NCBI GenBank assembly: GCA_016806715.1
Contig: CP060531.1
Location: 558,001 to 622,000, forward strand
Reading direction: 5' to 3'
Source: Thermoplasmatales archaeon
GTDB taxonomy: Archaea; Thermoplasmatota; Thermoplasmata; Thermoplasmatales; Thermoplasmataceae
Length of the DNA: 64,000 nt
Numbering within the stretch: position 1 is the first letter of the stretch; each line of letters starts with the position of its first letter. The notes under the pieces were generated by a model. It was not told where the DNA came from and made no database searches. It saw nothing but the letters and a program-made list of their open reading frames with translations. Shown here one piece after another: positions 1-64,000 of this stretch. Both the position numbers and the translations under genes were made by a program.

Positions 1-1093
1 GGAAACTTATGGGAATACTGTCTCTCACGGAAAGGAATGTTGTATTATGAAGGATGATGTTGTACTCACCATATCCGTACTTTGCCTCCGTGTCGTTTGA
101 AAACAATTTGATTGACACGTTCTCTATAATGATAGTCGTTTTTCCGTTTATCCCATATCCTGCGGTGAAGCCGGATGTCGTATAGGCAAGGGATTGCTGC
201 AAGGGAGTCAGGTTAGAGATAGGAATGGACACCGTTTCAAACGTATCAACGCTTCCAGTGCTTGGGAACGTGTAATTTTCAATTGTAGAGCCATTCTCCA
301 TGAAATTTATGAAATCCTGTTCATTGCTGTCATTCCCACTAAAGGTGACATTGACAAGCAGTTCATCATCATATGCATCCGGAATAACTGCCTTTCCGGG
401 TTTCAGGGGCACCATGTTATAACCCACTGTGCTAAGGGGCCCGGAAGCGCCTGAACCCGAGAAATTCAGGTAACCATTCACGTACGGTTTTACCACATTA
501 CTCCTGTAAAAGCCATTATATGTTGTGTTGAACGAATATAGACTGCAATTAATCGCGTCGATGCCCAGTGAATCGTTCAAAGAGCTTGCGGATTCATTCT
601 CAATGCCGATGCTGGACGAAAAGATGCTCAGTGTAGAGTTATATGCATTCATTGACCCGCCAAAATCAAGGGCGGAATTCTTCATGGAAAAGATCGCTGG
701 TTCTGATGCGTTGCTGCTTCCCACGGTAAGCGATACGGAAACGTTACCAACTCCGCTGGCCGATAATGCCGAAATGTCTGAATCGTTAATGTATGAAGCA
801 CCATAATCATGAATATACATTGAGGATCCCGGTTGCCCAACAATTACAAGGTTTGTGTCGTTTACTAACAGAGTTTCGCCAACCGGGACTGTAAGGTTCT
901 GGAAAATATAATAGGTGGTTCTTGTAATTCCATTCCCTATAGTTACAGCCACCGTCTCCGGCAGGGAAAATCCGCCACCTTTTGTGTTGATTGATCCGGA
1001 ATAATGGGTCGCAGGGATCGAGTATGAGGGAAATAATACCATAATGGTTAGAATACCAATTACCATAATTAATACGATATTTCTTTTTCCCAT
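1..1093 (-). CDS. exported Asn/Ser-rich surface protein, C-terminus cut by window edge
   Basis: The frame is open from the ATG at 1093 to base 1 (364 codons) and continues off the left edge. The N-terminus MGKRNIVLIMVIGILTIMVL is a basic start followed by a hydrophobic signal or anchor segment. The rest is rich in Asn, Ser, Thr and Gly with many N-x-S/T sequons and beta-like sequence, as expected for a glycosylated cell-surface protein of a wall-less archaeon. A TATA-like TTTAAA at 1116-1121, about 25 nt upstream, fits a leaderless start. I recognise no specific domain. The exported-protein call is strong; any function would be a guess. Confidence 0.8.
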   Translation of the reverse strand, partial: MGKRNIVLIMVIGILTIMVLFPSYSIPATHYSGSINTKGGGFSLPETVAVTIGNGITRTTYYIFQNLTVPVGETLLVNDTNLVIVGQPGSSMYIHDYGASYINDSDISALSASGVGNVSVSLTVGSSNASEPAIFSMKNSALDFGGSMNAYNSTLSIFSSSIGIENESASSLNDSLGIDAINCSLYSFNTTYNGFYRSNVVKPYVNGYLNFSGSGASGPLSTVGYNMVPLKPGKAVIPDAYDDELLVNVTFSGNDSNEQDFINFMENGSTIENYTFPSTGSVDTFETVSIPISNLTPLQQSLAYTTSGFTAGYGINGKTTIIIENVSIKLFSNDTEAKYGYGEYNIILHNTTFLSVRDSIPISF

Positions 1094-1115
1094 TCTGGGT
1101 CAAAGAAAGAGATAA

Positions 1116-1121
1116 TTTAAA
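1116..1121 (-). promoter_or_regulatory. TATA box of the surface protein gene
   Basis: On the minus strand an AT-rich TTTAAATTA element lies about 25 nt before the ATG at 1093. That is the spacing of an archaeal TATA box to the first base of a leaderless mRNA. Confidence 0.5.
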
Positions 1122-1177
1122 GGTTTTTTAACTAGAACCCTGATATCACATCGATTTGTTGACAAAATACGTTAAAA

Positions 1178-1210
1178 TATACATAGCGCAGTAAGTTTTG
1201 CCGCATGTAT
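1178..1210. repeat. IS630 terminal inverted repeat, left
   Basis: Begins TATACATAGCG and pairs with the reverse complement of 2277-2309 over about 33 bp with roughly nine mismatches. Confidence 0.7.
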
Positions 1211-1213
1211 CCC

Positions 1214-1789
1214 TCACTCCATGTGACATAGCGTCTTGAGGCTTTCATTCTCTCTAGTCCACAACAGGAACTGTTTTGCAACCACCCTTATAACTTCTTT
1301 CAGATCAGGAAAATACTGGTTGTGTAACCTTAATTTCTTGAGGAGTTTCCACGTCCGCTCAATGGGATTCAGTTTAGGTGAGTATGGTGGCAGAAAGTCA
1401 AGGAACAGTTGATTTTTGTGATCCTCCAGCCATGGCAGGAGCAATTTTGCATGATGGTACCTGGCGTTGTCGAGGATGATCTGCATCTTCTTTCCTTTTC
1501 CCCTTTTCATCAGGACGGTAAGAAATCTGCCGAAGGTTATGGCGTTGAATACATTTGATACCATTCCGACGAATTCACCGGTCCTGATGTTCACTGCACC
1601 GAATACACTGACACCTTTTCTTGTGGGATACTGCAGCATTGTTGGATCTTTGTCTTCAGGCGGTATCCACATGGCCAGGGTGGTTCCATGCTGATAGAAG
1701 TGGCATTCATCAAGAGACCATATGTCCGTATCGCCTCTCTTCAGATCCTCAGAGAGTTTTTTTAAAAGCGTCCTGTTCATCAGGAACAC
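1214..1789 (-). CDS. IS630 transposase, catalytic DDE frame
   Basis: Carries the whole DDE_3 catalytic core: first Asp in SLDECHFYQHG, second Asp in IILDNARYHH, Glu in PPYSPKLNPIERTW. The listed start is a GTG inside the overlap with the upstream frame. An independent product would lack DNA-binding helices, so the functional protein is probably the fusion (about 345 residues, normal for the family) made by frameshifting in the A7 run near 1756-1762. No catalytic residue is missing, so the copy may still be active. Confidence 0.85.
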   Translation of the reverse strand: MFLMNRTLLKKLSEDLKRGDTDIWSLDECHFYQHGTTLAMWIPPEDKDPTMLQYPTRKGVSVFGAVNIRTGEFVGMVSNVFNAITFGRFLTVLMKRGKGKKMQIILDNARYHHAKLLLPWLEDHKNQLFLDFLPPYSPKLNPIERTWKLLKKLRLHNQYFPDLKEVIRVVAKQFLLWTRENESLKTLCHME

Positions 1790-2249
1790 CTTTGGCTATG
1801 ACACCCCTTGGTTTTCTCCTCCTGAATTCAAGCCTGTGAAATATGATCTGGCATGTCCTTACACCGATTCTCACATGAAACTTCTCCCATATGTGGTGCA
1901 TGAGAAGTTTCCCGTCCCAGAGGTTCTGTTCATATCCGAATTCTCCCGGATTCTTTCTCAGATCAACACCTATCTGTTCCATTTGCTGGGGTGTAAGTCT
2001 TGAATGCCTTCCGGATCTCACTCCTTCCCTGAGACCGTTGAAACCTTTCTCGTTGAATCTCTTGACCCATCTCTCCACTGTTCTGGGATCTTCTCCGAAT
2101 ATATTTCCGGCATCGTAGCAGCTCATTCCCTCACTTACAAGCAGAATGCCGTGCAGTCGGTGATCATATCTCGATTCCTCTGAGCGTGATATCTCATTCC
2201 GTATAGCCACAGACAACTCCTTTGCATTGTTTATTTCAAGCCGTTTCAT
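1749..2249 (-). CDS. IS630 transposase, N-terminal helix-turn-helix frame
   Basis: 166 residues with the HTH/winged-helix DNA-binding region of IS630 transposases (MSCYDAGNIF...RTVERWVKRF, about residues 56-88), followed by the RSGRHSRLT linker and the second winged-helix part. It lacks the catalytic domain, which is encoded in the overlapping next frame (1214-1789). The frame ends at TGA just after a run of seven A (GCT TTT AAA AAA ACT CTC TGA). A +1 slip, or loss of one A in the transcript, would fuse it to the downstream frame. It is either a programmed frameshift or a one-base-damaged copy. Confidence 0.85.
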   Translation of the reverse strand: MKRLEINNAKELSVAIRNEISRSEESRYDHRLHGILLVSEGMSCYDAGNIFGEDPRTVERWVKRFNEKGFNGLREGVRSGRHSRLTPQQMEQIGVDLRKNPGEFGYEQNLWDGKLLMHHIWEKFHVRIGVRTCQIIFHRLEFRRRKPRGVIAKGVPDEQDAFKKTL

Positions 2250-2276
2250 AGTTATATAACGATATTAAGTATTTAA

Positions 2277-2309
2277 AAATATACGGCAGTAATTATTACG
2301 TTATGTATA
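2277..2309. repeat. IS630 terminal inverted repeat, right
   Basis: Its reverse complement begins TATACATAACG and matches the left repeat at 1178-1210. The outermost TA on each side may be the target duplication. Confidence 0.7.
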
Positions 2310-2332
2310 GTAACCTGTACGGTGTATGGTAG

Positions 2333-3319
2333 TTACCTGTCAACATGAATGTAGTTTGCGAGGGAATCCTTGACCTGTTCCCATGTCTTACTCTTCTTTT
2401 TTAGGTAATTCAGCTCGCCTCTGGAGAGACCCAGGTTAATCCTGTCCTCCGGTCTGTCAAATCGGAGATGATCCTTGAGAATGAGGGATTCAACAACGCT
2501 TTCCATGAAAACGAGATAATTGTTCCTGTCGAATTTCACAGCTCTGGTGGGTGCAAACTTGGTTGCAACAAAGCATATTGTGAAGAACAGGTGAAGCGAT
2601 AGCCTGGATAAAAGATTCCGGTCGGAGTTAAAAATCACCATATCGCTTACTGTGTAATTGCAGCCTATCATCAGGTCTCTCGTGGTCACTAAATTGAATA
2701 ATATTCTCTTTACAAAGCTCCGGGGAACCCTGTCCTGCGACCTGGAAACGCATTCATAGTCCTCAAGGTCACTTCTTGGATAAGCTATGATTCCGGAAAG
2801 AACGGCTATCCTGCTGTAAAGGTCCACATCCTCTCCTGCCGTCAGTGAACGCCATCCTCCAGCTTCATTCAAAAGGGAAACAGGTATTACCGGAAGTTCA
2901 GAGAAAAGCATCTTTTTTTCGGAGAAATTGATGAACTTCAGGATTAAGTCTGCGTGAGAGAAATCATACACGTAATCAAGATCAAAAAAAGCGAGGAATT
3001 TTCCCGAACACCTGCCTGAAATCTGCTTCTTGCAGGATCCATGATTTCCACACTCAAGCCTCGCTATTCTTACCTGCGGAAAGTGCTTTTTTATGGACTT
3101 TACAACTTCGGAATTTCCTTCCACAGAATCTGAATAGCCCACAACGACCTCGTATGGAACTGATGTTTCATCGGCTATTTCTAGTATCCGTGATATTGCC
3201 TCAATATGGTGCTGGGGAAAGCCATGGATCACAGTTACAAATGATACCATGCGGTCTTCGGGGTCTCTTTCAACGACCGGCACTATGTGCAGTGACCTTT
3301 CCCTTAGTTCTTCTGTCAA
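2333..3319 (-). CDS. GT2-like glycosyltransferase (GT-A fold)
   Basis: 328 residues. After about 25 residues comes a typical family-2 beginning (VSFVTVIHGFPQHHIEAISRIL) and then an acidic metal-binding motif FFDLDYVYDF around residues 112-121, similar to the DxD region. A second acidic patch, TAGEDVDLYSR, follows near residue 165, where GT2 enzymes often have an ED/DxY motif. The predicted start is TTG; an ATG 23 codons inside (3250) would retain the domain. The nucleotide sugar and acceptor cannot be read from sequence. The family is moderately sure, the specificity unknown. Confidence 0.65.
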   Translation of the reverse strand: MTEELRERSLHIVPVVERDPEDRMVSFVTVIHGFPQHHIEAISRILEIADETSVPYEVVVGYSDSVEGNSEVVKSIKKHFPQVRIARLECGNHGSCKKQISGRCSGKFLAFFDLDYVYDFSHADLILKFINFSEKKMLFSELPVIPVSLLNEAGGWRSLTAGEDVDLYSRIAVLSGIIAYPRSDLEDYECVSRSQDRVPRSFVKRILFNLVTTRDLMIGCNYTVSDMVIFNSDRNLLSRLSLHLFFTICFVATKFAPTRAVKFDRNNYLVFMESVVESLILKDHLRFDRPEDRINLGLSRGELNYLKKKSKTWEQVKDSLANYIHVDR

Positions 3320-3357
3320 CAGGTTTGAATGTTAATTGCGGTTAAATTCTTTATGTT

Positions 3358-3540
3358 TTAATTCCTGAACTTGATCAACTTCAGGGCGGGTTCAATTTCT
3401 CTCTTAATAATTTCTTCGATACCAACGCCTTCTTCCTGCGCTTTTTTACAGAGATTTACAGTCGTAGCGTGGTCCAGTGTTTTCTGCGTCCCGGTCTTGG
3501 TGTAAATAATTATGTAACCGAAATCTTCGCAATCAAGCAT
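3358..3540 (-). CDS. small hypothetical protein, 60 aa
   Basis: Begins at an ATG (MLDCEDFGYIIIYTKTGTQK) and reads as a soluble alpha/beta peptide ending in a charged helix (IEEIIKREIEPALKLIKFRN). It lies just upstream of, and in the same direction as, the glycosyltransferase gene. I do not recognise a family. The balanced amino acid composition supports a real gene, but its short length leaves doubt. Confidence 0.45.
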   Translation of the reverse strand: MLDCEDFGYIIIYTKTGTQKTLDHATTVNLCKKAQEEGVGIEEIIKREIEPALKLIKFRN

Positions 3541-3671
3541 AATTGTTCATTGCAAAGGGTAATTCAATATTTGCATTGGCCGTAGCAATATGTTGCAGGA
3601 TAGAAGAGGCTTACCAATGTAAATTTCGTTTTCATAATCGTGCAGAGCGGCAATTGGATATATATGCTCTT

Positions 3672-4175
3672 ATGTATATTCCAGTGATTGAATTGAGTCT
3701 TGACATTGATGCCTTCATGTATGAACTGGATAAACACATTTCCGGCAAGGCGATACTGACTTATTTATCCAGGAATGGAACTGAGACATGGGACATAACA
3801 AGAAAGCGTGGCAAACTGTTCCTCGGAACAAACAGCTCACAGAATGCGCGCTTCAAATCCATACTCTCAAAGGTCGTGAGAAGCAGCCAGATAGTTTCAG
3901 TTATAGTCAGGTCATTCACCAGTGAAATCGACCCTGCCAGTGGATTTCCTGTTAAAGAACTTAGAGGTTACCTGCTGTCCGTGGAGAACGAACAGCTGAA
4001 GTGGTATATGATCGATGCTGAGGACATGATGGAGTCACACAACACCGACTCGATCTCGGGTAACAAGCTGGAACCCGAGCATTCCGTCGTTTATTGTGGT
4101 CCAAACGACAGATGCATCGATGCAAACGGCAGAGAGATTCTCACAGTTACGATATCTGTGTCAAAAGGAAAATAA
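3672..4175 (+). CDS. hypothetical protein, 167 aa
   Basis: The open frame extends back to 3543, but those 43 codons read poorly (Cys/His/Arg-rich). I prefer the ATG at 3672 (MYIPVIELSLDIDAFMYELD). The product is soluble, with alternating beta/alpha character and no signal peptide, metal motif or known domain. Residues 40-90 (ETWDITRKRGKLFLG...) resemble a small mixed fold. The start is uncertain, since no clean TATA box sits 25 nt before it. Function unknown. Confidence 0.55.
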   Translation: MYIPVIELSLDIDAFMYELDKHISGKAILTYLSRNGTETWDITRKRGKLFLGTNSSQNARFKSILSKVVRSSQIVSVIVRSFTSEIDPASGFPVKELRGYLLSVENEQLKWYMIDAEDMMESHNTDSISGNKLEPEHSVVYCGPNDRCIDANGREILTVTISVSKGK

Positions 4176-4308
4176 AATTCTTTCACCATTTATTAAATAT
4201 CTTTCAGGATTCATTGTCGATGCCCTTAAACCATATTGGACGAGACTGATGACAGTGTGTCAACTATATCTATTGCAAATATATCACTATATAAATGATG
4301 AAGATAAC

Positions 4309-4316
4309 TTAAATAA
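4309..4316 (+). promoter_or_regulatory. TATA box of the ABC-2 exporter operon
   Basis: TTAAATAA centred about 25 nt before the ATG at 4337, so transcription would start at or next to the start codon (leaderless). Confidence 0.55.
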
Positions 4317-4336
4317 GAAAATGCAATAACCGGTCC

Positions 4337-5071
4337 ATGGAAATAACCGCTATCAACCTTACTAAGAGTTTTGGTGTTGAAAGAGGGGTTACTGGCCTGA
4401 ATTTCAAGTTCGATAAACCCGGACTCGTGGGATACCTTGGGCCTAACGGGGCAGGAAAGACAACTACCCTGAAGCTGTTCAGCAACCTCTTATTTCCAAC
4501 ATCAGGTAACGCTATTGTGAATGGTATTGATGTAAGGGAAAGCCCAGCTGAGGCTCTTTCAAACATTTCTGCACTGGTTGAGTCGCCCGAACCTTATCCT
4601 CACCAGACTGCATCTGAGTTCCTTGAGTTTGTTGGAAAAATACGAGGAATGAGCACTGCAGATACAAAGAGGAGAATTACCGAACTTGCTGACCAACTCC
4701 ATCTCGAATCCCTTACAAAAAGAACAGGGAAGATGTCGAAGGGAAACAAGCAGAGGGTTATGCTTGCTGCAACTTTTCTGCCCGACTCAGATATCGTTTT
4801 GCTGGATGAGCCAACAGGAGGGCTCGACCCTGCAGAGGCAAAGGATGTCAGGGAAGTCCTCAAGGTAATGAAGAAGGACAAGCTCATCATTATGAGTTCA
4901 CACCTCCTGTATGAGGTTACTGATGTAGCTGACGATATAATCTTCATAAACGGCGGCAAGATCTTGTTGATCGACACCGTGGAGAATGTTTCCAAAAAAT
5001 TCGGTGGAAAAAACAACACCGAGGGGTTGGAGGATACTTACATAAAACTGATAAGGGAGGGACAGCTTTGA
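4337..5071 (+). CDS. ABC-2 type exporter, ATP-binding subunit
   Basis: 244 residues with a complete nucleotide-binding domain: Walker A GPNGAGKTTT near residue 38, a signature loop MSKGNKQRVML near 133, Walker B VLLDEPTGGLDP near 154 and the switch His in SSHLLYE. Sequence and length match the CcmA/drug-export branch that works with a separate membrane subunit. That subunit is encoded immediately downstream with a 4-base overlap (TTGA). The substrate is unknown; lipids, peptides or drugs are all possible for this branch. Confidence 0.9.
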   Translation: MEITAINLTKSFGVERGVTGLNFKFDKPGLVGYLGPNGAGKTTTLKLFSNLLFPTSGNAIVNGIDVRESPAEALSNISALVESPEPYPHQTASEFLEFVGKIRGMSTADTKRRITELADQLHLESLTKRTGKMSKGNKQRVMLAATFLPDSDIVLLDEPTGGLDPAEAKDVREVLKVMKKDKLIIMSSHLLYEVTDVADDIIFINGGKILLIDTVENVSKKFGGKNNTEGLEDTYIKLIREGQL

Positions 5072-5865
5072 TCTCAGCTATCAACGGGACAAGAGTTTTC
5101 CTGGAACAGAACCTGCAGTTTTATTTGCGTACGAAGAGATTCATATTCTTTCTTATCCTTGTTGCTCTTATAACTGTAGTTGTTTACGGATTGATCGCCG
5201 GTGGCGTGGTGGCCGCGCCACCCACAGCAGCAAGTTTTGACACGTTCTTTTTCGCGTTCTTATCATACCTGGTGATAATAATCGGGGCTTTCCTGGGAGG
5301 AGACGCAATGGCTAGCGATTTCTCGCTCAAAACAGGATCTTTTGTACTCTCACAGCCTGTGAAAAGGACATCGATTCTTCTCGGCAGATATCTTGGTGCG
5401 CTTGTTGTAGGAATTGCAGTAATCTCCCTCTATTATGTCCTTGGTTCACTTGGAATGCTCTACCTTTACAGAGGCGTGCCCGTGCAGGTTGGAGAGTCAT
5501 ATCTGCTTGCACTCGTCTTTGTTGCATCAGCAATTGCATTGGGATTTCTCTTCAGCTCCATGTTCAAGAATGGTTCCACTGCAATCGTCACGGCAATTAT
5601 TCTGATGCTCCTTGTATTCGCCATTGTCCAGGGCGTCCTTGATGTTACGAACATTGAACCCTGGTTCATACTAACATATGGCGGTGCTGTTGTGACAGAC
5701 ATACTTGTGGTGCCTTACGCAGCTCACAAAACTGTTATCGGCGCGGGTAGAATATCTGTTACGTCATACACTCCACTTGTATGGGAAGGCTTGGTCATAA
5801 TGTTCGGATACCTGATCGTAAGCCTGGCAATATCAATTATAATATACAACAGGCGCGAAATTTAA
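5068..5865 (+). CDS. ABC-2 type exporter, membrane subunit
   Basis: 265 residues with six hydrophobic segments (about 24-44, 65-85, 108-135, 145-165, 172-192, 238-258), the layout of ABC-2 permeases. It starts at a TTG overlapping the stop codon of the ATPase gene and is preceded by a good Shine-Dalgarno stretch (GGGAGGG, 5056-5062), so translation is probably coupled. Residues FLGGDAMASDFSLKTGSFVL are typical of the NosY/YhaP-like subgroup. It forms the membrane channel of the exporter with the 4337 ATPase. Confidence 0.88.
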   Translation: MISAINGTRVFLEQNLQFYLRTKRFIFFLILVALITVVVYGLIAGGVVAAPPTAASFDTFFFAFLSYLVIIIGAFLGGDAMASDFSLKTGSFVLSQPVKRTSILLGRYLGALVVGIAVISLYYVLGSLGMLYLYRGVPVQVGESYLLALVFVASAIALGFLFSSMFKNGSTAIVTAIILMLLVFAIVQGVLDVTNIEPWFILTYGGAVVTDILVVPYAAHKTVIGAGRISVTSYTPLVWEGLVIMFGYLIVSLAISIIIYNRREI

Positions 5866-5875
5866 GCACCCTGTA

Positions 5876-5884
5876 TTTTTTTTT
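5876..5884 (+). terminator. T-run terminator after the ABC-2 operon
   Basis: Nine consecutive T on the coding strand 11 bases after the stop codon, the usual archaeal intrinsic termination signal. The remaining intergenic sequence to 6106 holds no convincing gene. Confidence 0.5.
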
Positions 5885-6106
5885 CTCTAATAATATTCAT
5901 TTCTATACAAATTCTTGACATCGCTGATTAAAAAATATCGGTTCTTCACAGCATTTATGGGTGAAATCAATGCATTGTTCAGGAAAATCTCTTCAAATTG
6001 TCCATTCATAATATAAAGATAGTGAAAAGTGCTGTCTGAGTATCACAGTTTTGGGCAGATCCGAGCCGGGGGCTCTTCAAATAAAGCCAGGAGCTTCGGA
6101 AAATGG

Positions 6107-7078
6107 TTATGATAATTTTTGATCAGACATCGTCGGTTCCGATTGGGAAGCCTCAAAAACAATGTGGTGGGTTACCGTAAACTTCACAATTGAACCGTAA
6201 TTTTCCGTTCCACTTCCCTTAAGAATTACCCTGTTCCCGTCGTCCATCATTCCATGAAGGAAAACAACATCTCCGATGGTCTCTTGTGAATCTACAACCA
6301 TTGAATATTGCCCTTCACCAACGCTGACCCATTCAGGCCTGAATCCTATGTTACCTATCAAATTCATTGGAAAGTCTCCCACAAAATCACCGATCCACGG
6401 AGTAGCGGGGGATTCATATAGTGTCTTGTACGATGAAATCTGCTCGAACTTGCCTGAATGAAGGACTCCTATTCTATCTCCAAGTGCTTCTGCTTCTTTC
6501 TGATCATGAGTAACGAAAAGGAACGATTGGCCAAGTTCCTGTTGAAGCTTCTTCAGTTCACTTCTCGCTGTGTACCTCACTCGTGCATCGAGGTTGCTCA
6601 GCGGCTCATCGAGAAGAAAAATAGCTGGATCCCTGACAATTGCCCTGGCCAATGCAACACGCTGCTGCTGGCCACCGCTTATCTGGGTTACCTTCTTGTT
6701 CAGGATATCAGATATGTTCAATTTCGCTGCAACATCAATTGCTTTCTGTTTTGCATTTGCAATTCTGTGCATTTTGAGTGGAAATGAAATATTCTGGTAT
6801 ACAGTCATATTAGGATACAATGCATAGTTCTGGAACACCATGGCTATGTTTCTCTTATTTGGTGGAAGTCTTGTCACGTCTTTACCATCTATAAACACCT
6901 TACCGCTATCGGGTTGCTCAATCCCAACTATGAGTTTAAGTAAAGTTGACTTGCCTGTACCCGAAGGCCCAAGAACAACAAAAAATTCGCCTTCTTCTAT
7001 TACCAGAGACATATCCGAGATCACTCTTGTCTTGCCATAAGTTTTTGTCACGTTTCTTAGCTCAAGTTTTGTAACCAT
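6107..7078 (-). CDS. sugar ABC transporter ATP-binding protein (MalK/UgpC type)
   Basis: 323 residues. Walker A GPSGTGKSTL near residue 38, Q-loop VFQNYALYP, signature ISGGQQQRVALARA, Walker B FLLDEPLSNLDA and the switch His in VTHDQKEA are all intact. A shortened C-terminal OB-like regulatory region follows (IGFRPEWVSVGEG...). It is the last gene of a minus-strand operon with binding protein, two permeases and a glycoside hydrolase, and energises that importer. The C-terminal domain is shorter than in bacterial MalK. Confidence 0.92.
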   Translation of the reverse strand: MVTKLELRNVTKTYGKTRVISDMSLVIEEGEFFVVLGPSGTGKSTLLKLIVGIEQPDSGKVFIDGKDVTRLPPNKRNIAMVFQNYALYPNMTVYQNISFPLKMHRIANAKQKAIDVAAKLNISDILNKKVTQISGGQQQRVALARAIVRDPAIFLLDEPLSNLDARVRYTARSELKKLQQELGQSFLFVTHDQKEAEALGDRIGVLHSGKFEQISSYKTLYESPATPWIGDFVGDFPMNLIGNIGFRPEWVSVGEGQYSMVVDSQETIGDVVFLHGMMDDGNRVILKGSGTENYGSIVKFTVTHHIVFEASQSEPTMSDQKLS

Positions 7079-7106
7079 ATTTTCACCTTATCGATTGTTA
7101 GCCTTT

Positions 7107-8300
7107 TTACCCTGTATTTTCAATCAGAGAAAGAATTGCCCCTGTAGACCATGCCTGGGGGTAACATGGCCTTATGCGAAGTTCACTCATTTCCATGATT
7201 GCTCCGTTTTTCTTAACTCCAAAGTACTCGGGCATCTTCCCAAGTTTTTCATACGCGTATAACAACCTTCCCCTAAGGTCTTTGTAACGCGCTGAATATC
7301 CTCTTTCTTTAAGCCCCATGGCAATTAGCCAGTTGTCCTGAGGCCAGATGCTGCCTCTTTGATATGCTTTTTCATCAAATCCCTGGTTCAGGGTGGACAA
7401 AGATCGTATTCCAAAGTCTGTGATCATATCGGTTTCAAAGAGCCTTTCAACAACAGCCTCTTCATACTTCCTGGAAAGGATTCCGCTTAGCAGCAGATGA
7501 CCTGGATCACTCGTAATTGACCGCTCTGCCACACCGTCTCCATCAGTTGCCAGTGCAAAGTATGATGTATCCTCAATCCAGAAATTCTCCACAATGTTTT
7601 CCCTGATCCTGAAAGATGCCTCTCTGACTTTTTGAATAAGTTCTTCATCAATATAATCTGGTGAATTCCTCAAAATGGATTCTGCTTCTGAAAGAGCCTC
7701 ATAAACGTATCCCTGAACTCCGATGGTATAAACAGGAGACTTCAATCTGTCCAGGATGTCACCAATTCCGTCGCGCCAGGATTGTGACTGGATCCCACCT
7801 CCGATGACCGCTTTTTCATACCCGAGAAAGGTATCGGAAATCCCGTAGTCAATGATGAATTTAATTGCGCTTATATATGACCGGATAAACTCCCCTTTTT
7901 CCTTTGGATCGCACACTGGGATAACTTTGGCTGACAGGATCAGGAAAAGCGGGGTACTGTCAACCGAAAAATAACTTGGATCTCTGGTAAGCCATGGAAT
8001 GGCTTTTTTTCTCTGTAAAAACGCTGGTTCGCTGTCATAGTACTCGTGTATAATCTTACCTGGAAATTCTCCGCTAGATTTCTCTATCTTCTTTCCCTGC
8101 AGCGCAGCCAGTGCACGAATGGTAGATACAGCAATTCCGGGATCATAAGAAAGTAGCTGCAACGCGGATATTATGGAGTCGCGGCCAAATAGTGCCTTGA
8201 ACTTGGGAAGACCCGCATACAGATAGCCATTATCGCTTCTGAGTTCCATTATCTCGGTTTGCAGATTTTCCGTGTTGTATTCATTCATGAAGGCTTTCAA
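7107..8300 (-). CDS. (alpha/alpha)6-barrel glycoside hydrolase, glycogen-debranching-like
   Basis: 397 residues. YAGLPKFKALFGRDSIIS near the N-terminus is the hallmark of the amylo-alpha-1,6-glucosidase-like/GH15-GH63 barrel. It is followed by SQSWRDGI (candidate acid Asp), VQGYVYEAL, RGSIWPQDNW and YPQAWSTGA, all conserved in this clan. It has no signal peptide, so it acts in the cytoplasm, and it is translationally coupled to the upstream permease gene (TTGA overlap; an ATG lies four codons further in). It probably hydrolyses the alpha-linked oligosaccharide taken up by the transporter. The exact substrate is not readable. Confidence 0.75.
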   Translation of the reverse strand: MKAFMNEYNTENLQTEIMELRSDNGYLYAGLPKFKALFGRDSIISALQLLSYDPGIAVSTIRALAALQGKKIEKSSGEFPGKIIHEYYDSEPAFLQRKKAIPWLTRDPSYFSVDSTPLFLILSAKVIPVCDPKEKGEFIRSYISAIKFIIDYGISDTFLGYEKAVIGGGIQSQSWRDGIGDILDRLKSPVYTIGVQGYVYEALSEAESILRNSPDYIDEELIQKVREASFRIRENIVENFWIEDTSYFALATDGDGVAERSITSDPGHLLLSGILSRKYEEAVVERLFETDMITDFGIRSLSTLNQGFDEKAYQRGSIWPQDNWLIAMGLKERGYSARYKDLRGRLLYAYEKLGKMPEYFGVKKNGAIMEMSELRIRPCYPQAWSTGAILSLIENTG

Positions 8301-9139
8301 CCCGTTATCCCCGCTGTCATGTAGCTTCCTTTTATGAATCGTGAAAGGATAATTGTCAATACTATCACCGGAATCGTTACCAAAAGTGAGAAGGCAGCAC
8401 CGGTAAGTATGTTACCTCTTCCTGTCCCGTATATATAAATCAGAATAGGAAGGGTTGGGTGTACCGGGGAAAGAATAATTGCAAAGGTGAATTCATCCCA
8501 CGACATAAGCCATGATAGCAGGAAAGCTGAAATCATTCCTGGCAAAGCGAGGGGAAAAAGAACTTTGTACAGTGCTCCGGTAAAAGTAGCTCCATCAACC
8601 CTTGCCTGCTGCTCCAGTTGTTTCGGGATAGACTGAAAAGCACCCAGAATAAGGAAAACAGTAAGGGGAAGCACAGTTAATTCCTGGGCTAATGCCAGGC
8701 CGAATGCAGACTCGTTAAGGAAGCCAACTCTCAGGAAGTCGACGCTAATTGGAACCGCTATAGTTAGGGAAGGTATCATTGTGCTGAAGAAAAGTATGCC
8801 TATGATTATTCCACTTATTTTGAATGGCAACTTGCTGAGACCGAATGATGCGTGAAATCCCAGGACAATAGCCAGTATTGCAACAATAAATGCGGTTACC
8901 AGGCTCTTGTAAAAAGCCGCAATCAGGATTGATCCGTATCCGCTGAATGCATTCACGAAATTGGCAAGTGTAAATTTGGAAGGGATGAGTGCTGGATAAA
9001 CAGTGTCAATAGTCTGCCTAGGGTCACCGAAAGCTATGACAATCAGGACGTATAAGGGCAATAGCACAAGGAACGTAAAAAAGGCGAATCCGATATATAT
9101 GGCGTATTTTTTTCGAGGATTATTATATTCGCTCGGCAA
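8297..9139 (-). CDS. sugar ABC transporter permease 2 (MalG type)
   Basis: 280 residues, six membrane segments, with a binding-protein-dependent EAA loop near residues 180-200 (EQQARVDGATFTGALYKVLF) that contacts the ATPase. The N-terminus is cytoplasmic and basic. It starts at TTG directly after the stop codon of permease 1 and overlaps the hydrolase start. The gene order and MalG-like length indicate a carbohydrate importer of the CUT1 class. Confidence 0.9.
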   Translation of the reverse strand: MPSEYNNPRKKYAIYIGFAFFTFLVLLPLYVLIVIAFGDPRQTIDTVYPALIPSKFTLANFVNAFSGYGSILIAAFYKSLVTAFIVAILAIVLGFHASFGLSKLPFKISGIIIGILFFSTMIPSLTIAVPISVDFLRVGFLNESAFGLALAQELTVLPLTVFLILGAFQSIPKQLEQQARVDGATFTGALYKVLFPLALPGMISAFLLSWLMSWDEFTFAIILSPVHPTLPILIYIYGTGRGNILTGAAFSLLVTIPVIVLTIILSRFIKGSYMTAGITG

Positions 9140-9973
9140 TCATGACACCTTCCCGTACTTAGTTCTGTAGATCATTACAAACGTGGCAAATATCAAAACA
9201 AAGCCCAAAAGAATTGTCGCCGCCGCCTCGGACGGGCGAGCATTTATGATGTCATATAAACTAAAGGTCATGGTAGTCAGCAGCTGATACGGAAATATCA
9301 AGAGAGCCATTGCGAATATGTTAAATTCACTTATGCCTCTTATCATAAGAGCAATAGCAATGAATCCCGCCATGTTAGGGAGCGTTATCCTGAAAAAGCG
9401 CTGGAATATACCAGCTCCATCAACCATCGCCTGGCTGTACAGATCAGGAGATATTGTAGTCATACCCGCCAGGAGTATTAGAGTAACGATTGGCGTATTT
9501 TTCCAGGAATCGGCAAGTACAATAACAAAAAGGGAACTCGAAAAGCTTCCAGTCCAGTTAATCGGACCAACGCCAATCATACGAAGAAATGAATTTACAT
9601 AACCCCCTTCGACTCCAAACATATGGTAAAAAATTACCGCAGTCACAATTGTTGCAACTCCAAATGGAATGAGAAATATTGCAGAGAATATGGATTTGCC
9701 CCTGAATGGTTTTGAAAGCAGTCCAGCTATTACAAATCCAGCAGTGAATTGGAGTAGCAGTGCAGAAGCAGTCACTATAAATGTGTTATAGATAGGCGCA
9801 GTTCCATATTGATCCAGTACGAATGTGTAGTTGTATAAACCAAATTTTCCCAGCCTGGTAAAAAAGCTGCCGTAAACCGCATTAATCGCGGGATAAAAAG
9901 CAAGTACTACCACATAGAGTACAGCTGGCAATATCATCAGGTAAGCGGTCCACTCATCTCTCCATTTGTTCAA
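9140..9973 (-). CDS. sugar ABC transporter permease 1 (MalF/UgpA type)
   Basis: 277 residues with six membrane segments and the EAA loop LYSQAMVDGAGIFQRFFRIT near residues 178-197. It starts at TTG with a close Shine-Dalgarno (GGTGAT) 6 nt upstream, which decides this start. It pairs with the next gene to form the channel of the importer; its periplasmic-side partner is the binding protein encoded 40 bp upstream. Confidence 0.9.
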   Translation of the reverse strand: MNKWRDEWTAYLMILPAVLYVVVLAFYPAINAVYGSFFTRLGKFGLYNYTFVLDQYGTAPIYNTFIVTASALLLQFTAGFVIAGLLSKPFRGKSIFSAIFLIPFGVATIVTAVIFYHMFGVEGGYVNSFLRMIGVGPINWTGSFSSSLFVIVLADSWKNTPIVTLILLAGMTTISPDLYSQAMVDGAGIFQRFFRITLPNMAGFIAIALMIRGISEFNIFAMALLIFPYQLLTTMTFSLYDIINARPSEAAATILLGFVLIFATFVMIYRTKYGKVS

Positions 9974-10012
9974 TTTAAATCACCAAAAAAAAATAAGAAA
10001 AATTATAAAAAT

Positions 10013-11425
10013 TTACACTGTAATGGGTGCATAAGCTGAAGGATTGTTATACAGTGTTGCGTTTGCCTGACCGTAGTTCTTCAAGATGTATTGGTACATT
10101 TGACTGTGCGCGGAAGACAGAAGAGACGGTATTGTACTGTTTGAAGCAGGCGTACCGGAAACGGGGAACAATTTGTTAAATACAACATTGCAGAATATAG
10201 TCTGCCACTCGGTTATCCACGGAGTAGGGTTTCTGAGGAACAACCCGGATGCTGTTGCGTTTCCAAGCGCGCTGTCTATGGCTGAGTACTTAGCAGGAAG
10301 GTTTTCATATGCAGCGCTGTTAATAGCTACCCATGAAAGATTAAGCAAGGTGTCTTTCTGAACCTGAGCACTGAGCAGGAAACCCATGAATGCTTCAAGG
10401 CTCGGGACATTGGTTGCTCCTTTTGGTATGAATAGCACGTCTCCGCCCAGAATGTGGTTAGAATTCACTGGTCCAGCTGGCCCCGGATAGAATCCAAGTG
10501 TCTTGTTTGTCATATTATATGGGGCAGTCGTGAGACTATTGTACACATATGGCCACTGGTAATCTACCATAGAGTATGCACCGGTGGCTAATCCACTGTA
10601 AGTTCCCCAATATCCCTGATGATATCCTGAATTCAGATACGGGGTAAGATTATAAAGCATATGAAGAGCATTAATGTCTCCACTGTCATTTAGATAGAGG
10701 GGGTTTCCACCAAACTGCACCATCATCTGGTACATCTCCGTAGCTGTGCTCGATCCGCCTCTAGCACCGTTAGTAGATCCGCCCTGTATCATAATCGGAT
10801 TTGTTCCGGTTGACTTAGACAGATTCTTCGCATCTTGTATCAGTTGCGTATAAGTAGCTGGTGGACTACTGATATTGGCTGCAGTAAATGCAGTCTTGTT
10901 GTAAAATACCAGCGGTACGTTTCCCCTGAATGGGAAGAAATAAACTCCTCCAAAGACATTCTTTTCGTAGGTTGTCAAGTTTAGACCAGCTGGCGTAAGA
11001 TGAGTTGGCAATATTGCAGGAGCGGTCTTTGTCAAGTTCATTAATACGTTTCCGGAGGAACTGTATATTAACTGCCCTATCTCAAGGTTATCCTGCCCGG
11101 CAACTACAGGCCCAATATTCCCGGACTTTTCCATTGCAAGAACGTCAGTCGAAACCTGTCCACTGCCTACATTAACCAGCGTTACATGTATTCCAGGGTA
11201 CTCACTTTCAAAAAGAGGTATCAAGGTGTTGTTCATATAGCTGGCTTCACTCGGGGCAAGACTCTCGTAAAACTGCACGTTTACCGTGTTGGACTGGGGT
11301 GTTGAATGGAAAGGGAAATACCCGGCAGAAAATGCCACTATCGCAACGATCACTATTGCAACAATCCATGCCCACGGTCGCTTTTCTTTTACGTCATTGA
11401 CTAGGGGTTTGTCTTTTTCAACCAT
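10013..11425 (-). CDS. membrane-anchored extracellular sugar-binding protein
   Basis: 470 residues. A charged cytoplasmic tail (1-18) is followed by a single hydrophobic anchor (about 19-38) and a large external domain of the solute-binding type 1 family. The motifs QFYESLAPSEASYMNNTLIP and AMEKSGNIGPVVAGQDN mark the N-lobe, with FFPFRGNVPLVFYNKTAF in the hinge region. There are many N-x-S/T sequons and few charged residues, in keeping with an acidic exterior. It is the first gene of the importer operon and probably transcribed from a TATA box at 11447-11454. It delivers oligosaccharide to the permeases. Confidence 0.9.
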   Translation of the reverse strand: MVEKDKPLVNDVKEKRPWAWIVAIVIVAIVAFSAGYFPFHSTPQSNTVNVQFYESLAPSEASYMNNTLIPLFESEYPGIHVTLVNVGSGQVSTDVLAMEKSGNIGPVVAGQDNLEIGQLIYSSSGNVLMNLTKTAPAILPTHLTPAGLNLTTYEKNVFGGVYFFPFRGNVPLVFYNKTAFTAANISSPPATYTQLIQDAKNLSKSTGTNPIMIQGGSTNGARGGSSTATEMYQMMVQFGGNPLYLNDSGDINALHMLYNLTPYLNSGYHQGYWGTYSGLATGAYSMVDYQWPYVYNSLTTAPYNMTNKTLGFYPGPAGPVNSNHILGGDVLFIPKGATNVPSLEAFMGFLLSAQVQKDTLLNLSWVAINSAAYENLPAKYSAIDSALGNATASGLFLRNPTPWITEWQTIFCNVVFNKLFPVSGTPASNSTIPSLLSSAHSQMYQYILKNYGQANATLYNNPSAYAPITV

Positions 11426-11446
11426 GCAACTATATTTATATAATCT

Positions 11447-11454
11447 TACTTAAA
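11447..11454 (-). promoter_or_regulatory. TATA box of the sugar importer operon
   Basis: GTTTAAGT on the minus strand, centred about 26 nt before the ATG at 11425, consistent with a leaderless operon mRNA. A second AT-rich stretch (ATTATATAAATATA) lies too close to the start to be the TATA element itself. Confidence 0.5.
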
Positions 11455-11455
11455 C

Positions 11456-11981
11456 GTTTCTTTCGTGTGACTCATGTTGGACCAATATCCAGCGGAACGC
11501 TTACATTTTGTTCTTCTGTATTTTATATGGAAATTAAATCTTACGATGCCCTTGCCTGCATGATAGTTTAGAAAATCACCTTGACTCGGTTGTTGCAGGA
11601 AATGCCTGAGCACTTTGCAATTAGGGCAGATCATTCTTCTGTCAACTTGCCAATTATTCCCTTCTAGCGAGGCCATACCCATATATATGGTAGAATATAG
11701 AAGGAAACTGGGGACCTCTTTTTTGGCACTTGACTTTAACCCTTCCCAGAACTGCTGGATTTGTGGGAATGCACTTTTGACATAAGTCCAAATTTACCTA
11801 AGTGAAAAGACGGGGTGCATAACATCATACGAACAGGTGTATTCGTTCACCGGGAGAAGACATCGCCAATTGAGTTTATGATAAAAGCATTGATTGGTGA
11901 TGGCCAAAAGTAACTTCTTTATTTGTAAAAGATTTATATGATATTTATTCATGAACTTTTGGTGATCACCTGCCAGATAAT
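11456..11981. other. 526-bp intergenic stretch
   Basis: A minus-strand frame (11446-11682) could encode 78 residues with a CPNC knuckle (RRMICPNCKVLRHF), but there is no second metal pair and it overlaps the operon promoter, so I do not call it a gene. Further right, ATTTATATGATATTTATT (11930-11950) is a plausible promoter for the hydrolase gene, and GGTGATC at 11961 matches the 16S rRNA anti-Shine-Dalgarno. Confidence 0.4.
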
Positions 11982-12770
11982 ATGATAAAATTCAAGAACA
12001 GTAACAACGAGGAAATGGACGCCTTCTTATCAATCCCTGAAGGAAAACCGGTGAAAAATTTTGTTGTGGTAATTCAGGAAATCTGGGGCCTCACGGACTT
12101 TCTGAAGAGCGTTGCCCAGAGGATTTCCAAACTTGGTTTTGCAGCCGTGGCGCCGGATCTGTATTCAAGGAAAGCGCAGAAGGGTAAATTCACCCAGGAA
12201 GTTATAATGGATGCCATGAGGCCGTTCTGGTCCCTGCCGGTCGATAAGAGACATGACAAGGCTGAGGTGGAGAAAATAATGGGAAAACTTTCTCCTGAAG
12301 CCAGGGAAATAGTTACATTACTCATGTTCAACAGGGACAGCATGGAGGAGCAGATGGTATCCGACTTGCAGAGCCTCTACCGGCACATGGAGTCCTCAGG
12401 ATATAAGGGAAAGAGAGGTGTGATCGGATTCTGCATGGGTGGGGGGCTTGCATTCGAGCTGTCAACTAGGATCCCGATAGACGCCACTGCCATATTTTAT
12501 GGTGCCAATCCTAAGAATATCGAGACTATTGGAAATATTAAGGGTTCTGTGCTCGGCGTGTACGCCGGGGAGGATAGTGGCATAAATGATGGGCTTCCGG
12601 AATTAATGAAAGCCATGCTGAAACACAAGAAGGAATGGGACATGAAACTGTATCCCGGAACTTATCATGCTTTCTTCAATCACACAGGAATGAGTTACAA
12701 CGAGGAGGCATCCAAGGATGCCTGGGATAGGACAGTTACTTTCTTTACAAAGAAACTGGGGGTTGAGTGA
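11982..12770 (+). CDS. dienelactone hydrolase family alpha/beta hydrolase
   Basis: 262 residues. The Cys nucleophile elbow GFCMGGG (Cys151), an acidic residue in YAGEDSGIND and the His in YPGTYHAFFN form the Cys-Asp-His triad characteristic of dienelactone hydrolases. EIWGL near the N-terminus is also conserved, and there is no signal peptide. An insertion around residues 65-105 (RPFWSLPVDKRHDKAEVEKI) lengthens the lid. It probably hydrolyses a cyclic or simple ester in the cytoplasm; the natural substrate is unknown. The TGA stop overlaps the ATG of a 36-codon gene. Confidence 0.88.
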   Translation: MIKFKNSNNEEMDAFLSIPEGKPVKNFVVVIQEIWGLTDFLKSVAQRISKLGFAAVAPDLYSRKAQKGKFTQEVIMDAMRPFWSLPVDKRHDKAEVEKIMGKLSPEAREIVTLLMFNRDSMEEQMVSDLQSLYRHMESSGYKGKRGVIGFCMGGGLAFELSTRIPIDATAIFYGANPKNIETIGNIKGSVLGVYAGEDSGINDGLPELMKAMLKHKKEWDMKLYPGTYHAFFNHTGMSYNEEASKDAWDRTVTFFTKKLGVE

Positions 12771-12880
12771 TGTCTGAAGCTAAGCCGGAAGAAGAGAAGG
12801 AGGGCGTCGTTGACGGATGCTTTCTCACATGGGTTGCAATAACCGAAAAATACAGGAAGAAAGAGGATAAAATTCCTTAA
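12770..12880 (+). CDS. 36-aa protein translationally coupled to the hydrolase
   Basis: The ATG shares its A with the TGA of the hydrolase gene (TGATG), the classic termination-reinitiation arrangement. The product starts MSEAKPEEEKEG, then VVDGCFLTWVAI, then a basic tail, with one Cys. No known family. The coupling and the charged, helix-compatible composition support a real gene. It could be a partner or regulator of the hydrolase; that is inference. Its last four bases overlap the convergent gene 12877-13425. Confidence 0.5.
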   Translation: MSEAKPEEEKEGVVDGCFLTWVAITEKYRKKEDKIP

Positions 12881-13425
12881 TTCATAAGATTATCCTTGAA
12901 CCAGAACGCACTTTCAACAGGCACAACGATAACAGGATTCTGGCCAAGTTGCATTCGCTTCACGTTCTGCAATATGCTTTCGTGATCCTTCTCCCATTTT
13001 TCGTCTCCGCCTGCACCAGTAATCTGTGATACAAGCAGTCTGCGGGCCCTGAAAAGTGCGTCAGTAACCTCGGAATTTACAGTTTGGTAATCTTTCCAGT
13101 ATCCCTCAAGGTAAGCATATATGGTACTATAGATCATGTCAACTATGTTTTTCCTCACAACCGCCTCAGCAGTCGGGTTTTCCAGCCCCGCGGCCTGATC
13201 TGAATCTGGAACAACCCCTGCAAACCTGACCTTACCTTTCAGTGCATGATCCGCCAGAAGGGTTGACACCTCCTGTCCATATCTGGAATTCTCAAAATCC
13301 TCCCTTGAAACATAAGTAAAAACGACGTCTGTCGGCTTCATCCCTATTATGAACCTGGCCAGATCCTGCCGGCTGTAACCAATCACGTTATCGTGACTCT
13401 TGCCTATGAATGAAATAATTTCCAT
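12877..13425 (-). CDS. conserved-looking hypothetical protein, 182 aa
   Basis: Soluble protein starting MEIISFIGKSHDNVIGYSRQ. The first half has alternating strands and helices (TDVVFTYVSREDFENS, KGKVRFAGVVPD) and the second half is largely helical (IVDMIYSTIYAYLEGYWKDY). No motif I can place, no signal peptide or membrane segment. It is convergent with the hydrolase pair and precedes pyrH on the same strand with a 74-bp gap. Coding character is good; function unknown. Confidence 0.65.
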   Translation of the reverse strand: MEIISFIGKSHDNVIGYSRQDLARFIIGMKPTDVVFTYVSREDFENSRYGQEVSTLLADHALKGKVRFAGVVPDSDQAAGLENPTAEAVVRKNIVDMIYSTIYAYLEGYWKDYQTVNSEVTDALFRARRLLVSQITGAGGDEKWEKDHESILQNVKRMQLGQNPVIVVPVESAFWFKDNLMN

Positions 13426-13499
13426 CTTTCTACTCCCCTTTATGGATTCAGATAGTATAAATCTGTATTTACTCTTTGCAACATTTCCTTAAAAAACAT

Positions 13500-14201
13500 T
13501 CAGCTTCTATTCCTGTTACCGAAGCTGCCAATTATGGTTCCCTCGTGCTCAGCCCCTGAAAGTATTTTATCATACACTCCAAGATCGAGTCCATTAACCA
13601 CATGTATCTGTATCGACGACCTCTTTGCAATATTCAAGGAGGTGATGTCCATAAAAACATTGGGTCCTGCGCCAATTGAAGCACCAATGGACAGGTTAAT
13701 CGCTTCGTCATAGCTGAGCAGTTTGAATTTCCTGGCATTAGGGGACTTTCTTGGATCTTCAGAATAAACGCCATCAACCGAAGTTGCATTTATCACCATG
13801 CCTGCTCCTATGCGCTCGGCTAGCAGTACAGAAACAGTGTCGGTTGTGTGCCCAGGCTCAGTGCCGCCCATCACTATATGCCTGTAGCTGTGGGCCATTT
13901 CTGCTGCTTCATTGACTGTTACAGGGATTTTCGTGTTCACATCAGAGAAGAAAGTGGCAGTAGCCAGTGCATTCATCCTTGTTGCGTTGATTCCAATCTC
14001 ATCGAGCACGTTGTCATTGACACCGAATTTCTTCAGTTCATTTATGTACATCCGGGCAAGCCTGCCCCCTCCGACGACTATTCCAACCCTGTCATATTTT
14101 TTCTGACCGGCTATGAGGTCCGAGAATTTCTTGAGAAAATTCAGGTTCAATGAGTCACCGTAAACAATCGATCCTCCTAGAGAGATAACTAAAGATTCCA
14201 T
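13500..14201 (-). CDS. pyrH: uridylate kinase (archaeal type)
   Basis: 233 residues of the amino-acid-kinase fold: [10 protein letters not shown] at the start (phosphate loop), [15 protein letters not shown] (nucleotide site), [13 protein letters not shown] (UMP site) and [13 protein letters not shown] near residue 143. Length and motifs match the short archaeal UMP kinase, which phosphorylates UMP to UDP with ATP in pyrimidine synthesis. It is divergent from the aRF1 gene with 48 bp between the start codons, so both promoters lie in that gap. Confidence 0.93.
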
Positions 14202-14249
14202 GTGTTTCCTTAGATTAAGATTATATACGATTATAAATTTTCTGAGCAG

Positions 14250-15497
14250 ATGGAAGATAGCGAATCCCAGATCAGGAGATACGAATTCAAGAAAGCACTC
14301 AATGAATTAACGAAACTTCACGGAAGAGGCACTGAACTGATTTCTCTGTACATCCCGCCTGACAAGCAGATTTCTGACGTTGTGCAGTATCTTCGTGAGG
14401 AATTCTCCACTTCCTCTAACATAAAATCCAAGTCAACGAGAAAAAACGTGTTAGCTGCCATAGAATCCATAATGTCAAGGCTCAAGTATTACAAAGCCCC
14501 CCCGGAAACAGGGCTGGTATTCTTTGTCGGGCATGTGGCAACCCGCGGTGACCAGACTGAAATGTATACAAAGATCATTGAACCACCGGAAGCGTTCCAG
14601 ACGTTTATGTATAAATGCGATTCCGTTTTCCACCTGGAGCAGTTGCAGACACAGCTTGGAGAAAAAGAAATTTACGGGCTGATCGTGATGGACCGTAAGG
14701 AGGCGACAGTCGGAATCCTCAGCGGAACAAACATAATTCTTATCACGAACGAGCAGTCGCTTGTCCCCAGCAAGCATCATCAGGGAGGGCAGTCATCGAG
14801 GCGTTACGAAAGGCTTATTGAAATAGCTGCACATGAGTTTTTCAAGAAGGTGGGAAACATAGCCAACGAGGCATTCATGCCCAGCATAAGGGAGATGAAG
14901 GCCATATTCATCGGTGGTCCGGGGTCTACGAAGAACTACTTTTTTGAGAAAGAATACCTCAGGAATGAGCTCAAGTTCAAGGTTAACGATCTCTTCGATA
15001 TCGGTTATACTGACGAATCAGGGCTAAGAGAACTGGTTGAAAAAGCCTCCACAAACATCAAGGACATGAAGATTTCAAGGGAGAAGGATCTCATGAATAG
15101 ATTCATGATGGAAATCAAGAAGAATGACGGTGGCCTGGGCGTATACGGTGAGGCGAATGTGCTTGCTGCACTCAGGGCCAAGACTATAGACCTCCTGCTT
15201 GTTTCCGAGGATCTCGACAAGAATCATGTATCCTTGAAATGTCCCAATTGCGGGAACGAAAAGGAAACATTCCTTGCTGGAGGGCAGGATACCGTAAACT
15301 GCGAAAAATGCGGAACACCAATGAGTGTCATACAAAAAGAGGATTTCCTTGAATACATATTTCATCTTGCCGAAGCATCCGGCGCCAAGACGGAATTAAT
15401 TTCTGATACAAGTGAGGAGGGAAAACTCCTGGAACGGGCCTTTGGTGGCATGGCAGGGATATTAAGGTATGTTCCCAAGGAACAGCAGATTCAGTGA
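14250..15497 (+). CDS. prf1: peptide chain release factor subunit 1 (aRF1)
   Basis: 415 residues, the normal aRF1 length. The stop-codon reading motif NIKS is at 57-60 and the peptidyl-hydrolysis GGQ at 179-181. A C-terminal minidomain has a four-Cys zinc site (CPNCGNE... CEKCGTP). A TTATAAAT element at about 14233-14240 provides the promoter. It recognises all three stop codons in the ribosomal A site and releases the polypeptide together with aEF1A-GTP. This matters here because several surface genes in the window carry in-frame stops. Confidence 0.96.
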
Positions 15498-15499
15498 AA

Positions 15500-15754
15500 T
15501 CACTTAATCGTCACGCTTTTCCCGGACTCGACAATGAAAACATCCTTTCCGGATTTGATGGAATTGAATGGAACTATGTACCTTCCTTTCTGGTCTTTCT
15601 TGAATGGCGCTTCCACAGTGGCAGATGGCTGAACTAGAAAATTTTTGATTGCACCGGTCTCCAGATCTATCACAAGATTATCCACCTGACCAACTATGGT
15701 CCCGTCAGTTGCAACAACATTTTTACCCACTAGATCGGAGGCAAACTTCTTCAT
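15500..15754 (-). CDS. PRC-barrel domain protein
   Basis: 84 residues forming one PRC-barrel: DLVGKNVVATDGTIVGQVDN, then LVIDLETGAIKNFLVQP and a final IVPFNSIKSGKDVFIVES. Small archaeal PRC-barrel proteins are linked to RNA processing and, in other archaea, to cell division (CdpB). No extra domain is present to choose between these roles. It is convergent with prf1, with only 2 bp between stop codons. Confidence 0.85.
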   Translation of the reverse strand: MKKFASDLVGKNVVATDGTIVGQVDNLVIDLETGAIKNFLVQPSATVEAPFKKDQKGRYIVPFNSIKSGKDVFIVESGKSVTIK

Positions 15755-15836
15755 TAAATGGATATAACGTCTATGGTAAATTAATTTTTACTCTGTAAAA
15801 GTATCAAGGAGATAGATAGAGTTTCCAAGATCTATT

Positions 15837-16121
15837 TTAGTCTCCAAGCTCTTCCAACTTCTTTTTGCTGAAAAGGATCTCCTTTAGTTCCCTGTCGAGT
15901 TCCGGGTCGTTTCTCCTGAGAAATTCTAAAAGAAGCGAAAAATGTTCCTTTTCATCGTCTCTGTTGTGTACAATAACATTCCTTAGGTCTTCATTTTCAG
16001 TGGCGTCCGCACGTTCATCGTAGAACATTATTGCTTCCATTTCCTCTATTAGTGACTGCCTCGCCCTGCTCAAGTCGTTCATTCTCTTACTCAAATTTTC
16101 AGATACTTCAAACCTCGGCAT
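15837..16121 (-). CDS. encapsulated-ferritin-like (EncFtn) protein
   Basis: 94 residues, two long helices. Residues 26-40 (EEMEAIMFYDERADA) and 50-72 (IVHNRDDEKEHFSLLLEFLRR) match the EncFtn pattern. Allowing a shift of five, the ferroxidase ligands of the Rhodospirillum rubrum protein (Glu32, Glu62, His65) correspond to Glu27, Glu57 and His60, with Tyr34 also kept and Trp38 replaced by Phe33. No C-terminal encapsulin-targeting peptide is visible and no shell gene lies nearby. The start is supported by GAGGTG 8 nt upstream. Likely oxidises Fe(II); the family call is from memory. Confidence 0.75.
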   Translation of the reverse strand: MPRFEVSENLSKRMNDLSRARQSLIEEMEAIMFYDERADATENEDLRNVIVHNRDDEKEHFSLLLEFLRRNDPELDRELKEILFSKKKLEELGD

Positions 16122-16141
16122 AAATATCGCACCTCTGTTTC

Positions 16142-16167
16142 AAGGTAGTAGATTATCTTTCTACCTT
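16142..16167 (-). promoter_or_regulatory. dyad-symmetric operator candidate upstream of the ferritin-like gene
   Basis: A perfect inverted repeat, AAGGTAG (16142-16148) and CTACCTT (16161-16167) with a 12-nt spacer, lies between the expected transcription start and the ferritin-like start codon. A dimeric repressor bound here would block transcription; an iron- or manganese-responsive DtxR/MntR-type protein is a reasonable guess. Confidence 0.45.
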
Positions 16168-16195
16168 TTCACTATATCTTATTGCTTCAAGGCAC

Positions 16196-16202
16196 TTATA
16201 AA
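16196..16202 (-). promoter_or_regulatory. TATA box of the ferritin-like gene
   Basis: Minus-strand TTTATAA. A start about 25 nt downstream (near 16173) would give a leader of about 50 nt that contains the dyad at 16142-16167 and the Shine-Dalgarno. Confidence 0.45.
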
Positions 16203-16638
16203 TTGGCTTTTCCAAAAAAATGCCCATTTCTTATGCATTGTATTTTAGGGGGATTTTAAAGGTATTTTGATTTCTCATTCTCTGATAGTTTACTCCTTCA
16301 CTTAAGCCAGATGTCATGAAAAAAGTGGATCAAAATGTTAAGTAATTAATTTCGCGATTTGTACAGAGATTAGTGAAACATTTCAGAAGTCGATCCTGTG
16401 GAAAATATCCCTTGCCTTACGGTGCTGATGAACAATCAATTCTTGAAATTCTCATGAAATATTACCATAAGATACCAAAGAGAATTGCAGTTCTGAAAAG
16501 TGGGGGAAACTGATTTTCAATCGTGAATTGCCGACTTGATATGTAGCCATGACCGCAATTAATACTCAAATATCTCTCAGGCCTCAACAAAATAATCATA
16601 GATCTGGATTTTTATATATATGCCAATTCCTTATCTTA
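16203..16638. other. 436-bp stretch without a confident gene
   Basis: A plus-strand frame at 16373-16513 (GTG start, 46 codons, product containing PLPYGADEQSILEILMKYY) reads like protein but has no recognisable family and may be a remnant. TTTTTATATATATGCC at 16610-16625 is the TATA box of the next gene. Confidence 0.35.
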
Positions 16639-16878
16639 ATGGAAGACCTTTGCCGGAAAGAAGTAAAGACTGGTTTAACCAGGCTAAGAGAGATCTGGAG
16701 TCCCATTGCGGCAATTGTCGCAGCTGCTCTGGTCGCATCCGCTGCAGTACTTGGTCTTATCAACTGGATGGGCGGTTATCAAGGAGTATATTATGCAGAT
16801 TCTACTAACTGGATTGCCTCTTTATATGGGCATCCTCCAGCATGGATTGCATATAACCCCGTCCCAGGTGGATATTGA
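16639..16878 (+). CDS. single-pass small membrane protein, 79 aa
   Basis: I place the start at the ATG 16639 (MEDLCRKEVKTGLTRLREIW) because a TATA stretch is centred about 25 nt upstream; the longer frame back to 16549 would cross it. One hydrophobic segment (SPIAAIVAAALVASAAVLGL) is followed by a short external part rich in Tyr and Pro (PPAWIAYNPVPGGY). It opens a cassette of small membrane and surface proteins (16.6-18.7 kb) and has no known family. Confidence 0.6.
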   Translation: MEDLCRKEVKTGLTRLREIWSPIAAIVAAALVASAAVLGLINWMGGYQGVYYADSTNWIASLYGHPPAWIAYNPVPGGY

Positions 16879-16912
16879 GTACTGGTAACAATGCTTAAAA
16901 TAGGAGGGAAAA

Positions 16913-17122
16913 ATGGATAAAGATATGAGGGTCTTTTTCTCGCTTTACATTATACTAGCAGTCATAGGAGTAGTCGGCATTTTGAACTGGGGAGGATACC
17001 TGAAAACAGATTGGATGCCAAGTACCTTGACCTTAATAACTTTGGAAAGTGCGGGAATTCTGGCGACTACTCTTGTTATGGTGGTGTTCAAGACACATTC
17101 TAATGCGAGGGACAGGATCTAA
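16913..17122 (+). CDS. two-helix small membrane protein, 69 aa
   Basis: ATG preceded by AGGAGGG, an almost perfect Shine-Dalgarno, so it is an internal operon gene translated after the 16639 gene. Two hydrophobic segments (FFSLYIILAVIGVVGIL and STLTLITLESAGILATTLVMVV) and a basic C-terminal tail (THSNARDRI). No recognised domain. Small two-helix proteins of this sort recur next to exported proteins elsewhere in the window. Confidence 0.65.
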   Translation: MDKDMRVFFSLYIILAVIGVVGILNWGGYLKTDWMPSTLTLITLESAGILATTLVMVVFKTHSNARDRI

Positions 17123-17145
17123 AACAAATATCAGGGGAATGATAT

Positions 17146-17340
17146 TCAATGGATATTCTCTAAAAACCCTATCGTCTTTTCAGTATCATCCAAACTGAAT
17201 TCCCATGCTCGTGTTTTGTAGAATTTGTACTTCCCCTGCCAGGAGGTCGAATCCAGGCCATAGAACTTCTGGATAAATTTGTTGACAACCGGCTGTTCGG
17301 TTTTCTTTGGAAACCTGAATACCATGATTGATCCAATCAT
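17146..17340 (-). CDS. small hypothetical protein, 64 aa, possibly truncated
   Basis: Soluble, basic, starting MIGSIMVFRFPKKTEQPVVN with a second Met at residue 6. The sequence FIQKFYGLDSTSWQGKYKF has good coding character, and the C-terminus SLDDTEKTIGFLENIH is a helix. It is convergent with the 16913 gene and stands alone on its strand inside the surface cassette. It resembles small conserved archaeal proteins that I cannot name; it may have lost an internal segment. Function unknown. Confidence 0.45.
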   Translation of the reverse strand: MIGSIMVFRFPKKTEQPVVNKFIQKFYGLDSTSWQGKYKFYKTRAWEFSLDDTEKTIGFLENIH

Positions 17341-17446
17341 TACGTGTAGGAATCAGACTCTCCGTATGTTGAGGGAGACTATTCCGTCAGACATGCGGAG
17401 AGTCTGTCAAGGGCAATATTCGTATAGTCAGTTCAATTGATAATCC

Positions 17447-17572
17447 ATGGAACATGACAAAAAGAGGCCGTCGGCTCCTCGGACTATGATCACGGTTGCC
17501 ATCATAGTGGCTGCTATATTTGTTGCGGTGAACTTCAGTCCCGTTGCTGATAACAGCGCCAGTGGAGGGTAG
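17447..17572 (+). CDS. 41-aa signal-anchor peptide, in frame with the downstream surface protein
   Basis: Encodes a basic N-terminus (MEHDKKRPSAPRT), one hydrophobic segment (MITVAIIVAAIFVAV) and a short external stretch ending SPVADNSASGG, then TAG at 17570-17572. The codons after the TAG continue without another stop into the surface protein at 17579-18346. It therefore looks like the export signal of that protein, separated by an amber codon. It may instead be a free-standing small membrane protein with reinitiation downstream. Confidence 0.55.
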   Translation: MEHDKKRPSAPRTMITVAIIVAAIFVAVNFSPVADNSASGG

Positions 17573-17578
17573 GTTTCC

Positions 17579-18346
17579 ATGCCACCCGCTGTATCGAACA
17601 ATGGCTACGGCATACACACATCATACAACATTGCTCAGTCACAGAATGGCCAAACCGTGAATGGGTGGGTGGATTATACCCTAAATAACTCTTATGGGCT
17701 TAGTCTCGGTACAAACGTCACCGATATATCGTCTAATGGTTGTTCCCAGACCAACGTTTCCGGCAATAACCTGAGCCTGTTTATTTCTTTTGACTTGCCA
17801 GTGACACGGGAGCTTGGGAGTCTAAACACTTCCCTACCAACTGCAAGTAGCAGTGATTCGATATACTATTTCCAAAAGAGCGGGCCTGGATGGAGTTCTG
17901 TCCTCGGGGACTTAATAGTTTCGGTATCATCATTTTCATCGGTAACAGCTTTCGCGTCGGCATTTGGCTTTGACATATCGGATGTGATAGCGGGGTTCCC
18001 GGGATACAGCGCCGCATCCGCTACCGCACTTGCACCAGTGTTTGTTGTGATCGTAGGAGCCGTTGCCGTTGATTTCATTGCTTTATATACGCCCTCTCAG
18101 ATTGAACATTATCCGTCATTTTATGCCGAAGTCGGCATGAGTTGGCCTACTGGATGGCTTTTCTTTTTGCACCCAAATTACCTCGGAGCTTATGGTGAAG
18201 AGGGCTTATATTCGGGTGACGCGGATACATATGGTGGAACATATCTACCGTACTTAGTTGATGGCGGTGCCGGTAATACTTTTGCAAACGGCGAAGTGAC
18301 ACATAATGGTGGTCCTTGGAATACTTTTGAGGAGCCACCGTGGTAA
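17579..18346 (+). CDS. surface protein ectodomain lacking its own signal peptide
   Basis: 255 residues starting MPPAVSNNGYGIHTSYNIAQ. The first 90 residues are Asn/Ser-rich with sequons (NVTDISSNG, NVSGNNLSL). Two hydrophobic stretches lie near residues 105-130 and 148-172 (ALAPVFVVIVGAVAVDFI), followed by an aromatic C-terminal domain. As annotated it has no export signal; the in-frame 41-codon anchor just upstream (17447-17572) would supply one if the TAG were read through or is a recent mutation. GGAGGG ten nt upstream allows reinitiation. Confidence 0.65.
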   Translation: MPPAVSNNGYGIHTSYNIAQSQNGQTVNGWVDYTLNNSYGLSLGTNVTDISSNGCSQTNVSGNNLSLFISFDLPVTRELGSLNTSLPTASSSDSIYYFQKSGPGWSSVLGDLIVSVSSFSSVTAFASAFGFDISDVIAGFPGYSAASATALAPVFVVIVGAVAVDFIALYTPSQIEHYPSFYAEVGMSWPTGWLFFLHPNYLGAYGEEGLYSGDADTYGGTYLPYLVDGGAGNTFANGEVTHNGGPWNTFEEPPW

Positions 18347-18347
18347 C

Positions 18348-18662
18348 ATGGAATCGACTGAGATTTATCCACTTTTGCCGCTGTGGACATGGGCCCTTAC
18401 GGCATTTATTGTCTTCGTAGTTTCCATCTTTATACTTGTTCATTCTCGGGGGCAAGATCCAGGTTGGATCACCACCAAACCCGGGAAACTACTGGCGATG
18501 TTTGAGTTTTTACTTTCGATCGTGTTTCTTGTGGTTACGTATTTCGCCCTAACAGTGATTGGTGCTGTGCTTTTTGGGATTCCCATGGTCCTTGCAATGC
18601 TGGTCGGGCTTTACAACTTCCTGACCATCCGTTCGAAGACAAAGAAAGCCGGGAGGGAATAG
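18348..18662 (+). CDS. three-helix membrane protein, 104 aa
   Basis: Start taken at the ATG 18348 (MESTEIYPLLPLWTWALTAF), one base after the stop of the surface protein, rather than the longer frame from 18306 that runs inside it. Hydrophobic segments lie at about 13-31, 48-70 and 72-92, with a basic tail (RSKTKKAGRE). It closes the cassette and is likely co-transcribed with the surface protein. No known family. Confidence 0.65.
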   Translation: MESTEIYPLLPLWTWALTAFIVFVVSIFILVHSRGQDPGWITTKPGKLLAMFEFLLSIVFLVVTYFALTVIGAVLFGIPMVLAMLVGLYNFLTIRSKTKKAGRE

Positions 18663-18986
18663 TAAGATATCCAACCTTTTCGACACCCGAACTTGTCAAT
18701 ACCATATCTTGACATGATAACTCTGACTTTTGGAACAATTGTTTTGGGTTCTTGCCCTGGTTTCCATTCAGGAGAGCTGGAACTCATACTCAATGGCCTG
18801 TAAAGTCGGGTCATGTTTTTCCAAAACATGCTGTCTAATACGCTATTTATTGATGATTTGGCATTTGACAGTTAAAATGGGATTCTTATACATGAATTGT
18901 GGCTATAATGTTGACTGCAATTACGAGTTTTCAATTCAAATTTAAGCATTCATAATGTTTTTAACCAACTTCAATGTATAATAAAA
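18663..18986. other. 324-bp intergenic stretch
   Basis: No convincing gene; the one plus-strand frame here is Cys/Trp/Met-rich and lacks a ribosome signal. GTTTTTAACC near 18957-18966 is a TATA-like element placed about 25 nt before the reductase start at 18987. Confidence 0.4.
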
Positions 18987-19553
18987 ATGCGCAGGGTGGT
19001 TTTGGACAGCCTTATGTCCCTCGATGGATACTACACGGATTCGAAGAACCAGATCGATTGGTTCCCGCAGTTTGAGGAGGAGGATTTTGCCTGGTCTCAC
19101 GATGTTCTGACACGTGCCGGATTATTAGCGTTTGGGCGCACAACTTACGAAGAGTTCTCGAAGTTCTTTCCTACAGTGGATCCAGTGTCGGCAGGATGGG
19201 ACCCGTATATTCCCAAACAACTCAATGAATTACCCAAAATTGTTTTTTCAACATCCCTGAAGGAGGCTACCTGGAAACCATCAACTATAGTTCGGACTAA
19301 CCCCGCAAAAGAGATTGCCCGTCTGAAAAACGAACCCGGCAAGGATATCGTAGTTATTGGAAGCGGATCTATTGTCTCTGAGGTGGTAAGATACGGACTG
19401 GTGGATGAGTTCCGGATTCGCGTTCTCCCCATTATTCTGGGCTCTGGAAAGCCCTTACTCAAAAATCAATCTAAGCAACTCCCTCTCAAGCTTGTTGAAG
19501 CGAAAACATTCAAGTCGGGGGTACAGGCGCTCTACTACATACCCAAACAGTAA
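18987..19553 (+). CDS. RibD C-terminal/dihydrofolate-reductase-like protein
   Basis: 188 residues of the RibD_C fold: RRVVLDSLMSLDGYYTDSKN at the start, GLLAFGRTTYEEFSKFFP (the conserved GRxTYE/W motif), KDIVVIGSGSIVSEVVRYGL (dinucleotide-binding G-x-G-S) and ILGSGKPLL near the end. This family includes NADPH-dependent reductases of pyrimidine or pterin intermediates and resistance-type DHFR-like proteins. A specific substrate cannot be assigned. The leaderless start is supported by the TATA at about 18960. Confidence 0.88.
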   Translation: MRRVVLDSLMSLDGYYTDSKNQIDWFPQFEEEDFAWSHDVLTRAGLLAFGRTTYEEFSKFFPTVDPVSAGWDPYIPKQLNELPKIVFSTSLKEATWKPSTIVRTNPAKEIARLKNEPGKDIVVIGSGSIVSEVVRYGLVDEFRIRVLPIILGSGKPLLKNQSKQLPLKLVEAKTFKSGVQALYYIPKQ

Positions 19554-19607
19554 TATTCCAATTATGAAACCACGAGGATGCTGGAACTCAATATTGTGAG
19601 GATAGTT

Positions 19608-19997
19608 TTAGATCTTCTTAACGTGTTTACTGTATTCCCGAATTCGTGACCAAGCGTACATTGCAATATAGATCATAGGTAAAAGGTAGAACCCTATAAC
19701 CAGAGTAATATCCGCAAGCGAAAGCGACAGGGTAGATCCGAATTTTTCGAGAGCATTGAAATGTGCCGGGTTGGAAGCAGAGATCATGGCGATAATTCCC
19801 AGAATAACTCCAATAGAGAGGGCTTTTCTGTTTTCCCTGTATACAAAATAGGAATCAGAGAATACTATGGCGGCTGCAATAAAAGTAAGGTATGTGAGTG
19901 ACAGGGGAACAAGGCCTGCAACCCTCAGTATAACTGCGCCAATAATAATGGTAAAAGCCGAGGCAACGAGCAGGAGAGTGTAAAGCTTCCAATTCAT
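19608..19997 (-). CDS. four-helix membrane protein, 129 aa
   Basis: Four hydrophobic segments (about 5-27, 31-48, 58-76, 90-113), short loops and a basic C-terminus (RIREYSKHVKKI). No domain recognised. It follows the DUF981 gene on the same strand with a 53-bp gap and is probably co-transcribed with it. Confidence 0.65.
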   Translation of the reverse strand: MNWKLYTLLLVASAFTIIIGAVILRVAGLVPLSLTYLTFIAAAIVFSDSYFVYRENRKALSIGVILGIIAMISASNPAHFNALEKFGSTLSLSLADITLVIGFYLLPMIYIAMYAWSRIREYSKHVKKI

Positions 19998-20050
19998 TTA
20001 CCTATAATAAAAAAGTATTACTAAAAAAATTGTGTATGGGAATAAAAAAA

Positions 20051-20665
20051 TTATGGTGGCTTGAGCAGATGCTGTGGTACAGCTTCAATCGCAGTGAACG
20101 CTGCAAGCACTGCTGAAACCACGAGTCCAATCCAGAATATGACCAGTACTATTGTCCACAGATTTGACACTTTTCCCTTTGAAGGGAGTACGTCATATAT
20201 GTAAGTTGCAGGCCACGTGAACATTCCAGTGAGACCGAATGCTATGTAAAGACCCAGCATTGCAATTGGGCTTGAGGTCATTCCGTCAGTGTATGCGTTA
20301 GCACCATAGAAGATGGCAATCAATCCTGAGAAGAAAGCCAATATTCCGACAAACTGAAGTTTCTGCTTAAGATATATCGCTACGACCATGGAAAGAACGA
20401 CTATTCCTATTATGACAAATGGGTCGTAGAACAGGATATTATAACTTCCTGGAAGCGGCCAGACCATTTCACCGAAGATACCCATTATAAAAATAAAAAA
20501 ACCAAGCAACCCGAGGGGAAACGCGCCCTGCCTAAGTACTCCCTCAATATCCTTCACGTTTCCTTTTCTGTACTCTACATAAACCGAGGCCGTCATGTAT
20601 ATCGAAATAACTCCTACAAGAGATAAGACGAACAACTCTAGGGCCAAATCATCAACGAATGCCAT
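20051..20665 (-). CDS. DUF981 family membrane protein
   Basis: 204 residues from the ATG at 20665 (MAFVDDLALELFVL), chosen over an upstream TTG frame because AGGTG lies 6 nt before it. About six hydrophobic segments. The conserved stretch GEMVWPLPGSYNILFYDPF is the signature I associate with DUF981, a family of uncharacterised membrane proteins in Thermoplasmata and Sulfolobales. It forms a likely operon with the downstream four-helix protein. Confidence 0.75.
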   Translation of the reverse strand: MAFVDDLALELFVLSLVGVISIYMTASVYVEYRKGNVKDIEGVLRQGAFPLGLLGFFIFIMGIFGEMVWPLPGSYNILFYDPFVIIGIVVLSMVVAIYLKQKLQFVGILAFFSGLIAIFYGANAYTDGMTSSPIAMLGLYIAFGLTGMFTWPATYIYDVLPSKGKVSNLWTIVLVIFWIGLVVSAVLAAFTAIEAVPQHLLKPP

Positions 20666-20914
20666 TTTTGCACCTTGTATAATATTATAATGGCCTATAA
20701 TAGTTTTAGGCACAAATTATGAGGTGTCTGGTATTAATAGTAGCTGAGAAGCCAACTGGGCTGGAAATGATCATCTAATAAATTTTAGCCAACCAAAGTT
20801 CGGTAGTTTGCACTCACTTCAGCCCTACTGCTCCGGCATTGGTTTTTTTCATATCCTGCCGGCTTTGCCACTTAAATCCATCAGTTTGAATAGTAGTAGG
20901 GGTTACAAGAACAC

Positions 20915-21529
20915 ATGTCATCTTCCATAATTGTGGAATTCCTCAAGATCTTCATGCCACTTTTTGTGGTCATTGATCCCTTCGGAAGTCTGGTACTTTT
21001 CATGTCCATGACCAGCGGAATTACTCAACAAAAGAGAAAGCTTATAACAAAGGATGCTGTTATTTATGGAGCAATTATTCTGCTGTTCTTTGCGTTAATC
21101 GGGAACGAAATTATCTATTTCTTCGGTATTTCTATAGTCGCACTTGAATTTGCAGGGGGGCTGATTCTCCTGATCATGGGCGTTGAAATGGTCAGGGAAG
21201 GAGACAAACCGAAATCTGCTGGTGGGAATATAGAGGAACTTGATGTTGGCATCGTTCCATTTGCAACTCCGCTTCTTGCAGGTCCCGGAGCTATTTCACT
21301 TGTAATCATTCTTATGAAAGGGAGTTTTATGGATGACATATTCACCATAATTTCCATACTCATACTCTTTGCAATAGTTTACCTCTTTTTCCACTATTCA
21401 GAGCCCATCCTGAAGGTCATAGGTGAAAAGGTAATGAAAGCAATGACAAGGATCTTCGGGCTTATTGTGGCTGCCTTTGCCATACAGTATTTCCTCAATG
21501 CGATAACGCTGCTTGGGTTCCTGAAGTAA
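20915..21529 (+). CDS. MarC family (UPF0056) membrane protein
   Basis: 204 residues, six hydrophobic segments. LFVVIDPFGSLVLFMSMTSG near the start and FAGGLILLIMGVEMV in the second third are the MarC family signatures, as is VPFATPLLAGPGAIS in the middle. The cellular role of MarC proteins is not settled; drug-resistance links were later withdrawn in E. coli. Single gene, divergent from DUF981. Confidence 0.88.
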   Translation: MSSSIIVEFLKIFMPLFVVIDPFGSLVLFMSMTSGITQQKRKLITKDAVIYGAIILLFFALIGNEIIYFFGISIVALEFAGGLILLIMGVEMVREGDKPKSAGGNIEELDVGIVPFATPLLAGPGAISLVIILMKGSFMDDIFTIISILILFAIVYLFFHYSEPILKVIGEKVMKAMTRIFGLIVAAFAIQYFLNAITLLGFLK

Positions 21530-21600
21530 GCAAATGCCTTGGGATCATGCGCAGAGATTTTTCATGGAAAAGGAAAATTGCGTTGCCGCAATCTTCGCTA

Positions 21601-23475
21601 TCAGGAAATGGATTTCTTCAGCCTGTCCTGAAGAGCATGATATTCCTCCCACAGCTCATCTGGGAACCTCTTTCCGAAAGATTCGAAAAATGGCCTGGTC
21701 TCCTCGAGCTCTGACAGGAACTTGTGCGAGTCCACCTCAAGCAGTCTTTTCATGACAGTCTCCGGTACTCCGCCAGAGTCAAACGCTTGCGGATCAGGAA
21801 CTAAGCCAATAGGCGTCTCTATAGCTTTACCCATGCCGTTTACGCGGTCAAGCACCCATTTCATTACGTACATGTTGTGGGAATAGCCTGGCCACATATA
21901 CCTGCCTTCCTGGTCCTTCCTGAACCAGTCGACGTTGAATATTTTTGGAGGATTACTGACCTTTTTGCCCATCTCAACATAATGCCGGAAATAATCAGCC
22001 ATGTTATAGCCTACGAAAGGCCGGTTAGCCATGGGGTCATTCCTCAGCACACCAACTTTTCCAGTTGTGGCAGCAGTGGTTTCAACGCGTTGCATGGCAC
22101 CAACCAATACACCAGCATTCCACGAGTAAGCCTGGTAAACAAGCGGGATAAGGTCTTTTCTCCTCCCTCCAAAGAGGAAAGCAGAGACCCTGGCGCCGGA
22201 GGGGTTGTTATAATCCCTTGAAAGGTGACGGTAGTTGGATATTGGCGTTGTAAACCGCGAATTAGGGTGCGCAGCTGGTTCATTCCCCGTGCTTGTATGC
22301 CCTTTCCAGTCTGTCAGGTTCTGCGGAATATCCCTCATTCCTTCCCAGTACGGTATACCATGGCTATCCACGGCCACATTAGTGAATATTGTGTCATGAC
22401 TTATGGCATCCATTGCATTGGGATTCGTGTGAACACTGGTATGCGGAGCAACCCCAAAAAATCCGTTTTCGGGGTTTATGGCGTATAGCGCCCCCTGACG
22501 CTCGTGCATCCAAATGATATCATCACTGATAAGTGACGTTTTCCAACCTTTGCCGGAAAACTCTGCTGGCGGTTCTAGCATAGAAAGGTTGGTTTTTCCA
22601 CTCGAGCTCGGGAAGGCTCCAGAAACGTAAGTGGTCTTCCCTTCCGGGTTGGTTATACCGATGAGCATCATGTGCTCCGCCATCCATCCATTCTTTCTTC
22701 CCTGATATGTGGCGATTCTCAGGGCATGGCACTTCTTGCTCAGTAATGCATTCCCTCCATAGTTTGTATTAACACTCAGCACAAGACCCTGCTCCATGTT
22801 CTCCTCCGGGAAGTGGGCTATATAACGCTTTTTTGGGTCCAGTGCACCAGTGGAATGAATACCTATAACGAGCCGGGTACTTCGGGAGAATTCCTTGATA
22901 GCCTCTTCGCCGGACCTGGTGATTATCATGAGATTAACAACCACATAGAGGCTGTCCGTTATCTCTATGCCTGCTTCCCCGTATTCAGATCCAAGTGGTC
23001 CAAGCCAGTATGGCACCACGTACATCGTCTTTCCCTTCATTGTATTCTTCATGATTGAATATATCCTGTTCTTCGCATCGTCTGTGTGAAGCCAGTTATT
23101 GGTTGGTCCAGCATCCTCCCTTGTTCCGGACGTGCATATATAAGTATCTCCCTCAGTCCTTGCAACATCGTTTGGGTCGCTACGGTAAAGATAGCTGTTC
23201 GGGAACTCCTTCTCGTTCAGTCTTATCATGGTACCGCTCTTTACGAGTGAATCCTCAAATTCCTTTAGTTCGCCGCTTTTATCCCCTATTACCCGTATGC
23301 TGGATGGGCGGGTCATGTCTGCCGTCTCGGCTATGGCGGAAACCAACCTGTCATACATGCCAGAATTTGTGGAATGAAGGATCTTCAGGGACTTGCTATT
23401 CTTGAGGCTTCGCATGGCTTCAACAAGCTCAGTATCATTCGGGTTTGTCGTGTATTCTTCATTAAATGATAACAT
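21601..23475 (-). CDS. pckG: phosphoenolpyruvate carboxykinase (GTP)
   Basis: 624 residues, normal for the GTP-dependent enzyme. The phosphate loop FPSSSGKTNLSMLEPP sits near residues 287-302, WKTSLISDDIIWMHERQGAL carries the metal-binding Asp, and INPENGFFGVAPHTS and FLFGGRRKDLIPLVY are family signatures. It interconverts oxaloacetate and phosphoenolpyruvate, linking the citric acid cycle (see sdhABCD) with gluconeogenesis. Single gene, convergent with marC. Confidence 0.96.
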   Translation of the reverse strand: MLSFNEEYTTNPNDTELVEAMRSLKNSKSLKILHSTNSGMYDRLVSAIAETADMTRPSSIRVIGDKSGELKEFEDSLVKSGTMIRLNEKEFPNSYLYRSDPNDVARTEGDTYICTSGTREDAGPTNNWLHTDDAKNRIYSIMKNTMKGKTMYVVPYWLGPLGSEYGEAGIEITDSLYVVVNLMIITRSGEEAIKEFSRSTRLVIGIHSTGALDPKKRYIAHFPEENMEQGLVLSVNTNYGGNALLSKKCHALRIATYQGRKNGWMAEHMMLIGITNPEGKTTYVSGAFPSSSGKTNLSMLEPPAEFSGKGWKTSLISDDIIWMHERQGALYAINPENGFFGVAPHTSVHTNPNAMDAISHDTIFTNVAVDSHGIPYWEGMRDIPQNLTDWKGHTSTGNEPAAHPNSRFTTPISNYRHLSRDYNNPSGARVSAFLFGGRRKDLIPLVYQAYSWNAGVLVGAMQRVETTAATTGKVGVLRNDPMANRPFVGYNMADYFRHYVEMGKKVSNPPKIFNVDWFRKDQEGRYMWPGYSHNMYVMKWVLDRVNGMGKAIETPIGLVPDPQAFDSGGVPETVMKRLLEVDSHKFLSELEETRPFFESFGKRFPDELWEEYHALQDRLKKSIS

Positions 23476-23721
23476 TTCAATTGTTTATCTGTCTAAATAT
23501 ATTAAGATTTAGGGAGTTTTTGTGATTATTTTTCAACAATTGTCGATGCCCTCAACGTATCCATGCAATTGCGGGTAAGTAAAATTAATTCCTGGCTCAG
23601 TTATTTGTGCTATCAGGTGAACACCCCCCTATTATCTTTGATTTTCATGACTCTACTGACAATAAAAATTATTAAATATTAGTTCCTAACACGTACCTGA
23701 ATGGGTTGAGTCGCCCTGAAT

Positions 23722-25350
23722 TCAGGCGGAAAACGCGTACTTTTTCTTTGCGTAAACGTAAAGGCGTATCCACAGCGCAAATGAAAGAATGATTATTACT
23801 ATCACCATGAATATGTCAATTGCGTCAGTCTTCAGTAGATTCCCCGCATTCAGTGCCCTGTCAATCGATGCCATCAGTCCATGGCTCACAACGTATGTCT
23901 TTCCATTTATGGATAGGAATTCCGACACTGACAGCCCGCCCCAGTAACTGCCAACTGCCGCCATTGATCCGGTGATCAGGCTTGGGATAATTGACGGAAT
24001 GGTAAGAGACCTGATTTCCTGCCACCTCGAGAGATTCAGTGTCCTGGCTACCATCTTGAATTCGTCCGGTATGGATACTACTGCTCCATATACGTTGAAG
24101 AATATGTATGCAGCAGCTGAGAAATACGTAACAAGGAGCACCTCGAAGTTAAGGGCTAAATTATACCCTGTGTAGGGAGCAAGTGCAGGAACCAGAATCA
24201 CGATCAGCAACGGAACAAAGATAGGTATGGGTATTGAATACATAATCTGCATAATTGCAGTGGTAACTTTGCCATTACGCTGCCTCTTCCCGAGGAATAT
24301 GGCCAGCGGCACCATTGTGAATATGGATATTGAATAAACAATGCCTATCCTGGCCAGGTCGTAGGCCAGGTTTACAAATGCCGTCGACAGGAATGATGGG
24401 GACAGGAAGTAAACAATGAAAGCCTGGTAAAATCCCGCCAATGCTATTTCATAAATGCCAAAGCCAATCAGTGCAAGAAGCACTATACCCACAGTTATGT
24501 TGACAAGCTTTTTAGACAGTCCCCTCTTCACTTTTTCCTCAGCCGGAAGACCGGGTGAAAGTGCTTTTGATATGTTTGCCACCACATTCCTTCCGGAGGT
24601 CGCTATACGCTCAAACCGCCTTTCGAAATAGTGCACAATCGCCCCGGATTCTCTCTTCCGGACTGCCTGCCCGTTTGCACTGACAAATTCCATTGCATAC
24701 TTTTTTGACCTGTCTATCAATGGTGATATGATCAGGAAGAAGGTAAGCGCAATTGCTATTATTACAATGAGGACAAGAACCAGTATGGCCGCGTAATTTC
24801 CGGCTTCGGTCAGTGAAAAAGCGAGCGAGCCTATACCAATGACGTAATAGTCATGGATTCCAAAGGTAATTACCTCGCTGAAAGTTATGTAAAAAAGGGC
24901 ACTGGCAAAAGATGGCATAATATTGGCAACCAGGTTGGGTACAGCTATGGGGTAGTAAATCTTCCTGATACGGTTCAGGAAACCCACCCTGTACACCTTT
25001 GACACGTTCTCGAAATCCTCCGGCAACCGTGCAACTGCCTCGTAAACGCCTAGTATGAGATTCCAGACAACAGCTGTCAGTATTAAAAAATCTGCAGAAA
25101 TCTCAACACCCAGAGATCCCTTGATTGTGAAGAGAAAAAAACTCAGGATAATTGGAAAGAATGAAACAACGGGGACGGCCTCCATGACGTCAGTCAGTGA
25201 GATCACGATGGATTCAGCGCTCTTAACCCTGGCTGCCAGTATGCCGAATACAAGGCTTATGAGGACGGAAATAAACATCATCAATCCTACCCTGGCAAAT
25301 GTTGCAAGGGTCGCCAGTACAATCTGAGCCAGAAGGTAGAATGATAACAA
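23722..25350 (-). CDS. ABC importer permease with two fused permease domains
   Basis: 542 residues. Two copies of a binding-protein-dependent permease domain are joined head to tail: the first (1-230) with the coupling loop VYRVGFLNRIRKIYYP, the second (about 280-540) with ARTLNLSRWQEIRSLTIPS. The loops and SDVMEAVPVVSFFPI-like pattern recall NitT/TauT-type importers. Neither ATPase nor binding protein is adjacent, so its partners must be elsewhere. A TTG start is supported by an ATTTATATATC element 25-35 nt upstream. Confidence 0.82.
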   Translation of the reverse strand: MLSFYLLAQIVLATLATFARVGLMMFISVLISLVFGILAARVKSAESIVISLTDVMEAVPVVSFFPIILSFFLFTIKGSLGVEISADFLILTAVVWNLILGVYEAVARLPEDFENVSKVYRVGFLNRIRKIYYPIAVPNLVANIMPSFASALFYITFSEVITFGIHDYYVIGIGSLAFSLTEAGNYAAILVLVLIVIIAIALTFFLIISPLIDRSKKYAMEFVSANGQAVRKRESGAIVHYFERRFERIATSGRNVVANISKALSPGLPAEEKVKRGLSKKLVNITVGIVLLALIGFGIYEIALAGFYQAFIVYFLSPSFLSTAFVNLAYDLARIGIVYSISIFTMVPLAIFLGKRQRNGKVTTAIMQIMYSIPIPIFVPLLIVILVPALAPYTGYNLALNFEVLLVTYFSAAAYIFFNVYGAVVSIPDEFKMVARTLNLSRWQEIRSLTIPSIIPSLITGSMAAVGSYWGGLSVSEFLSINGKTYVVSHGLMASIDRALNAGNLLKTDAIDIFMVIVIIILSFALWIRLYVYAKKKYAFSA

Positions 25351-25444
25351 TGCTGCACCCAGTGGGAATCAGAGTACAAGATATATAAATTTGGAATTTT
25401 TTGTATCCGGACAGCATGCAGGAAGAATTACCCTAAGCCCTGAA

Positions 25445-26287
25445 TCAGAGGGTAAAACCAGTCAGTTTAACCAGGCGAAAGAGGTTGTCGACATTTACTA
25501 TACTCATGAAGGTTTGGTTTGAAATTGTGATCAATAAGGTCGAAGACCCAACCATCTTCATCTGGAACGACCCGGGTGAAATAGACAGGTATGCAAGGTA
25601 TGCCGCCTCTGACAGCCTGGCGGATACGAAACCAATGCTTACGGTAAGGTTGGACGAAGTGAGGTTAGCGCTGATGTGGGAAATATTTCCACCTGTCTGG
25701 GAATAGTAGAGCGACATGTTTGCGCTGTTAGGAGATGACAGCATGGATGGATCGATATTGTCATGGGCTATATAGGAATCAAGCGACCGGTATACTGCCT
25801 GCAGCTCGCCGACAATTGTAACAGAGGGTGAGGGATTAGATGCATATATGGAAACGTTTGTAATCCCGGACAGGTTAGTCTGATTAAGGAAGCCATAGAC
25901 ATAGCCCATTATTGTGGCATTTGCTCCCAAACTGAAAAGGGACAGGATGTTCAGGTCTGAAATTTTGAAGACTGAATATCCTCTGTAGCTGCTCGTTTGC
26001 AAGAGTAATGATGAGGTTATGTTCAGGTTGGCCGCAGATTTTCCGGATACGATGGAGGAGAGTGAAGCCTGTAATACCATTCCGACCGTCCCGTTTGAGA
26101 TAAAAGGGTAGTAAGTTGTGCCATTGTTGGTTATCATGCCAGCAGCAGTTGAATCGGATGGAATATAATCAGTGGGGATTGTAGCACGTGCGTCAGAATT
26201 CTGCAGACCCATGACAATATATACGCTGGGGACTATTATCAGAGCCGCAACCACAACAATAAGCAGGTACCTGAGAGTTGAATTCAT
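25445..26287 (-). CDS. membrane-anchored surface protein, 280 aa
   Basis: N-terminal signal anchor (LRYLLIVVVAALIIVPSVYIVMG) followed by an external region with many N-x-S/T sequons (NLNITSSLL, NQTNLSGITNVSI, NISHISANLTSSNLT). No known domain. It lies between the fused permease and the LigB-type gene on the same strand. Coding character is clear; function unknown. Confidence 0.75.
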   Translation of the reverse strand: MNSTLRYLLIVVVAALIIVPSVYIVMGLQNSDARATIPTDYIPSDSTAAGMITNNGTTYYPFISNGTVGMVLQASLSSIVSGKSAANLNITSSLLLQTSSYRGYSVFKISDLNILSLFSLGANATIMGYVYGFLNQTNLSGITNVSIYASNPSPSVTIVGELQAVYRSLDSYIAHDNIDPSMLSSPNSANMSLYYSQTGGNISHISANLTSSNLTVSIGFVSARLSEAAYLAYLSISPGSFQMKMVGSSTLLITISNQTFMSIVNVDNLFRLVKLTGFTL

Positions 26288-26326
26288 TTGTATATCCAGA
26301 CATTCATTCTCGGTAAATAAACATGG

Positions 26327-27097
26327 TCAACTGTGTGCAAAAAGCATCCCGAAATAGTGTTCAACGTAATAATAATCCATCTTCATCCTTATCCCGCCCG
26401 CCTCAAGAAATCCCGACATTATAAGCAGGTTCCAGAAACTATCAGGCTTGGCCGCAGTTACGACATCCTCTGGTATCTCCAGGGATCTGCCGAAGAACCC
26501 GGATTTGAACATATCCTGCACTTCTTTATCATAAATTGCCGCCTGTTCAGAAAACCCGTACGGCCCGTCTGGTGCATGCGTGTGTGCCATGTCAGCGCTG
26601 AATATCATGGAAACAGATTCCCGATAGGAATTCAGAACACCGTATAGCGTCTTCCCAAATGCCACAAGTTCGGATCTTCTATTGAACCTGGGTTGTCCAA
26701 TAAGCACAACCTTGCCCCGCTTGAAGAAATGGAGCGGAATGAGGGAACCGAAGTCAACCGGAAAAGTCGATTTCTGACCGGAGCCCGTTGCAAAAGTTAC
26801 CTTCTCCACGACATCTGGGCTGGAATCAGCGATCTTTCCTGCAAGGATCCGGTCATTTTTATATCTGGCCCTAAGGTTCCCTGTTGCAAGGCTGAAGCTG
26901 CCGTTGAAATTCTCGGTCATTATTACACCTATGTTTCTGCTCAGCCCAAGTCCGTGCGGTGAAATCACAACCCTAACTTCTGATTTGTCAGAGGAGGTTA
27001 CTTCGGATATCTTACGCGCCATGGTCCTGCTATTATCATTGGGCAGGTCTATGAGTTCATCGCCATGCGGAAGCCAGTAAGTAGCCAGGAGAACCAT
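26327..27097 (-). CDS. LigB-type (class III extradiol dioxygenase-like) protein
   Basis: I take the ATG at 27097 (MVLLATYWLPHGDELID); an upstream TTG at 27106 is possible. His residues in WLPHG and VVISPHGLG, the DFGSLIPLHFF loop and FSADMAHTHAPDGPYGF are the metal-site landmarks of the LigB/MEMO fold. Members either cleave catechols or, as in MEMO, have lost that activity. No aromatic degradation genes lie nearby, so a catabolic role is unproven. Confidence 0.78.
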   Translation of the reverse strand: MVLLATYWLPHGDELIDLPNDNSRTMARKISEVTSSDKSEVRVVISPHGLGLSRNIGVIMTENFNGSFSLATGNLRARYKNDRILAGKIADSSPDVVEKVTFATGSGQKSTFPVDFGSLIPLHFFKRGKVVLIGQPRFNRRSELVAFGKTLYGVLNSYRESVSMIFSADMAHTHAPDGPYGFSEQAAIYDKEVQDMFKSGFFGRSLEIPEDVVTAAKPDSFWNLLIMSGFLEAGGIRMKMDYYYVEHYFGMLFAHS

Positions 27098-27243
27098 GAC
27101 AAACAAGCACTATTTCGCTAATAACAGTTTTGCAACAATTCTGAAGTAATGTTCCAGCACTGCTGCAAACTTTACCCTATTTTTTCCAGAAAAAAATTAC
27201 TTATAGAATGGGTCCTGCATCCTCTTGCCCAAAAATCTTGGGG

Positions 27244-27474
27244 TTAAACAGTAACGGTTCCTTCCTCGATCTCGCGCTGCAGTTTCATCCTGTTTTTCAC
27301 AACTGTCCTTGTGGCGTATCCTGCAATGGCATTAAGCGTATTCTTGGATACACTGGTGAGTGCAGTTTTTAGAACCTCCTTGTTCCTTGTGAAATCTTCA
27401 GTAAAAGCTTCCTTGTTATTTTCTACTATTTCCCTGGCAACGCGTTTGACATTCGAGGATCTGATACTTCCCAT
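27244..27474 (-). CDS. rps17e: 30S ribosomal protein S17e (eS17)
   Basis: 76 residues, the short archaeal form. MGSIRSSNVKRVAREIVENN and the central FTRNKEVLKTALTSVSKNTL, then NAIAGYATRTV, are family-diagnostic. It is a structural protein of the small ribosomal subunit. Confidence 0.92.
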   Translation of the reverse strand: MGSIRSSNVKRVAREIVENNKEAFTEDFTRNKEVLKTALTSVSKNTLNAIAGYATRTVVKNRMKLQREIEEGTVTV

Positions 27475-27513
27475 ATTAAGCCAGCCCTTATTTCTAAGGG
27501 CTATAAAAAGATA

Positions 27514-27954
27514 TCAGCTTTCCACCGGGGGCGTAATAAGTACTGGTATGGTGCTGAGCTTCACGATTTCGGAGCTGACTGAACCCAATATAGCTTTACT
27601 AAGTCCTGACAATTTCCTTGTTCCGGTAATTATGAGATCGACGCCACGCTCCTTTGCAGTCCTCATAATTGCCCTGGGGACAGTTTCTCCTTTGGAGTCA
27701 ATATTTACAAAAGTGATCTTTGAGGAAGTATTGCCCATTATGCTCTTTGCGGATTCAATTATACTGTCCGAAGTCTCTTCCTGCCTTTGATAAACGCTGG
27801 CGGGTATATAGGTATCAAAAGTTGGTGTAACTCCGATGAGAGAAGGGCTCACATATACTACTATTATCTCATCAATAACGTCTTTGAATTTCATGGAGAA
27901 TTTTAATGCCGCTCTGGCAGCATCGGAATCGTCGAATGCTATAATTGCTTTCAT
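27514..27954 (-). CDS. universal stress protein (UspA family)
   Basis: 146 residues from the ATG at 27954 (MKAIIAFDDSDAARAALKFS), chosen over an upstream frame because a TATA box (27978-27985) lies 26 nt before it. VDLIITGTRKLSGLSKAILGSVSSEIVKLSTIPVL-type residues near the end carry the G-2x-G-9x-G-S ATP-binding pattern. Probably an ATP-binding dimer. The TATA also marks where the IS110 left boundary must lie further right. Confidence 0.9.
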   Translation of the reverse strand: MKAIIAFDDSDAARAALKFSMKFKDVIDEIIVVYVSPSLIGVTPTFDTYIPASVYQRQEETSDSIIESAKSIMGNTSSKITFVNIDSKGETVPRAIMRTAKERGVDLIITGTRKLSGLSKAILGSVSSEIVKLSTIPVLITPPVES

Positions 27955-28114
27955 GAGTATAATAAAACAAAGAGTCAATTTATATCTTTGCATTGTCTCG
28001 AGCTTAACTTCGTCAAATAATCGTTGATATTTGACTTCCTGCCATCTGAATGCTATAAGGGAATTAACCTATATTCCTCTGCGATTGAGTCGAGCCAAAT
28101 CCAGGATATGGGGA

Positions 28115-28253
28115 GGGGCAGTTACGTGAAGCTGCAGGTTTGGACCTGCTTCGATCTGAATCTGCCCTGATCACAATCGCCAATAGGCATTCTCTTTCCT
28201 GTGGGGAAAGTTATAGGTGTCTGCGATGCTGATCGTTTCTCCCCAACAGGTGG
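28115..28253 (+). ncRNA. candidate IS110 bridge RNA
   Basis: Two stem-loops precede the transposase. First: GGGCAG (28116-28121) pairs with CTGCCC (28162-28167) and encloses a second stem GCAGGT/ACCTGC (28134-28139, 28144-28149), leaving a symmetric internal loop of 12 nt on each side. Second: CCTGTGGGGA (28198-28207) pairs with TCCCC-ACAGG (28240-28250, one A bulged), with an inner GCGAT/ATCGT hairpin. Internal loops flanked by stems are the layout of the target- and donor-binding loops of bridge RNAs. Transcription is not shown. Confidence 0.55.
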
Positions 28254-28275
28254 ATATGGGCAGGAAGAGATATAA

Positions 28276-29493
28276 ATGCTATGGATTGGGATCGATACGC
28301 ACCTGAAAACACATGAGGTGGAGATCCAGAATGAAAATGGAAAGAGGATGTGGAAAGGGAGGATCAATAACGATCGGGATGGCTTTGATTCCCTGCTGAA
28401 AAAGATAGCAACAGTGGAGAACAGCAACAGCCAGAAGGTCATGGGAATATTCATGAATCCAACTGGAAATTATCACATGCCAGTCAAACACTTTCTTGAA
28501 TCAAACAGTTACCCTGTATATGTGATAGATGCCCGAAGGACTGAGCATCTGAGAATAATACAGAATCTCGGGAAGGAGAAATCCGATCCGGAGGATGCAT
28601 CGGTTCTTGCTTCCACCGCACGCCTTGATCCGTCGGCCACGGATTCCAGGGGGCATGAAAGGATGCCGGAATCCGGGCTCACCAGAATGCTTGAACAGCT
28701 GAAGAACAGCGCAACCATCATAACAAACATGATAGGATCTGATCTGGCAGCAGTGTTCCCGGAATATTCGGGCATTTTTGACACAGGATCAAAAACATCA
28801 CTCAAAATACTGGAGAAATATGCCACTCCCGAAAATATAAAGGGCGCGGATCCGGATGAACTGTTTGCACTGATGAATACAGGCAAGGGCCACTACAGTA
28901 TGGACGATGCCAGGAACCTAATACATGTTTCGGAAACATCCATCGGCATTCCCGATCCCGGAAATGTATACGCGTACAGGATCAGGATTAATGCTGCAAG
29001 GCTCAGGGAGGAGAAGGATCGCATAAGACAGCTGGATGATGAGATTGACCACAGGATGTCAGAAAATACGGATGTCAAGAACATATCTGACATCCACGGC
29101 GTCAGTGTAACATCTGCAGCTGCAATTGTTTCTGAGATAGGGGGCATAGAGCAGTTCGATTCTGCTGTAAGGATTCAGGCATACGGGGGAAAGACGCCTG
29201 ACATGACCGGATCGGGAGGCAAATCCTGGGCAACGGGATCATCAAAGATCAGGAATCCGCACCTGTCAAACAGCGTTTACGAATGCGCAGTCTCCCTGGT
29301 GCTGCACAAGAATCCCGAATTCCTTGCAGTATACCAGAGGGAGATAGACAAGAAGAAGAAACCGACACAGGCATATATTGTGGTTGGAAAGCGTCTCCTT
29401 TACCACATATATTCCATAATGAAGAACAGGAAGCCCTACAGGGAGAGAATGCCCAGGGGGAGAGAGGGAGGGAATTCCAATGGAACCACGTAG
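28276..29493 (+). CDS. IS110 transposase
   Basis: 405 residues. The N-terminal DEDD (RuvC-like) domain starts WIGIDTHLKTHEVEI, with further acidic residues in GNYHMPVKHFLES, the typical IDARRTEH and KSDPEDASVLA (Asp-x-x-Asp). A coiled linker follows, then the Tnp20 domain with DIHGVSVTSAAAIVSEIG, the catalytic-Ser-bearing segment (GSGGKSWATGSSKI) and NSVYECAVSLVLHKNP. Both domains are complete, so the copy may be active. The start is preceded by GGAAGAG. Confidence 0.93.
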   Translation: MLWIGIDTHLKTHEVEIQNENGKRMWKGRINNDRDGFDSLLKKIATVENSNSQKVMGIFMNPTGNYHMPVKHFLESNSYPVYVIDARRTEHLRIIQNLGKEKSDPEDASVLASTARLDPSATDSRGHERMPESGLTRMLEQLKNSATIITNMIGSDLAAVFPEYSGIFDTGSKTSLKILEKYATPENIKGADPDELFALMNTGKGHYSMDDARNLIHVSETSIGIPDPGNVYAYRIRINAARLREEKDRIRQLDDEIDHRMSENTDVKNISDIHGVSVTSAAAIVSEIGGIEQFDSAVRIQAYGGKTPDMTGSGGKSWATGSSKIRNPHLSNSVYECAVSLVLHKNPEFLAVYQREIDKKKKPTQAYIVVGKRLLYHIYSIMKNRKPYRERMPRGREGGNSNGTT

Positions 29494-29620
29494 TGTGGCA
29501 TAGTCTCAAGAAATGTACGATCCCTCTCCTTGACCTCACCCGTAATCCTCTTATAGGTGCTCCACGTCTTTTGACTGCTTCACAGCTTCAGCTGGCAGGC
29601 CTTTAGAGGATCGTTTCAGC
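29494..29620 (-). ncRNA. candidate omega RNA at the tnpB 3' end
   Basis: By analogy with other tnpB elements, the guide-scaffold RNA should span the last codons of tnpB and the short right end. An inverted repeat, TCAAG (29506-29510) with CTTGA (29529-29533), lies there. The guide would be read just beyond the element's right end, which here is the 3' end of the IS110 transposase region. No expression evidence. Confidence 0.35.
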
Positions 29621-30700
29621 CTTGTCCGACCCCTGCCTGCAATGTTAATGCAGGCATTCACATCGCGGTCTATCTCAAGACCGCAGGAATCACATTTCAG
29701 TATTCTATCATGCTCTATTCGGGTCAGTGACCCACATGCCGAGCATTCCTTGCTGGTATACCCTGTTTCCTTTCTTGTTAATTCAATTACAGTGAGACCT
29801 TCCCATGATCCCTTGTACACTATCTGGGATGCCAGCATACCATATGGAAAGGCATTGTGCAGGAGGAACCTGTAATCATGTGCATTGCCATCCCCCTTCC
29901 ATGTTATGTTTATGAGACCCTTCACATTCTCAAGGACGATCATTTCTCTCCTCTGAAAAGCATTCATGACTATTTTTTTGCTTGTCCTGTGTATGATCTG
30001 TCCCGTCCTGTTCCTTTCCCTCTTCCCATACTTTGATGCAATCTTTTTCTGTATTCCTTTGTCACTCCGGTGGAAATGGGATTTCTTTCTTCTGTAACGC
30101 TGCTTGATCTCAACAACTTCCGAGAGATCATGTATTTCATGATGGAATTCATTCCCGACGGTGGCATTCCTCAGGTTCCGATCAATACCAACTGAAGTGG
30201 TGCATTCCACAGAATCGACCTCTCTCCCAATTGTGAGAGAGAGTGTGTATGCCGACAAAGCAAAGGAATGCACTTTCACCGCTGATATGACCTTCCGGGT
30301 ATGTGTATTCAGTGGTATGGATTCGTATGTCCTGGCTGCAATGGGAATCATGAGGTTACCATCAACTATCCTGAATCCGTAATATGTGGCAAGCATGGGC
30401 CTGTAAACATGAGGCATGGTTGCTTTCTGCTTCTTCTTCAGTCTCTTCCTGTATGTCTTTACGAGCGCAACTGCCTTGTTGATGGCTTCAGGGTAATAGT
30501 ATGAGGGCATGTCATATTCCCTGAGCATGTGATATGTTTCCTTAGATACAGAATTCCTCGATGTGAGATTCTTCTCGATCATGATGCCAATAACGAGATT
30601 TACCATCCCGGTGAATTTATGCATCAATACACCCAAGCTGTCAGAAGCAATGAAATCCTGCTTCACAGCCTTGTATGCATACACATGTTAATATATTCTT
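29500..30700 (-). mobile_element. IS200/IS605-group element carrying tnpB only (ends approximate)
   Basis: A full-length tnpB without a neighbouring tnpA, placed tail to tail with the IS110 copy. No flanking direct repeats or inverted repeats are expected for this group. The right end must lie in 29494-29550, downstream of tnpB. Confidence 0.6.
29551..30684 (-). CDS. tnpB: TnpB RNA-guided nuclease (IS200/605 accessory protein)
   Basis: 377 residues. The three RuvC acidic positions are present (Asp in SVGIDRNLRNATVG, Glu in MIVLENVKGL, Asp in RDVNACINIAGRG). So is the four-Cys zinc knuckle (CSACGSL ... CDSCG) before the last motif. An N-terminal basic recognition region precedes them. Start is GTG. 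Nothing essential is missing, so it could act as an omega-RNA-guided DNA endonuclease. The stop codon lies 57 bp from the IS110 stop codon. Confidence 0.92.
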   Translation of the reverse strand: MYAYKAVKQDFIASDSLGVLMHKFTGMVNLVIGIMIEKNLTSRNSVSKETYHMLREYDMPSYYYPEAINKAVALVKTYRKRLKKKQKATMPHVYRPMLATYYGFRIVDGNLMIPIAARTYESIPLNTHTRKVISAVKVHSFALSAYTLSLTIGREVDSVECTTSVGIDRNLRNATVGNEFHHEIHDLSEVVEIKQRYRRKKSHFHRSDKGIQKKIASKYGKRERNRTGQIIHRTSKKIVMNAFQRREMIVLENVKGLINITWKGDGNAHDYRFLLHNAFPYGMLASQIVYKGSWEGLTVIELTRKETGYTSKECSACGSLTRIEHDRILKCDSCGLEIDRDVNACINIAGRGRTRLKRSSKGLPAEAVKQSKDVEHL

Positions 30701-30800
30701 ATCCTAAATAAATCTTCCCTGAATGATCCAACAAAAATCAACAAAAAATTGACAAGCCCTCACTCGGGAAAGATTATTAAGTCGGCTAACATGGTTGAGA

Positions 30801-31313
30801 GTGCAGAAATACGAGAAGCCAACGTGGGACCAGTACTTCATGCGGATGGCATTTCTTGCAGCATCGAGGTCATCTTGCACAAGAAGGAAAGTCGGAGCCG
30901 TAATTGTGAATGACAAGAACGTACTGGCAACCGGATATAATGGCCCTCCCAGCAACACAGCTAACTGCGACATGGTTGGATGCATCCGTGACGACCTTAA
31001 TATCCCGTCTGGAGAGAGACACGAACTGTGCCGCGGGCTTCATGCAGAACAGAATGCAATAATACAGGCCGCCGTCCATGGGGTAAGCATTGCAAATTCA
31101 AAGATTTATGTGACAACGCATCCCTGCGTGGTTTGTTCCAAGATGCTCATGAACGCCAAGATCGAGGAAATCATATATGCCGAAGGATATCCGGACGAGC
31201 TCTCTGAATTAATGCTCCTGGAAAGCGACATCAAGAAACGCAGGTTCGCTCTACCGCAAAATGAGGTCAGTGCAATGATTGGCGAGTACTACCTGAAGCC
31301 TGGAGAAGACTAG
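30801..31313 (+). CDS. deoxycytidylate deaminase (ComEB type)
   Basis: GTG at 30801 ([20 protein letters not shown]) is chosen because TTATTAAG (30774-30781) is centred 24 nt upstream; a TTG two codons earlier is also in frame. Zinc-binding HAEQNAI (catalytic His-Ala-Glu) and PCVVCSKML are intact, and [12 protein letters not shown] binds the nucleotide. Converts dCMP to dUMP for thymidylate synthesis. Length 170 matches the family. Confidence 0.9.
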
Positions 31314-31371
31314 AGGTATACCATACCCCAGTGAATAAATCTTTTTAATAATAACTTTGAGATCACTAGCA

Positions 31372-32043
31372 GTGTCTGTTTTCTTAACGAGCCTGGAAGG
31401 GATTATAATCCTAGTCCAGAATTTTATCAGCGAAATTGGTTACCCCGGTATTTTTGTGCTAATGGTACTCGAGGGTCTCCTGGTTCCAGTTCCTTCGGAA
31501 GTTGTCCTCGCATTCGGCGGATATCTGGCACTGACAGGAGCCCTGCCACCCTATATTGGCATCCCCGCTTATATACTGGTTCTGATTGCCGGATCCGTTG
31601 GCAATCTTGTCGGGGCGCTTCTTGCTTATGCCATCGGGGACAAGGGCGGAATACCATTGATCCTCAGATATGGAAAGTATTTCCTGCTTGACGCCGGTTC
31701 CATACAGCGAACACACAAGTGGTTTACCAGATACGGGGACATTTCCGTATTCTTTACACGACTTGTCCCGGTTTTCAGGTCATTCATATCGATTCCTGCG
31801 GGGTTTGCCAAGATGGATATCAAGATGTTTTCTATCCTGACATTTGTAGGAAGCTTCATCTGGGACATTTTGCTAGTCTACCTTGGTTATACCCTTGGTC
31901 CGGATTGGAAGAGTATCCTTACCTTCTTTGACCAGTACACCTACATCTCGGTAGCCGCATTTGTTATCGTGTTTCTCTGGCTGGTTTATCGTGCTTATAA
32001 CAGAAGAAGGAAGAAAACTACTCCCGGTGCCGGGAATAATTGA
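31372..32043 (+). CDS. DedA/SNARE-associated family membrane protein
   Basis: I place the start at GTG 31372 (MSVFLTSLEGIIILVQNF), 26 nt after TTTTTAATA; an upstream TTG (31357) is in frame. About six hydrophobic segments. The DedA signatures are LEGLLVPVPSEVVLAFGGYL, GNLVGALLAYAIGDKGG and FFTRLVPVFRSFISIPAGF (Arg-x-x-Pro-x-x-Arg). DedA proteins are phospholipid flippase/scramblase candidates; the C-terminal tail is basic. Confidence 0.9.
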   Translation: MSVFLTSLEGIIILVQNFISEIGYPGIFVLMVLEGLLVPVPSEVVLAFGGYLALTGALPPYIGIPAYILVLIAGSVGNLVGALLAYAIGDKGGIPLILRYGKYFLLDAGSIQRTHKWFTRYGDISVFFTRLVPVFRSFISIPAGFAKMDIKMFSILTFVGSFIWDILLVYLGYTLGPDWKSILTFFDQYTYISVAAFVIVFLWLVYRAYNRRRKKTTPGAGNN

Positions 32044-32169
32044 TTGTTCCTTTACCCGGAATGATTAAAATATCATGCCACAATCTGTGGAAAGGCTGAT
32101 TCACTATCATGGTGTCGCTGAAAATGCTTCGTCCTGATGTGGCAAGTCGCGATTGAGGTTTGAACAAAC

Positions 32170-33609
32170 ATGGCACGATTTTCAAGACACGCAGGCCTGA
32201 CTATCGGAATAATGGCTTTCATGGGCATACTGATAACGTACGTTGAAACCATGATAACACCGGCGATACCCATACTGGAGTCTTTCTTTCACACCAATTA
32301 TGATGCACTATCTTGGGTAATAACAGCATATATTATTTCTGGGACAATATCAGCTGCAATCTTCGGGAGGCTGGCTGATATATATGGCAAGAAGAAGATT
32401 TTCATTATTCTTGCCCTTGTATATTCTATCGCCGTTTCATTTGGCGGATTCGCAAGCACTCTTGATGAGTTTATAGCCATCCGTGCTGTGCAGGGCCTAG
32501 GGATGGGGATGTTTCCTGTTGCCTTTGCCCTCCTGAACGACCAGGTTCCCAAGGAGGATCTGCCGCTTGCGCAGGGTATACTGAGCTCAACCTTCACTGG
32601 TGGAGCCGCAATTGGCCTCGTGCTCGGTGCCTGGATAACCCAGAACTACACTTGGCAGTGGTCATACCATTCCGCGATTCCGGTAGCTTTTGGCCTACTT
32701 ATTGTATCAGCAATTGTGCTTAAGGATACATCCGTCAGGGTGAAGCAGAAGATCGATTTTGCAGGTGTCGCTGCCCTCGGAATCGGGGTTGTTGCCCTAA
32801 TACTTGGCCTCTCCGAAGGAGAATACTGGGGCTGGGAATCCCTGAGAATACTGGGCTTGTTTGCTTTGTCTATTGTCACCCTTGTTGCTTTCGTATTCAT
32901 TGAACTACATACTGAGTCACCGTTCATCAGCATGAAACTGTTGAAAGTCAGAAACATATTTCTTTCAAATTTCACGGGCCTTTTCGCAATGGCTGGAATG
33001 TTCTTCCTTTTCTACAGTGTTCCAACCTTGCTTGAGGACCCAGCTCCGGCGGGCTTCGGGTTGTCTATTATCAACGCCGGGTTGGTCATGCTCCCTGCCG
33101 CGATTGTGTCCATGGCATTCGCACCCCTTTCAGCCAGGGTAACGAGAACCAGAGGTCCAAAGATCACCATACTGATAGGTACCATTGTACTCTTCATTTC
33201 ATATGTGGGGTTATACCTGTACAGATCGTCACCCCTTGCTATTGCTGAGGATGCCACACTCATGGGCGTGGGGCTCTCATTCATCTTCGTCGGCGTGATA
33301 AACATCCTTCTTGTATCAACGCCCAGGTCTGAGTCCGGGGCATCAACCGGAATGAACGTAGTCTTCAGGAATATAGGGTCGTCCATAGCTCCTGCTGTAA
33401 GTGGGGTATTTGAGACCTTGTATGTGACTGGCGTTGTTTTCCACACACCCATAGGGAATATTACAGAGTACTTCCCCTCCTATCAGGCATTCAGTTACAT
33501 ATATCTCACGGGAATGGCGTTTCTTGCTGTTTCTGTGATATTTACCCTGCTTATGAAGAATGTAGTTATAGGGAACGATAAATCCGGCAACAGGGTTAAT
33601 CAGGAATGA
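32170..33609 (+). CDS. MFS exporter, DHA2 (EmrB/QacA) type
   Basis: 479 residues with about 14 membrane segments. Motif A appears after segment 2 as GRLADIYGKKKIFI, motif C-like sequence (GGAAIGLVLGAWITQNY) in segment 5, and the N-terminal Asp/Glu-bearing segment ITYVETMITPAIPIL fits proton-coupled drug exporters. GAGGTTTG precedes the ATG. Substrate not assignable. Confidence 0.9.
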   Translation: MARFSRHAGLTIGIMAFMGILITYVETMITPAIPILESFFHTNYDALSWVITAYIISGTISAAIFGRLADIYGKKKIFIILALVYSIAVSFGGFASTLDEFIAIRAVQGLGMGMFPVAFALLNDQVPKEDLPLAQGILSSTFTGGAAIGLVLGAWITQNYTWQWSYHSAIPVAFGLLIVSAIVLKDTSVRVKQKIDFAGVAALGIGVVALILGLSEGEYWGWESLRILGLFALSIVTLVAFVFIELHTESPFISMKLLKVRNIFLSNFTGLFAMAGMFFLFYSVPTLLEDPAPAGFGLSIINAGLVMLPAAIVSMAFAPLSARVTRTRGPKITILIGTIVLFISYVGLYLYRSSPLAIAEDATLMGVGLSFIFVGVINILLVSTPRSESGASTGMNVVFRNIGSSIAPAVSGVFETLYVTGVVFHTPIGNITEYFPSYQAFSYIYLTGMAFLAVSVIFTLLMKNVVIGNDKSGNRVNQE

Positions 33610-33871
33610 TTTCTAAACCCGCGTTAAAAGACGCTGGGAATTTATCCCTATTTGACTGCATATCGGATCTGCTACCTGTAATTTGAGTGCGGCGCCATAG
33701 GAATTTGATCAGGCTTCAATCCTGTCCACACCCTGGAAGTACATTTAAGATTGAACCAAAAAACTCTGTTGCAAAATAACTGACAGTGAAAACAAAATCT
33801 CCGGCAAATCTGCAGGCGAAAGAATACTTTAACTGGATTAGAATAAAAAGTCAGAAAAATTGGGAATAAAA

Positions 33872-34042
33872 TTATGTAGCTAGAATAGAAAACGCGAATA
33901 TTAGGAATCCAACTACAATCATTGCTTCCACTCCACTCAGGGCAAGGTTAAGGAACTTGAAGAAAAGACCAGAGAGTTCCATTACGAATAGCCCAAGGAA
34001 GAAGAATGGGTACTTGTATCTTGAAGGTAATATTTTCGCCAT
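33872..34042 (-). CDS. sdhD: succinate dehydrogenase small membrane subunit (SdhD-like), 56 aa
   Basis: A very short frame starting five bases after the sdhC stop: MAKILPSRYKYPFFFLGLF and two hydrophobic helices ending FLIFAFSILAT. Position at the end of sdhABC, the tight spacing and two-helix topology argue for a small anchor subunit. The length is half that of ordinary SdhD and no heme-ligand His is present, so the role is inferred from context. Confidence 0.6.
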   Translation of the reverse strand: MAKILPSRYKYPFFFLGLFVMELSGLFFKFLNLALSGVEAMIVVGFLIFAFSILAT

Positions 34043-34047
34043 TAATA

Positions 34048-34761
34048 TCAGAGCCCCAGATGTATGAATGTAATGTTCAGCTGCATGCCAGCAAGTATTC
34101 CCCTTAGATAAAGATCGGTAAATATGAACATTATCAGGCTCGTCCACGCCAATGCCTCGTGATGCCGGTTGAATTTTGACTGGAAATTGAAGAACGATCT
34201 CTTCTTGGTTAGATTTGATGGGCAGCTGAAACAGTCCTTGTACCCGCCTGTAAGGTGCCTGACGGAGTGGCACGAAAATGTATAGAAAGTCACTGCAAGT
34301 GTGTTTATCAACAGGATAATGCTTCCGAGGGTAAGGGTGAATGCACCGCTGTATGTCCACGATACATACACGTCATAATAGAAAAATGGCAGTATGGCCC
34401 AGGCAGTGTACATGAAATATCGGTGAAAGTCCTCAATCCTGAAAAACCTGGTTTCACCCGTATACTGTCTTTTACTGCTGTCAAGCCTAACATTTGTGAG
34501 ACAACTGTTCGGGTGGTCAAAAAGATGCCTGTGATAATCCTTCCTGTACGCATAACAAGTTGCCCTGAATAGTACTACCAGAGGAAGAACCAGTACTGTC
34601 GGGGAGTAGAATGGGTCGGTAAGGCCATCGTGAACAGGCACCTGATAAATCATCATCAGATAAATTCCTATGATAGCCAGCATTATGAAGGACCAGAACC
34701 TCCAGTTGGGTTCGAGAAATTCTGGTGGTATTATGTGCTTTTTAACGTTACTGTTTTCCAT
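34048..34761 (-). CDS. sdhC: succinate dehydrogenase membrane anchor subunit
   Basis: 237 residues, five hydrophobic segments. RATCYAYRKDYHRHLF, RQYTGETRFFRIEDFHRYF and TFYTFSCHSVRHLTGG recall the anchor of actinobacterial-type Sdh1 rather than the E. coli SdhC family. Conserved His residues (DFHRYF, SCHSVRH, HHEALAW) are candidate heme ligands. It overlaps sdhB by 14 bp and feeds electrons to the quinone pool. Confidence 0.8.
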   Translation of the reverse strand: MENSNVKKHIIPPEFLEPNWRFWSFIMLAIIGIYLMMIYQVPVHDGLTDPFYSPTVLVLPLVVLFRATCYAYRKDYHRHLFDHPNSCLTNVRLDSSKRQYTGETRFFRIEDFHRYFMYTAWAILPFFYYDVYVSWTYSGAFTLTLGSIILLINTLAVTFYTFSCHSVRHLTGGYKDCFSCPSNLTKKRSFFNFQSKFNRHHEALAWTSLIMFIFTDLYLRGILAGMQLNITFIHLGL

Positions 34762-35512
34762 TGTTCTTCGCCTCCTTTTTCTTTCTTCTTGATCGTACTA
34801 TAATAGAAATGGGGTCATAGAATGCATTAACTGCTCTCTCTTTTTCCGGGATTATGGCATTGTCTGTTATGTGTATGCCCTCGGGGCAGACTTCAGTGCA
34901 GCACTTGGTTATATTGCAGTATCCAAGTCCGGCGCTGGCATCCAGAAACTCCGACCTGTCTATGGTATCGAGAGGGTGCATATCAGCAGAGGCTGCCTTT
35001 ACTATATGCCTCGGCCCAAAATATCCGCTCCCGCTGTGTTCCCTAACAACATGGCACACGTCCTGGCAGAGAAAGCATTCTATGCAAGTCTTGAACTCCT
35101 TAGACCGTTCTATGTCAATCTGGGCAATGATCCATGGCTTGGGCTCGTCTTTCCTTGGCGTGAATATAGGAATTTTCTTCAGAAGATCCCAGTTTGCCGA
35201 AACATCGGTTACGAGATCCTTGATAAGAGGGAAAGCTCCCATGGGTGCAACCCTGATATGGTCCCCCAGTGTATCTATCTTCGTCTTACACATCAGTGAT
35301 GGTTTATAATTTATCTCTGCGGAACACGATCCGCATTTTCCTGCCTTGCAATTCCAGCGCAGGGAGAGGGTTGGATCTATATTTGTCTCAACGTATTTGA
35401 CAGCATCAAGAACAACCATACCATCTTCTGTTGGAACTTCATAGTCTACAAACTTTCCTTCAGCATCGACTGCAGGGTCACGCCTGTATATACTCAACGT
35501 TATTTTTCCCAT
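34748..35512 (-). CDS. sdhB: succinate dehydrogenase iron-sulfur subunit
   Basis: 254 residues. N-terminal 2Fe-2S ferredoxin domain with WNCKAGKCGSCSAEI and a later Cys in SLMCKT. The C-terminal domain has CIECFLCQDVC and CNITKCCTEVCPEGI for the two further clusters; TKCCTEVCP carries an extra Cys next to the ligand. It passes electrons from the flavin subunit to the membrane anchor. The start overlaps the sdhA stop by one base. Confidence 0.94.
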   Translation of the reverse strand: MGKITLSIYRRDPAVDAEGKFVDYEVPTEDGMVVLDAVKYVETNIDPTLSLRWNCKAGKCGSCSAEINYKPSLMCKTKIDTLGDHIRVAPMGAFPLIKDLVTDVSANWDLLKKIPIFTPRKDEPKPWIIAQIDIERSKEFKTCIECFLCQDVCHVVREHSGSGYFGPRHIVKAASADMHPLDTIDRSEFLDASAGLGYCNITKCCTEVCPEGIHITDNAIIPEKERAVNAFYDPISIIVRSRRKKKEAKNNGKQ

Positions 35513-37227
35513 CAGTATTCCTCCGGGTCAACCAATTTCTTCAGGTTTTCAGGCATCTCTGGCACATCCCTGAGTTCCAGCTTCATCTCATCCCCCATTC
35601 TCTTATAGATAATATTTTTCTTGAGTTTTGGGTCCTTCTTTGGAAAGTCACTTCTTGCATGTGCTCCCCTGCTCTCCTTCCTGGTCAGGGCTCCCCTTAC
35701 TATTGCTTCTGCCGCAATGAGCATATTTGGAATTTCCAGGCACGCGAGGAGCCCTTTATTGTATTTTAGGTCACCACGCACCCCAACACTGGAAGCAGCG
35801 CCTTTCAACTCCAGTATTGTGATAAGCGCCTTCTGGAGGTTTGTCTCTGTCCTGATTATACCAACATTGTCACTCATGTTCTGGGAAAGTTCCTCAATGA
35901 TCTCATAGGGGTTCCTGGCATCCTGCTTCATGAATGATTTTACTCTTGCAATCTCATTTTCGATATCTGTCTTTGATGGTTCCTGAAATGTTGCATTCTT
36001 AGAGTAATCTGAAGCCCCGAGTCCGCTCCTTCTTCCGAAGACAAGAATATCTGCAAGCGAATTACCTCCAAGACGGTTTCCCCCGTGCAGTCCACTGGCT
36101 ACTTCGCCGGCTGCGAAAAGACCGTTTACATTGGTTCTTGTCGTATCCGGATCTACCTTAATCCCGCCCATCTGGTAATGAACGGTAGGGGCAACCTCCA
36201 TCTTCTCCTTTGTGATATCAACGCCAGCAAAATCCTTGAACTGAGCATACATGCTTGGCAGTTTCGTCTTGATATAATCTGCTCCTTTATGTGTTATATC
36301 CAGGTACACGCCACCATGTGGTGTTCCTCTTCCTGCCATAATTTCAGCATAATTTGCCCTGGCTACGATATCCCGTGCATCAAGATCCTTCTTTTTTGGG
36401 GAATATCTCAGCATGAACCTCTCGCCTTCCGAGTTAAGGAGGATCCCACCATCACCTCTAACGCCTTCGGTTACTAATAAACCCCTGACCCCGGGAGGAT
36501 AAACCATTCCAGTTGGATGGAACTGGATCATTTCCATGTCCATAAGTTCGGCACCGGCATTGAAAGCGAGGCCCAAACCGTCACCCGTGGATTCCCACGA
36601 ATTTGAAGTTATCTTGTATATCCTTCCGCATCCTCCCGTTGCGACTATAACTGCCTTGGCACGAAAGACGTAGAATTCTCCTGAATTCAACTTGAGTCCA
36701 ACGGCGCCAATTACCTTGTCCCCGTTCTTTAATAGCTTGGTTATGTACAGTTCATCAAAAAATTTGACGTCCCGGTGAAGAACCTGATCCTCCAGGGTCT
36801 TGATAAGTTCCAGCCCTGTCCTGTCTCCGACGTGGCATAGCCTTCTGTATGTATGGGCACCAAATGCCCTCTGTGATATCTTACCCTCCGGAGTCCTGTC
36901 AAACAGCGCCCCGTATTCCTCAAGCTCATATACCCTATCCGGAGCTTCCCTGGCCAGAAGTTCTGCCATTCGCCAGTTTGAGATGTACACTCCCTCAACT
37001 ACTGTATCATTGAAGTGCACCTCCCAGTTATCCTGTTTGTCGAGGTTCCCCAGAGATGCAGCTATTCCACCCTCAGCCATAACTGTGTGCGCCTTTCCCA
37101 GCAGTGACTTCGACACTACCGTTACGCGGACGCCGGAATCATATGCAGCAATTGCAGCCCTGAGACCGGCACCTCCAGCACCTATTATAAGAACATCAGT
37201 TTCATAATCAATGTATTTTTCAGTCAT
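35512..37227 (-). CDS. sdhA: succinate dehydrogenase flavoprotein subunit
   Basis: 571 residues. The dinucleotide fold is at the N-terminus (VLIIGAGGAGLRAAIAA), with the flavin-linking His in GKAHTVMAEGG. Substrate-site residues lie in FHPTGMVYPPGVRGLL and in APTVHYQMGGIKVD. Oxidises succinate to fumarate in the citric acid cycle. First gene of sdhABCD. HRLGG-type FAD contacts appear as GGNRLGGNSLADI. Confidence 0.96.
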   Translation of the reverse strand: MTEKYIDYETDVLIIGAGGAGLRAAIAAYDSGVRVTVVSKSLLGKAHTVMAEGGIAASLGNLDKQDNWEVHFNDTVVEGVYISNWRMAELLAREAPDRVYELEEYGALFDRTPEGKISQRAFGAHTYRRLCHVGDRTGLELIKTLEDQVLHRDVKFFDELYITKLLKNGDKVIGAVGLKLNSGEFYVFRAKAVIVATGGCGRIYKITSNSWESTGDGLGLAFNAGAELMDMEMIQFHPTGMVYPPGVRGLLVTEGVRGDGGILLNSEGERFMLRYSPKKKDLDARDIVARANYAEIMAGRGTPHGGVYLDITHKGADYIKTKLPSMYAQFKDFAGVDITKEKMEVAPTVHYQMGGIKVDPDTTRTNVNGLFAAGEVASGLHGGNRLGGNSLADILVFGRRSGLGASDYSKNATFQEPSKTDIENEIARVKSFMKQDARNPYEIIEELSQNMSDNVGIIRTETNLQKALITILELKGAASSVGVRGDLKYNKGLLACLEIPNMLIAAEAIVRGALTRKESRGAHARSDFPKKDPKLKKNIIYKRMGDEMKLELRDVPEMPENLKKLVDPEEY

Positions 37228-37434
37228 TTCAACACTTCTGAAGCACCAAGCTTAAGGGGCTATTCATCTGTGAAATATAAAAGTTTTTCGAACTGGCCGG
37301 GATACCGGCTAAATTGTACGATTTTCGCAATATACTGATGTACCGGAACACCATCAGGCCAAAGAAACCTGCACAAAAAGTTATTAAGGTTTTTTTCCTA
37401 GACTACAAGAAATTAATAAGCATGGGAAGCGCCA

Positions 37435-39777
37435 ATGTCATCAGAGAAAATCGAGAATAAGCCGGAAGTTAAAATCCGGGAAAACGAGGGGGGCGTTCCA
37501 ATTGAAAAGTGGAGATTGCATTTTATCGCATATGCAGTGATTTACATAAATTTTGCATTTGTCATGTGGTACCTTGTTGGATATCTCAACATAGCGGCCC
37601 TCGTATCCATTTGGGCTTTGCTGATAATTTCCGGCGTGTTTATACTCTATGCAGTTGCCTTCAGGACTGAGGGATCAATTTCAAAACTGCTTCCCCTCAT
37701 AGCGTTCTCATTTGCACTTGTAGTGTCCATTGCGGCTTATCTTCAGTTCTTCCCAAGCACCACGACAGATGAGATGATAATAGACAGTTATGCCGCTTAC
37801 CTGACTATCCATGGAACTGATCCGTACATTAACGCCAATATGGCGAATGTTTTCATACATTACAAAGCGATAAGTTTTCTATCCACCCCCCTCCTTTCAG
37901 GCGGTATTGTAACATATTTTGATTATCCCGGACTTGCAGCGCTCGTATTTATCCCTGCTATACTCTTGGGGTTACCGGCATTCACCGTTACCATATTCTT
38001 CGACATTGCATCACTGTTCCTAATCTTCTTCTATTACAAGCGAAAGGGTTTCACTACAAGCCTTCCCGTTATGGCCCTCGTAATGGGGCTGGTTGCAGAA
38101 TACGGCATCTTCTCTGCAAGTGGAGTTACCGATGTTATATGGGTATTTCTCCTGGGCGTAGCATACGTTTTTAGGAAAAAACCATGGGTAGCAGGGATAT
38201 TCTACGGGCTTTCAGTGGCTTTCAAGCAGATACCTGCCCTGATATTTCCATTCTTCCTTTATTTTATATATATGGAGAATGGGGGTGAGAGGAAACAGGC
38301 AATTTCATTCACCGGCTTCACTGCTCTTTCCTTCTTCGCCATAAACATGCCTTATATCATCCCAAATGCTTCTGACTGGTTTGTCAACATAACTTCCATT
38401 GCCACACTAAAAATCATAGGAATAGGAGTGGGTCCATCTATCCTTTCATTCACAGGAGTCCTGCACCTTCCCTCAGAATTCTTCTCCATTTCCCTTATTG
38501 CACTGACCATTGCGCTCTTCTTCATCTACATAATACACTATGACCGTTTCAAGTACGGTTTCTTCGCATTTCCCATAATCATTTTCCTGCTGGACTACAG
38601 GTCACTTATCAACTACCTTATCTACTGGCCATTCCTTGTGTTGCTCCTTCTCCCTGATTTCAGCTCAGACAGAACTGCAATAATGGAGAAGCAAAAGAGC
38701 TCCCCGTTATCAAGGCATCACTTTCTGGCTTCGTTAGAGCATTCTGCCATAAGAAATAAGAAATCCACAGCAGTGGCAATAGTGATCTTGATATTCCTGG
38801 CCACGGTAGTATCTGCTGGTTTCTATTACTCGCAGGCTGATTCAACACCACTTGTAATTAACAGTGTGCAGAACATTGGCGACCCGTTTATGGTAGCAGG
38901 TAATGTGACATATATGCAACTGAACATTTCATATACGCCTGCGCCCGGAGACCCGGCATTAATGGCGCTTCACTACAGAATTTTATACAGTACTCTGGGC
39001 GCAGCCGGTGCAAATGGACTAATGTGGTACGGATCGAATCCTTACGTTCAAAAGGGGTACAATTCCGTTGACATTTACCCAACATCATCGAATTCACTTC
39101 TGCCTGCAACTTCGACTAAATTTGAGGTGACTGCATACGGAAACAGCACATCTTACCTGGCCACTTACACATACGATAAACCAATCTCAATCCCAAACAC
39201 CCCGATAAACAACCCAACACTTTCTTTCCTGACTAACGGTACTGGCGGAGTCCTGTTCCCGGGTTGGACGTGGGAATCGTCATTAAAAGGAAACTACCCC
39301 CTTTCAGTCCCCAACGGGATAGTCATGATTGCCAACAGTTCCAATCAGGCTAATCCTATTCACGAAGCTCTTAATTCGAACATTAATTACACATATCTTG
39401 TTTCCCATAATTTATCCCTTAATTTCAACGCAACGGCAATTAAGGGCAGTATAGTGGACAATACCAGCGATCCTTCCACTTTGTTCTACGGACCTGTAAT
39501 AACTCTTGATTCCCAGTATAAATTCTATATTATATATAATAATAGCGCAATTCCCACTAACCTCTTAACACAAACGACGAACGCGACAAGTTATGTTTTT
39601 TACACAAACCATTCATCAGTTAATTTCAGGGCACTAAATGAGTCTATTATTGCCCACAATAACCTTAATAAATCAATTAATCCAGTAAATAACGCAGTTC
39701 TAAGCTATGTTCTCAATTATGATTCACCGGGGGAAGTTACGGTTGAGATTGGAAACCTGTCCCTGAACAGTAATTGA
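37435..39777 (+). CDS. GT-C-like multispanning membrane enzyme with large ectodomain, 780 aa
   Basis: About 12 membrane segments in residues 25-410, one more at about 440-460, and a roughly 320-residue external C-terminal region rich in Asn/Thr/Ser with many sequons. The first external loop TTTDEMIIDSYAAYLTIHG contains paired acidic residues of the kind used by GT-C glycosyltransferases, which take sugars from polyprenyl-phosphate. A polyprenyl-phosphate-sugar synthase gene follows on the same strand, which fits. The family call is by topology and loop motif, not by a full match. Confidence 0.6.
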   Translation: MSSEKIENKPEVKIRENEGGVPIEKWRLHFIAYAVIYINFAFVMWYLVGYLNIAALVSIWALLIISGVFILYAVAFRTEGSISKLLPLIAFSFALVVSIAAYLQFFPSTTTDEMIIDSYAAYLTIHGTDPYINANMANVFIHYKAISFLSTPLLSGGIVTYFDYPGLAALVFIPAILLGLPAFTVTIFFDIASLFLIFFYYKRKGFTTSLPVMALVMGLVAEYGIFSASGVTDVIWVFLLGVAYVFRKKPWVAGIFYGLSVAFKQIPALIFPFFLYFIYMENGGERKQAISFTGFTALSFFAINMPYIIPNASDWFVNITSIATLKIIGIGVGPSILSFTGVLHLPSEFFSISLIALTIALFFIYIIHYDRFKYGFFAFPIIIFLLDYRSLINYLIYWPFLVLLLLPDFSSDRTAIMEKQKSSPLSRHHFLASLEHSAIRNKKSTAVAIVILIFLATVVSAGFYYSQADSTPLVINSVQNIGDPFMVAGNVTYMQLNISYTPAPGDPALMALHYRILYSTLGAAGANGLMWYGSNPYVQKGYNSVDIYPTSSNSLLPATSTKFEVTAYGNSTSYLATYTYDKPISIPNTPINNPTLSFLTNGTGGVLFPGWTWESSLKGNYPLSVPNGIVMIANSSNQANPIHEALNSNINYTYLVSHNLSLNFNATAIKGSIVDNTSDPSTLFYGPVITLDSQYKFYIIYNNSAIPTNLLTQTTNATSYVFYTNHSSVNFRALNESIIAHNNLNKSINPVNNAVLSYVLNYDSPGEVTVEIGNLSLNSN

Positions 39778-39926
39778 ACCTGATGGCTGTAAAACTTTAA
39801 TTTGTGCCACTCACGGGTCAATAGACAAAACCGATAATTTTAATGTATATTCGGGTTTACCTGCCTACTTGATTATGTTACGAGGCAACCAGAAAAAGTT
39901 GTAAGTGACATAGGGAGAGGATAACC

Positions 39927-41012
39927 CTGGTCGACATTTCAGTTGAGATACCTACTTATAACGAAGCGGAAAACATTCCGGTACTGATAGAGAAACTTGA
40001 GAATCTCAAGCTCGACCTAGAAATAATTGTAATTGATGACGGGAGCCCTGACGGAACATTAGAAATAGCTAATGAACTTGCGACGAAATACGGCAATATC
40101 AAGGTCCTTGAAAGGGGATCGAAGCAGGGTCTTGCGACAGCTATCAGGGATGGGATGAGCCTTGCAACCGGAAAATATATTGCTGTCATGGATGCGGACC
40201 TGCAACATCCACCTGAAACCCTTAGAAGCATGTTTGCTGCCATAGAAAAAGGGAGCGACATGGTAATTGCCTCAAGGTACATGTCCGGAGGCAGCGCCGA
40301 GGAGTTTTCCTTTTTCAGGAAACTGGTATCAAAATCTGCTACCTTCATAGCTCATCTCATGCTTCAGGAAACAAAGGTACTCACAGATCCGTTATCCGGC
40401 TTCTTCATCTTCAGGAAAGGAATAATAGAGCAGGATCAGATCAATTCCAGCGGTTACAAGATCCTGCTTGAAATAGTAGTGAAAGGTTCAGGTACAAAAT
40501 TTGTTGAAGTCCCGTACAGATTCAATCCCCGGCTAAAGGGAAAAAGCAAATTGAGCTTGACTGAAAACCTCAATTACCTTCGACTTGTGCTTGGCCTTTC
40601 CGGGTACAGGCCATTGAAATTTGTATCTGTGGGTATATCAGGAATACTGGTGAATGAGGGAATCCTTTACCTTCTGGCATATTCCGGTTTCTTCCATGGT
40701 GCCATAACACATCCTGTCTTTGCAGCAATACCGTCCATAGAATTCTCAATTCTGACAAACTTTTCCGTAAACAATTTCTGGACGTTTGGAAGCAGGAGAA
40801 AGGGACACCTGATTTCCAAAGCTGCAAGATACAATATGTTTGCAGGCATAGGCGGAGTCATAAACTACGTTGCCTTTGTTCTCCTTACCCTGGGCATATC
40901 GTTCAATTACCTTGCCCTGAACCTCCTTGGCATTTTCTTCGGGGTTTTTGCAAATTATATCTTCAGTGAAATGTTTGTTTGGCCTAAGGAGAATGAGCTG
41001 GAAAAACTGTGA
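39927..41012 (+). CDS. polyprenyl-phosphate sugar synthase (DPM1-like GT2) fused to GtrA domain
   Basis: 361 residues if started at CTG 39927. The catalytic GT2 domain needs the part upstream of the first ATG (40155): IPTYNEAENIPVLIE, VIDDGSPDGT and VMDADLQHPPE are classic dolichol-phosphate-mannose synthase motifs. A stop lies at 39906-39908, and the only in-frame codon after the Shine-Dalgarno (AGGGAGAGG, ending 39920) at the right distance is CTG. The C-terminal 120 residues form a four-helix GtrA domain (FVSVGISGILVNEGILYLLA, NNFWTFGSRRKG). Makes and helps flip lipid-linked sugar. Confidence 0.88.
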   Translation: MVDISVEIPTYNEAENIPVLIEKLENLKLDLEIIVIDDGSPDGTLEIANELATKYGNIKVLERGSKQGLATAIRDGMSLATGKYIAVMDADLQHPPETLRSMFAAIEKGSDMVIASRYMSGGSAEEFSFFRKLVSKSATFIAHLMLQETKVLTDPLSGFFIFRKGIIEQDQINSSGYKILLEIVVKGSGTKFVEVPYRFNPRLKGKSKLSLTENLNYLRLVLGLSGYRPLKFVSVGISGILVNEGILYLLAYSGFFHGAITHPVFAAIPSIEFSILTNFSVNNFWTFGSRRKGHLISKAARYNMFAGIGGVINYVAFVLLTLGISFNYLALNLLGIFFGVFANYIFSEMFVWPKENELEKL

Positions 41013-41465
41013 TTACTAAATACAGCCGATAAAATATGAAAACCAGATTTATTTGAATGTATCCCAAATCACGAGTTGCTTATTCATAAACCCCAGTTTA
41101 AGCATTCACTGAACGGAGCAATCTCCAGATCCTTTCTCTGCAAGAAGTTTCTTCAGCTTCTCTTTCTCCTTCCTCTGTTTCGTTGCCTTGGCTTCCATCC
41201 TGTGATGTGGTTTAAGACTCTCAAATCTGAACGTATTGTAGACCTCCTTACACGTGTAATACATGCTCGGATACACAGAGTATTTCCGGCGTATTTCAAC
41301 GCCGGCGTTGTTATCTTTGATCTTCTTCTGATAGCAAGTTTTTCTTCCCCTTCCCTATTCTTTGTTCTGTCGTTGTTCCCTCTCTTATCCACTTAATTCA
41401 TCATCTAACAGGCCAAGTAAAATATATATTCCTAATAATCAATTTAGCTGTTGAGCTGATGATTA
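41013..41465. other. 453-bp stretch with a broken minus-strand frame
   Basis: Holds the remnant described at 41106-41354 and the AT-rich promoter region of the acetyltransferase gene (AAATATATATTCC, 41419-41431). No intact gene. Confidence 0.4.
41106..41354 (-). pseudogene. C-terminal remnant of an unidentified protein
   Basis: An open minus-strand frame of about 82 codons bounded upstream by TAG, with no good start. It reads YQKKIKDNNAGVEIRRKYSV, MYYTCKEVYNTFRFESLKPH and a Lys/Glu-rich helical tail (KATKQRKEKEKLKKLLAEKG). Composition is clearly protein-like. Probably the tail of a transposase or other lost gene. Confidence 0.4.
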
Positions 41466-42035
41466 TTGATTCCTGAATCTGTATTCGAGCGCACAGCAGT
41501 TATCGAGACCGAAAGACTCATACTGCGTGGACCCAGAAAAGATGACATTTATGATGTGTTTGCAATGAAATCTGACCCCTTGGTGACAGTGCCGTACTGC
41601 AGGGAGCCTTATACAATGACTGAACAGGCTGTAAAGTGGATTGCTTCACTGGAAGAGGGAACTAAAGCAAAGAATGCCGTAATGTGGTTCATTACCATAA
41701 AAGGCAAGGGAAATGTGATAGGAGACTGCCCGTTATGGAACCTGGACAGCGAATCATCATGCGGTGAGCTGGGGTATGAACTGAACAAAGCTTATTGGGG
41801 AAAGGGAATAGCAACAGAAGCAACATCCGCCATCATAGATTATGGCTTCAAAGAGATGAAGCTTAACAGGATCGAGGCCTGTCCATTTAGCAACAATGAA
41901 CTGTCCACATCATTGCTTGAAAAACTAGGATTCACTTTGGAGGGCAGGCTTAGGCAGCGTACATTTTTCAGGGGTAAGTACTTCGATCAGCTATACTACG
42001 GTTTACTCAAGGAAGAACGTAAGCACGGTAAGTAA
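41466..42035 (+). CDS. GNAT acetyltransferase (RimJ/RimL type)
   Basis: 189 residues from TTG 41466, the only in-frame start after upstream stops. TERLILRGPRKDDIYDVFAM is the usual beginning. The acetyl-CoA motif is GYELNKAYWGKGIATEAT near residues 97-114, followed by LNRIEACPFSNNELSTSLLEKLGF. Most relatives acetylate protein N-termini or small molecules; the substrate is unknown. Confidence 0.88.
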   Translation: MIPESVFERTAVIETERLILRGPRKDDIYDVFAMKSDPLVTVPYCREPYTMTEQAVKWIASLEEGTKAKNAVMWFITIKGKGNVIGDCPLWNLDSESSCGELGYELNKAYWGKGIATEATSAIIDYGFKEMKLNRIEACPFSNNELSTSLLEKLGFTLEGRLRQRTFFRGKYFDQLYYGLLKEERKHGK

Positions 42036-42175
42036 CCGCAAAAAATCACAGAGAGATTCTACGAACTCTTCATCTATTAGCCTACCGTGGATATTGGGAG
42101 CCATCAGTTAATGGCAACAGTATATGCAGATTCTGTATCCCTGGAAGTACAGGAAGTAATAGGCATCTTGAGGAA

Positions 42176-42719
42176 AGATTCTATTTGAACCTGTAATACA
42201 GTTATATAACAGTTCGCCGTTCTTTGCAGTGAAATTCAAGTTAGTACTGAAAGAGGTATCACGGGCCTTGAACATAAGGATAAGGAGGCAGAGGTGCCTC
42301 TTTCACGTTGAAAGGGTTTCGCGCACAGGATAAAAGACGCAGGGATGGAAGAGCATCTGGACGTGGCAGAGAGGCTGGTCAAGTACATATTCTTCACCGG
42401 CGAGACGAACCTTTACAAACTGGGAAAGAACAGTGACCCAGTCAGGAAACTCACTGAAGGCAGGAGTGAGAAGGAGATTGTTGAGATAATGCTTTGCAGG
42501 ATCCATAGCCTGTATGAGGAAGACATGATCATGGCAGGCTTCCTTTCATTTGTGACGAGCCACAGGAAGGGGGTGTTCCTGTATCTCAGTAACCCTGAGG
42601 TGGAGAAGACATCAGACAAGGCGGAACAGCATTTCTCCATACAGTCATGGCTGTTCAACCACAGGTCCAGGACAAAGGAGGGACTGTTGAGAACATCCTA
42701 CCGGTATTACAGGTATTGA
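42176..42719 (+). pseudogene. degenerate DDE transposase fragment
   Basis: One frame (about 42176-42325) encodes VIQLYNSSPFFAVKFKLVLK and RRQRCLFHVERVSRTG before a stop. The frame beginning around 42327 continues RIKDAGMEEHLDVAERLVKY and runs to 42719, ending PEVEKTSDKAEQHFSIQSWL and RTKEGLLRTSYRYYRY. The two halves join sensibly if one base is lost near 42320. The Glu in DKAEQHF is the likely last residue of the triad. Family not assigned; N-terminus absent. Confidence 0.6.
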
Positions 42720-42777
42720 TCAACCGGATCTTTACTTTGTTAAAAACATTAATAGTTCAGGTCTTGCTATACATGAG

Positions 42778-43002
42778 ATGAAGGCATTTGAGAAGTTCGT
42801 GATGCACAGTGTCTCAAATTATGGAATCTACTCCAATAAACTGGATCAGCTTCAGTATGTTGCAGATCTTAACTTCGCCTATTTGTATAAGGGCAACTTT
42901 AGCCGAATCCTCTCTTCATACAGAGTCATAACGCCAGTGTTAAGCTCCCTATGTGGGAGAACGAGAGAGTTCACAGCCGAAGTGATGTTCAGGCGGCAGT
43001 AA
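42778..43002 (+). CDS. short frame of uncertain status, 74 aa
   Basis: ATG preceded by an AAACATTAATAG element about 25 nt upstream. The first 47 residues (MKAFEKFVMHSVSNYGIYSN...) look coding; the last 27 overlap the beginning of the next gene in another frame. It may be the N-terminus of a frameshifted gene continued by the 42951 frame, or a remnant. No signal peptide, no known domain. Confidence 0.35.
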   Translation: MKAFEKFVMHSVSNYGIYSNKLDQLQYVADLNFAYLYKGNFSRILSSYRVITPVLSSLCGRTREFTAEVMFRRQ

Positions 43003-43634
43003 ATTATGAGGTGGGCCAGCCCACGCCACAGAATGAGATTAACATTACATACGTTGTAAACAACCATCTTGGAAAACTTGTTTCCAGCAAAACTACTATG
43101 TATGACAATCAGAGTGCCAATATTCTCACGTACAGATACACGAAAGAAAATCAGACATTGGTCTATGGATTGATAGACGAGAAGGGATTGTACGCACCGA
43201 TCGAACCCTACATCAGATTAAATACATTCACAATTCACCGGGGATGGCTCGAATTGATCTCAGGAACCATTTACAACATTTACTTTACATTCGACAGCTA
43301 CAATGATGCTCTTAATTTCAAGAACATCTTAACCACTGCTATCACGGTTGGATCGTCTTTTGAATACGCTTCAACAATCATTGCCTGGACAGCAATGGGT
43401 GCTGGAATAAGTAGCATTGTTCCTGATGCAGGGACTCTGGATGACACATTAGTTGGGTTTATAGGTGGGGCCGTAACGGCAATTCAAGGTAATATGAACC
43501 CAGTTTATGTGGCTAATACCATAAACGGATTGTTTACTAACCAAGAGTCCTTAAACGGACAATTTGAAGTAACATATACTCTTAATGCTAGGGAGTGGGA
43601 CCTATTCCTGAATTCTCATGGTGAGGATACATGA
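42951..43634 (+). CDS. exported-type protein with hydrophobic domain, start uncertain
   Basis: 227 residues from ATG 42951, but the frame is open and protein-like back to 42905 (SHNASVKLPMWENERVHSRS), so the true N-terminus and any signal peptide may be missing. The middle is beta-like with sequons (NEINITYVV). Residues 130-190 hold a hydrophobic Ala/Gly/Ile-rich stretch (ASTIIAWTAMGAGISSIVPD, LVGFIGGAVTAIQGN). The next gene overlaps its stop by ATGA. Function unknown. Confidence 0.5.
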   Translation: MWENERVHSRSDVQAAVNYEVGQPTPQNEINITYVVNNHLGKLVSSKTTMYDNQSANILTYRYTKENQTLVYGLIDEKGLYAPIEPYIRLNTFTIHRGWLELISGTIYNIYFTFDSYNDALNFKNILTTAITVGSSFEYASTIIAWTAMGAGISSIVPDAGTLDDTLVGFIGGAVTAIQGNMNPVYVANTINGLFTNQESLNGQFEVTYTLNAREWDLFLNSHGEDT

Positions 43635-43777
43635 ACCCGGGGCAAGTTTTAACACAGATCTATAAGAATGTTGGCTTAGCTTCTTATTCTGAGTCCGACT
43701 TTATAACCATTTATAACGCTCTTGCCTCCAATTTTGATACCAATATGGAGAAGTATTTTGCTCCCCCAACGAGTTGA
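43631..43777 (+). CDS. 48-aa protein coupled to the 42951 gene
   Basis: ATG overlaps the TGA of the preceding gene (ATGA). The product MNPGQVLTQIYKNVGLASYS...NMEKYFAPPTS is soluble and partly helical. Coupling and amino acid composition favour a real gene; nothing identifies a family. Confidence 0.5.
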   Translation: MNPGQVLTQIYKNVGLASYSESDFITIYNALASNFDTNMEKYFAPPTS

Positions 43778-43827
43778 TATTCCATAGAAGCTGTTTTGGA
43801 GGGCTGGACTTAATCCGGTGATCAAAT

Positions 43828-44205
43828 ATGGCTTCCATTATTTTTTATGCTGCCTTGTTATGGTACGGAACTCCGATAGCCGCACTCGCAATAGGGATTT
43901 ATGGTGTGTTATACTTCGCAAGACTTCTGGACATAACCGAAAGGCAATTCCTTGTGGCAATAACAGGAGGTATCATTCTTTCCGCTTTGTTTGATGCTTT
44001 TTATTACGTTACTTCAACACACATGACGGTATACCTCTATGAGGATATTTTTACGTATGCTACCTTGACGATTGCACCAATCATCATTGTGTGTCTTGTA
44101 TATTTTATATTCATAGGAAGGCGGAATTTAATCGAGAAGTATAACATTGACATTAGGGGACTAAAACTGTTGGAAATAAAGAGACTAAAAGAAATGCACA
44201 GATGA
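43828..44205 (+). CDS. four-helix membrane protein, 125 aa
   Basis: Preceded by GGTGATC four nt before the ATG, an exact match to the 16S rRNA 3' end, so this start is secure. Four hydrophobic segments (IIFYAALLWYGTPIAALAIG, VLYFARLL, FLVAITGGIILSALFDAFYY, LTIAPIIIVCLVYFIFIG) and a charged helical tail (LKLLEIKRLKEMHR). Third gene of the 42.9-44.2 kb cassette. Unknown family. Confidence 0.65.
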   Translation: MASIIFYAALLWYGTPIAALAIGIYGVLYFARLLDITERQFLVAITGGIILSALFDAFYYVTSTHMTVYLYEDIFTYATLTIAPIIIVCLVYFIFIGRRNLIEKYNIDIRGLKLLEIKRLKEMHR

Positions 44206-44418
44206 ACTGATTCTTTTAAATTCGTCAGCGTCTAATTCCTAAAAAAAAAGGTTCTAATCAATATCTAAGGGATATAGTCAAGTAAAACAATAACTCTACA
44301 AATTAATGGTGTAATGGTATTAGCTATGAAAATTAAGTAAGACCCTTCATGTTTATGCCCATGACAGCAGGATCGGGTATACCCTCATTAACAGGACGAA
44401 TACCAGCAGAACGGATAG
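44206..44418. other. intergenic stretch
   Basis: AT-rich, with no gene; together with the transposase remnant that follows it makes the 439-bp gap before the RDD-SpoIIM gene. Confidence 0.4.
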
Positions 44419-44604
44419 ATGTTTGCCAACTACATAACGCCCATACTACACTACCGCATATACGGCCTCATAAAGAAGCATGACCACCCCGAGTAGGTAC
44501 TCTGGATGTGCTGGAGCATGTGGAAGATATCCGAGATTCCGAAGAAAACCCGAGCGGTGATGAAAAAACACGCAATAGCGATTACGCAAAATATCGGAAG
44601 TTAG
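44419..44604 (+). pseudogene. C-terminal remnant of an IS4/IS1634-type transposase
   Basis: MFANYITPILHYRIYGLIKK resembles the conserved tail of DDE_Tnp_1 transposases (...GYMFVNYISLILYYRI). The frame then has an in-frame TAG after HDHPE and continues to a terminal stop at 44602. Upstream bases (about 44370-44418) read similarly in a neighbouring frame. Dead fragment. Confidence 0.5.
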
Positions 44605-44644
44605 AGGTAAAAAGAAAACCTCACTTATTATTGTGTATTCCTCT

Positions 44645-45718
44645 TTATAGTAGGGTGGTGTCCACATAAGCTTCAATCAAAGCTCCAGCAACTATAAGAG
44701 CAACCATAAGAATTATGACCAAGAACCCTTTCTTTAAAATTTTGGTGGAATTACCAGCGAATTCTTCGTAACTAGTTCCCCTCACGTATGAATTCAAGAA
44801 ATCAAGTACAACTGAAGATAAAATTAACCCAAATGTTAATGCCATCACGTATCCGAGAGTTTCGGGAAAAAATTCTGGAAGAACTGATTTAGCGAAAAGG
44901 TTCGGGCCGCCTTTCAAGAACACATACATTGAAACACCTTCAAAAAGGGATGAAGTTGTGAGCACCATCAGCGAAGGTAGCATGAAAAAGATCCCACCCG
45001 ACAAAAGTTCGAGACAGAGATCCAAATTATTGTAAAGAATAACCCTAACAGTTGAGTAAAAATTCCCAAAAAAATGTGTGTTGAAAGCGGACGTTTTGTA
45101 TACCGTTGCAGTACTAGAACTGGTAGTTAAATTGGGAACAGCACCATTAATTCCTGCATAAGCAAGTATGGCAATCAGTGGAAGATAATAGATAAGAAAG
45201 GATGCGACTATTAAACGTCTCACTGAAAGTTGATTTTTCTCAGTCAACACCAAAAAACCACTTCTACGGTCAGAGTATTTAAGAAGCAGCTTTTTGTTTC
45301 TAAAAATTCCAAATGAATCTACTAAATTGATTATAGGGTTTGATTTTAATAAAGCACGGATAAATATTTTTAACCTGAGATTGGATTTTTTTCTATCATC
45401 AAACCCAATTTTAATGTTAAAGATTCTATTTCCAATGGTTCCAATCTTCAGTGGCTCGAAGAAATAATATGTTGTTGAAATTACCGTGAAAACTATGTAA
45501 AAGTAGGCAGCCGACTGGACGGATAGTGTTGTAAGTTGCTGCAAACCAATAGAATAAAGAAGAGAAGCAGAATAAAAAAATGGCCCTTGCCTTAGCAAAG
45601 CAGACATTATTGTTGTCAAAGATAATAAGATGACCATGTCTGTAAAATAAGAAAAGAACCGTACCTTAATGTTAGCGGGCTCTAAAAGCTGTTTATTTTT
45701 GTTACGTTTCCTTGACAT
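44645..45718 (-). CDS. RDD-SpoIIM fusion membrane protein
   Basis: 357 residues. The N-terminal part (about 15-150) has the RDD pattern: an Arg and Asp in the first helix (KVRFFSYFTDMVILLSL) and a later GTIGNRIFNIKIGFDDRKK. The C-terminal half (about 225-355) is SpoIIM/DUF95-like: FFMLPSLMVLTTSSLFEGVS, FFPETLGYVMALTFGLIL and the terminal VAGALIEAYVDTT. SpoIIM/DUF95 proteins are essential parts of circular bacteriocin clusters (As-48B, CclB). It overlaps the M48 protease gene by one base. The surrounding DNA is very AT-rich. Confidence 0.8.
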   Translation of the reverse strand: MSRKRNKNKQLLEPANIKVRFFSYFTDMVILLSLTTIMSALLRQGPFFYSASLLYSIGLQQLTTLSVQSAAYFYIVFTVISTTYYFFEPLKIGTIGNRIFNIKIGFDDRKKSNLRLKIFIRALLKSNPIINLVDSFGIFRNKKLLLKYSDRRSGFLVLTEKNQLSVRRLIVASFLIYYLPLIAILAYAGINGAVPNLTTSSSTATVYKTSAFNTHFFGNFYSTVRVILYNNLDLCLELLSGGIFFMLPSLMVLTTSSLFEGVSMYVFLKGGPNLFAKSVLPEFFPETLGYVMALTFGLILSSVVLDFLNSYVRGTSYEEFAGNSTKILKKGFLVIILMVALIVAGALIEAYVDTTLL

Positions 45719-46701
45719 TATTTCTCCTCCAACTTTGAAAGGTAGTTTATTCTTTCTTCAAAAGATGGGTGACTCATGTTAAGGAAACTCGAATAACTCA
45801 TCGGGATGAGATTTATTCTTGACAGCTTCCTCAGTGCCTCAGCCAAGTCTCGTGGACTTGTAAGCCTGCTTCCCTCAATATCAGCTTCTCTTTCAAAATG
45901 TCTCTGTATATAGGGAGTGAGCCCAAAAAATACAAAAAATGAAAGGGCAAATGAAATAATTACTCCAATCAGGGAGTGGTTAGAGATTGATACGACTAAT
46001 AAATTCATACTTATAAATATGGTAGAAATAGAAAGCAGAGTTAAATTCCTCACATGTCTCTTACTTGCATGAACTATTTCATGGGCAACAACTGCGATGA
46101 TTTCATCAAAACTAAGGTTCTTTATAAGATACGAAGTAATGAAAATATAATAATCCTTAATCCCAGATTGAAAGGCGTTTGCTACCTTCATCTTGTCAGA
46201 GTCATAGACAAACAATTTCTCGATCGTCACACCAAGTTTGTCTCCAATTTCTTTTGCTTTATTCAAAATTATTTCATCAGATAATGGTTTTGATTTTTTA
46301 ATCCAGAAAAACAGAAATGGGTTAAAGTATAATAAAAAGAGTACAATAATAAATACCAAATTAAGCAAAATGATAGAGAAATAAAAATTATAATTGACAC
46401 TCACAAAAATATAATCAAATCCAATATATACAAAGAATAATACAAATAAATATGTGTTTTCCTTAATGTATTCATATAAGCTGGACTCTATATCCTTAAA
46501 GATTTTATCTATCTTCCATTCAATAGATGATATAGAAAAAACAAAAATGCTCAACGTGAATAATAATAAGATAGAAAATCGTAAGTTTTCTATATTGACC
46601 GCAAAGAATAGGCTCATTAAGAATACTACTGGCCAACTCACTGAGCCCAATATTAGCCGGACTCCGAAGTATTTTTTGATCGAATTCTCATCTAGATTCA
46701 T
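45718..46701 (-). CDS. M48 family membrane metalloprotease (HtpX/Ste24-like)
   Basis: 327 residues with about four membrane segments before and one or two after the active site. The zinc motif is VVAHEIVHASKRH (HExxH) and the third ligand lies in HFEREADIEGSRL. The active site faces the cytoplasm in this family. First gene of a two-gene operon with the RDD-SpoIIM protein, divergent from a hydrophobic 154-residue protein only 41 bp away. It could be a general quality-control protease or a dedicated processing enzyme for that neighbour. AT-rich codon use differs from flanking chromosome. Confidence 0.88.
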   Translation of the reverse strand: MNLDENSIKKYFGVRLILGSVSWPVVFLMSLFFAVNIENLRFSILLLFTLSIFVFSISSIEWKIDKIFKDIESSLYEYIKENTYLFVLFFVYIGFDYIFVSVNYNFYFSIILLNLVFIIVLFLLYFNPFLFFWIKKSKPLSDEIILNKAKEIGDKLGVTIEKLFVYDSDKMKVANAFQSGIKDYYIFITSYLIKNLSFDEIIAVVAHEIVHASKRHVRNLTLLSISTIFISMNLLVVSISNHSLIGVIISFALSFFVFFGLTPYIQRHFEREADIEGSRLTSPRDLAEALRKLSRINLIPMSYSSFLNMSHPSFEERINYLSKLEEK

Positions 46702-46715
46702 TTGTAACCAAATTC

Positions 46716-46733
46716 TTATATACTTTTAATAAT
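46716..46733. promoter_or_regulatory. interleaved divergent TATA boxes
   Basis: TTATATAC (46716-46723) is centred about 24 nt before the plus-strand ATG at 46743. Minus-strand TTATTAAAAGT (46724-46733) is centred about 27 nt before the minus-strand ATG at 46701. Each box lies inside the other promoter, so TBP binding at one should exclude the other. Confidence 0.5.
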
Positions 46734-46742
46734 TATAATCTT

Positions 46743-47207
46743 ATGGAAATATTGTACCCATCGATGAGTTTCCATGATGTCCGGAGTGTTGTTTTTTCTC
46801 CAGAAGAGAGTGATGCTTCGCGCGTCAATAGGGAGAATTTGAGAAAAGCCCTCAAGGCTACCGTTCTGTCGGCAATAGTAATTTCTATGGCGGCAATGCC
46901 AATAATGATTATTGCTGGCGTCCCAGTAGTTCAAAGCCTTGAGCAGGTACTACCTGGAGCCATGACCACACTTACAGGTGCTACTGGAGGAATGTTTATA
47001 GTTTGGGAAATAGAACATTGGGGAAGCTACCCAAGCCAAAGTGCTTGGTATAACTTCTTGTTAACCTTCGGCATAGGCTACCAAGTAGCGTCACTGTTGG
47101 CTTCTATCTTAGCATACGCGGGAGTTGTTGATATGGCAGTGGCAGTAGGAGCATTGACTGCAACTGGTGTGGGAGTTGCTTTTGCTGGAGCAATAGTCAC
47201 TTTCTAG
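46743..47207 (+). CDS. 154-aa hydrophobic Gly/Ala-rich protein, candidate bacteriocin-like precursor
   Basis: Residues 1-38 are hydrophilic and charged (MEILYPSMSFHDVRSVVFSP, then EESDASRVNRENLRKALK). Residues 40-62 form a hydrophobic helix, 85-105 are rich in Trp and Tyr (IVWEIEHWGSYP), and 108-154 are almost uniformly hydrophobic, Gly/Ala/Val-rich helices ending AFAGAIVTF. A leader followed by compact hydrophobic helices is the plan of large antimicrobial peptide precursors. A leaderless TATA supports the start. There is no homolog I can name; a small integral membrane protein is the plain alternative. Confidence 0.6.
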   Translation: MEILYPSMSFHDVRSVVFSPEESDASRVNRENLRKALKATVLSAIVISMAAMPIMIIAGVPVVQSLEQVLPGAMTTLTGATGGMFIVWEIEHWGSYPSQSAWYNFLLTFGIGYQVASLLASILAYAGVVDMAVAVGALTATGVGVAFAGAIVTF

Positions 47208-47270
47208 ATAATCGTTCGCGTAATTAATATTCTATATTTATTTCTTCATTTGCGTTATACTTGCGATATA

Positions 47271-48270
47271 ATGGTTTTTAAGAGGAAATATCCAAAGCCA
47301 GACATTTCAGAAGAGGATCTGAGTGAGCTCAGGAGAAACAGGTCATCGATGACAGAATTGCACCAAGGACCGGCATAGACAAGAATCTTCCAAGGCCCGG
47401 AAAGCCTAGAACAATTACAGATGATAGTAAGTCATGGATCCTTAACCTTGCATGCACAAAACCAGCGGAACATGGATACCGGGATGAGCTCTGGCCCTAT
47501 ACCCTCTTGACCGGACACATAAGGAAGAACAGTTCCTCCCTCAAGAATATAAGCAGATCCACAGTCTTCGAAATACTCAATGAGGCGGAGATAAAACCTC
47601 ACAAAATAAGGTACTATGTGGAAAAGAGGGACCCTGACTTGAGGGAAAAATGGCCACCGTACTGCACGTATACAAGGAAGTGGACATAATCAACAATGGT
47701 TTCATAACACCCGAGCTGAAGGATACCATAACAATATCATTCGATGAGAAGCCGGGAATGCAGCCAATATCATTGACATCAGAGGAACTCCATCTCGTTC
47801 CCGGAAAGTATCCATCTGCCACAAGAGATTATGAGTATAAGAGGCTGGGCACTCTGTCCCTTTTGGCAGGCATAGACCTGCATTCCGGTATTGTTACGGA
47901 AACTGTGAGCAGAACACATAACAGCAATGATTTCATAGCATTCCTGAAGAAACTGGATTCGTCGTATCCCAAAGATAAGAGGATAAGGGTTATTCTGGAT
48001 AATCTAAGTGTGCACACATCGGCGAAATCGAGGGAATTCCTGCTGACAGTGCCAAAAGGGTTTGACTTTGTCTTTACTCCAAAGCATGGCTAATGGCTCA
48101 ACATAGTGTAGACACTTTTCAGCAAACTAGCCAGGACCATGCTACGTGAGATCATGGTAAAAAGCATGGATGAACTGAAGGACAGGATTGATCAGTACTT
48201 CCATGAAATTGATAAGTACCCTGTCATCTTTAGACGGAAGTATAAAATGGATGATGTCACAATAGTATAG
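47271..48270 (+). pseudogene. degenerate IS630-family transposase
   Basis: Fragments in two frames: an N-terminal part from about 47271, the HTH part at 47507-47689 (RSTVFEILNEAEIKPHKIRY), then the catalytic part at 47650-48093 with ISFDEKPGMQ and VILDNLSVHTS. After PKHG the reading continues TAA-WLNIV-TAG-TLFSKLART, where family members have Ser and the catalytic Glu. So two nonsense changes, one at the catalytic residue, plus a frameshift have killed it. The remainder runs to the stop at 48270. Confidence 0.75.
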
Positions 48271-48388
48271 TGATGAAGCGAACGCCAATATAGATTAATT
48301 ATTTTTACCTTGACTTCCGCATGTCATTCATTATCAGTGTTGCGCACAGACCCTTGGATTTGCACAGTCTGTTATTAATTATCAGGGA

Positions 48389-49963
48389 TTATGTATGTGC
48401 ACTTTCCCGGATCCCTGGATATGGCAGTCCAAGGCTTTTCAAAATATCTGAAGCTGCACTGCTCTCCGATGAAATATACAGATCTCTCTTTTCAACTGTA
48501 ACAGGAACGACATCCAGGTAATTGAGATCCTTCCTTATGCTGTCGATTGTCCTGCCGGAAAGTTTTTCCATTATCCTTGAAACAAGAAGCGACAATACGC
48601 ATACAAAGACATGCGCCCTGATTCTTTCTGATTTCCTGTGGTATACCGGCCTGATCTCGATAAACGACTTTATTGTCCTGAATGAACGCTCAATCTGCCA
48701 CTGATCCTTGTAAGCTGACACAATTTCACTTTCCGGCAGATCAGCATTGGTGACGATGAGGAATCTTCCTGCAAGCTTTTTCAGTATTTCTATGCGTTTT
48801 TCGTTCAACACTGCACCGGTCTCCGGGAACTTCACCAGTGATCTCAGCTTCCCCAGAGACTTCTTCAGTTCCTTCTGATCCGGAATCTCGGATATTCTCT
48901 TCTTTACAGTATCGATCCTGTCATTGAGATCCTTCAGATCCAGATCTTCCCTCTTCCTGTTGTATACCGCAATGTATATCCTCTTTTCAGCAAGTCTCTT
49001 CTGATCTCCGGTGGAATCATCCTTCATCACCTGATCCACGCTTATGGCGACTTTCTTCATGACCAGGTCATCCATCACAAGACTGTCAGTGAAATCCGTA
49101 TTCATGAGGATGCTGCGGTACGGCTGGTCCCACCTGTATGCAGCGGTGATATACAGGTTCTGATCCAGGAGATCCAACGATTTGGATCTTCCGAATGCCC
49201 TGTCCGCAATGATTATCACGTTTTTTATATGGAATCTCTCCTTCAGCACCGATATGGTGGATTCAAGTGTTTTCGGATCGATGGTATTGCCGGGCCACAC
49301 CTCATGGTGTATGGGTATCCCGTCTGCCATGACAAGACCGATAACAATCTGCTCCTTTCCTCTTTTCTTATCACGGGAATAACCGAATAATACCAGATCA
49401 TTATCCTCCCTGCCCTCAAAATATGATGATGTCAGGTCATAATGCACCGTGGAGGTGTCCGGTTTCAGTGCGTTGAATATTTCGATCTCGATGTCATCCT
49501 TCCCCGCCAGAAGAGAATCAAGGGATCTGTAAACATTGTCCTCGCTTATTTGTAATTCCCATGGATAGTACACCCTCTTTTCCAGATCGACCAGATCAAT
49601 GTCGGACGAGGGTTCAAACAGCCGGGAAATGATCATGAAGGATAATATCCCAGCGTAGGTGCGAGTATGTTTTTTCAGTATCCCTGATATGCCATTTCTC
49701 TCCATTATGGATCTGGCTGCATAGAATATCCCGAAGGAGAGTGTTGGCCTGATCTTAAGGTCATTCAGGGAGAATTTCCTCATGGCTTCCCTGTATTCGT
49801 CCAGCACTTTCCGGTATCTTTCCGTATCCGCTGCGGACTTCACGGGACCGAGATATTTCAGGGTAACGGTTTTCTGCACGTGATCCACAACCAGCCTTTC
49901 CGCGATGGATGCATATTCCAGTACTGCAGATCCCCTCCTGACCTTTGTAATTCTCAGGAACAT
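48389..49963 (-). CDS. IS1634-family transposase (DDE_Tnp_1)
   Basis: 524 residues from ATG 49963 (MFLRITKVRRGSAVLEYASI), chosen because TTTAAATA lies about 28 nt upstream; a longer frame from 50002 would cross the promoter. Triad candidates: VHYDLTSSYFEG, NVIIIADRAFGRSKSL and YKDQWQIERSFRTIKSF. The last codons (ESAHT and TAA) are encoded by the left inverted repeat itself. The full length is intact, so it is probably functional. Confidence 0.88.
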   Translation of the reverse strand: MFLRITKVRRGSAVLEYASIAERLVVDHVQKTVTLKYLGPVKSAADTERYRKVLDEYREAMRKFSLNDLKIRPTLSFGIFYAARSIMERNGISGILKKHTRTYAGILSFMIISRLFEPSSDIDLVDLEKRVYYPWELQISEDNVYRSLDSLLAGKDDIEIEIFNALKPDTSTVHYDLTSSYFEGREDNDLVLFGYSRDKKRGKEQIVIGLVMADGIPIHHEVWPGNTIDPKTLESTISVLKERFHIKNVIIIADRAFGRSKSLDLLDQNLYITAAYRWDQPYRSILMNTDFTDSLVMDDLVMKKVAISVDQVMKDDSTGDQKRLAEKRIYIAVYNRKREDLDLKDLNDRIDTVKKRISEIPDQKELKKSLGKLRSLVKFPETGAVLNEKRIEILKKLAGRFLIVTNADLPESEIVSAYKDQWQIERSFRTIKSFIEIRPVYHRKSERIRAHVFVCVLSLLVSRIMEKLSGRTIDSIRKDLNYLDVVPVTVEKRDLYISSESSAASDILKSLGLPYPGIRESAHT

Positions 49964-50019
49964 AGGGCAATATCGCATATGAATATTTAAAGGTATGTGC
50001 ATATATAGTGCACATACAT
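48391..50019 (-). mobile_element. IS1634-type insertion sequence
   Basis: Perfect 13-bp inverted repeats, ATGTATGTGCACT (48391-48403) and AGTGCACATACAT (50007-50019), bracket one long transposase gene. The right repeat is also half of a larger palindrome (TATGTGCA 49994-50001, TGCACATA 50009-50016). I see no clear target duplication. Confidence 0.75.
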
Positions 50020-50097
50020 TAATAGAAGACCAATGCCTGGAGAAGTTGTAAATAAAAGGATTTGCAACGGACCGTGATAGACTATCTCATGCGGAAC

Positions 50098-50325
50098 TCA
50101 AGTTTTACTAAAGTCCCCATTCTTTTTCTTTTTTAAATAAGAGAACGCAAGGTATGCCGGAGTTCCCCATCCTAGAAATGCTAACGCCACTAAAATTGCG
50201 ATTCTAACAAATACATTTTGCCCAATAAGATAGGCCATTATTATTAAGAACAAGACACAAACCACATCGACCAGTACTAATAACTTAGTTTTTCTGCCCC
50301 ACACTTCTCTTCTGTGAAGTCCCAT
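50098..50325 (-). CDS. two-helix small membrane protein, 75 aa
   Basis: MGLHRREVWGRKTK (basic), then two hydrophobic helices (LLVLVDVVCVLFLIIMAYLI and VRIAILVALAFLGWGTPAYL) and a Lys-rich tail (LKKKKNGDFSKT). A TAATATTAAG box about 27 nt upstream supports a leaderless start. Similar in size and plan to the proteins at 16913 and 61033. Unknown function. Confidence 0.6.
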   Translation of the reverse strand: MGLHRREVWGRKTKLLVLVDVVCVLFLIIMAYLIGQNVFVRIAILVALAFLGWGTPAYLAFSYLKKKKNGDFSKT

Positions 50326-50366
50326 TTAAAGAAAATATCATCCTTCTTAATATTATTTCCCATATG

Positions 50367-50377
50367 GCTCCGACCGG
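50367..50377 (+). other. 11-bp match to the tRNA-Glu 3' end, possible att remnant
   Basis: GCTCCGACCGG here equals 63044-63054, the 3' acceptor and start of the T-stem of tRNA-Glu, in the same orientation. Tyrosine integrases commonly duplicate a tRNA 3' end at the far border of an island. The match is short and could be chance. Confidence 0.3.
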
Positions 50378-50815
50378 ACGTTAGACACCTTGATGCACTT
50401 CCCGGAGGACACAAACGGGACGCCTTAACCGTCCCTTATTTCTATGCTTCAACCAATGATTTTGTCCCGTTTTGGCGGTGGCGGAGAACTTTCATGTAAT
50501 ATGTAGGTAAGATATCCAATAAGAACATTCAATCGACTCGCTCGCTTAGCTCAGAATTTTACGCGAAATTCGGGTGGTACTCATGATTTATGTTATTTGT
50601 CACGCATCAATGTAGCATTTGAGGCATTAATGGAGTTACGATGAATATAGTCATCCGATCATGGATTAGTTTGCAACTACCTCTTGATAGACAAAATTAC
50701 AAGAGAATAAATGTTCAAGGTTGTCCACATTATTCAATAATATGAGAAGGTCGCAAGAATACAGAAAATTTTTGAGTAAACAAATTACATGCTCTTTCAT
50801 GAAAATAAAATATTA

Positions 50816-50856
50816 AGCGCTTTGTCAAAATGTGTTTGTACTGTAGACAAAGCGCT
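50816..50856. repeat. perfect 11-bp inverted repeat with 19-nt loop
   Basis: AGCGCTTTGTC (50816-50826) and GACAAAGCGCT (50846-50856). As RNA it would be a stable hairpin on either strand; as DNA it could be an operator about 75 bp before the 50929 gene. No T-run follows, so an intrinsic terminator is less likely. Confidence 0.6.
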
Positions 50857-50928
50857 ATTATTTGTGATGAGATAATTTAACTATCGAAATTACAATATGT
50901 TTAATTATATATCCTGTTTAAATTTATT

Positions 50929-51438
50929 ATGACCAATAGGAAAAAAGGGGTGATGATTGCATCTATATTGGTTATGTCGGCATTTGCCATTGCCATTACT
51001 GGTGTGGCATTAGAGAAGGCTGGCACCTTTGACCCTATGCCTTTTATAGGTGTCCAAGTGTTCGATGGGCAAGAACTTCCCCTAGTAAATGCTTCGGTGC
51101 AGGGAATTATGTATAATCCTCCTGATAAAGGACCTGGAACTACAAACCTATTCGTGGTCAACACAAACAAAGGAGGATATGCATCGATTGAGAACCTAAC
51201 TCCTGTTAGAGACCTTGTAAATGAATGGGTAAAATATCAGGGTGCTGTCCTAAATTCTGTAAGTCACCCCGACTTGTTGTTATTGATTACTTACCATGAT
51301 TCAAGTGGAACGTTTCTATCGATCGTGACCCGAGCCATCATAGAACTGGAACACCATGATAATAATATTATAGAGATGAATAGATACATAAAGAGCATGC
51401 AAAAAGCTGATTTCACCCACATGGAGGTGTATTCATGA
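50929..51438 (+). CDS. exported protein, truncated by the IS3 insertion
   Basis: Signal anchor (KKGVMIASILVMSAFAIAITG) followed by a beta-rich external region (VQVFDGQELPLVNASVQGIM, GGYASIENL). The reading frame enters the IS3 left end at 51408, so the last ten residues (DFTHMEVYS region) are IS-encoded. The authentic protein was longer. The surface protein fragment on the other side of the IS is a candidate for its missing part, but the frames do not rejoin exactly. Confidence 0.65.
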   Translation: MTNRKKGVMIASILVMSAFAIAITGVALEKAGTFDPMPFIGVQVFDGQELPLVNASVQGIMYNPPDKGPGTTNLFVVNTNKGGYASIENLTPVRDLVNEWVKYQGAVLNSVSHPDLLLLITYHDSSGTFLSIVTRAIIELEHHDNNIIEMNRYIKSMQKADFTHMEVYS

Positions 51439-51713
51439 ATTCAAAACATTCAACGGAAGAGAAACTCCAGATTGTTATGGAATCTTTAATGGATAATGTT
51501 TCACAGGCAGAGATATGCCGGAGGCATGGCATATACCCTGTGCAGTTGATCAGGTGGAAGGAACAGTTCATCCAGGGCGGAAAGACAGCGCTGGCTCAGA
51601 GAAGGAGTTCCGACAGCAGAGACGAGGAGATCGCTGACCTGAAGAAGATCATTGGAGATCAGAGCCTTGTCATAGATGCTTTTAAAAAAAGGCTTCAAGG
51701 GAGGTCAAAATGA
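51435..51713 (+). CDS. IS3 OrfA, DNA-binding subunit
   Basis: 92 residues with an HTH (SQAEICRRHGIYPVQLIRWK) and a leucine-zipper-like tail (EEIADLKKIIGDQSLVIDAF). Near its end GCT TTT AAA AAA AGG offers an A7 run. A -1 slip there leads into the orfB frame, giving the OrfAB transposase in the usual IS3 manner. orfB also starts independently (ATGA overlap). Confidence 0.9.
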   Translation: MNSKHSTEEKLQIVMESLMDNVSQAEICRRHGIYPVQLIRWKEQFIQGGKTALAQRRSSDSRDEEIADLKKIIGDQSLVIDAFKKRLQGRSK

Positions 51714-52585
51714 TGGTCATTGAAGATCTGAAACCCACGATGTCCCTGAGGAATATCTCAAGAATATCCGGGATTTCCCTGTCCGGATATTATTACAAAC
51801 CTAAGGAGAGGCACATTCAGAGGATTGATTCTTCTACAAAGGAAAGGATCAGGGAGATTGCCTCTGAAAGGCCAACATACGGATACAGGAGAGTGTGGGC
51901 AATACTGAGGAATCATGGAACGAGGGTGAACCAGAAGACTGTCAGGAAGGTGCTGAAGGATAACAATCTAAGCCTTCCTGCATCGAAGCACAGAGGAAGA
52001 ACAAAGTCCAGGAATCTTTTCAAACCCACTGCACCGGATCAGCTCTGGGAGACTGACATCACCTATATCCCCACAGAATCCGGAATGACGTACCTGATGT
52101 GCATAAAGGACTGCTTCACGAAAGAATGGCGGGGATACCATTATTCCAGATCCTGCATGGCAAAGGATGCCATAAGATCCGTGGAGAATGCTGTTCTGAT
52201 GGCATTCGATAGATCTGTTCCGGAAGGCCTGGTACTGAGGACAGATAACGGTCCCCAGTACATATCACACGAGTTCAGGAATGCCATGAAATTACTGGGA
52301 ATCAAGCTTGAATATATACAGAAACATACTCCGGAGGATAATGGAGATATTGAGTCGTTCCATAATTCAATCAAGACAGACTATATCTGGCCTAATGAAC
52401 TCAAGGACTTCCATGATGCTTCTATTTCCATAGAAAGAGCATTCACAGACTACAATGAATACAGGCCACATTCATCCATTGATTATCTTCCACCAAGGGA
52501 GTTCAGGAGGAAGTTCCTGGATGATCCAGCTTTCAGGGAGAAGTTTGAGAAAAAAGAAGTTGAGGTGACACTAGATGAGAATTGA
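51710..52585 (+). CDS. IS3 OrfB, integrase-type catalytic subunit
   Basis: 291 residues. HTH_21 (ERPTYGYRRVWAILRNHG) and the rve core with DDE residues in LWETDITYIP, LRTDNGPQYIS and EDNGDIESFHNSIK. All catalytic residues are present. Expressed mainly as a frameshift fusion with OrfA. It ends 34 bp before the right terminus. Confidence 0.93.
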   Translation: MMVIEDLKPTMSLRNISRISGISLSGYYYKPKERHIQRIDSSTKERIREIASERPTYGYRRVWAILRNHGTRVNQKTVRKVLKDNNLSLPASKHRGRTKSRNLFKPTAPDQLWETDITYIPTESGMTYLMCIKDCFTKEWRGYHYSRSCMAKDAIRSVENAVLMAFDRSVPEGLVLRTDNGPQYISHEFRNAMKLLGIKLEYIQKHTPEDNGDIESFHNSIKTDYIWPNELKDFHDASISIERAFTDYNEYRPHSSIDYLPPREFRRKFLDDPAFREKFEKKEVEVTLDEN

Positions 52586-54146
52586 AGAGAAGTGTTCCAA
52601 TTCTTGGTGGAGCAGATCAATCGGATCAGTAAACATGTCAGCAACACAAATTGCAAATGGGCACTCATTCAAAGCTACCATCCATATGCCTCTAGATAAA
52701 CACCACAAACTGATTGCAACTGGAAAGCCTACCGCTCAGGTACAAGCCAATTTTGTAACAGATGGTTCTACATTGCCAACGCTAATTCCTGATGGACCTT
52801 ACTTTTATTGGGAACAGGATTATGCAAACTTTACACCAATAACACAAATACCAGTGACATTCACTTACATAAACGGTGATGCTCAAGCGTATATTAATGC
52901 GAATGGAGCGACAACTCTTAACTATAACGTGGGTTTTGCATTAAATCCTGGAAATACCTCAAGTGCTCAGTTCAATGCCGGAGGATCCGGATACTCGACC
53001 AGTTCGGGCAGCGTGGACAGTTTCAATAATGGTGAGATGGTCTATTCTTACAGCAGTGGTTCCACCGGTTACGTTTACATCAACGCATCTGTAGAAGGCG
53101 CTAACTATTCTCTGTGGTACTTAGACTCTTATGGTGCTACGCCCATGAATCAATACTTCTATGATGTAGGTATAGTCAACGTGCAACTCATTGGGACTTC
53201 TAGTGGTATTCAAAGCAGTACATCATTTGGGATAACGGATTCTTTAAGCAACATAGAAGCCCTGAACACCTGGCATCAACAAACTAGCGGACAAGCTGGT
53301 CAAGGAATTGGAAACATTGGATCACAGTATTACCAGATTTCCTCACAATCTCTCGTGGAACAATATACAAGCACTGACAGTTCATGGATTAGCTTAGGAA
53401 TAGGTCTGGGTGCGATTCTACTGGCATTTACGGCTCCACCGGTTGGAGTAGCTTTTGGAGTGCTAGGTCTCCTTTTTGGCACATTGCAGTTTGGTAGCGG
53501 TTTCTCTTCATCGAGTGGATTCGTGCAATACGATGCTCCTACAAATTATGACATAAACACTTATGTGGTTTTGTCGGGTTCACAGTATGACCTGACCAAT
53601 GGATACACTGGTAACGTACCAATGTTGGGGGTTGAAGTATATGCCTATCAGGTAAGTTCCGGTTCAGGGGGATCGGGTGGCGGCGGTGGCGGTTGTGTTC
53701 TGAATGGAACTGAGATCACCTTGGCGAACGGAACGAGCATCCCAGTTCAGGACCTGCAACCAGGAATGAAAGCTATGTCTTACGACACTTCAAATGGTAG
53801 TCTGATACAATCTACTGTTTCAAAGGTAACGGAAACTAACGTGTCGAACGTATTGGAGTTAAACCACCAAGTATACATTTCTGGGATGGGAGATCAACCC
53901 GTGTTTGTTAAGCTATCAAACGGTTCAACGGAATGGTTGGTTCTCGGAAAAGTGAACTATGGAATGAGTGTTCTTGATCCTGTAAATAACACATGGATTC
54001 CCGTAACCAGCATAACTCTGCATAATGGACACTATGCCGTATACGATGTCGTCACAGCAAGCCAACTCACAATAGGGGGGTATACAAGAGTTTTCAATGA
54101 TTACATAGCAAACGGTGTGCTTTTAGACATGAATATCACTGCTTAG
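52575..54146 (+). CDS. surface protein with C-terminal Hint domain, 5' end replaced by IS3
   Basis: 523 residues as annotated, but the first 15 codons lie in the IS3 end; native sequence begins about 52620 (IGSVNMSATQIANGHSF). It has no signal peptide of its own. The body is Ser/Gly/Asn/Tyr-rich with one hydrophobic stretch (ISLGIGLGAILLAFTAPPVG, near residue 275). After a Gly-rich linker, Cys374 starts a Hint module: CVLNGTEITLANGTSIPVQD, LQPGMKAMSYD, DQPVFV and the closing FNDYIANGVLLDMN. The usual TxxH block has Gln in place of His (GDQPVFV), so autoprocessing may be impaired. Confidence 0.7.
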   Translation: MRIEEKCSNSWWSRSIGSVNMSATQIANGHSFKATIHMPLDKHHKLIATGKPTAQVQANFVTDGSTLPTLIPDGPYFYWEQDYANFTPITQIPVTFTYINGDAQAYINANGATTLNYNVGFALNPGNTSSAQFNAGGSGYSTSSGSVDSFNNGEMVYSYSSGSTGYVYINASVEGANYSLWYLDSYGATPMNQYFYDVGIVNVQLIGTSSGIQSSTSFGITDSLSNIEALNTWHQQTSGQAGQGIGNIGSQYYQISSQSLVEQYTSTDSSWISLGIGLGAILLAFTAPPVGVAFGVLGLLFGTLQFGSGFSSSSGFVQYDAPTNYDINTYVVLSGSQYDLTNGYTGNVPMLGVEVYAYQVSSGSGGSGGGGGGCVLNGTEITLANGTSIPVQDLQPGMKAMSYDTSNGSLIQSTVSKVTETNVSNVLELNHQVYISGMGDQPVFVKLSNGSTEWLVLGKVNYGMSVLDPVNNTWIPVTSITLHNGHYAVYDVVTASQLTIGGYTRVFNDYIANGVLLDMNITA

Positions 54147-54211
54147 GTCCTGTCATCAGTGAAACTCAATAAATTTTAATGACTTTTTTTAACAAATAGT
54201 TTAGGAGATGG

Positions 54212-54973
54212 CTGAGAGTAATTTCAGTTGTTCTGACAGCATTACTTGTGACAGTCACGCTGTCGTATTTCGTTTACCATCACCAGAGTGAAGAAAATGG
54301 CTCTGCACCCATTATTCTTAAAGGCATTCCCTCCGGAGAATTTGTTAAGGTTTCCAACAACTATATGTTCACTTCTAACAAAGATGCAATTTTTCTCATA
54401 TATTGGTACGGCTGCCCAATAGGTGCGACTTATTCATTGGGTATTTATGGGACACTAAGTACATTTACGAATTTGAATAAAAGCGCAGTATCTCACAGCT
54501 CAGACCCCAATGATGTGTTTCCCAACACCTCGGGACTGATATTTACCCCACTCACTTTCAATGCCTATGTGCACACAGTAAGATTCTACCCAATATATCT
54601 CTATAATCAGTATATGAACGCAACAGCTTCCGGAACTCCAACTTTGGCAAAGAATCTGATTTAAACCGGTCTTCAGGAGCTCCAAAAGGAAGTGCCGGGA
54701 GGAATATACCAAACTGCTATTTACTACACGACAATAGTTCCTGCTTTAGGCTATGGAAAATCAAGTGCCTTCGTTGGTGCTCCTGCTCACATAAATTCTA
54801 TATGCATATACTCTGGACCAAATGGAACTTACGTGATTAATGGCCCATATTTTAGCCCTCAGTTAATAAATAGTTTTACCCCGACTTATTTGGAAAGTAA
54901 TTATTCTTCACTACAAGTTATAAAGAATGAGACATTTGCATTTTCTGAGGCTCTTAATTTATCGATCCAGTGA
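54212..54973 (+). pseudogene. exported protein gene interrupted by an in-frame TAA
   Basis: One frame encodes a signal anchor (RVISVVLTALLVTVTLSYFV), a surface region to residue 150 (ATASGTPTLAKNLI), TAA at 54662-54664, then TGLQELQKEVPGGIYQTAIY and about 100 further residues ending ALNLSIQ, with no frame change. There is no ATG at the 5' end: after an upstream TAG the best initiator is CTG 54212 behind AGGAG, or GTG 54248 inside the signal. The two halves read as one protein, so this is a nonsense mutation or recoding. Confidence 0.65.
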
Positions 54974-55037
54974 TTGAGTTATATTGAGAAAGCGACACCG
55001 TTAATTACATTAAAATAGCTTATCCTCTTATTTGGTT

Positions 55038-55202
55038 ATGAAAATTGAGAGCGAAGTTATGCCAGCGTTGACTCCAATATGGGCAGGCTATAAATCATAT
55101 TCAGGCTCGACCCCGGACGGCAGAACATTTTACGTTGTTCTTCCTAAGAAATCTTTAGATGGAAAACCTAACAAAGTTAAAGTTTACATTGAAATCGAAT
55201 AG
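55038..55202 (+). CDS. small protein, 54 aa, upstream of the integrase remnant
   Basis: ATG 55038 about 25 nt after TTAAAATAG. The product MKIESEVMPALTPIWAGYKS, then GSTPDGRTFYVVLPKKSLDG and an acidic beta end (KVKVYIEIE), looks like a compact beta protein, perhaps a DNA-binding accessory. Its position directly before an integrase gene suggests a role in the mobile element, such as an excisionase or regulator, but that is inference. Confidence 0.5.
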   Translation: MKIESEVMPALTPIWAGYKSYSGSTPDGRTFYVVLPKKSLDGKPNKVKVYIEIE

Positions 55203-55241
55203 TCTCTGGCAACAGACTGTGTTAACTTTCAGGGTAAAACT

Positions 55242-56363
55242 TAAAGTGCATTTTGAGAGCCATTGCAAGATCATCAGGAAAATTTTAAGCCAGGATCCTG
55301 AGGCCATCGGAATGGGAGACTTTGAGAGATTACCTAGACTTTGATATGAAAAGGACCTGTACTTCTCTCCTAGTTACTGGTATGAGGTATTCTGAATTGC
55401 AGAGGCTATAATGCTCCCTAAGATCGCCTGATGGTCAAAATTCTCTTTAAAGCCGGTATAAGATACATAGAAATTGTTCATCTTACCGTTGATGACTTCA
55501 GCCTTGGGGATGACAAGATCATAGTCAGAGCCGGAAAGAATGAAAAGTACAGGGATGTCCCATTATTCCCAAGTGTAAGGGCTGCTTTTCTGAAGTATCT
55601 GCCATTCAGTGAGGTTTTGATAGAAAAGATCAATAAGAGCACTAGGTCATAGATGGTTACTCAGTGAGGAAAACCAGTAACTGATGACACTGAAGAATCG
55701 TGACATAGATTTCGACCAGTATAGTGCTATACTTTCAGTTGCAAGCAAGCATGATACAGGAAGGTTAGGGTAGTTGGAAACCTCGTTTCTTACTTTAGAG
55801 AGTGGCAGAATTCTCATCCTCACAGGAATAAAGAGGATTTCTGGCTATTTTGCGGTATTTCAGTCAGCACGAGAGATAAGGCCATGACTTACGATGACCT
55901 GCATTCTACTCTCAAAAAGACCTTGAGAAGGGCAGGGATCAAGAGAAGAATATACCCGCATCTTTTCAGGCATACTCGTGCAACAATACTGGCATCTAGG
56001 GCTACTGAGGCGCCGTTAGAAACTCAAATGGACTGGATGCATGTGTCAAGAATGACCCAGACATATTTGCATCTGTCAGGGAGAGACCATAATATGGCAA
56101 TCCTTAAGGTATATGGGATAGAAGTGAAAGAAGATTCATCCATAGATTCCGAGAGACCGTTGAACTGCCCAAGATGCAATGAGCCAAATGACAAAATTAC
56201 AAGATTCTAATAGAAGTGTGGGGTGATACCTGATAAGACTCTGATCAATGAAAAGCTCAAGGAGGAGGCGCCCCTAATCGAGAAGAAATTGCTAAATTCT
56301 GATGTCGTTGATCAATCTATGAAGAAAATAATTGATTCATTTCCCTTAGAGTTCAAGGATTAA
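55242..56363 (+). pseudogene. tyrosine recombinase/integrase, decayed
   Basis: Broken pieces in order: HFESHCKIIRKILSQDPEAI (also in the direct repeat), VKILFKAGIRYIEIVHLTVD with the first Arg region, and at 55884 the catalytic C-domain with IYPHLFRHTRATILA (His-x-x-Arg) and MTQTYLHLSGRDH (Tyr). A Cys knuckle NCPRCNEPN follows, then TAA TAG, then KCGVIPDKTLINEKLKEE to a final stop at 56363. Frameshifts between 55330 and 55880 and the double stop show it is dead. The C-terminal zinc ribbon is common in archaeal integrases. Confidence 0.75.
55248..55326 (+). repeat. 79-bp direct repeat, copy 1
   Basis: Identical to 61652-61730 at 77 of 79 positions. Encodes the SHCKIIRKILSQDPEAIGMG segment of the integrase. 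The two copies bracket 6.4 kb. Confidence 0.85.
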
Positions 56364-56452
56364 ATTCTGGAAACAGTATTGAATCAGATTGCCAACAATC
56401 CAAACTTGAAAGCCAAATTTCAACACGAGATGGAGAGGTCGTAATAGTAGCC

Positions 56453-56860
56453 TCAATTTTCAGTCATTGTCCCATCTTCATTTTGTGTAACTCTTTCATA
56501 CTTCCCGCTAAGTGTTCTTAATCTTACCTTAAAGTTTATAGGTTCTCCTATGAGCTTCTTATACGGGTTTTGTACTATTATTATATCTGGTCTTTCATTA
56601 TGTGATTTGTCAAGATTTTCGACTCTGTACAGGTATGCTTTGTCTCCACCCATTCTCGCCGAGTCCCATTCATTTGCCGTAAGGTCTATTATATCCATGT
56701 TTCCGGAAGAAGATTTAACCTCAATATTACGGACATCAAAATCACAAACAGAGAGAATATCATAACCTAAATTTTCCCTTTTCATTACTCAATTCCCAGA
56801 TAATTTTGCCCTGTTTTTCCACCACTTCTAACTTTTCATGTATTATAGATAGGATAACAA
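56453..56860 (-). pseudogene. DUF3883-domain remnant
   Basis: The frame 56453-56785 encodes ENLGYDILSVCDFDVRNIEV, KSSSGNMDIIDLTANEWDSA and KAYLYRVENL, the conserved core of DUF3883. The preceding helix of the domain (EVVEKQGKIIWELSNEK) is readable immediately upstream in a different frame, so a frameshift lies near 56775. The domain usually ends large helicase or nuclease proteins of restriction-like defence systems; none of the rest remains here. Confidence 0.6.
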
Positions 56861-57333
56861 GGATGGAGTTTTTGATAAATTTGCCTGGTTTAAATACTGA
56901 AGCAATGTATTAGCCTTGAATCCTAACAGAATACAATTTTTCACTTGTGATAATGTGGACGTCTTAGTTGCTTCCATCCGTTACATTCTTCGCAAGGTGC
57001 TATTTCCAGATTGTACCAGTGATTAGGAGCAACACTTTTAATAATATCCATATCGAAATACCATTATGAAGAAATCAAACAAATGAACTTTTTTTAAGCA
57101 AGAAGACCCACATCTCTGCTTTCCTTACAGACTTTCTCAACTCACTCATGACTTTATTTCCTCAAGGTCTTCCGTTCATTTTGACATTTCTTGGGTCTGA
57201 AATTTAGTACCTTAATTGGCATATCTCCCTTCACAATCCAAAATAGCGAATAAATGGAGGGTAAAAACAGATCGTAAAATTATGAGAAAGCGCTACAGAA
57301 CTATTAAATAAGATTCGCATTTTATTTGATACT
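56861..57333. other. 473-bp stretch without a gene
   Basis: AT-rich with no good frame; GGTTTAAATACTG near 56889 and the CTATTAAATAAG near 57301-57312 are TATA-like. The latter is about 25-30 nt before the 57334 gene and is its likely promoter. Confidence 0.4.
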
Positions 57334-59226
57334 ATGGATGGTAAGACTGCAATTACTATCTCGGTGTTTGCTGCTGTTCTGATGCTTATGCCAGGTATTA
57401 GTGTGGCATCACCTTTACATAGTAATGTTCACCAATACCAGGTAGGAAACGAAAAGGTCATCTTTGAAGGAGATCAGAGTTTTATCGCTTTTGGAAATAG
57501 CTCAGAAAAAGTATCTTGGATCGTTGAAAAATTCACACCCGGCGGATTGATAACAGAACATTTGACCCACTTCAGAGTCAGAAGGATAGTTAATGCATAT
57601 CAGAACTCTGCTGTATTAATAGAAAACAATTCGCAGATAAGGATTGCTGAGATTTATTCATTTCACAACGGCATGATAAGCGCAAGCGCTGCACTAAAGA
57701 ATCTTGGGACTTCCAACTCCTCTTATGTGGTAGTGTTTTCCATAATGACTAGACACTCTGGAGATGTAATTGTGAATGGATTGCATCCTCTTACTAGAGA
57801 TGGATTCAATGTAGGAAGTCCTTCGATGTTTGTTCCTGTGGGTGATTCTTCAATCTCTGAAGGAAACTTCCATATCTCATGGCAAAACGAGGCATCAATC
57901 TTCTCTCAGGGGCTACTCACCACGGATGGGGGAAATAACTTGCTACTGCTCTCTTTTGGGCCACTCAACCTAGCAAGGAATGAAACATTTAGTATTGATC
58001 CCCATATAAGGCCAATGAGGATAGCGTGTCCTCCTAGCGATTATGACAATGACTGTTTAAATGAACCAGATCACGACGGTGACGATGGCACTAGTGGTGG
58101 TGGAGGCGGGACTACTTATTATGCTCCGCAGGTATCGCTGATAGTTGATACCGCATATAACGATACGATATCAGGTGGGACAACAATAGATTTAACTTCT
58201 GACGTGACCAACTCTGGAAATGCGGGTTCAGTTAGTGTAACATTGTATGCCTTGACCTCCTATAATGGGAATAGTGGAAGCATAACTATAGGCAGCATCA
58301 CCGAATATCCGACGGGCGCCCACCAGTTCCCTTGGACAGTTCTGCCCGGCAATTATACTGGGTTTGAAGCCATTGCTTCATCGGTTGGGGGGAAGGGTTA
58401 CGCGTATGCCGGTCATGGTTTTGGTTCTTATACAATGTTTCCGTATTTAAACAAAAACTCCGGAAGCGAGATATATCCCCAACAATCTGAGGCTACAGAA
58501 AAGATTTACAATTCGAGTGGTGATTTTGGCGGTTTCTTGACAATAAATATGCTTGATACCGTAAATGGTGCCTTCAGCGATGCGGGAAGTGCCACACTTA
58601 CTTTCCAATCTTCTTTTATGCCTTACAACACTTCGACATATGGCGTTAACTACTGGAAGAGTTATGGTGGAGTCAATGAATATCAACAGGTATTCGCTTG
58701 GGATGGAAATTCATTGGGGCGCACCCCGTCTAATTACATCTGGTTAACTAACAACAATATATACGCAGGTGAGCAGGGCACCCAGAATAGCTCAATGACG
58801 TGGAATTCAGTTCCAGTACAGTCCCTGTGGTTAGCACTGCAAACCGGCCTCACGCTCGATGGATATACAGCTCCCGCTGGTGTTATAATGGCAGCACTTT
58901 ATCCTATCGTTTTCTCGCCAGACCCTAGTTCGCCATCAATTACTGGTGGTGGGCAGTCTAATCAAGTGACAGTAGGATATAATGCTGGTTTTTTCCCTGC
59001 CTACTATTTCATTGGTACAACAAGTGGTCAAGATGCCTGGATGTTCAACTTCACGGAAGATCTTAAATGGTATAACAATGGGGCTTCCATAAGTGGATGG
59101 AGCGCTCAAGATGCAATATTGAATTTCTTCACTTACAGTGCCACTTATTGGGTATCACCTAGTGGTGATACTGTAGCACCGATGCTTGCCTCTATTTCTA
59201 TACCAATATATTTAGCGGAGGACTGA
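57334..59226 (+). CDS. large exported surface protein, 630 aa
   Basis: Cleavable-type signal peptide (ITISVFAAVLMLMPGISVAS). Residues 25-235 form a beta-rich N-terminal domain. An acidic Asp-rich loop (SDYDNDCLNEPDHDGDDG, about residues 239-256) could bind calcium, then a Gly linker and a beta-sandwich-like region (VSLIVDTAYNDTISGG... SDVTNSGNAGSVSVTLYALT) similar to CARDB/Ig folds. The last 250 residues are aromatic and Gly/Ser-rich. Intact, with many sequons. Probably an envelope protein; the partner gene follows 18 bp downstream. Confidence 0.75.
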   Translation: MDGKTAITISVFAAVLMLMPGISVASPLHSNVHQYQVGNEKVIFEGDQSFIAFGNSSEKVSWIVEKFTPGGLITEHLTHFRVRRIVNAYQNSAVLIENNSQIRIAEIYSFHNGMISASAALKNLGTSNSSYVVVFSIMTRHSGDVIVNGLHPLTRDGFNVGSPSMFVPVGDSSISEGNFHISWQNEASIFSQGLLTTDGGNNLLLLSFGPLNLARNETFSIDPHIRPMRIACPPSDYDNDCLNEPDHDGDDGTSGGGGGTTYYAPQVSLIVDTAYNDTISGGTTIDLTSDVTNSGNAGSVSVTLYALTSYNGNSGSITIGSITEYPTGAHQFPWTVLPGNYTGFEAIASSVGGKGYAYAGHGFGSYTMFPYLNKNSGSEIYPQQSEATEKIYNSSGDFGGFLTINMLDTVNGAFSDAGSATLTFQSSFMPYNTSTYGVNYWKSYGGVNEYQQVFAWDGNSLGRTPSNYIWLTNNNIYAGEQGTQNSSMTWNSVPVQSLWLALQTGLTLDGYTAPAGVIMAALYPIVFSPDPSSPSITGGGQSNQVTVGYNAGFFPAYYFIGTTSGQDAWMFNFTEDLKWYNNGASISGWSAQDAILNFFTYSATYWVSPSGDTVAPMLASISIPIYLAED

Positions 59227-59244
59227 AATTAGTATGGTGAAAGT

Positions 59245-59856
59245 ATGAAAACCGGGCACCTGAAGTTATTAGTTCTCGTATCGATAACAATCTTAATTTT
59301 ATTTACAGCAACTTCAGCCATAAATCTGGAGCAGAAGGTTACTGTACTTCCTCTAAGACCGACTGAACCGTCGTTGATCTCGGAGCTAAACCAACCTGGT
59401 TTGTCAACAGGTTTTTCAAGAATTGGTTATCTAAACCTTACAGCACACGGGCAAACTGCATCTATTTTTTACGTTTTTTATGGCTTTCATAATTTAACAG
59501 TAATTAATGCAACAAACGCTCACAAATTACAAAGTAATCCAATAGATTTACAAATTTATAAAGTGAATCAGTCGTTTGGGCAACCCTTCAATAATACAGC
59601 TATTTCTATCTCTGATTTCAAAATAAGTTCATCCATAGCTGTGCAGGAACCCCCCCTATTAGTTGGTGCCTTGCCAAACATCGGAATGCACATTTATTGT
59701 AGTTCGTGGTACAATTACGACGATTTGCTTCTGCATAAAGGATTACATTCGTTCTATTTGAACTTCACCATTACACCGTATGCAGAGATGTATTCCTACA
59801 ATTTCCCTGGTCATGCATTAGGCGTTTCTTTGGAATGGAATGTCACTGTTAACTGA
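59245..59856 (+). CDS. exported protein, 203 aa
   Basis: Signal anchor (LKLLVLVSITILILFTATSA) then an external domain with sequons (YLNLTAHGQ, FHNLTVINAT, FNNTAISI, FYLNFTITP). GGTGAAAG sits close before the ATG, so it is translated from the same mRNA as the 57334 gene. No known domain. Confidence 0.7.
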   Translation: MKTGHLKLLVLVSITILILFTATSAINLEQKVTVLPLRPTEPSLISELNQPGLSTGFSRIGYLNLTAHGQTASIFYVFYGFHNLTVINATNAHKLQSNPIDLQIYKVNQSFGQPFNNTAISISDFKISSSIAVQEPPLLVGALPNIGMHIYCSSWYNYDDLLLHKGLHSFYLNFTITPYAEMYSYNFPGHALGVSLEWNVTVN

Positions 59857-59875
59857 TTGCACCTCAATTCCCTTT

Positions 59876-60079
59876 TTATGTAAGTTGGAAGCGCATCATC
59901 CCGGAATCCACGTTACACTCATCGAACTCCTGTAGAAGAAAGTGTTTCATTTTTGGTTGAGAGATGATGACTGTAACGAATTTCTTGGAAATAAAATTTG
60001 CACCGTTCACAATGGAACCGATTTCAGATAGGCCCTCCAATTCTTCCTCTTGCATATAGGGCATCTCATTTTTTAGCAA
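59876..60079 (-). CDS. small hypothetical protein, 67 aa, doubtful
   Basis: MLKNEMPYMQEEELEGLSEI then beta-like NFISKKFVTVIISQPKMKHF, soluble. Convergent with the 59245 gene. It has coding character but no promoter or ribosome signal I can point to and lies next to a dead transposase. May be a fragment. Confidence 0.3.
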   Translation of the reverse strand: MLKNEMPYMQEEELEGLSEIGSIVNGANFISKKFVTVIISQPKMKHFLLQEFDECNVDSGMMRFQLT

Positions 60080-60983
60080 GCGACGATTTTCATTATCTCC
60101 CTGGGCTTTTCTCCTGATTTCATGTTTGATATTACCATGAGGTTGTATGCAATGGCCTTGAGGCCCATTGCAATATCATAGGACCCGTTCCTTGTGTACC
60201 AGATATTCTCACACAGGAGTATCTCTTCCAGTATGAAGAATGTCCGCCCTATTTCCCATCTCAGGGAATAGAGCTATGCATATTCTATCCTCAGATCAAT
60301 TCCAATCCTACGGTTCATCGACAATAGCCCAGAAACAATGCTCCTCCTCCTGTTTGTGTCAATGACAGGAAGGGCATAGGTGTTCTCATACACATAACCA
60401 TATGTGTCTGAAGTGTCATATGCTGAGCCTCCTAAGATATAGGAGAAATTCCTGATGAAATCCACCCTGTCATGGGATACACGGGAATCATGGATGTTTC
60501 CCTTTGTGATCTTCCACCCCGTGATCAAAGGGAATCCACATCAAGTGTCATATGGCAATTCCTGCCATAGGACCACCCCTTGGTGGTCTTTGACCATCCC
60601 GATACAGGATCTCTGTAATCTCCCCATACTCTTCTCCTTGCTGCAGTGGGATACTTGCATGTATGTATCATGAAGGAATCCATTGCTGCAATGGATTCCA
60701 TGGAATGGAGAAATGTTATCTCCCTGTTTATTGTGTGTATATCAAGCATCCTCGCTCTGCGCGAGAAGGTCTAGAAGCCTGGTATTTCTTTGAGGCTGAT
60801 CATTCTAAGATATTCCTCATGATTTCTGAGGAATATACTGGCAGATCTGAAGGAACCCCTGAAGATATGCAGTAAAACAAGGAGCTTCATTATCTGGCGA
60901 TCTGTATACTTTCTCCTCCGATCATCAGGCAAAACAATATTGTATATGATCTCCGTAATCAATGGGATATGCTGTTCGGGCAT
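60080..60983 (-). pseudogene. degenerate IS4/IS5-type transposase
   Basis: Reading from 60983: MPEQHIPLITEIIYNIVLPD, RQIMKLLVLLHIFRGSFRSA, a TAG after LKEIPGF, then AAMDSFMIHTCK (first Asp). RVWGDYRDPVSGWSKTTKGW follows, then a frameshift near 60527, ITGWKITKGNIHDSRVSHDR, GGSAYDTSDTYG (second Asp), a second TAG after LRIEYA, and YSLRWEIGRTFFILEEILL (Glu region) to about 60080. Two stops and one frameshift: inactive. Confidence 0.7.
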
Positions 60984-61032
60984 ATCCCGATATTCTTATT
61001 TTGCCAATAATATTCGACATCTGTCTGATATT

Positions 61033-61278
61033 TCATGAAATGTGAGACGCCCTACTTGCATAAATTGAGCTCGCTAGGACAACGGCCCCGCTCACACCCA
61101 ATCCAATGAAAATAGGCATTCCGGATATCATCGTTCCAAGAAATGTTGGTAAAATATAATTTCCATTAAACATTGAAGTCATAAAAACAAAACTAAAAAG
61201 AAGCATGTAGGCAAGCAGAGTGCAAACTAGTATAACTCCAACCACTTCAACAGTCCTCTCTGCTCTCTGAAAAGGCAT
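61033..61278 (-). CDS. two-helix membrane protein, 81 aa
   Basis: MPFQRAERTVEVVG then two or three hydrophobic helices (VILVCTLLAYMLLFSFVFMT and SGMPIFIGLGVSGAVVLASS). Plan and size resemble the small membrane proteins at 16913 and 50098, which also sit beside exported proteins. No known family. Confidence 0.5.
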   Translation of the reverse strand: MPFQRAERTVEVVGVILVCTLLAYMLLFSFVFMTSMFNGNYILPTFLGTMISGMPIFIGLGVSGAVVLASSIYASRASHIS

Positions 61279-61836
61279 TAACTATAATATATTAAGTCGT
61301 AAATAATCTTTTTGGGAACTCCTCAACCTCGTGTGAGTGACTCCTCGGCAAATTATTCCACAGGGGATGAAATAACATTTTTTCCTGCTATCTGCACATA
61401 TTCGGCGATAAATTGGGAGGGATATGTTTAGAGCTAGTTTAGTCCCTTGCACAACATAAATTGCAGTAAATCATCACAGACGTTGGGATGAATTTCGACT
61501 CTGATCTTACCATCAATAGACTGAAAAGCCACAAGAGCTAACTTTTACTGAAAAAATTAACGCCCTTTATATATAGCTATCTTTATGTTTTCAAAGACCG
61601 GTATATAAACAGACAGGGAAAAACCATTAAGTCCCGCTGCAAACTTAACAGGCATTTTGAGAGCCATTGCAAGATCATCAGGAAAACTTTAAGCCAGGAT
61701 CCTGAGGCCATCGGAATGGGAGACCTTGAGGGGTAGATATGATTCCTCATCCCCCGGAGATAAGTATTTAAAATGGGTATGGCCCTAATAAAGGATCTTT
61801 AACTTTATTTTTATATAGAGTGCCTATTTTAAAGAC
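61279..61836. other. 558-bp stretch with an integrase fragment
   Basis: Contains the second copy of the 79-bp repeat (61652-61730), reading KLNRHFESHCKIIRK before a stop, and a TATA region (TTTATTTTTATATAGAG, 61804-61820) for the 61837 gene. No intact gene. Confidence 0.5.
61652..61730 (+). repeat. 79-bp direct repeat, copy 2
   Basis: 77 of 79 positions equal to 55248-55326; here the integrase frame ends at TAG six bases later (GMGDLEG). Confidence 0.85.
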
Positions 61837-62316
61837 ATGGTGAAGAAGAGCACCATTTTGTTCGTAGCTGATACTTTTATCGCAGTAGTTGCATTTGCCT
61901 TAGGATTTTATGTGTTAGGCTATAATGAAGGGCATACTGCCGGATATCGGTCGGGTTACCGCAATGGTCTTTCCTCCGCTTTTTTGCAGAGTGGCGCAAA
62001 GGTTACATTATCACCTGGAAAGACAATGCTGGTCTCATCTTATTCACTGAATGGGAATAATGTGACTATTGTTTATAGTTTCACACTTCCAGTCTCATTT
62101 TTTAGGAATTTATCAGTTAATAAGAATGTACAGACAGCAGGCGCAATGACCACTAGAGTGTTTAGTACCGGATATGTGAATGACGCCTCCGGGCAAGTGT
62201 ATGTAGGGGCTCCTGACTATGAAATCGTACAAGTTGAATTCAAGGCTAATACCACAAATACTGCTTCCACTAATCTGGAATTCACTTTTGATTTGCTAAT
62301 TACAGTCGATGGATAG
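61837..62316 (+). CDS. exported protein, 159 aa
   Basis: Signal anchor (STILFVADTFIAVVAFALGF) followed by a short Gly/Tyr/Arg linker (GHTAGYRSGYRNGL) and a beta-sandwich-like external domain (GKTMLVSSYSLNGNNVTIVY... NLEFTFDLLITVDG). The TATA at 61804-61820 supports the start. Intact. Unknown function. Confidence 0.7.
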   Translation: MVKKSTILFVADTFIAVVAFALGFYVLGYNEGHTAGYRSGYRNGLSSAFLQSGAKVTLSPGKTMLVSSYSLNGNNVTIVYSFTLPVSFFRNLSVNKNVQTAGAMTTRVFSTGYVNDASGQVYVGAPDYEIVQVEFKANTTNTASTNLEFTFDLLITVDG

Positions 62317-62677
62317 AGAGTAAATACCCATAATTCCTGGGAACAAATTTTATTTTAACTGTGCTGTATAAAAATGCAATTCTTCTTAAGTTAGGTGCTT
62401 AAAGGCAAAACCTTCAAAGAACATAGTATTCCGTTTTATTCAGCAATTAGGGTCAAATGTGACAATACCATACGCTATTTAGCCCATGAAACAGAGGAGA
62501 GAAAACCCTACCCCTCAAAATTGACTGGTTTATTGATATATACCCAACCCATGATTTCACTGTCCGAAAAGGAACTCTTTGTTGGACGGATTTAAATCAA
62601 TTGTTGTATTGAAATTCCATGGTTCTTGACCTTGCCATGAGAGAATACATGAATTTTTTGGCTAGAATATTATACAG
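62317..62677. other. 361-bp stretch with possible integrase N-terminal debris
   Basis: A plus-strand frame at 62619 (MVLDLAMREYMNFLARIL) resembles the first helix of a tyrosine integrase SAM-like domain but runs into a different frame from the C-domain at 62678. No intact gene. Confidence 0.35.
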
Positions 62678-63031
62678 ATGGTTGCCCGGGCCAAATTCAC
62701 CATTTTGAATACTGGGTCAATGAAGATTGCCCCGTACGGAAAACCGGTAACCGATGGTGGTGGTCATAACATTATTGACAGGATCGCCAAGAGAACTGGC
62801 ATAGGTTTTTCACCGCACAACGGAAGAAAATTCTATGAAAGATATCCGTGGGATAATGGCCTGAAACCTGAGCTTATTCAGCAGCTTTTGGGCCTTAACA
62901 GCGTGGGAACCACAATGATTCACATTCAGCCAGATGCTGAAGAGGCATTTTCAGGGGTTAGAAAGTATATGAAGAAACTGGATTTAGGAAGTCCTAGGGA
63001 AAGGTGTGAAAGAAACAGTCGCGCAAACTAG
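62678..63031 (+). pseudogene. tyrosine integrase C-terminal fragment next to tRNA-Glu
   Basis: 117 codons with RIAKRTGIGFSPHNGRKFYE (His-x-x-Arg region), LKPELIQQLLGLNSVGTTM and IHIQPDAEEAFSGVRKYM. In relatives the end reads TTMRYIQPD with the nucleophilic Tyr; here it is His, and the usual LLGH motif has Asn. N-terminal and first catalytic Arg regions are absent. A dead remnant 12 bp from the tRNA gene, as expected where an island integrated. Confidence 0.75.
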
Positions 63032-63042
63032 ACTACATGGTA

Positions 63043-63117
63043 TGCTCCGACCGGGATTTGGACCCGGGTCGTCGGCTTGAAAGGCCGAAATGCTTGGCCG
63101 GACTACACCATCGGAGC
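63043..63117 (-). tRNA. tRNA-Glu (anticodon TTC)
   Basis: Acceptor GCTCCGA/TCGGAGC (7 bp), D-arm GTGT/GCAT, anticodon stem TCGGC/GCCGA with loop CTTTCAA (anticodon bases 63079-63081), T-stem CCGGG/CCCGG. CCA is not encoded. The T-loop reads TCCAAAT, with C where nearly all elongator tRNAs have U55. No intron. Confidence 0.93.
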
Positions 63118-63202
63118 GCTTACGGTTAAACGGTTGAGAATATATTTACCTTTTCCTGACAATTCCAGATCATCAGGTTCTGCAAAACTGACAGATCAAG
63201 GA

Positions 63203-64000
63203 TCAATATCTAAGAATTGCACAATATCCGCCAAAATTCCTGACAAGCTGGCCTGTTTCACTTTGAGAGCTGAATATATGAATTCCCGTTCCAGACTTTG
63301 TAGCCATATCTAGGATCTTTCTTGAACGTTCCTTCCTGAACTCCTCCTCTGTAATCATGACCTTTTCTGCAGAGCCGGACTCAACACATTGGGATACAGC
63401 TTCGTACCCATAGGCTGCCTTTTCCCCGACTTTCAGGTTTCGCGTGAATTCCTCGATCAGCCTCTTTTCCTTCAGCAAACGCGATTCTGAGAATATCTGT
63501 TCACTCTCCGGTTTTGCCAGAAACTCGTATACCGCGCTCTGGTCCGATCTGCCTGTAGCAAAGTTGTAAACCTGGTATTTCCCCAATAAATTGTCTTCTC
63601 TTATAGATCCATATAGGTGATCATGCGTAAACCCGGGGCCAAGTATTATGATTATGGTTTCCTTCTTTATCATTGCTTTCAGGGTGGAAACAATCTCCGA
63701 CATGAATGTCTTCTCTGAGTAGTTATTCTGGTAGAACTTCCCGGACTTCAGTGAATCTATTCTGGCAACGGCCTGGATACCGTAACTCCTCATGATAGAG
63801 ATAGTTGCCTGTTCGTCATCGAGGCTTATGAATATGTATTCCTGGCTATAGTAGTGTGACTGAGCCTCCTTGATGAGCTTGGACTCTTCGGCATCCCATT
63901 CCCTCTTTTTGAGGTCAAACACGGTGCCTGGCGATATTATGAACGACTGATGTTCACCCCTGAGATTTTCGTTGTCGGATACAACGGTTCCGAGTATCTT
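63203..64000 (-). CDS. pelA: Pelota/Dom34 ribosome rescue factor, 5' end cut by window edge
   Basis: 266 codons are visible and the frame runs off the right edge, so the N-terminus is missing. Present are the end of the first domain (KILGTVVSDNENLRGEHQSF), the central eRF1-like domain without a GGQ (FISLDDEQATISIMRSYGIQ, IIIILGPGFTHDHL) and the C-terminal domain (AAYGYEAVSQCVESGSAEKV, VRNFGGYCAILRY). Pelota with aABCE1 and aEF1A splits stalled ribosomes. Confidence 0.93.
   Translation of the reverse strand, partial: KILGTVVSDNENLRGEHQSFIISPGTVFDLKKREWDAEESKLIKEAQSHYYSQEYIFISLDDEQATISIMRSYGIQAVARIDSLKSGKFYQNNYSEKTFMSEIVSTLKAMIKKETIIIILGPGFTHDHLYGSIREDNLLGKYQVYNFATGRSDQSAVYEFLAKPESEQIFSESRLLKEKRLIEEFTRNLKVGEKAAYGYEAVSQCVESGSAEKVMITEEEFRKERSRKILDMATKSGTGIHIFSSQSETGQLVRNFGGYCAILRY

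What the first reader, a model, noticed from the sequence alone, without database searches (positions are those of the whole stretch)
17447..18346. Amber codon exactly between a signal anchor and its surface ectodomain
The 41-codon anchor ORF and the 255-codon ectodomain ORF are in the same frame, separated only by TAG and two codons. Without read-through the ectodomain has no export signal. It is either a recent nonsense mutation, reinitiation (GGAGGG precedes the second start) or stop-codon recoding.
Basis: seen in the sequence. Interest (0 to 1): 0.5.

Follow-up and report, generated by a model that had tools for sequence, protein, structure and literature searches.

The report
Broken export gene beside intact partner
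A stop codon cuts off the export signal of an acid-loving archaeon's secreted protein; this is most likely an ordinary recent gene break, but it points to an apparently undescribed pair of genes (an exported protein plus a small membrane protein) whose exported half often breaks while the membrane half is usually kept.

Summary
In detail: a 41-codon signal-anchor ORF (17447-17572), TAG, two codons, then a 255-codon ORF (17579-18346) in the same frame. Intact relatives encode both parts as one protein, and the genome's own second copy reads on without a stop at this place, so this is one gene with a nonsense codon. Recoding is not supported: no PylS over cut-off, no CUA anticodon among 45 tRNA genes, TAG ends 7 of 58 long window ORFs, and the release factor has its stop-recognition motifs. 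Reinitiation at ATG 17579 (GGAGG 10 nt upstream) remains possible but would leave the product inside the cell. The larger result is the context. The gene is the first half of a two-gene cassette, exported protein plus small multi-helix membrane protein, seen at 17 of 18 family loci examined. Of 21 copies classified, the exported half is open in 10, broken in 9 and unclear in 2; the membrane half is open in 8 of the 9 broken copies. In this genome the four exported genes found (two families) are all broken and their four partners open. The layout resembles a bacteriocin-immunity pair, but no activity is known. The stop itself is ordinary.

The parts
17447..17572 (+). 41-codon ORF: basic N-terminus, one hydrophobic segment (signal anchor or signal peptide), short linker, TAG
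   Evidence: aligns with N-termini of intact relatives and with the 816-kb paralogue
17570..17572 (+). in-frame TAG (nonsense codon)
   Evidence: no stop at this place in the own paralogue or in the ten open relatives
17564..17568 (+). GGAGG, Shine-Dalgarno-like, 10 nt before ATG 17579; it lies in the two glycine codons of the linker
17579..18346 (+). 255-codon remainder of the exported protein: hydrophobic segment and conserved GEEG ... W-N ... EPPW C-terminus
   Evidence: carries the columns invariant in alignment A2, of which it is a row; no further stop
18348..18662 (+). 104-aa small membrane protein, 3 predicted TM segments, its ATG separated by one base from the stop of the exported gene; probable partner (the mechanical ORF starts at 18306)
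   Evidence: 45% identical partner at 816 kb
16639..16878 (+). C-terminal remnant (about 79 aa; mechanical ORF starts 16549) of a second exported-protein family of about 300 aa; N-terminal part missing
   Evidence: 63% identical over 60 columns to the C-terminus of an open protein in G096
16913..17122 (+). 69-aa membrane protein with 2 predicted TM segments; probable partner of the second cassette, similar in size to the 69-codon open frame after the G096 protein
16122..19600 (+). accessory segment holding both cassettes; absent at the same place in congeners G002 and G003 (boundaries approximate, judged by eye)

Best explanation
One gene, one nonsense codon. The ancestral gene encoded a single exported protein of about 300 aa: a signal segment, a beta-rich domain, a hydrophobic helical hairpin and a conserved C-terminal tail. 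It was followed at once by a small multi-helix membrane protein. In this genome a TAG arose in the linker after the signal segment. Termination there gives a 41-residue membrane peptide; any product from ATG 17579 would lack a signal and stay inside the cell, so export is lost (inferred). The membrane partner stays open. With different lesions, the same has happened to the other copies found in this genome and to several copies in relatives. The cassette may work like a secreted antagonistic protein with its protective membrane protein, so that losing the secreted half while keeping the protective half costs little (inference, not shown).
For: The paralogue is continuous across the TAG place. 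Ten of 21 family-1 copies are single open genes with both parts, among them Ferroplasma acidarmanus Fer1, UBA567 (two copies) and E-plasma (two copies, one with a start codon in doubt); G012 and Fer1 (G028) carry the same protein. Nine are broken by lesions at different places. In-frame stops: 7 of 20 family matches over 100 bits against 3 of 84 in two control families, Fisher p 3e-4; leaving out the matches that were rows of the query profile, 4 of 11, p 3e-3. A small membrane ORF follows at 17 of 18 loci against 2 of 57 other window genes. The partner is open in 8 of the 9 broken copies. Own genome: the four exported genes found are broken (575, 816, 984 and 574.6 kb) and their four partners open. 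Both proteins evolve as real proteins: dN/dS 0.11-0.58 in the pairs computed.
Against: Only one lesion lies in about 300 codons, and the remainder keeps the conserved residues, so a product may still be made. A Shine-Dalgarno-like GGAGG stands before ATG 17579, which is rare at internal ATGs (3 of 306). One other genome (G034) also has its only stop (TAA) between signal and ectodomain. A base-calling error is not excluded. Retention of the partner is only weakly beyond chance: about 5.1 lesions expected, at most 1 seen, Poisson p 0.04, with lesion counts and codon lengths set by me.
Confidence: 0.78

Rival explanations
1. Reinitiation: ribosomes terminate at TAG and restart at ATG 17579 on the GGAGG site, making a cytoplasmic version of the protein. 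Because the partner's ATG follows the exported gene's stop after one base, such restart would also keep ribosomes flowing to the partner, so the restart site could be under selection for the partner's sake.
For: GGAGG at 10 nt, seen at 3 of 306 internal in-frame ATGs of the other window genes against 5 of 46 gene starts; ATG only two codons after the TAG; partner ATG close behind the stop.
Against: The GGAGG lies in two glycine codons of the linker; the paralogue has the Met but not that motif before it (by eye). Of the 21 copies classified only G034 has a stop in the linker, at another place; its restart context was not scored. The product would have no export signal.
Confidence: 0.12
2. Read-through or reassignment of TAG (pyrrolysine or a suppressor tRNA) restores the full-length exported protein.
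For: Six of the eight in-frame stops in family matches over 100 bits are TAG, although TAG ends only 7 of 58 long window ORFs.
Against: No PylS over cut-off. No CUA anticodon among 45 tRNA genes, though tRNA-Trp was not among them, so the list is not complete. TAG is an ordinary stop in this window. The aRF1 at 14250-15497 has NIKS and YKCDSVF. Several TAG copies carry further lesions (G097, G090, G091, G095 second copy).
Confidence: 0.03
3. Sequencing or assembly error at 17570-17572 in an intact gene.
For: A single substitution is enough; the rest of the gene is intact; no reads were available.
Against: The other three cassettes found in this genome are broken by larger lesions that a base error would hardly explain, so a broken copy is unsurprising.
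Confidence: 0.07
4. On function (a separate question from the stop): the exported protein and the small membrane protein form a surface complex (for example an anchor and an adhesin or sensor) unrelated to antagonism; the family is simply dispensable and decays.
For: No killing or protection has been shown; no family or fold match gives a function.
Against: Patchy distribution (17 of 117 genomes of the order), partners more diverged than the exported proteins in the seven pairs where both were compared, and the partner outliving its mate fit an immunity role somewhat better.
Confidence: 0.45

Closest known systems
Sulfolobicins of Sulfolobus (archaeocins)
   Same: Membrane- and vesicle-associated antimicrobial proteins of thermoacidophilic archaea; a truncated relic of one gene is reported in another strain (passages of PMC5733018 and PMC3718332).
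   Different: No sequence comparison with sulfolobicin genes was run here; gene order and partner type were not compared; no killing activity is known for the present family.
Pneumococcal blp bacteriocin loci with inactivated transporter genes ('cheater' proposal)
   Same: Export-side genes broken in most strains, apparently by repeated independent lesions, while the rest of the locus is kept (passages of PMC4739728).
   Different: There the transporter is broken, not the bacteriocin's own signal, and that paper argues against the cheater reading; here neither toxin nor immunity is shown.
Nonsense pseudogenes in accessory islands (general kind, recalled)
   Same: One in-frame stop, homologues uninterrupted, other copies more decayed, two congeners lack the segment.
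   Different: The remainder starts at a good ribosome-binding site, so partial expression is conceivable.

Membership tests
Pyrrolysine (amber) recoding | Pyrrolysyl-tRNA synthetase gene in the genome | tested here: not met
   Only two matches, both below the cut-off (37 and 18.3 bits against 178.15), in G000. Genome completeness 96.97%.
Pyrrolysine (amber) recoding | tRNA with CUA anticodon | tested here: not met
   45 tRNA matches; anticodons from ARAGORN, one intron-bearing Met and one intron-bearing Tyr (GUA) read by eye; none is CUA. tRNA-Trp was not found, so the list is not complete.
Pyrrolysine (amber) recoding | TAG avoided as a terminator | tested here: not met
   TAG ends 7 of 58 non-overlapping ORFs of 100 aa or more in the window; the rest of the genome was not counted.
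Nonsense-inactivated gene | Both parts are one gene in relatives | tested here: met
   Continuous in the paralogue across the TAG and in 10 of 21 family copies.
Nonsense-inactivated gene | No functional product | not testable with these tools
   Needs proteomics or ribosome profiling.
Programmed split gene or reinitiation | The split is conserved in relatives | tested here: not met
   Of 21 copies only G034 has a comparable stop in the linker (TAA, different place); G009 has a TAG in the signal region.
Bacteriocin-immunity type cassette | Exported polypeptide | tested here: inconclusive
   N-terminal hydrophobic segment in open relatives (model helix 4-18 at low confidence); no signal-peptide predictor was available; not fulfilled in the window copy.
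Bacteriocin-immunity type cassette | Small membrane protein gene adjacent | tested here: met
   17 of 18 loci, control 2 of 57. That it is cognate was not tested.
Bacteriocin-immunity type cassette | Killing of relatives, and protection by the partner | not testable with these tools
Sulfolobicin | Sequence relationship to the sulfolobicin genes | not tested
   The original paper is not held and the genes were not fetched.

The most novel reading that the evidence does not exclude
Thermoplasmatales carry an undescribed group of archaeocin-like cassettes, at least two parallel families: an exported protein with a hydrophobic helical hairpin plus a small membrane immunity protein. Lineages repeatedly turn into immune non-producers by breaking the exported gene while keeping the partner. 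In the window copy the restart site after the TAG may even serve to keep the partner translated.
Probability: 0.3. Interest if true: 0.65.

Novelty: new member of a known kind. Interest (0 to 1): 0.35.

Why it matters
The stop codon is an ordinary gene break. What it points to could matter more. A study of an E-plasma metagenome bin from Parys Mountain reports no bacteriocin loci from database searches (passages of PMC10354927), while another E-plasma record (KI542675.1) carries this cassette in open form (L058, L060); whether the Parys Mountain bin has it was not tested. If the cassette is antagonistic, it would be a candidate weapon-and-shield pair for these extreme acidophiles, and the repeated loss of the exported half would make the producer/immune non-producer question testable in archaea.

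Tried and rejected
Recoding: PylS and tRNA searches were negative. Viral or plasmid carriage: a scan of viral contigs gave no relative, and plasmids and phages gave no match with the Fer1 protein at E 1e-5. Known families: Pfam and NCBIfam matches of the 12 members were scattered, one member each, best E 0.021 and 0.0026. Where cut-offs were shown all were below them; the best, a model named JUQZ_fam_ocin at 18 bits against a cut-off of 40 in one member, was treated as chance. PDB by sequence: none at E 1. Folds: the window part alone modelled badly (pLDDT 40). The intact Fer1 homologue was moderate (pLDDT 60.5, pTM 0.60) and its fold searches gave no convincing match (best Foldseek E 0.16; best VIA Z 6.1, under the usual best Z stated by the tool). 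The partner's sequence search found only the own paralogue (1 of 117 genomes), so partner conservation across genera rests on position and topology. TAG preference among internal stops (6 of 8) was set aside because several of those copies carry other lesions.

Limits of the counts. The controls used single-protein queries and the family a profile; that profile (A1) contained two rows read with X at a stop, so I also give the matches that were not rows of it (4 of 11). In the 21-copy tally G009 (stop in the signal region, possible later start) and G019 (signal missing, near a contig edge, TnpB-like ORF downstream) count as neither open nor broken; the G005 second copy has no ATG at the expected start and is counted open. 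The 14 weaker matches were not classified, except the 816-kb copy.

Full report
What is there. The reading is exact: ATG 17447, 41 codons, TAG 17570-17572, GTT TCC, ATG 17579, 255 codons, TAA 18344-18346, one frame. The window lies in a single-contig genome of 1,959,588 bases, unnamed here. Relatives named through genome contigs are Thermoplasmata: Ferroplasma acidarmanus Fer1, Ferroplasmaceae UBA567, E-plasma, UBA447 and several bins (14 loci).

One gene, not two. Searching the genome with the gene finds a copy at 816 kb and a third at 984 kb. The 816-kb copy reads from its signal segment into the N-terminal region without any stop at the TAG place (BLASTP E 3e-6; 81.5 against a best of 50 in 500 shuffles). 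It is itself broken about 30 codons later by a frameshift and has an internal deletion. The 984-kb copy keeps only the C-terminal part. Outside the genome the family occurs in 16 of the other 116 genomes searched in the order, at E 1e-4. In a draw of 400 genomes of the class, 19 match, own included, and all 19 lie in the same family; some of these match weakly or only at the signal segment. It was not found in viral contigs, plasmids or phages. Two of the three congeners show the place without the segment: in G002 about 130 bp stand where the window has 16122-20050, and in G003 the stretch up to about 19600 is missing (genes matched by eye). The G001 contig ends there.

State of the copies. 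I classified 21 copies: the 20 matches over 100 bits plus the 816-kb copy. Ten are open with a signal segment (G005 two copies, G096, G012, G028, G088 two copies, G089, G092, G095 first copy; G012 and G028 carry the same protein, and one G005 copy has a doubtful start). Nine are broken (three in this genome, G032, G097, G034, G090, G091, G095 second copy). Two are unclear (G009, G019). This rests. The lesions differ in kind and place. In-frame stops occur in 7 of 20 matches over 100 bits, and in 8 of all 34 matches, against 2 of 44 and 1 of 40 matches of two other proteins of the window (Fisher 3e-4 and 2e-3). Leaving out the matches that were rows of the query profile, it is 4 of 11 (p 3e-3).

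Partner gene. At 17 of 18 loci examined by script (two of them in this genome), an ORF of 91-182 aa with two or more predicted membrane segments starts between 58 bases before and 23 bases after the end of the exported gene. The exception is G019, where a TnpB-like ORF follows. The same rule is met by 2 of 57 other genes in the window (Fisher 1e-13). The 816-kb copy was missed by the script's pattern but has a 104-aa partner, 45% identical to the window's. G012, and the G095 second copy, were not among the 18. The partner is open in 8 of 9 broken copies; in the G095 second copy none was found. A rough expectation from the lesion rate is 5.1 lesions in the partners, with at most 1 seen (p 0.04). 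This is suggestive only: the lesion counts were set by me, and a shortened partner could be missed. Partners are more diverged than the exported proteins in all seven pairs where both were compared (for example 55% against 71% identity, G005 and G096). In the pairs computed, most of which include a broken copy, dN/dS is 0.11-0.58 for both; synonymous sites are saturated in some.

A second cassette. The 109-aa ORF just upstream proves to be the C-terminal remnant of another exported family: its last part is 63% identical over 60 columns to the end of an open protein of G096 that begins with a signal segment. Further members are in G092, G031 and E-plasma, and relics with stops are in congener G003 and in G085. 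It too is followed by a small membrane protein: 69 aa in the window, a 69-codon open frame in G096, an 85-aa ORF in E-plasma and a 134-codon open frame in G092. In the G003 relic the partner frame also has a stop. So four such cassettes were found in this genome; all four exported genes are broken and all four partners are open. Other families of the same plan were not searched for.

Mechanism. Termination at TAG frees the signal segment as a 41-residue peptide; anything translated after it stays in the cytoplasm (inferred). TAG is an ordinary stop in this window (7 of 58). The release factor gene 2 kb upstream carries NIKS, YKCDSVF and GGQ, motifs tied to stop recognition and release (passages of PMC2613156). 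PylS is absent and no tRNA with CUA was found among 45 (tRNA-Trp was not found, so the list has a gap). Reinitiation is the live rival: GGAGG at 4-12 nt is found at 3 of 306 internal ATGs against 5 of 46 starts of the other window genes, and the partner's ATG, one base behind the stop, would profit from ribosomes that restart.

What the cassette does. The best model, of the intact Fer1 protein, shows a signal helix (low confidence), a beta-rich domain, two long helices (155-178 and 184-212) and three further strands (pLDDT 60.5, pTM 0.60). No known fold or family stands out. Exported protein with a hydrophobic hairpin, adjacent fast-diverging small membrane protein, patchy presence, and loss of the exported half more often than the partner: together these look like a secreted antagonist with its immunity protein. 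That is an inference; a plain surface complex fits nearly as well.

Literature. Searches for Ferroplasma with bacteriocin, Thermoplasmatales with archaeocin (no paper), Ferroplasma with secreted and antagonistic, and Thermoplasmatales with pseudogenes and secreted listed nothing whose title or shown abstract describes this cassette; I saw listings only, except for the passages cited. PMC10354927 (passages) reports no bacteriocin loci in an E-plasma bin from Parys Mountain by database search.

Noticed in passing
window 16549-17122: Second broken cassette of the same plan directly upstream: C-terminal remnant of another exported family plus an open 69-aa membrane partner.
   Followed up: yes
L016 2582-3592 (816 kb) and L017 2259-2978 (984 kb): Two more decayed exported genes with open membrane partners in the same genome; the 3' ends of the 575-kb and 816-kb partner genes look almost identical at the DNA level (by eye), which suggests exchange between the copies.
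   Followed up: partly
L060 4377-9702 (E-plasma): Two different exported-protein/membrane-partner cassettes lie within 6 kb of each other, as in the window.
   Followed up: partly
L054 (G019): Family copy without signal segment or partner, with a TnpB-like ORF downstream; the peptide SSPPFRKGSFARL is seen in a translation on either side of it.
   Followed up: no
window 14250-15497: Gene for the archaeal peptide chain release factor, 2 kb upstream of the interrupted gene; its motifs are normal, so the proximity is probably coincidence.
   Followed up: yes
G000, whole genome: tRNA-Trp was not among the 45 tRNA matches, perhaps because of an intron.
   Followed up: no

Follow-up and report, generated by a model that had tools for sequence, protein, structure and literature searches.

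What is the function of an M48 metalloprotease gene and an RDD-SpoIIM gene that face a small hydrophobic protein of no Pfam or NCBIfam family in the genome of a Thermoplasmatales archaeon? The three genes lie in a 64,000-nucleotide stretch of DNA (the window; GCA_016806715.1, CP060531.1:558001-622000), and the original prediction, made from the sequence alone, read them as a bacteriocin-like cassette. All three ORFs were confirmed at the predicted positions, with the protease/SpoIIM pair divergent from the 154-residue protein (HYD, the candidate precursor) across a gap of 41 bp (Table 1). The M48 and RDD-SpoIIM ORFs overlap by 1 bp, and the cassette transcripts are likely to be leaderless in both directions. 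The M48 and SpoIIM domain assignments exceed the Pfam cut-offs, but the RDD match is sub-threshold (0.0032). Likewise, the AT-richness ascribed to the cassette applies to the M48 and SpoIIM genes (25-40% GC, with a minimum of 25-27% in the 5' half of M48), but not to HYD (44%); GC further out from the cassette is 42-46%. Searches of HYD against Pfam, NCBIfam, PF09221 and PDB sequences gave no match, nor did a scan of the genome contigs with HYD alone. The M48 protein is the sole PF01435 match in its 1.96 Mb genome and scores far below the cut-off of the NCBIfam HtpX models; HExxH and ..AD are invariant in its family. A second, stand-alone SpoIIM protein of 236 aa is encoded elsewhere in the genome, beside a peroxiredoxin-like gene.

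Table 1. Features of the three-gene locus, numbered from the first nucleotide of the window.
Feature	Position	Strand	Evidence or remark
HYD, candidate precursor, 154 aa	46743-47207	+	ORF; no Pfam/NCBIfam family
HYD leader region, residues ~1-97	46743-47033	+	Conserved among paralogues with differing cores; hydropathy
Leader layout			N-terminal tail, transmembrane helix (residues 45-63), linker, terminal YE-xHWGxxP-type motif
Junction motif WEIEHWGSYPS, residues 88-98	47004-47036	+	Family form [YF]E-x-x-[HN][WF]Gxx[P][ST]
HYD core S98-F154, 57 aa	47034-47204	+	Hydrophobic, net charge -1, C terminus IVTF; four short helices (predicted)
M48 membrane metalloprotease, 327 aa, 6 predicted TM segments	45718-46701	-	PF01435 2.5e-22
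HExxH active-site motif HEIVH, residues 207-211 of M48	46069-46083	-	
RDD-SpoIIM protein, 357 aa: RDD-like N-terminal part and C-terminal SpoIIM (DUF95)	44645-45718	-	PF01944 1.6e-8; family alignment
Divergent intergenic region, 41 bp	46702-46742		TATA-like TTATATA at 46716-46722

The surroundings of the cassette contain several further ORFs. Transposase-like ORFs, identified from sequence alone, adjoin the cassette at 47650-48093 and 48389-50002 (window 47507-50002) and suggest a mobile or rearranged region. To the left (42951-44205) are two orphan ORFs of 227 and 125 aa with membrane-like stretches and no Pfam family. At 52575-54146, a large Gly/Ser/Thr-rich putative surface protein without a Pfam match has a C-terminal part (CVLNGTEITLANG...) that resembles a Hint/intein-type domain by eye.

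HYD, M48 and RDD-SpoIIM constitute a real, conserved three-gene cassette in the acidophilic Ferroplasma/Thermoplasmatales group. Among 100 genomes, tblastn with HYD detected seven relatives, all of which adjoin an M48-type HExxH gene and an RDD-SpoIIM gene. A profile built from these seven and the window HYD matched 36 places in 21 of the 117 genomes of the order, across 10 genera, the weakest match (G016) being doubtful. Thirty-three HYD genes were mapped, two of which run into a contig end, and each of the 31 with enough flanking contig has an adjacent M48 gene, so that the adjacency exceeds chance. HYD and SpoIIM occur together in 16 of the 117 genomes and are both absent from 90 (Fisher p 6e-11). 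The complete cassette is patchily distributed in approximately 20 genomes of 10 genera, including Ferroplasma acidarmanus and E-plasma. HYD is therefore not widespread without its two partners, and the RDD-SpoIIM family is not a housekeeping one, being present in 22 of the 117 genomes; in both respects, the expectations attached to the original prediction held. The divergent arrangement of the window is retained in some relatives (L012) but not in others, where HYD, M48 and SpoIIM follow one another on one strand.

Across the phylum, the RDD-SpoIIM family hardly occurs outside this group. A SpoIIM profile scan of named genomes matched only Ferroplasma acidarmanus Fer1, E-plasma and other Thermoplasmata MAGs, and distant SpoIIM relatives occur without a HYD match. 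No fourth conserved gene family was found among the cassettes, and a motif search extending 4 kb from each of 29 cassettes detected no ABC ATPase; the original prediction had likewise noted none. Viral carriage was rejected because the viral contigs contain no SpoIIM relatives. The E-plasma genome holds two cassettes; antiSMASH and BACTIBASE searches of E-plasma gave nothing (PMC10354927).

Most HYD members consist of a conserved leader of ~97 residues followed by a hypervariable hydrophobic core of 57-80 residues. The region common to the paralogues runs from an N-terminal tail through a single strong transmembrane helix and a linker to the junction motif, beyond which HYD sequences of different types are unalignable. 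This motif would form the boundary between leader and core and is a putative cleavage site. A charged leader of 38 residues had been proposed for HYD; the comparison instead gives ~97 residues that include the transmembrane helix. The divergence of the two parts is most evident in two precursors on one contig (G111), whose leaders are 93% identical, with cores at 25% (22% after shuffling) and M48 proteins at 24%. Among 29 cores of 57-80 residues, mean hydropathy is 0.95-1.8 and net charge is 0 to -12, and the last residue of nearly all is F, Y, W, A or M. The hypervariable-core pattern rests on the relatives of the window precursor rather than on its nearest kin, because in its own subfamily the core diverges about as fast as the leader.

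AlphaFold2 modelled the leader of the whole precursor poorly (mean pLDDT 61) and the last 60 residues well. A run on the 57-residue window core alone, together with 18 aligned cores, gave a pLDDT of 94.8 and a pTM of 0.77, with helices of 6-14 residues at core positions 2-10, 16-29, 34-44 and 51-56. In this model, the window core is a compact four-helix bundle and not an ordinary polytopic membrane protein, as the bacteriocin-like reading had anticipated. Foldseek searches with the whole precursor and the core against the PDB and viral models returned nothing significant.

Do the partner proteins follow the leader or the core? In 25 cassette pairs with leaders at least 60% identical but cores at most 36% identical, SpoIIM identity is 54-95% and M48 identity is 21-30%, which is the background level. 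In no pair is an M48 protein shared (at least 40% identity) beside different cores. Core type changes nine times on the M48 tree, the minimum possible (shuffled mean, 20), and 10 times on both the SpoIIM and leader trees (minima, 8 and 7), with several core types scattered. In partial Mantel tests, SpoIIM correlates with the leader given the core (0.86, p 0.0005) but not significantly with the core given the leader (0.05), whereas M48 correlates both with the core given the leader (0.32, p 0.0005) and with the leader given the core (0.42, p 0.0005). Thus, SpoIIM tracks the leader and M48 tracks both parts, and where leader and core part, M48 goes with the core. Some related cores (59-74% identical) are paired with M48 proteins that are only 26-33% identical. 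Covariation of core and M48 could arise from physical linkage alone, because the two are neighbours in most cassettes and exchange of a middle segment would suffice; linkage and function are not fully separable as its causes.

The decay of the cassettes provides a separate line of evidence. M48 is intact with HYD broken or deleted at L055 (9569-9898), L064 (two), L067, L095 and L104. Orphan M48 genes that lack both HYD and SpoIIM occur at L107:3200-4024 and L109:3650-4465, and the L107 protein shares 76% identity with the cassette M48 of G033, which belongs to a different genus. The reverse case, an intact HYD with a frameshifted M48, was found once (L053), and both genes seem broken at L101. 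In this small number of loci, an M48 that outlives its precursor looks like an immunity gene, an argument that is independent of linkage. Two intact M48-like ORFs without HExxH (L051:897-1871 and L064:9364-10368), each beside a live M48, are possibly non-catalytic partners.

Expression of the precursor may itself be variable. A tandem repeat of at least 14 bp, with (TTA)n, (TA)n or (ATATT)n as its unit, directly abuts the HYD start codon in 10 of the 22 cassettes with a usable start; repeats of 13-26 bp are located there in L014, L016, L050, L053, L055, L059, L061 and others. The same position is occupied by a repeat in only 1 of 261 other genes, which is another HYD copy, and never before M48 or SpoIIM. 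Repeat copy number differs between near-identical cassette copies. Over 2,800 bp, the cassettes of Fer1 and MAG UBA567 differ by one mismatch and one 4-bp gap, and the gap falls within the repeat. Slippage between the TATA box and the start codon is likely to cause phase variation of HYD, which would switch or tune expression in several lineages. Unlike its relatives, the window has no clear tandem repeat in the intergenic region.

We propose, with a probability of about 0.62, that the locus is a polymorphic bacteriocin-like conflict cassette whose SpoIIM protein deals with the leader and whose M48 serves as a core-matched immunity protein and/or maturation protease. The leader would anchor the precursor in the membrane with the core outside, and RDD-SpoIIM would recognize the constant leader and mediate export or release of the core. 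Once free, the hydrophobic helical bundle of 57-80 residues might insert into the membranes of competing archaea. M48, being matched to the core and not to the leader, would most likely confer immunity in the producer membrane, by degrading or blocking cores of its own type, and may also participate in core-specific maturation; the immunity role is assigned to it provisionally. The bacteriocin-like part of the original prediction is sustained by the co-occurrence of the three genes, the leader/hypervariable core organization, the predicted helical fold, the SpoIIM partner and the toxin/immunity-like inheritance of core and M48. All of the cores are neutral or acidic, unlike cationic antimicrobials, which counts against a bacteriocin. 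The active site of HtpX-like proteases is thought to be cytoplasmic, which constrains the sites where M48 could meet the core.

A bacteriocin-like cassette could also operate with the roles redistributed, M48 acting as the leader peptidase or as a maturation/cyclization enzyme and SpoIIM providing both export and immunity. M48 or M50 peptidases are present in a few circular bacteriocin clusters, whose leader peptidase is not known (PMC8659200; PMC6131525), and leucocyclicin Q secretion needs SpoIIM (PMC6131525). In the cassettes, M48 covaries with the leader as well as with the core, and a conserved motif immediately precedes the core. However, the simple leader peptidase that had been envisaged squares poorly with paralogues whose leaders are as much as 93% identical but whose M48 proteins are unrelated. 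Furthermore, M48 remains where the precursor is broken or absent. We regard this division of labor as unlikely.

Polymorphic pherotype-like signalling, with the core as a secreted signal and M48 as its cognate protease or receptor in strain-specific pairs, would likewise combine constant and variable parts with cognate membrane partners, as pherotype systems generally do. Some bacteriocin systems offer a precedent for signal-peptide processing by membrane metalloproteases (SilX, PMC9298176). A very hydrophobic helical bundle of 57-80 residues would be an unusual signal, however, no regulator or kinase is linked to the cassette, and the orphan M48 genes are better explained by immunity, all of which makes signalling very improbable. 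A housekeeping HtpX-like proteostasis pair beside an unrelated small membrane protein, for which the HtpX-like family membership of M48 and its status as sole PF01435 match in the window genome could be cited, is scarcely credible and was rejected, given that cassette M48 is linked to HYD and groups by core type, that general M48 genes are found elsewhere in 87 of the 117 genomes while RDD-SpoIIM is patchy (22 of 117), and that the HYD cores show the hypervariability and the decay typical of cassettes.

How does the proposed conflict cassette compare with head-to-tail circular bacteriocins? As in the clusters of AS-48, carnocyclin A and NKR-5-3B (uberolysin/carnocyclin family, PF09221), a SpoIIM gene accompanies a precursor with an N-terminal leader, a C-terminal hydrophobic helical core of similar size and a bare hydrophobic or aromatic C terminus. 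A SpoIIM/DUF95 gene is found in every circular bacteriocin cluster, and its loss in leucocyclicin Q leaves the mature peptide inside the cells (PMC6131525). However, the leader of ~97 aa contains a transmembrane helix and exceeds the 2-48 residues of known leaders (PMC6131525), and the cores are neutral to acidic (0 to -12, n=29), not cationic. The cassette also differs in having no ABC transporter and no separate small immunity gene, in the constant presence of M48 and in its archaeal host. PF09221 gave no match over the cut-off in the 117 genomes and none at HYD, with no NCBIfam match either. Circular bacteriocins have a compact saposin-like fold of 4-5 helices; the window core is confidently predicted as a four-helix bundle, but a Foldseek search of the core against the PDB, run without a positive control, retrieved neither AS-48 nor its relatives.

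The core profile of the window subfamily aligned with AS-48, NKR-5-3B and carnocyclin A over 46 columns with a probability of 33% and a single-comparison P of 4.4e-4, and its score exceeded all of 300 column shuffles; the other core subfamilies gave no signal in profile-profile comparison with these three bacteriocins. The AS-48 and carnocyclin A references were checked in full against PDB entries, and NKR-5-3B was checked for residues 4-64. In single-sequence comparison, similarity of the cores to the three bacteriocins is above that of natural hydrophobic controls, but it partly reflects Gly/Ala-rich composition because shuffled cores score nearly as high. Only the window subfamily and two or three other cores beat their own shuffles, and the window core itself gave p 0.087. 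The window core bears only a weak resemblance to AS-48-type circular bacteriocins. A place among the circular bacteriocins is not supported, given the silent PF09221 model, the empty Foldseek search, the acidic cores, the missing ABC transporter and the long leader. The cassette may work similarly, but it is not filed among circular bacteriocins.

Other known systems share parts of this organization. CAAX/Abi (CPBP) membrane proteases near bacteriocin genes are described, in a passage of PMC9298176 citing Kjos 2010, as immunity factors, processors or receptors. Like these clusters, the cassette pairs a multipass membrane metalloprotease with an adjacent small bacteriocin-like gene, but the protease is an HtpX-like M48 (HExxH) and not a CPBP protein, its partner is RDD-SpoIIM and the unit is a strict archaeal three-gene one. 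Polymorphic toxin-immunity systems resemble the cassette in their constant delivery part, exchangeable C-terminal core, cognate adjacent partner, tandem partial copies and orphan partners. Tests here found a constant N-terminal part with an exchangeable C-terminal part (the 25 pairs and the G111 precursors, 93%/25%) and a partner co-inherited with the variable part, including the orphan M48 genes at L107 and L109. In contrast to these systems, the core is a small membrane-type helical peptide and not an enzymatic domain, and it is paired with a protease. Known archaeocins (halocins such as C8 and sulfolobicins) are, as is putatively the cassette product, archaeal, ribosomally made antimicrobial peptides. 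To our knowledge, neither halocins nor sulfolobicins have an M48/RDD-SpoIIM triad or such cores. The literature that we searched contained no description of the cassette, although a 2019 mBio survey of antimicrobial peptides in archaea might contain an earlier mention, and no peptide weapon of hyperacidophilic Thermoplasmatales was found.

A more far-reaching version of the proposed conflict cassette is offered only tentatively. The cassettes might represent a new class of archaeal bacteriocins that combines phase-variable, polymorphic anchored precursors and acid-adapted helical-bundle cores, possibly cyclized, with RDD-SpoIIM and core-specific M48 immunity, production being switched in single cells by promoter-repeat slippage. 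If the proposal is true, the cassette would be a very simple three-gene model for the role of SpoIIM in bacteriocin export and a clear archaeal example of phase variation driven by repeats. It would also bring an M48 protease into bacteriocin immunity or maturation, a field in which circular bacteriocins still lack an identified leader peptidase and cyclase. The presence of the cassette in the cultured Ferroplasma acidarmanus makes these ideas directly testable.

Related units of different composition were also noted. A 107-aa Gly/Ala-rich hydrophobic peptide is encoded with a 415-aa M48 and a 155-aa membrane protein at L108:3558-5539, and units of this type are limited to a single genus, in which two genomes have them. 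Long RDD-SpoIIM proteins (475-480 aa) without M48 lie near small membrane proteins at L091:644-4039 and L090:4801-7444, the former with a hydrophobic 154-aa protein as well, and these two loci possibly represent a second cassette type.
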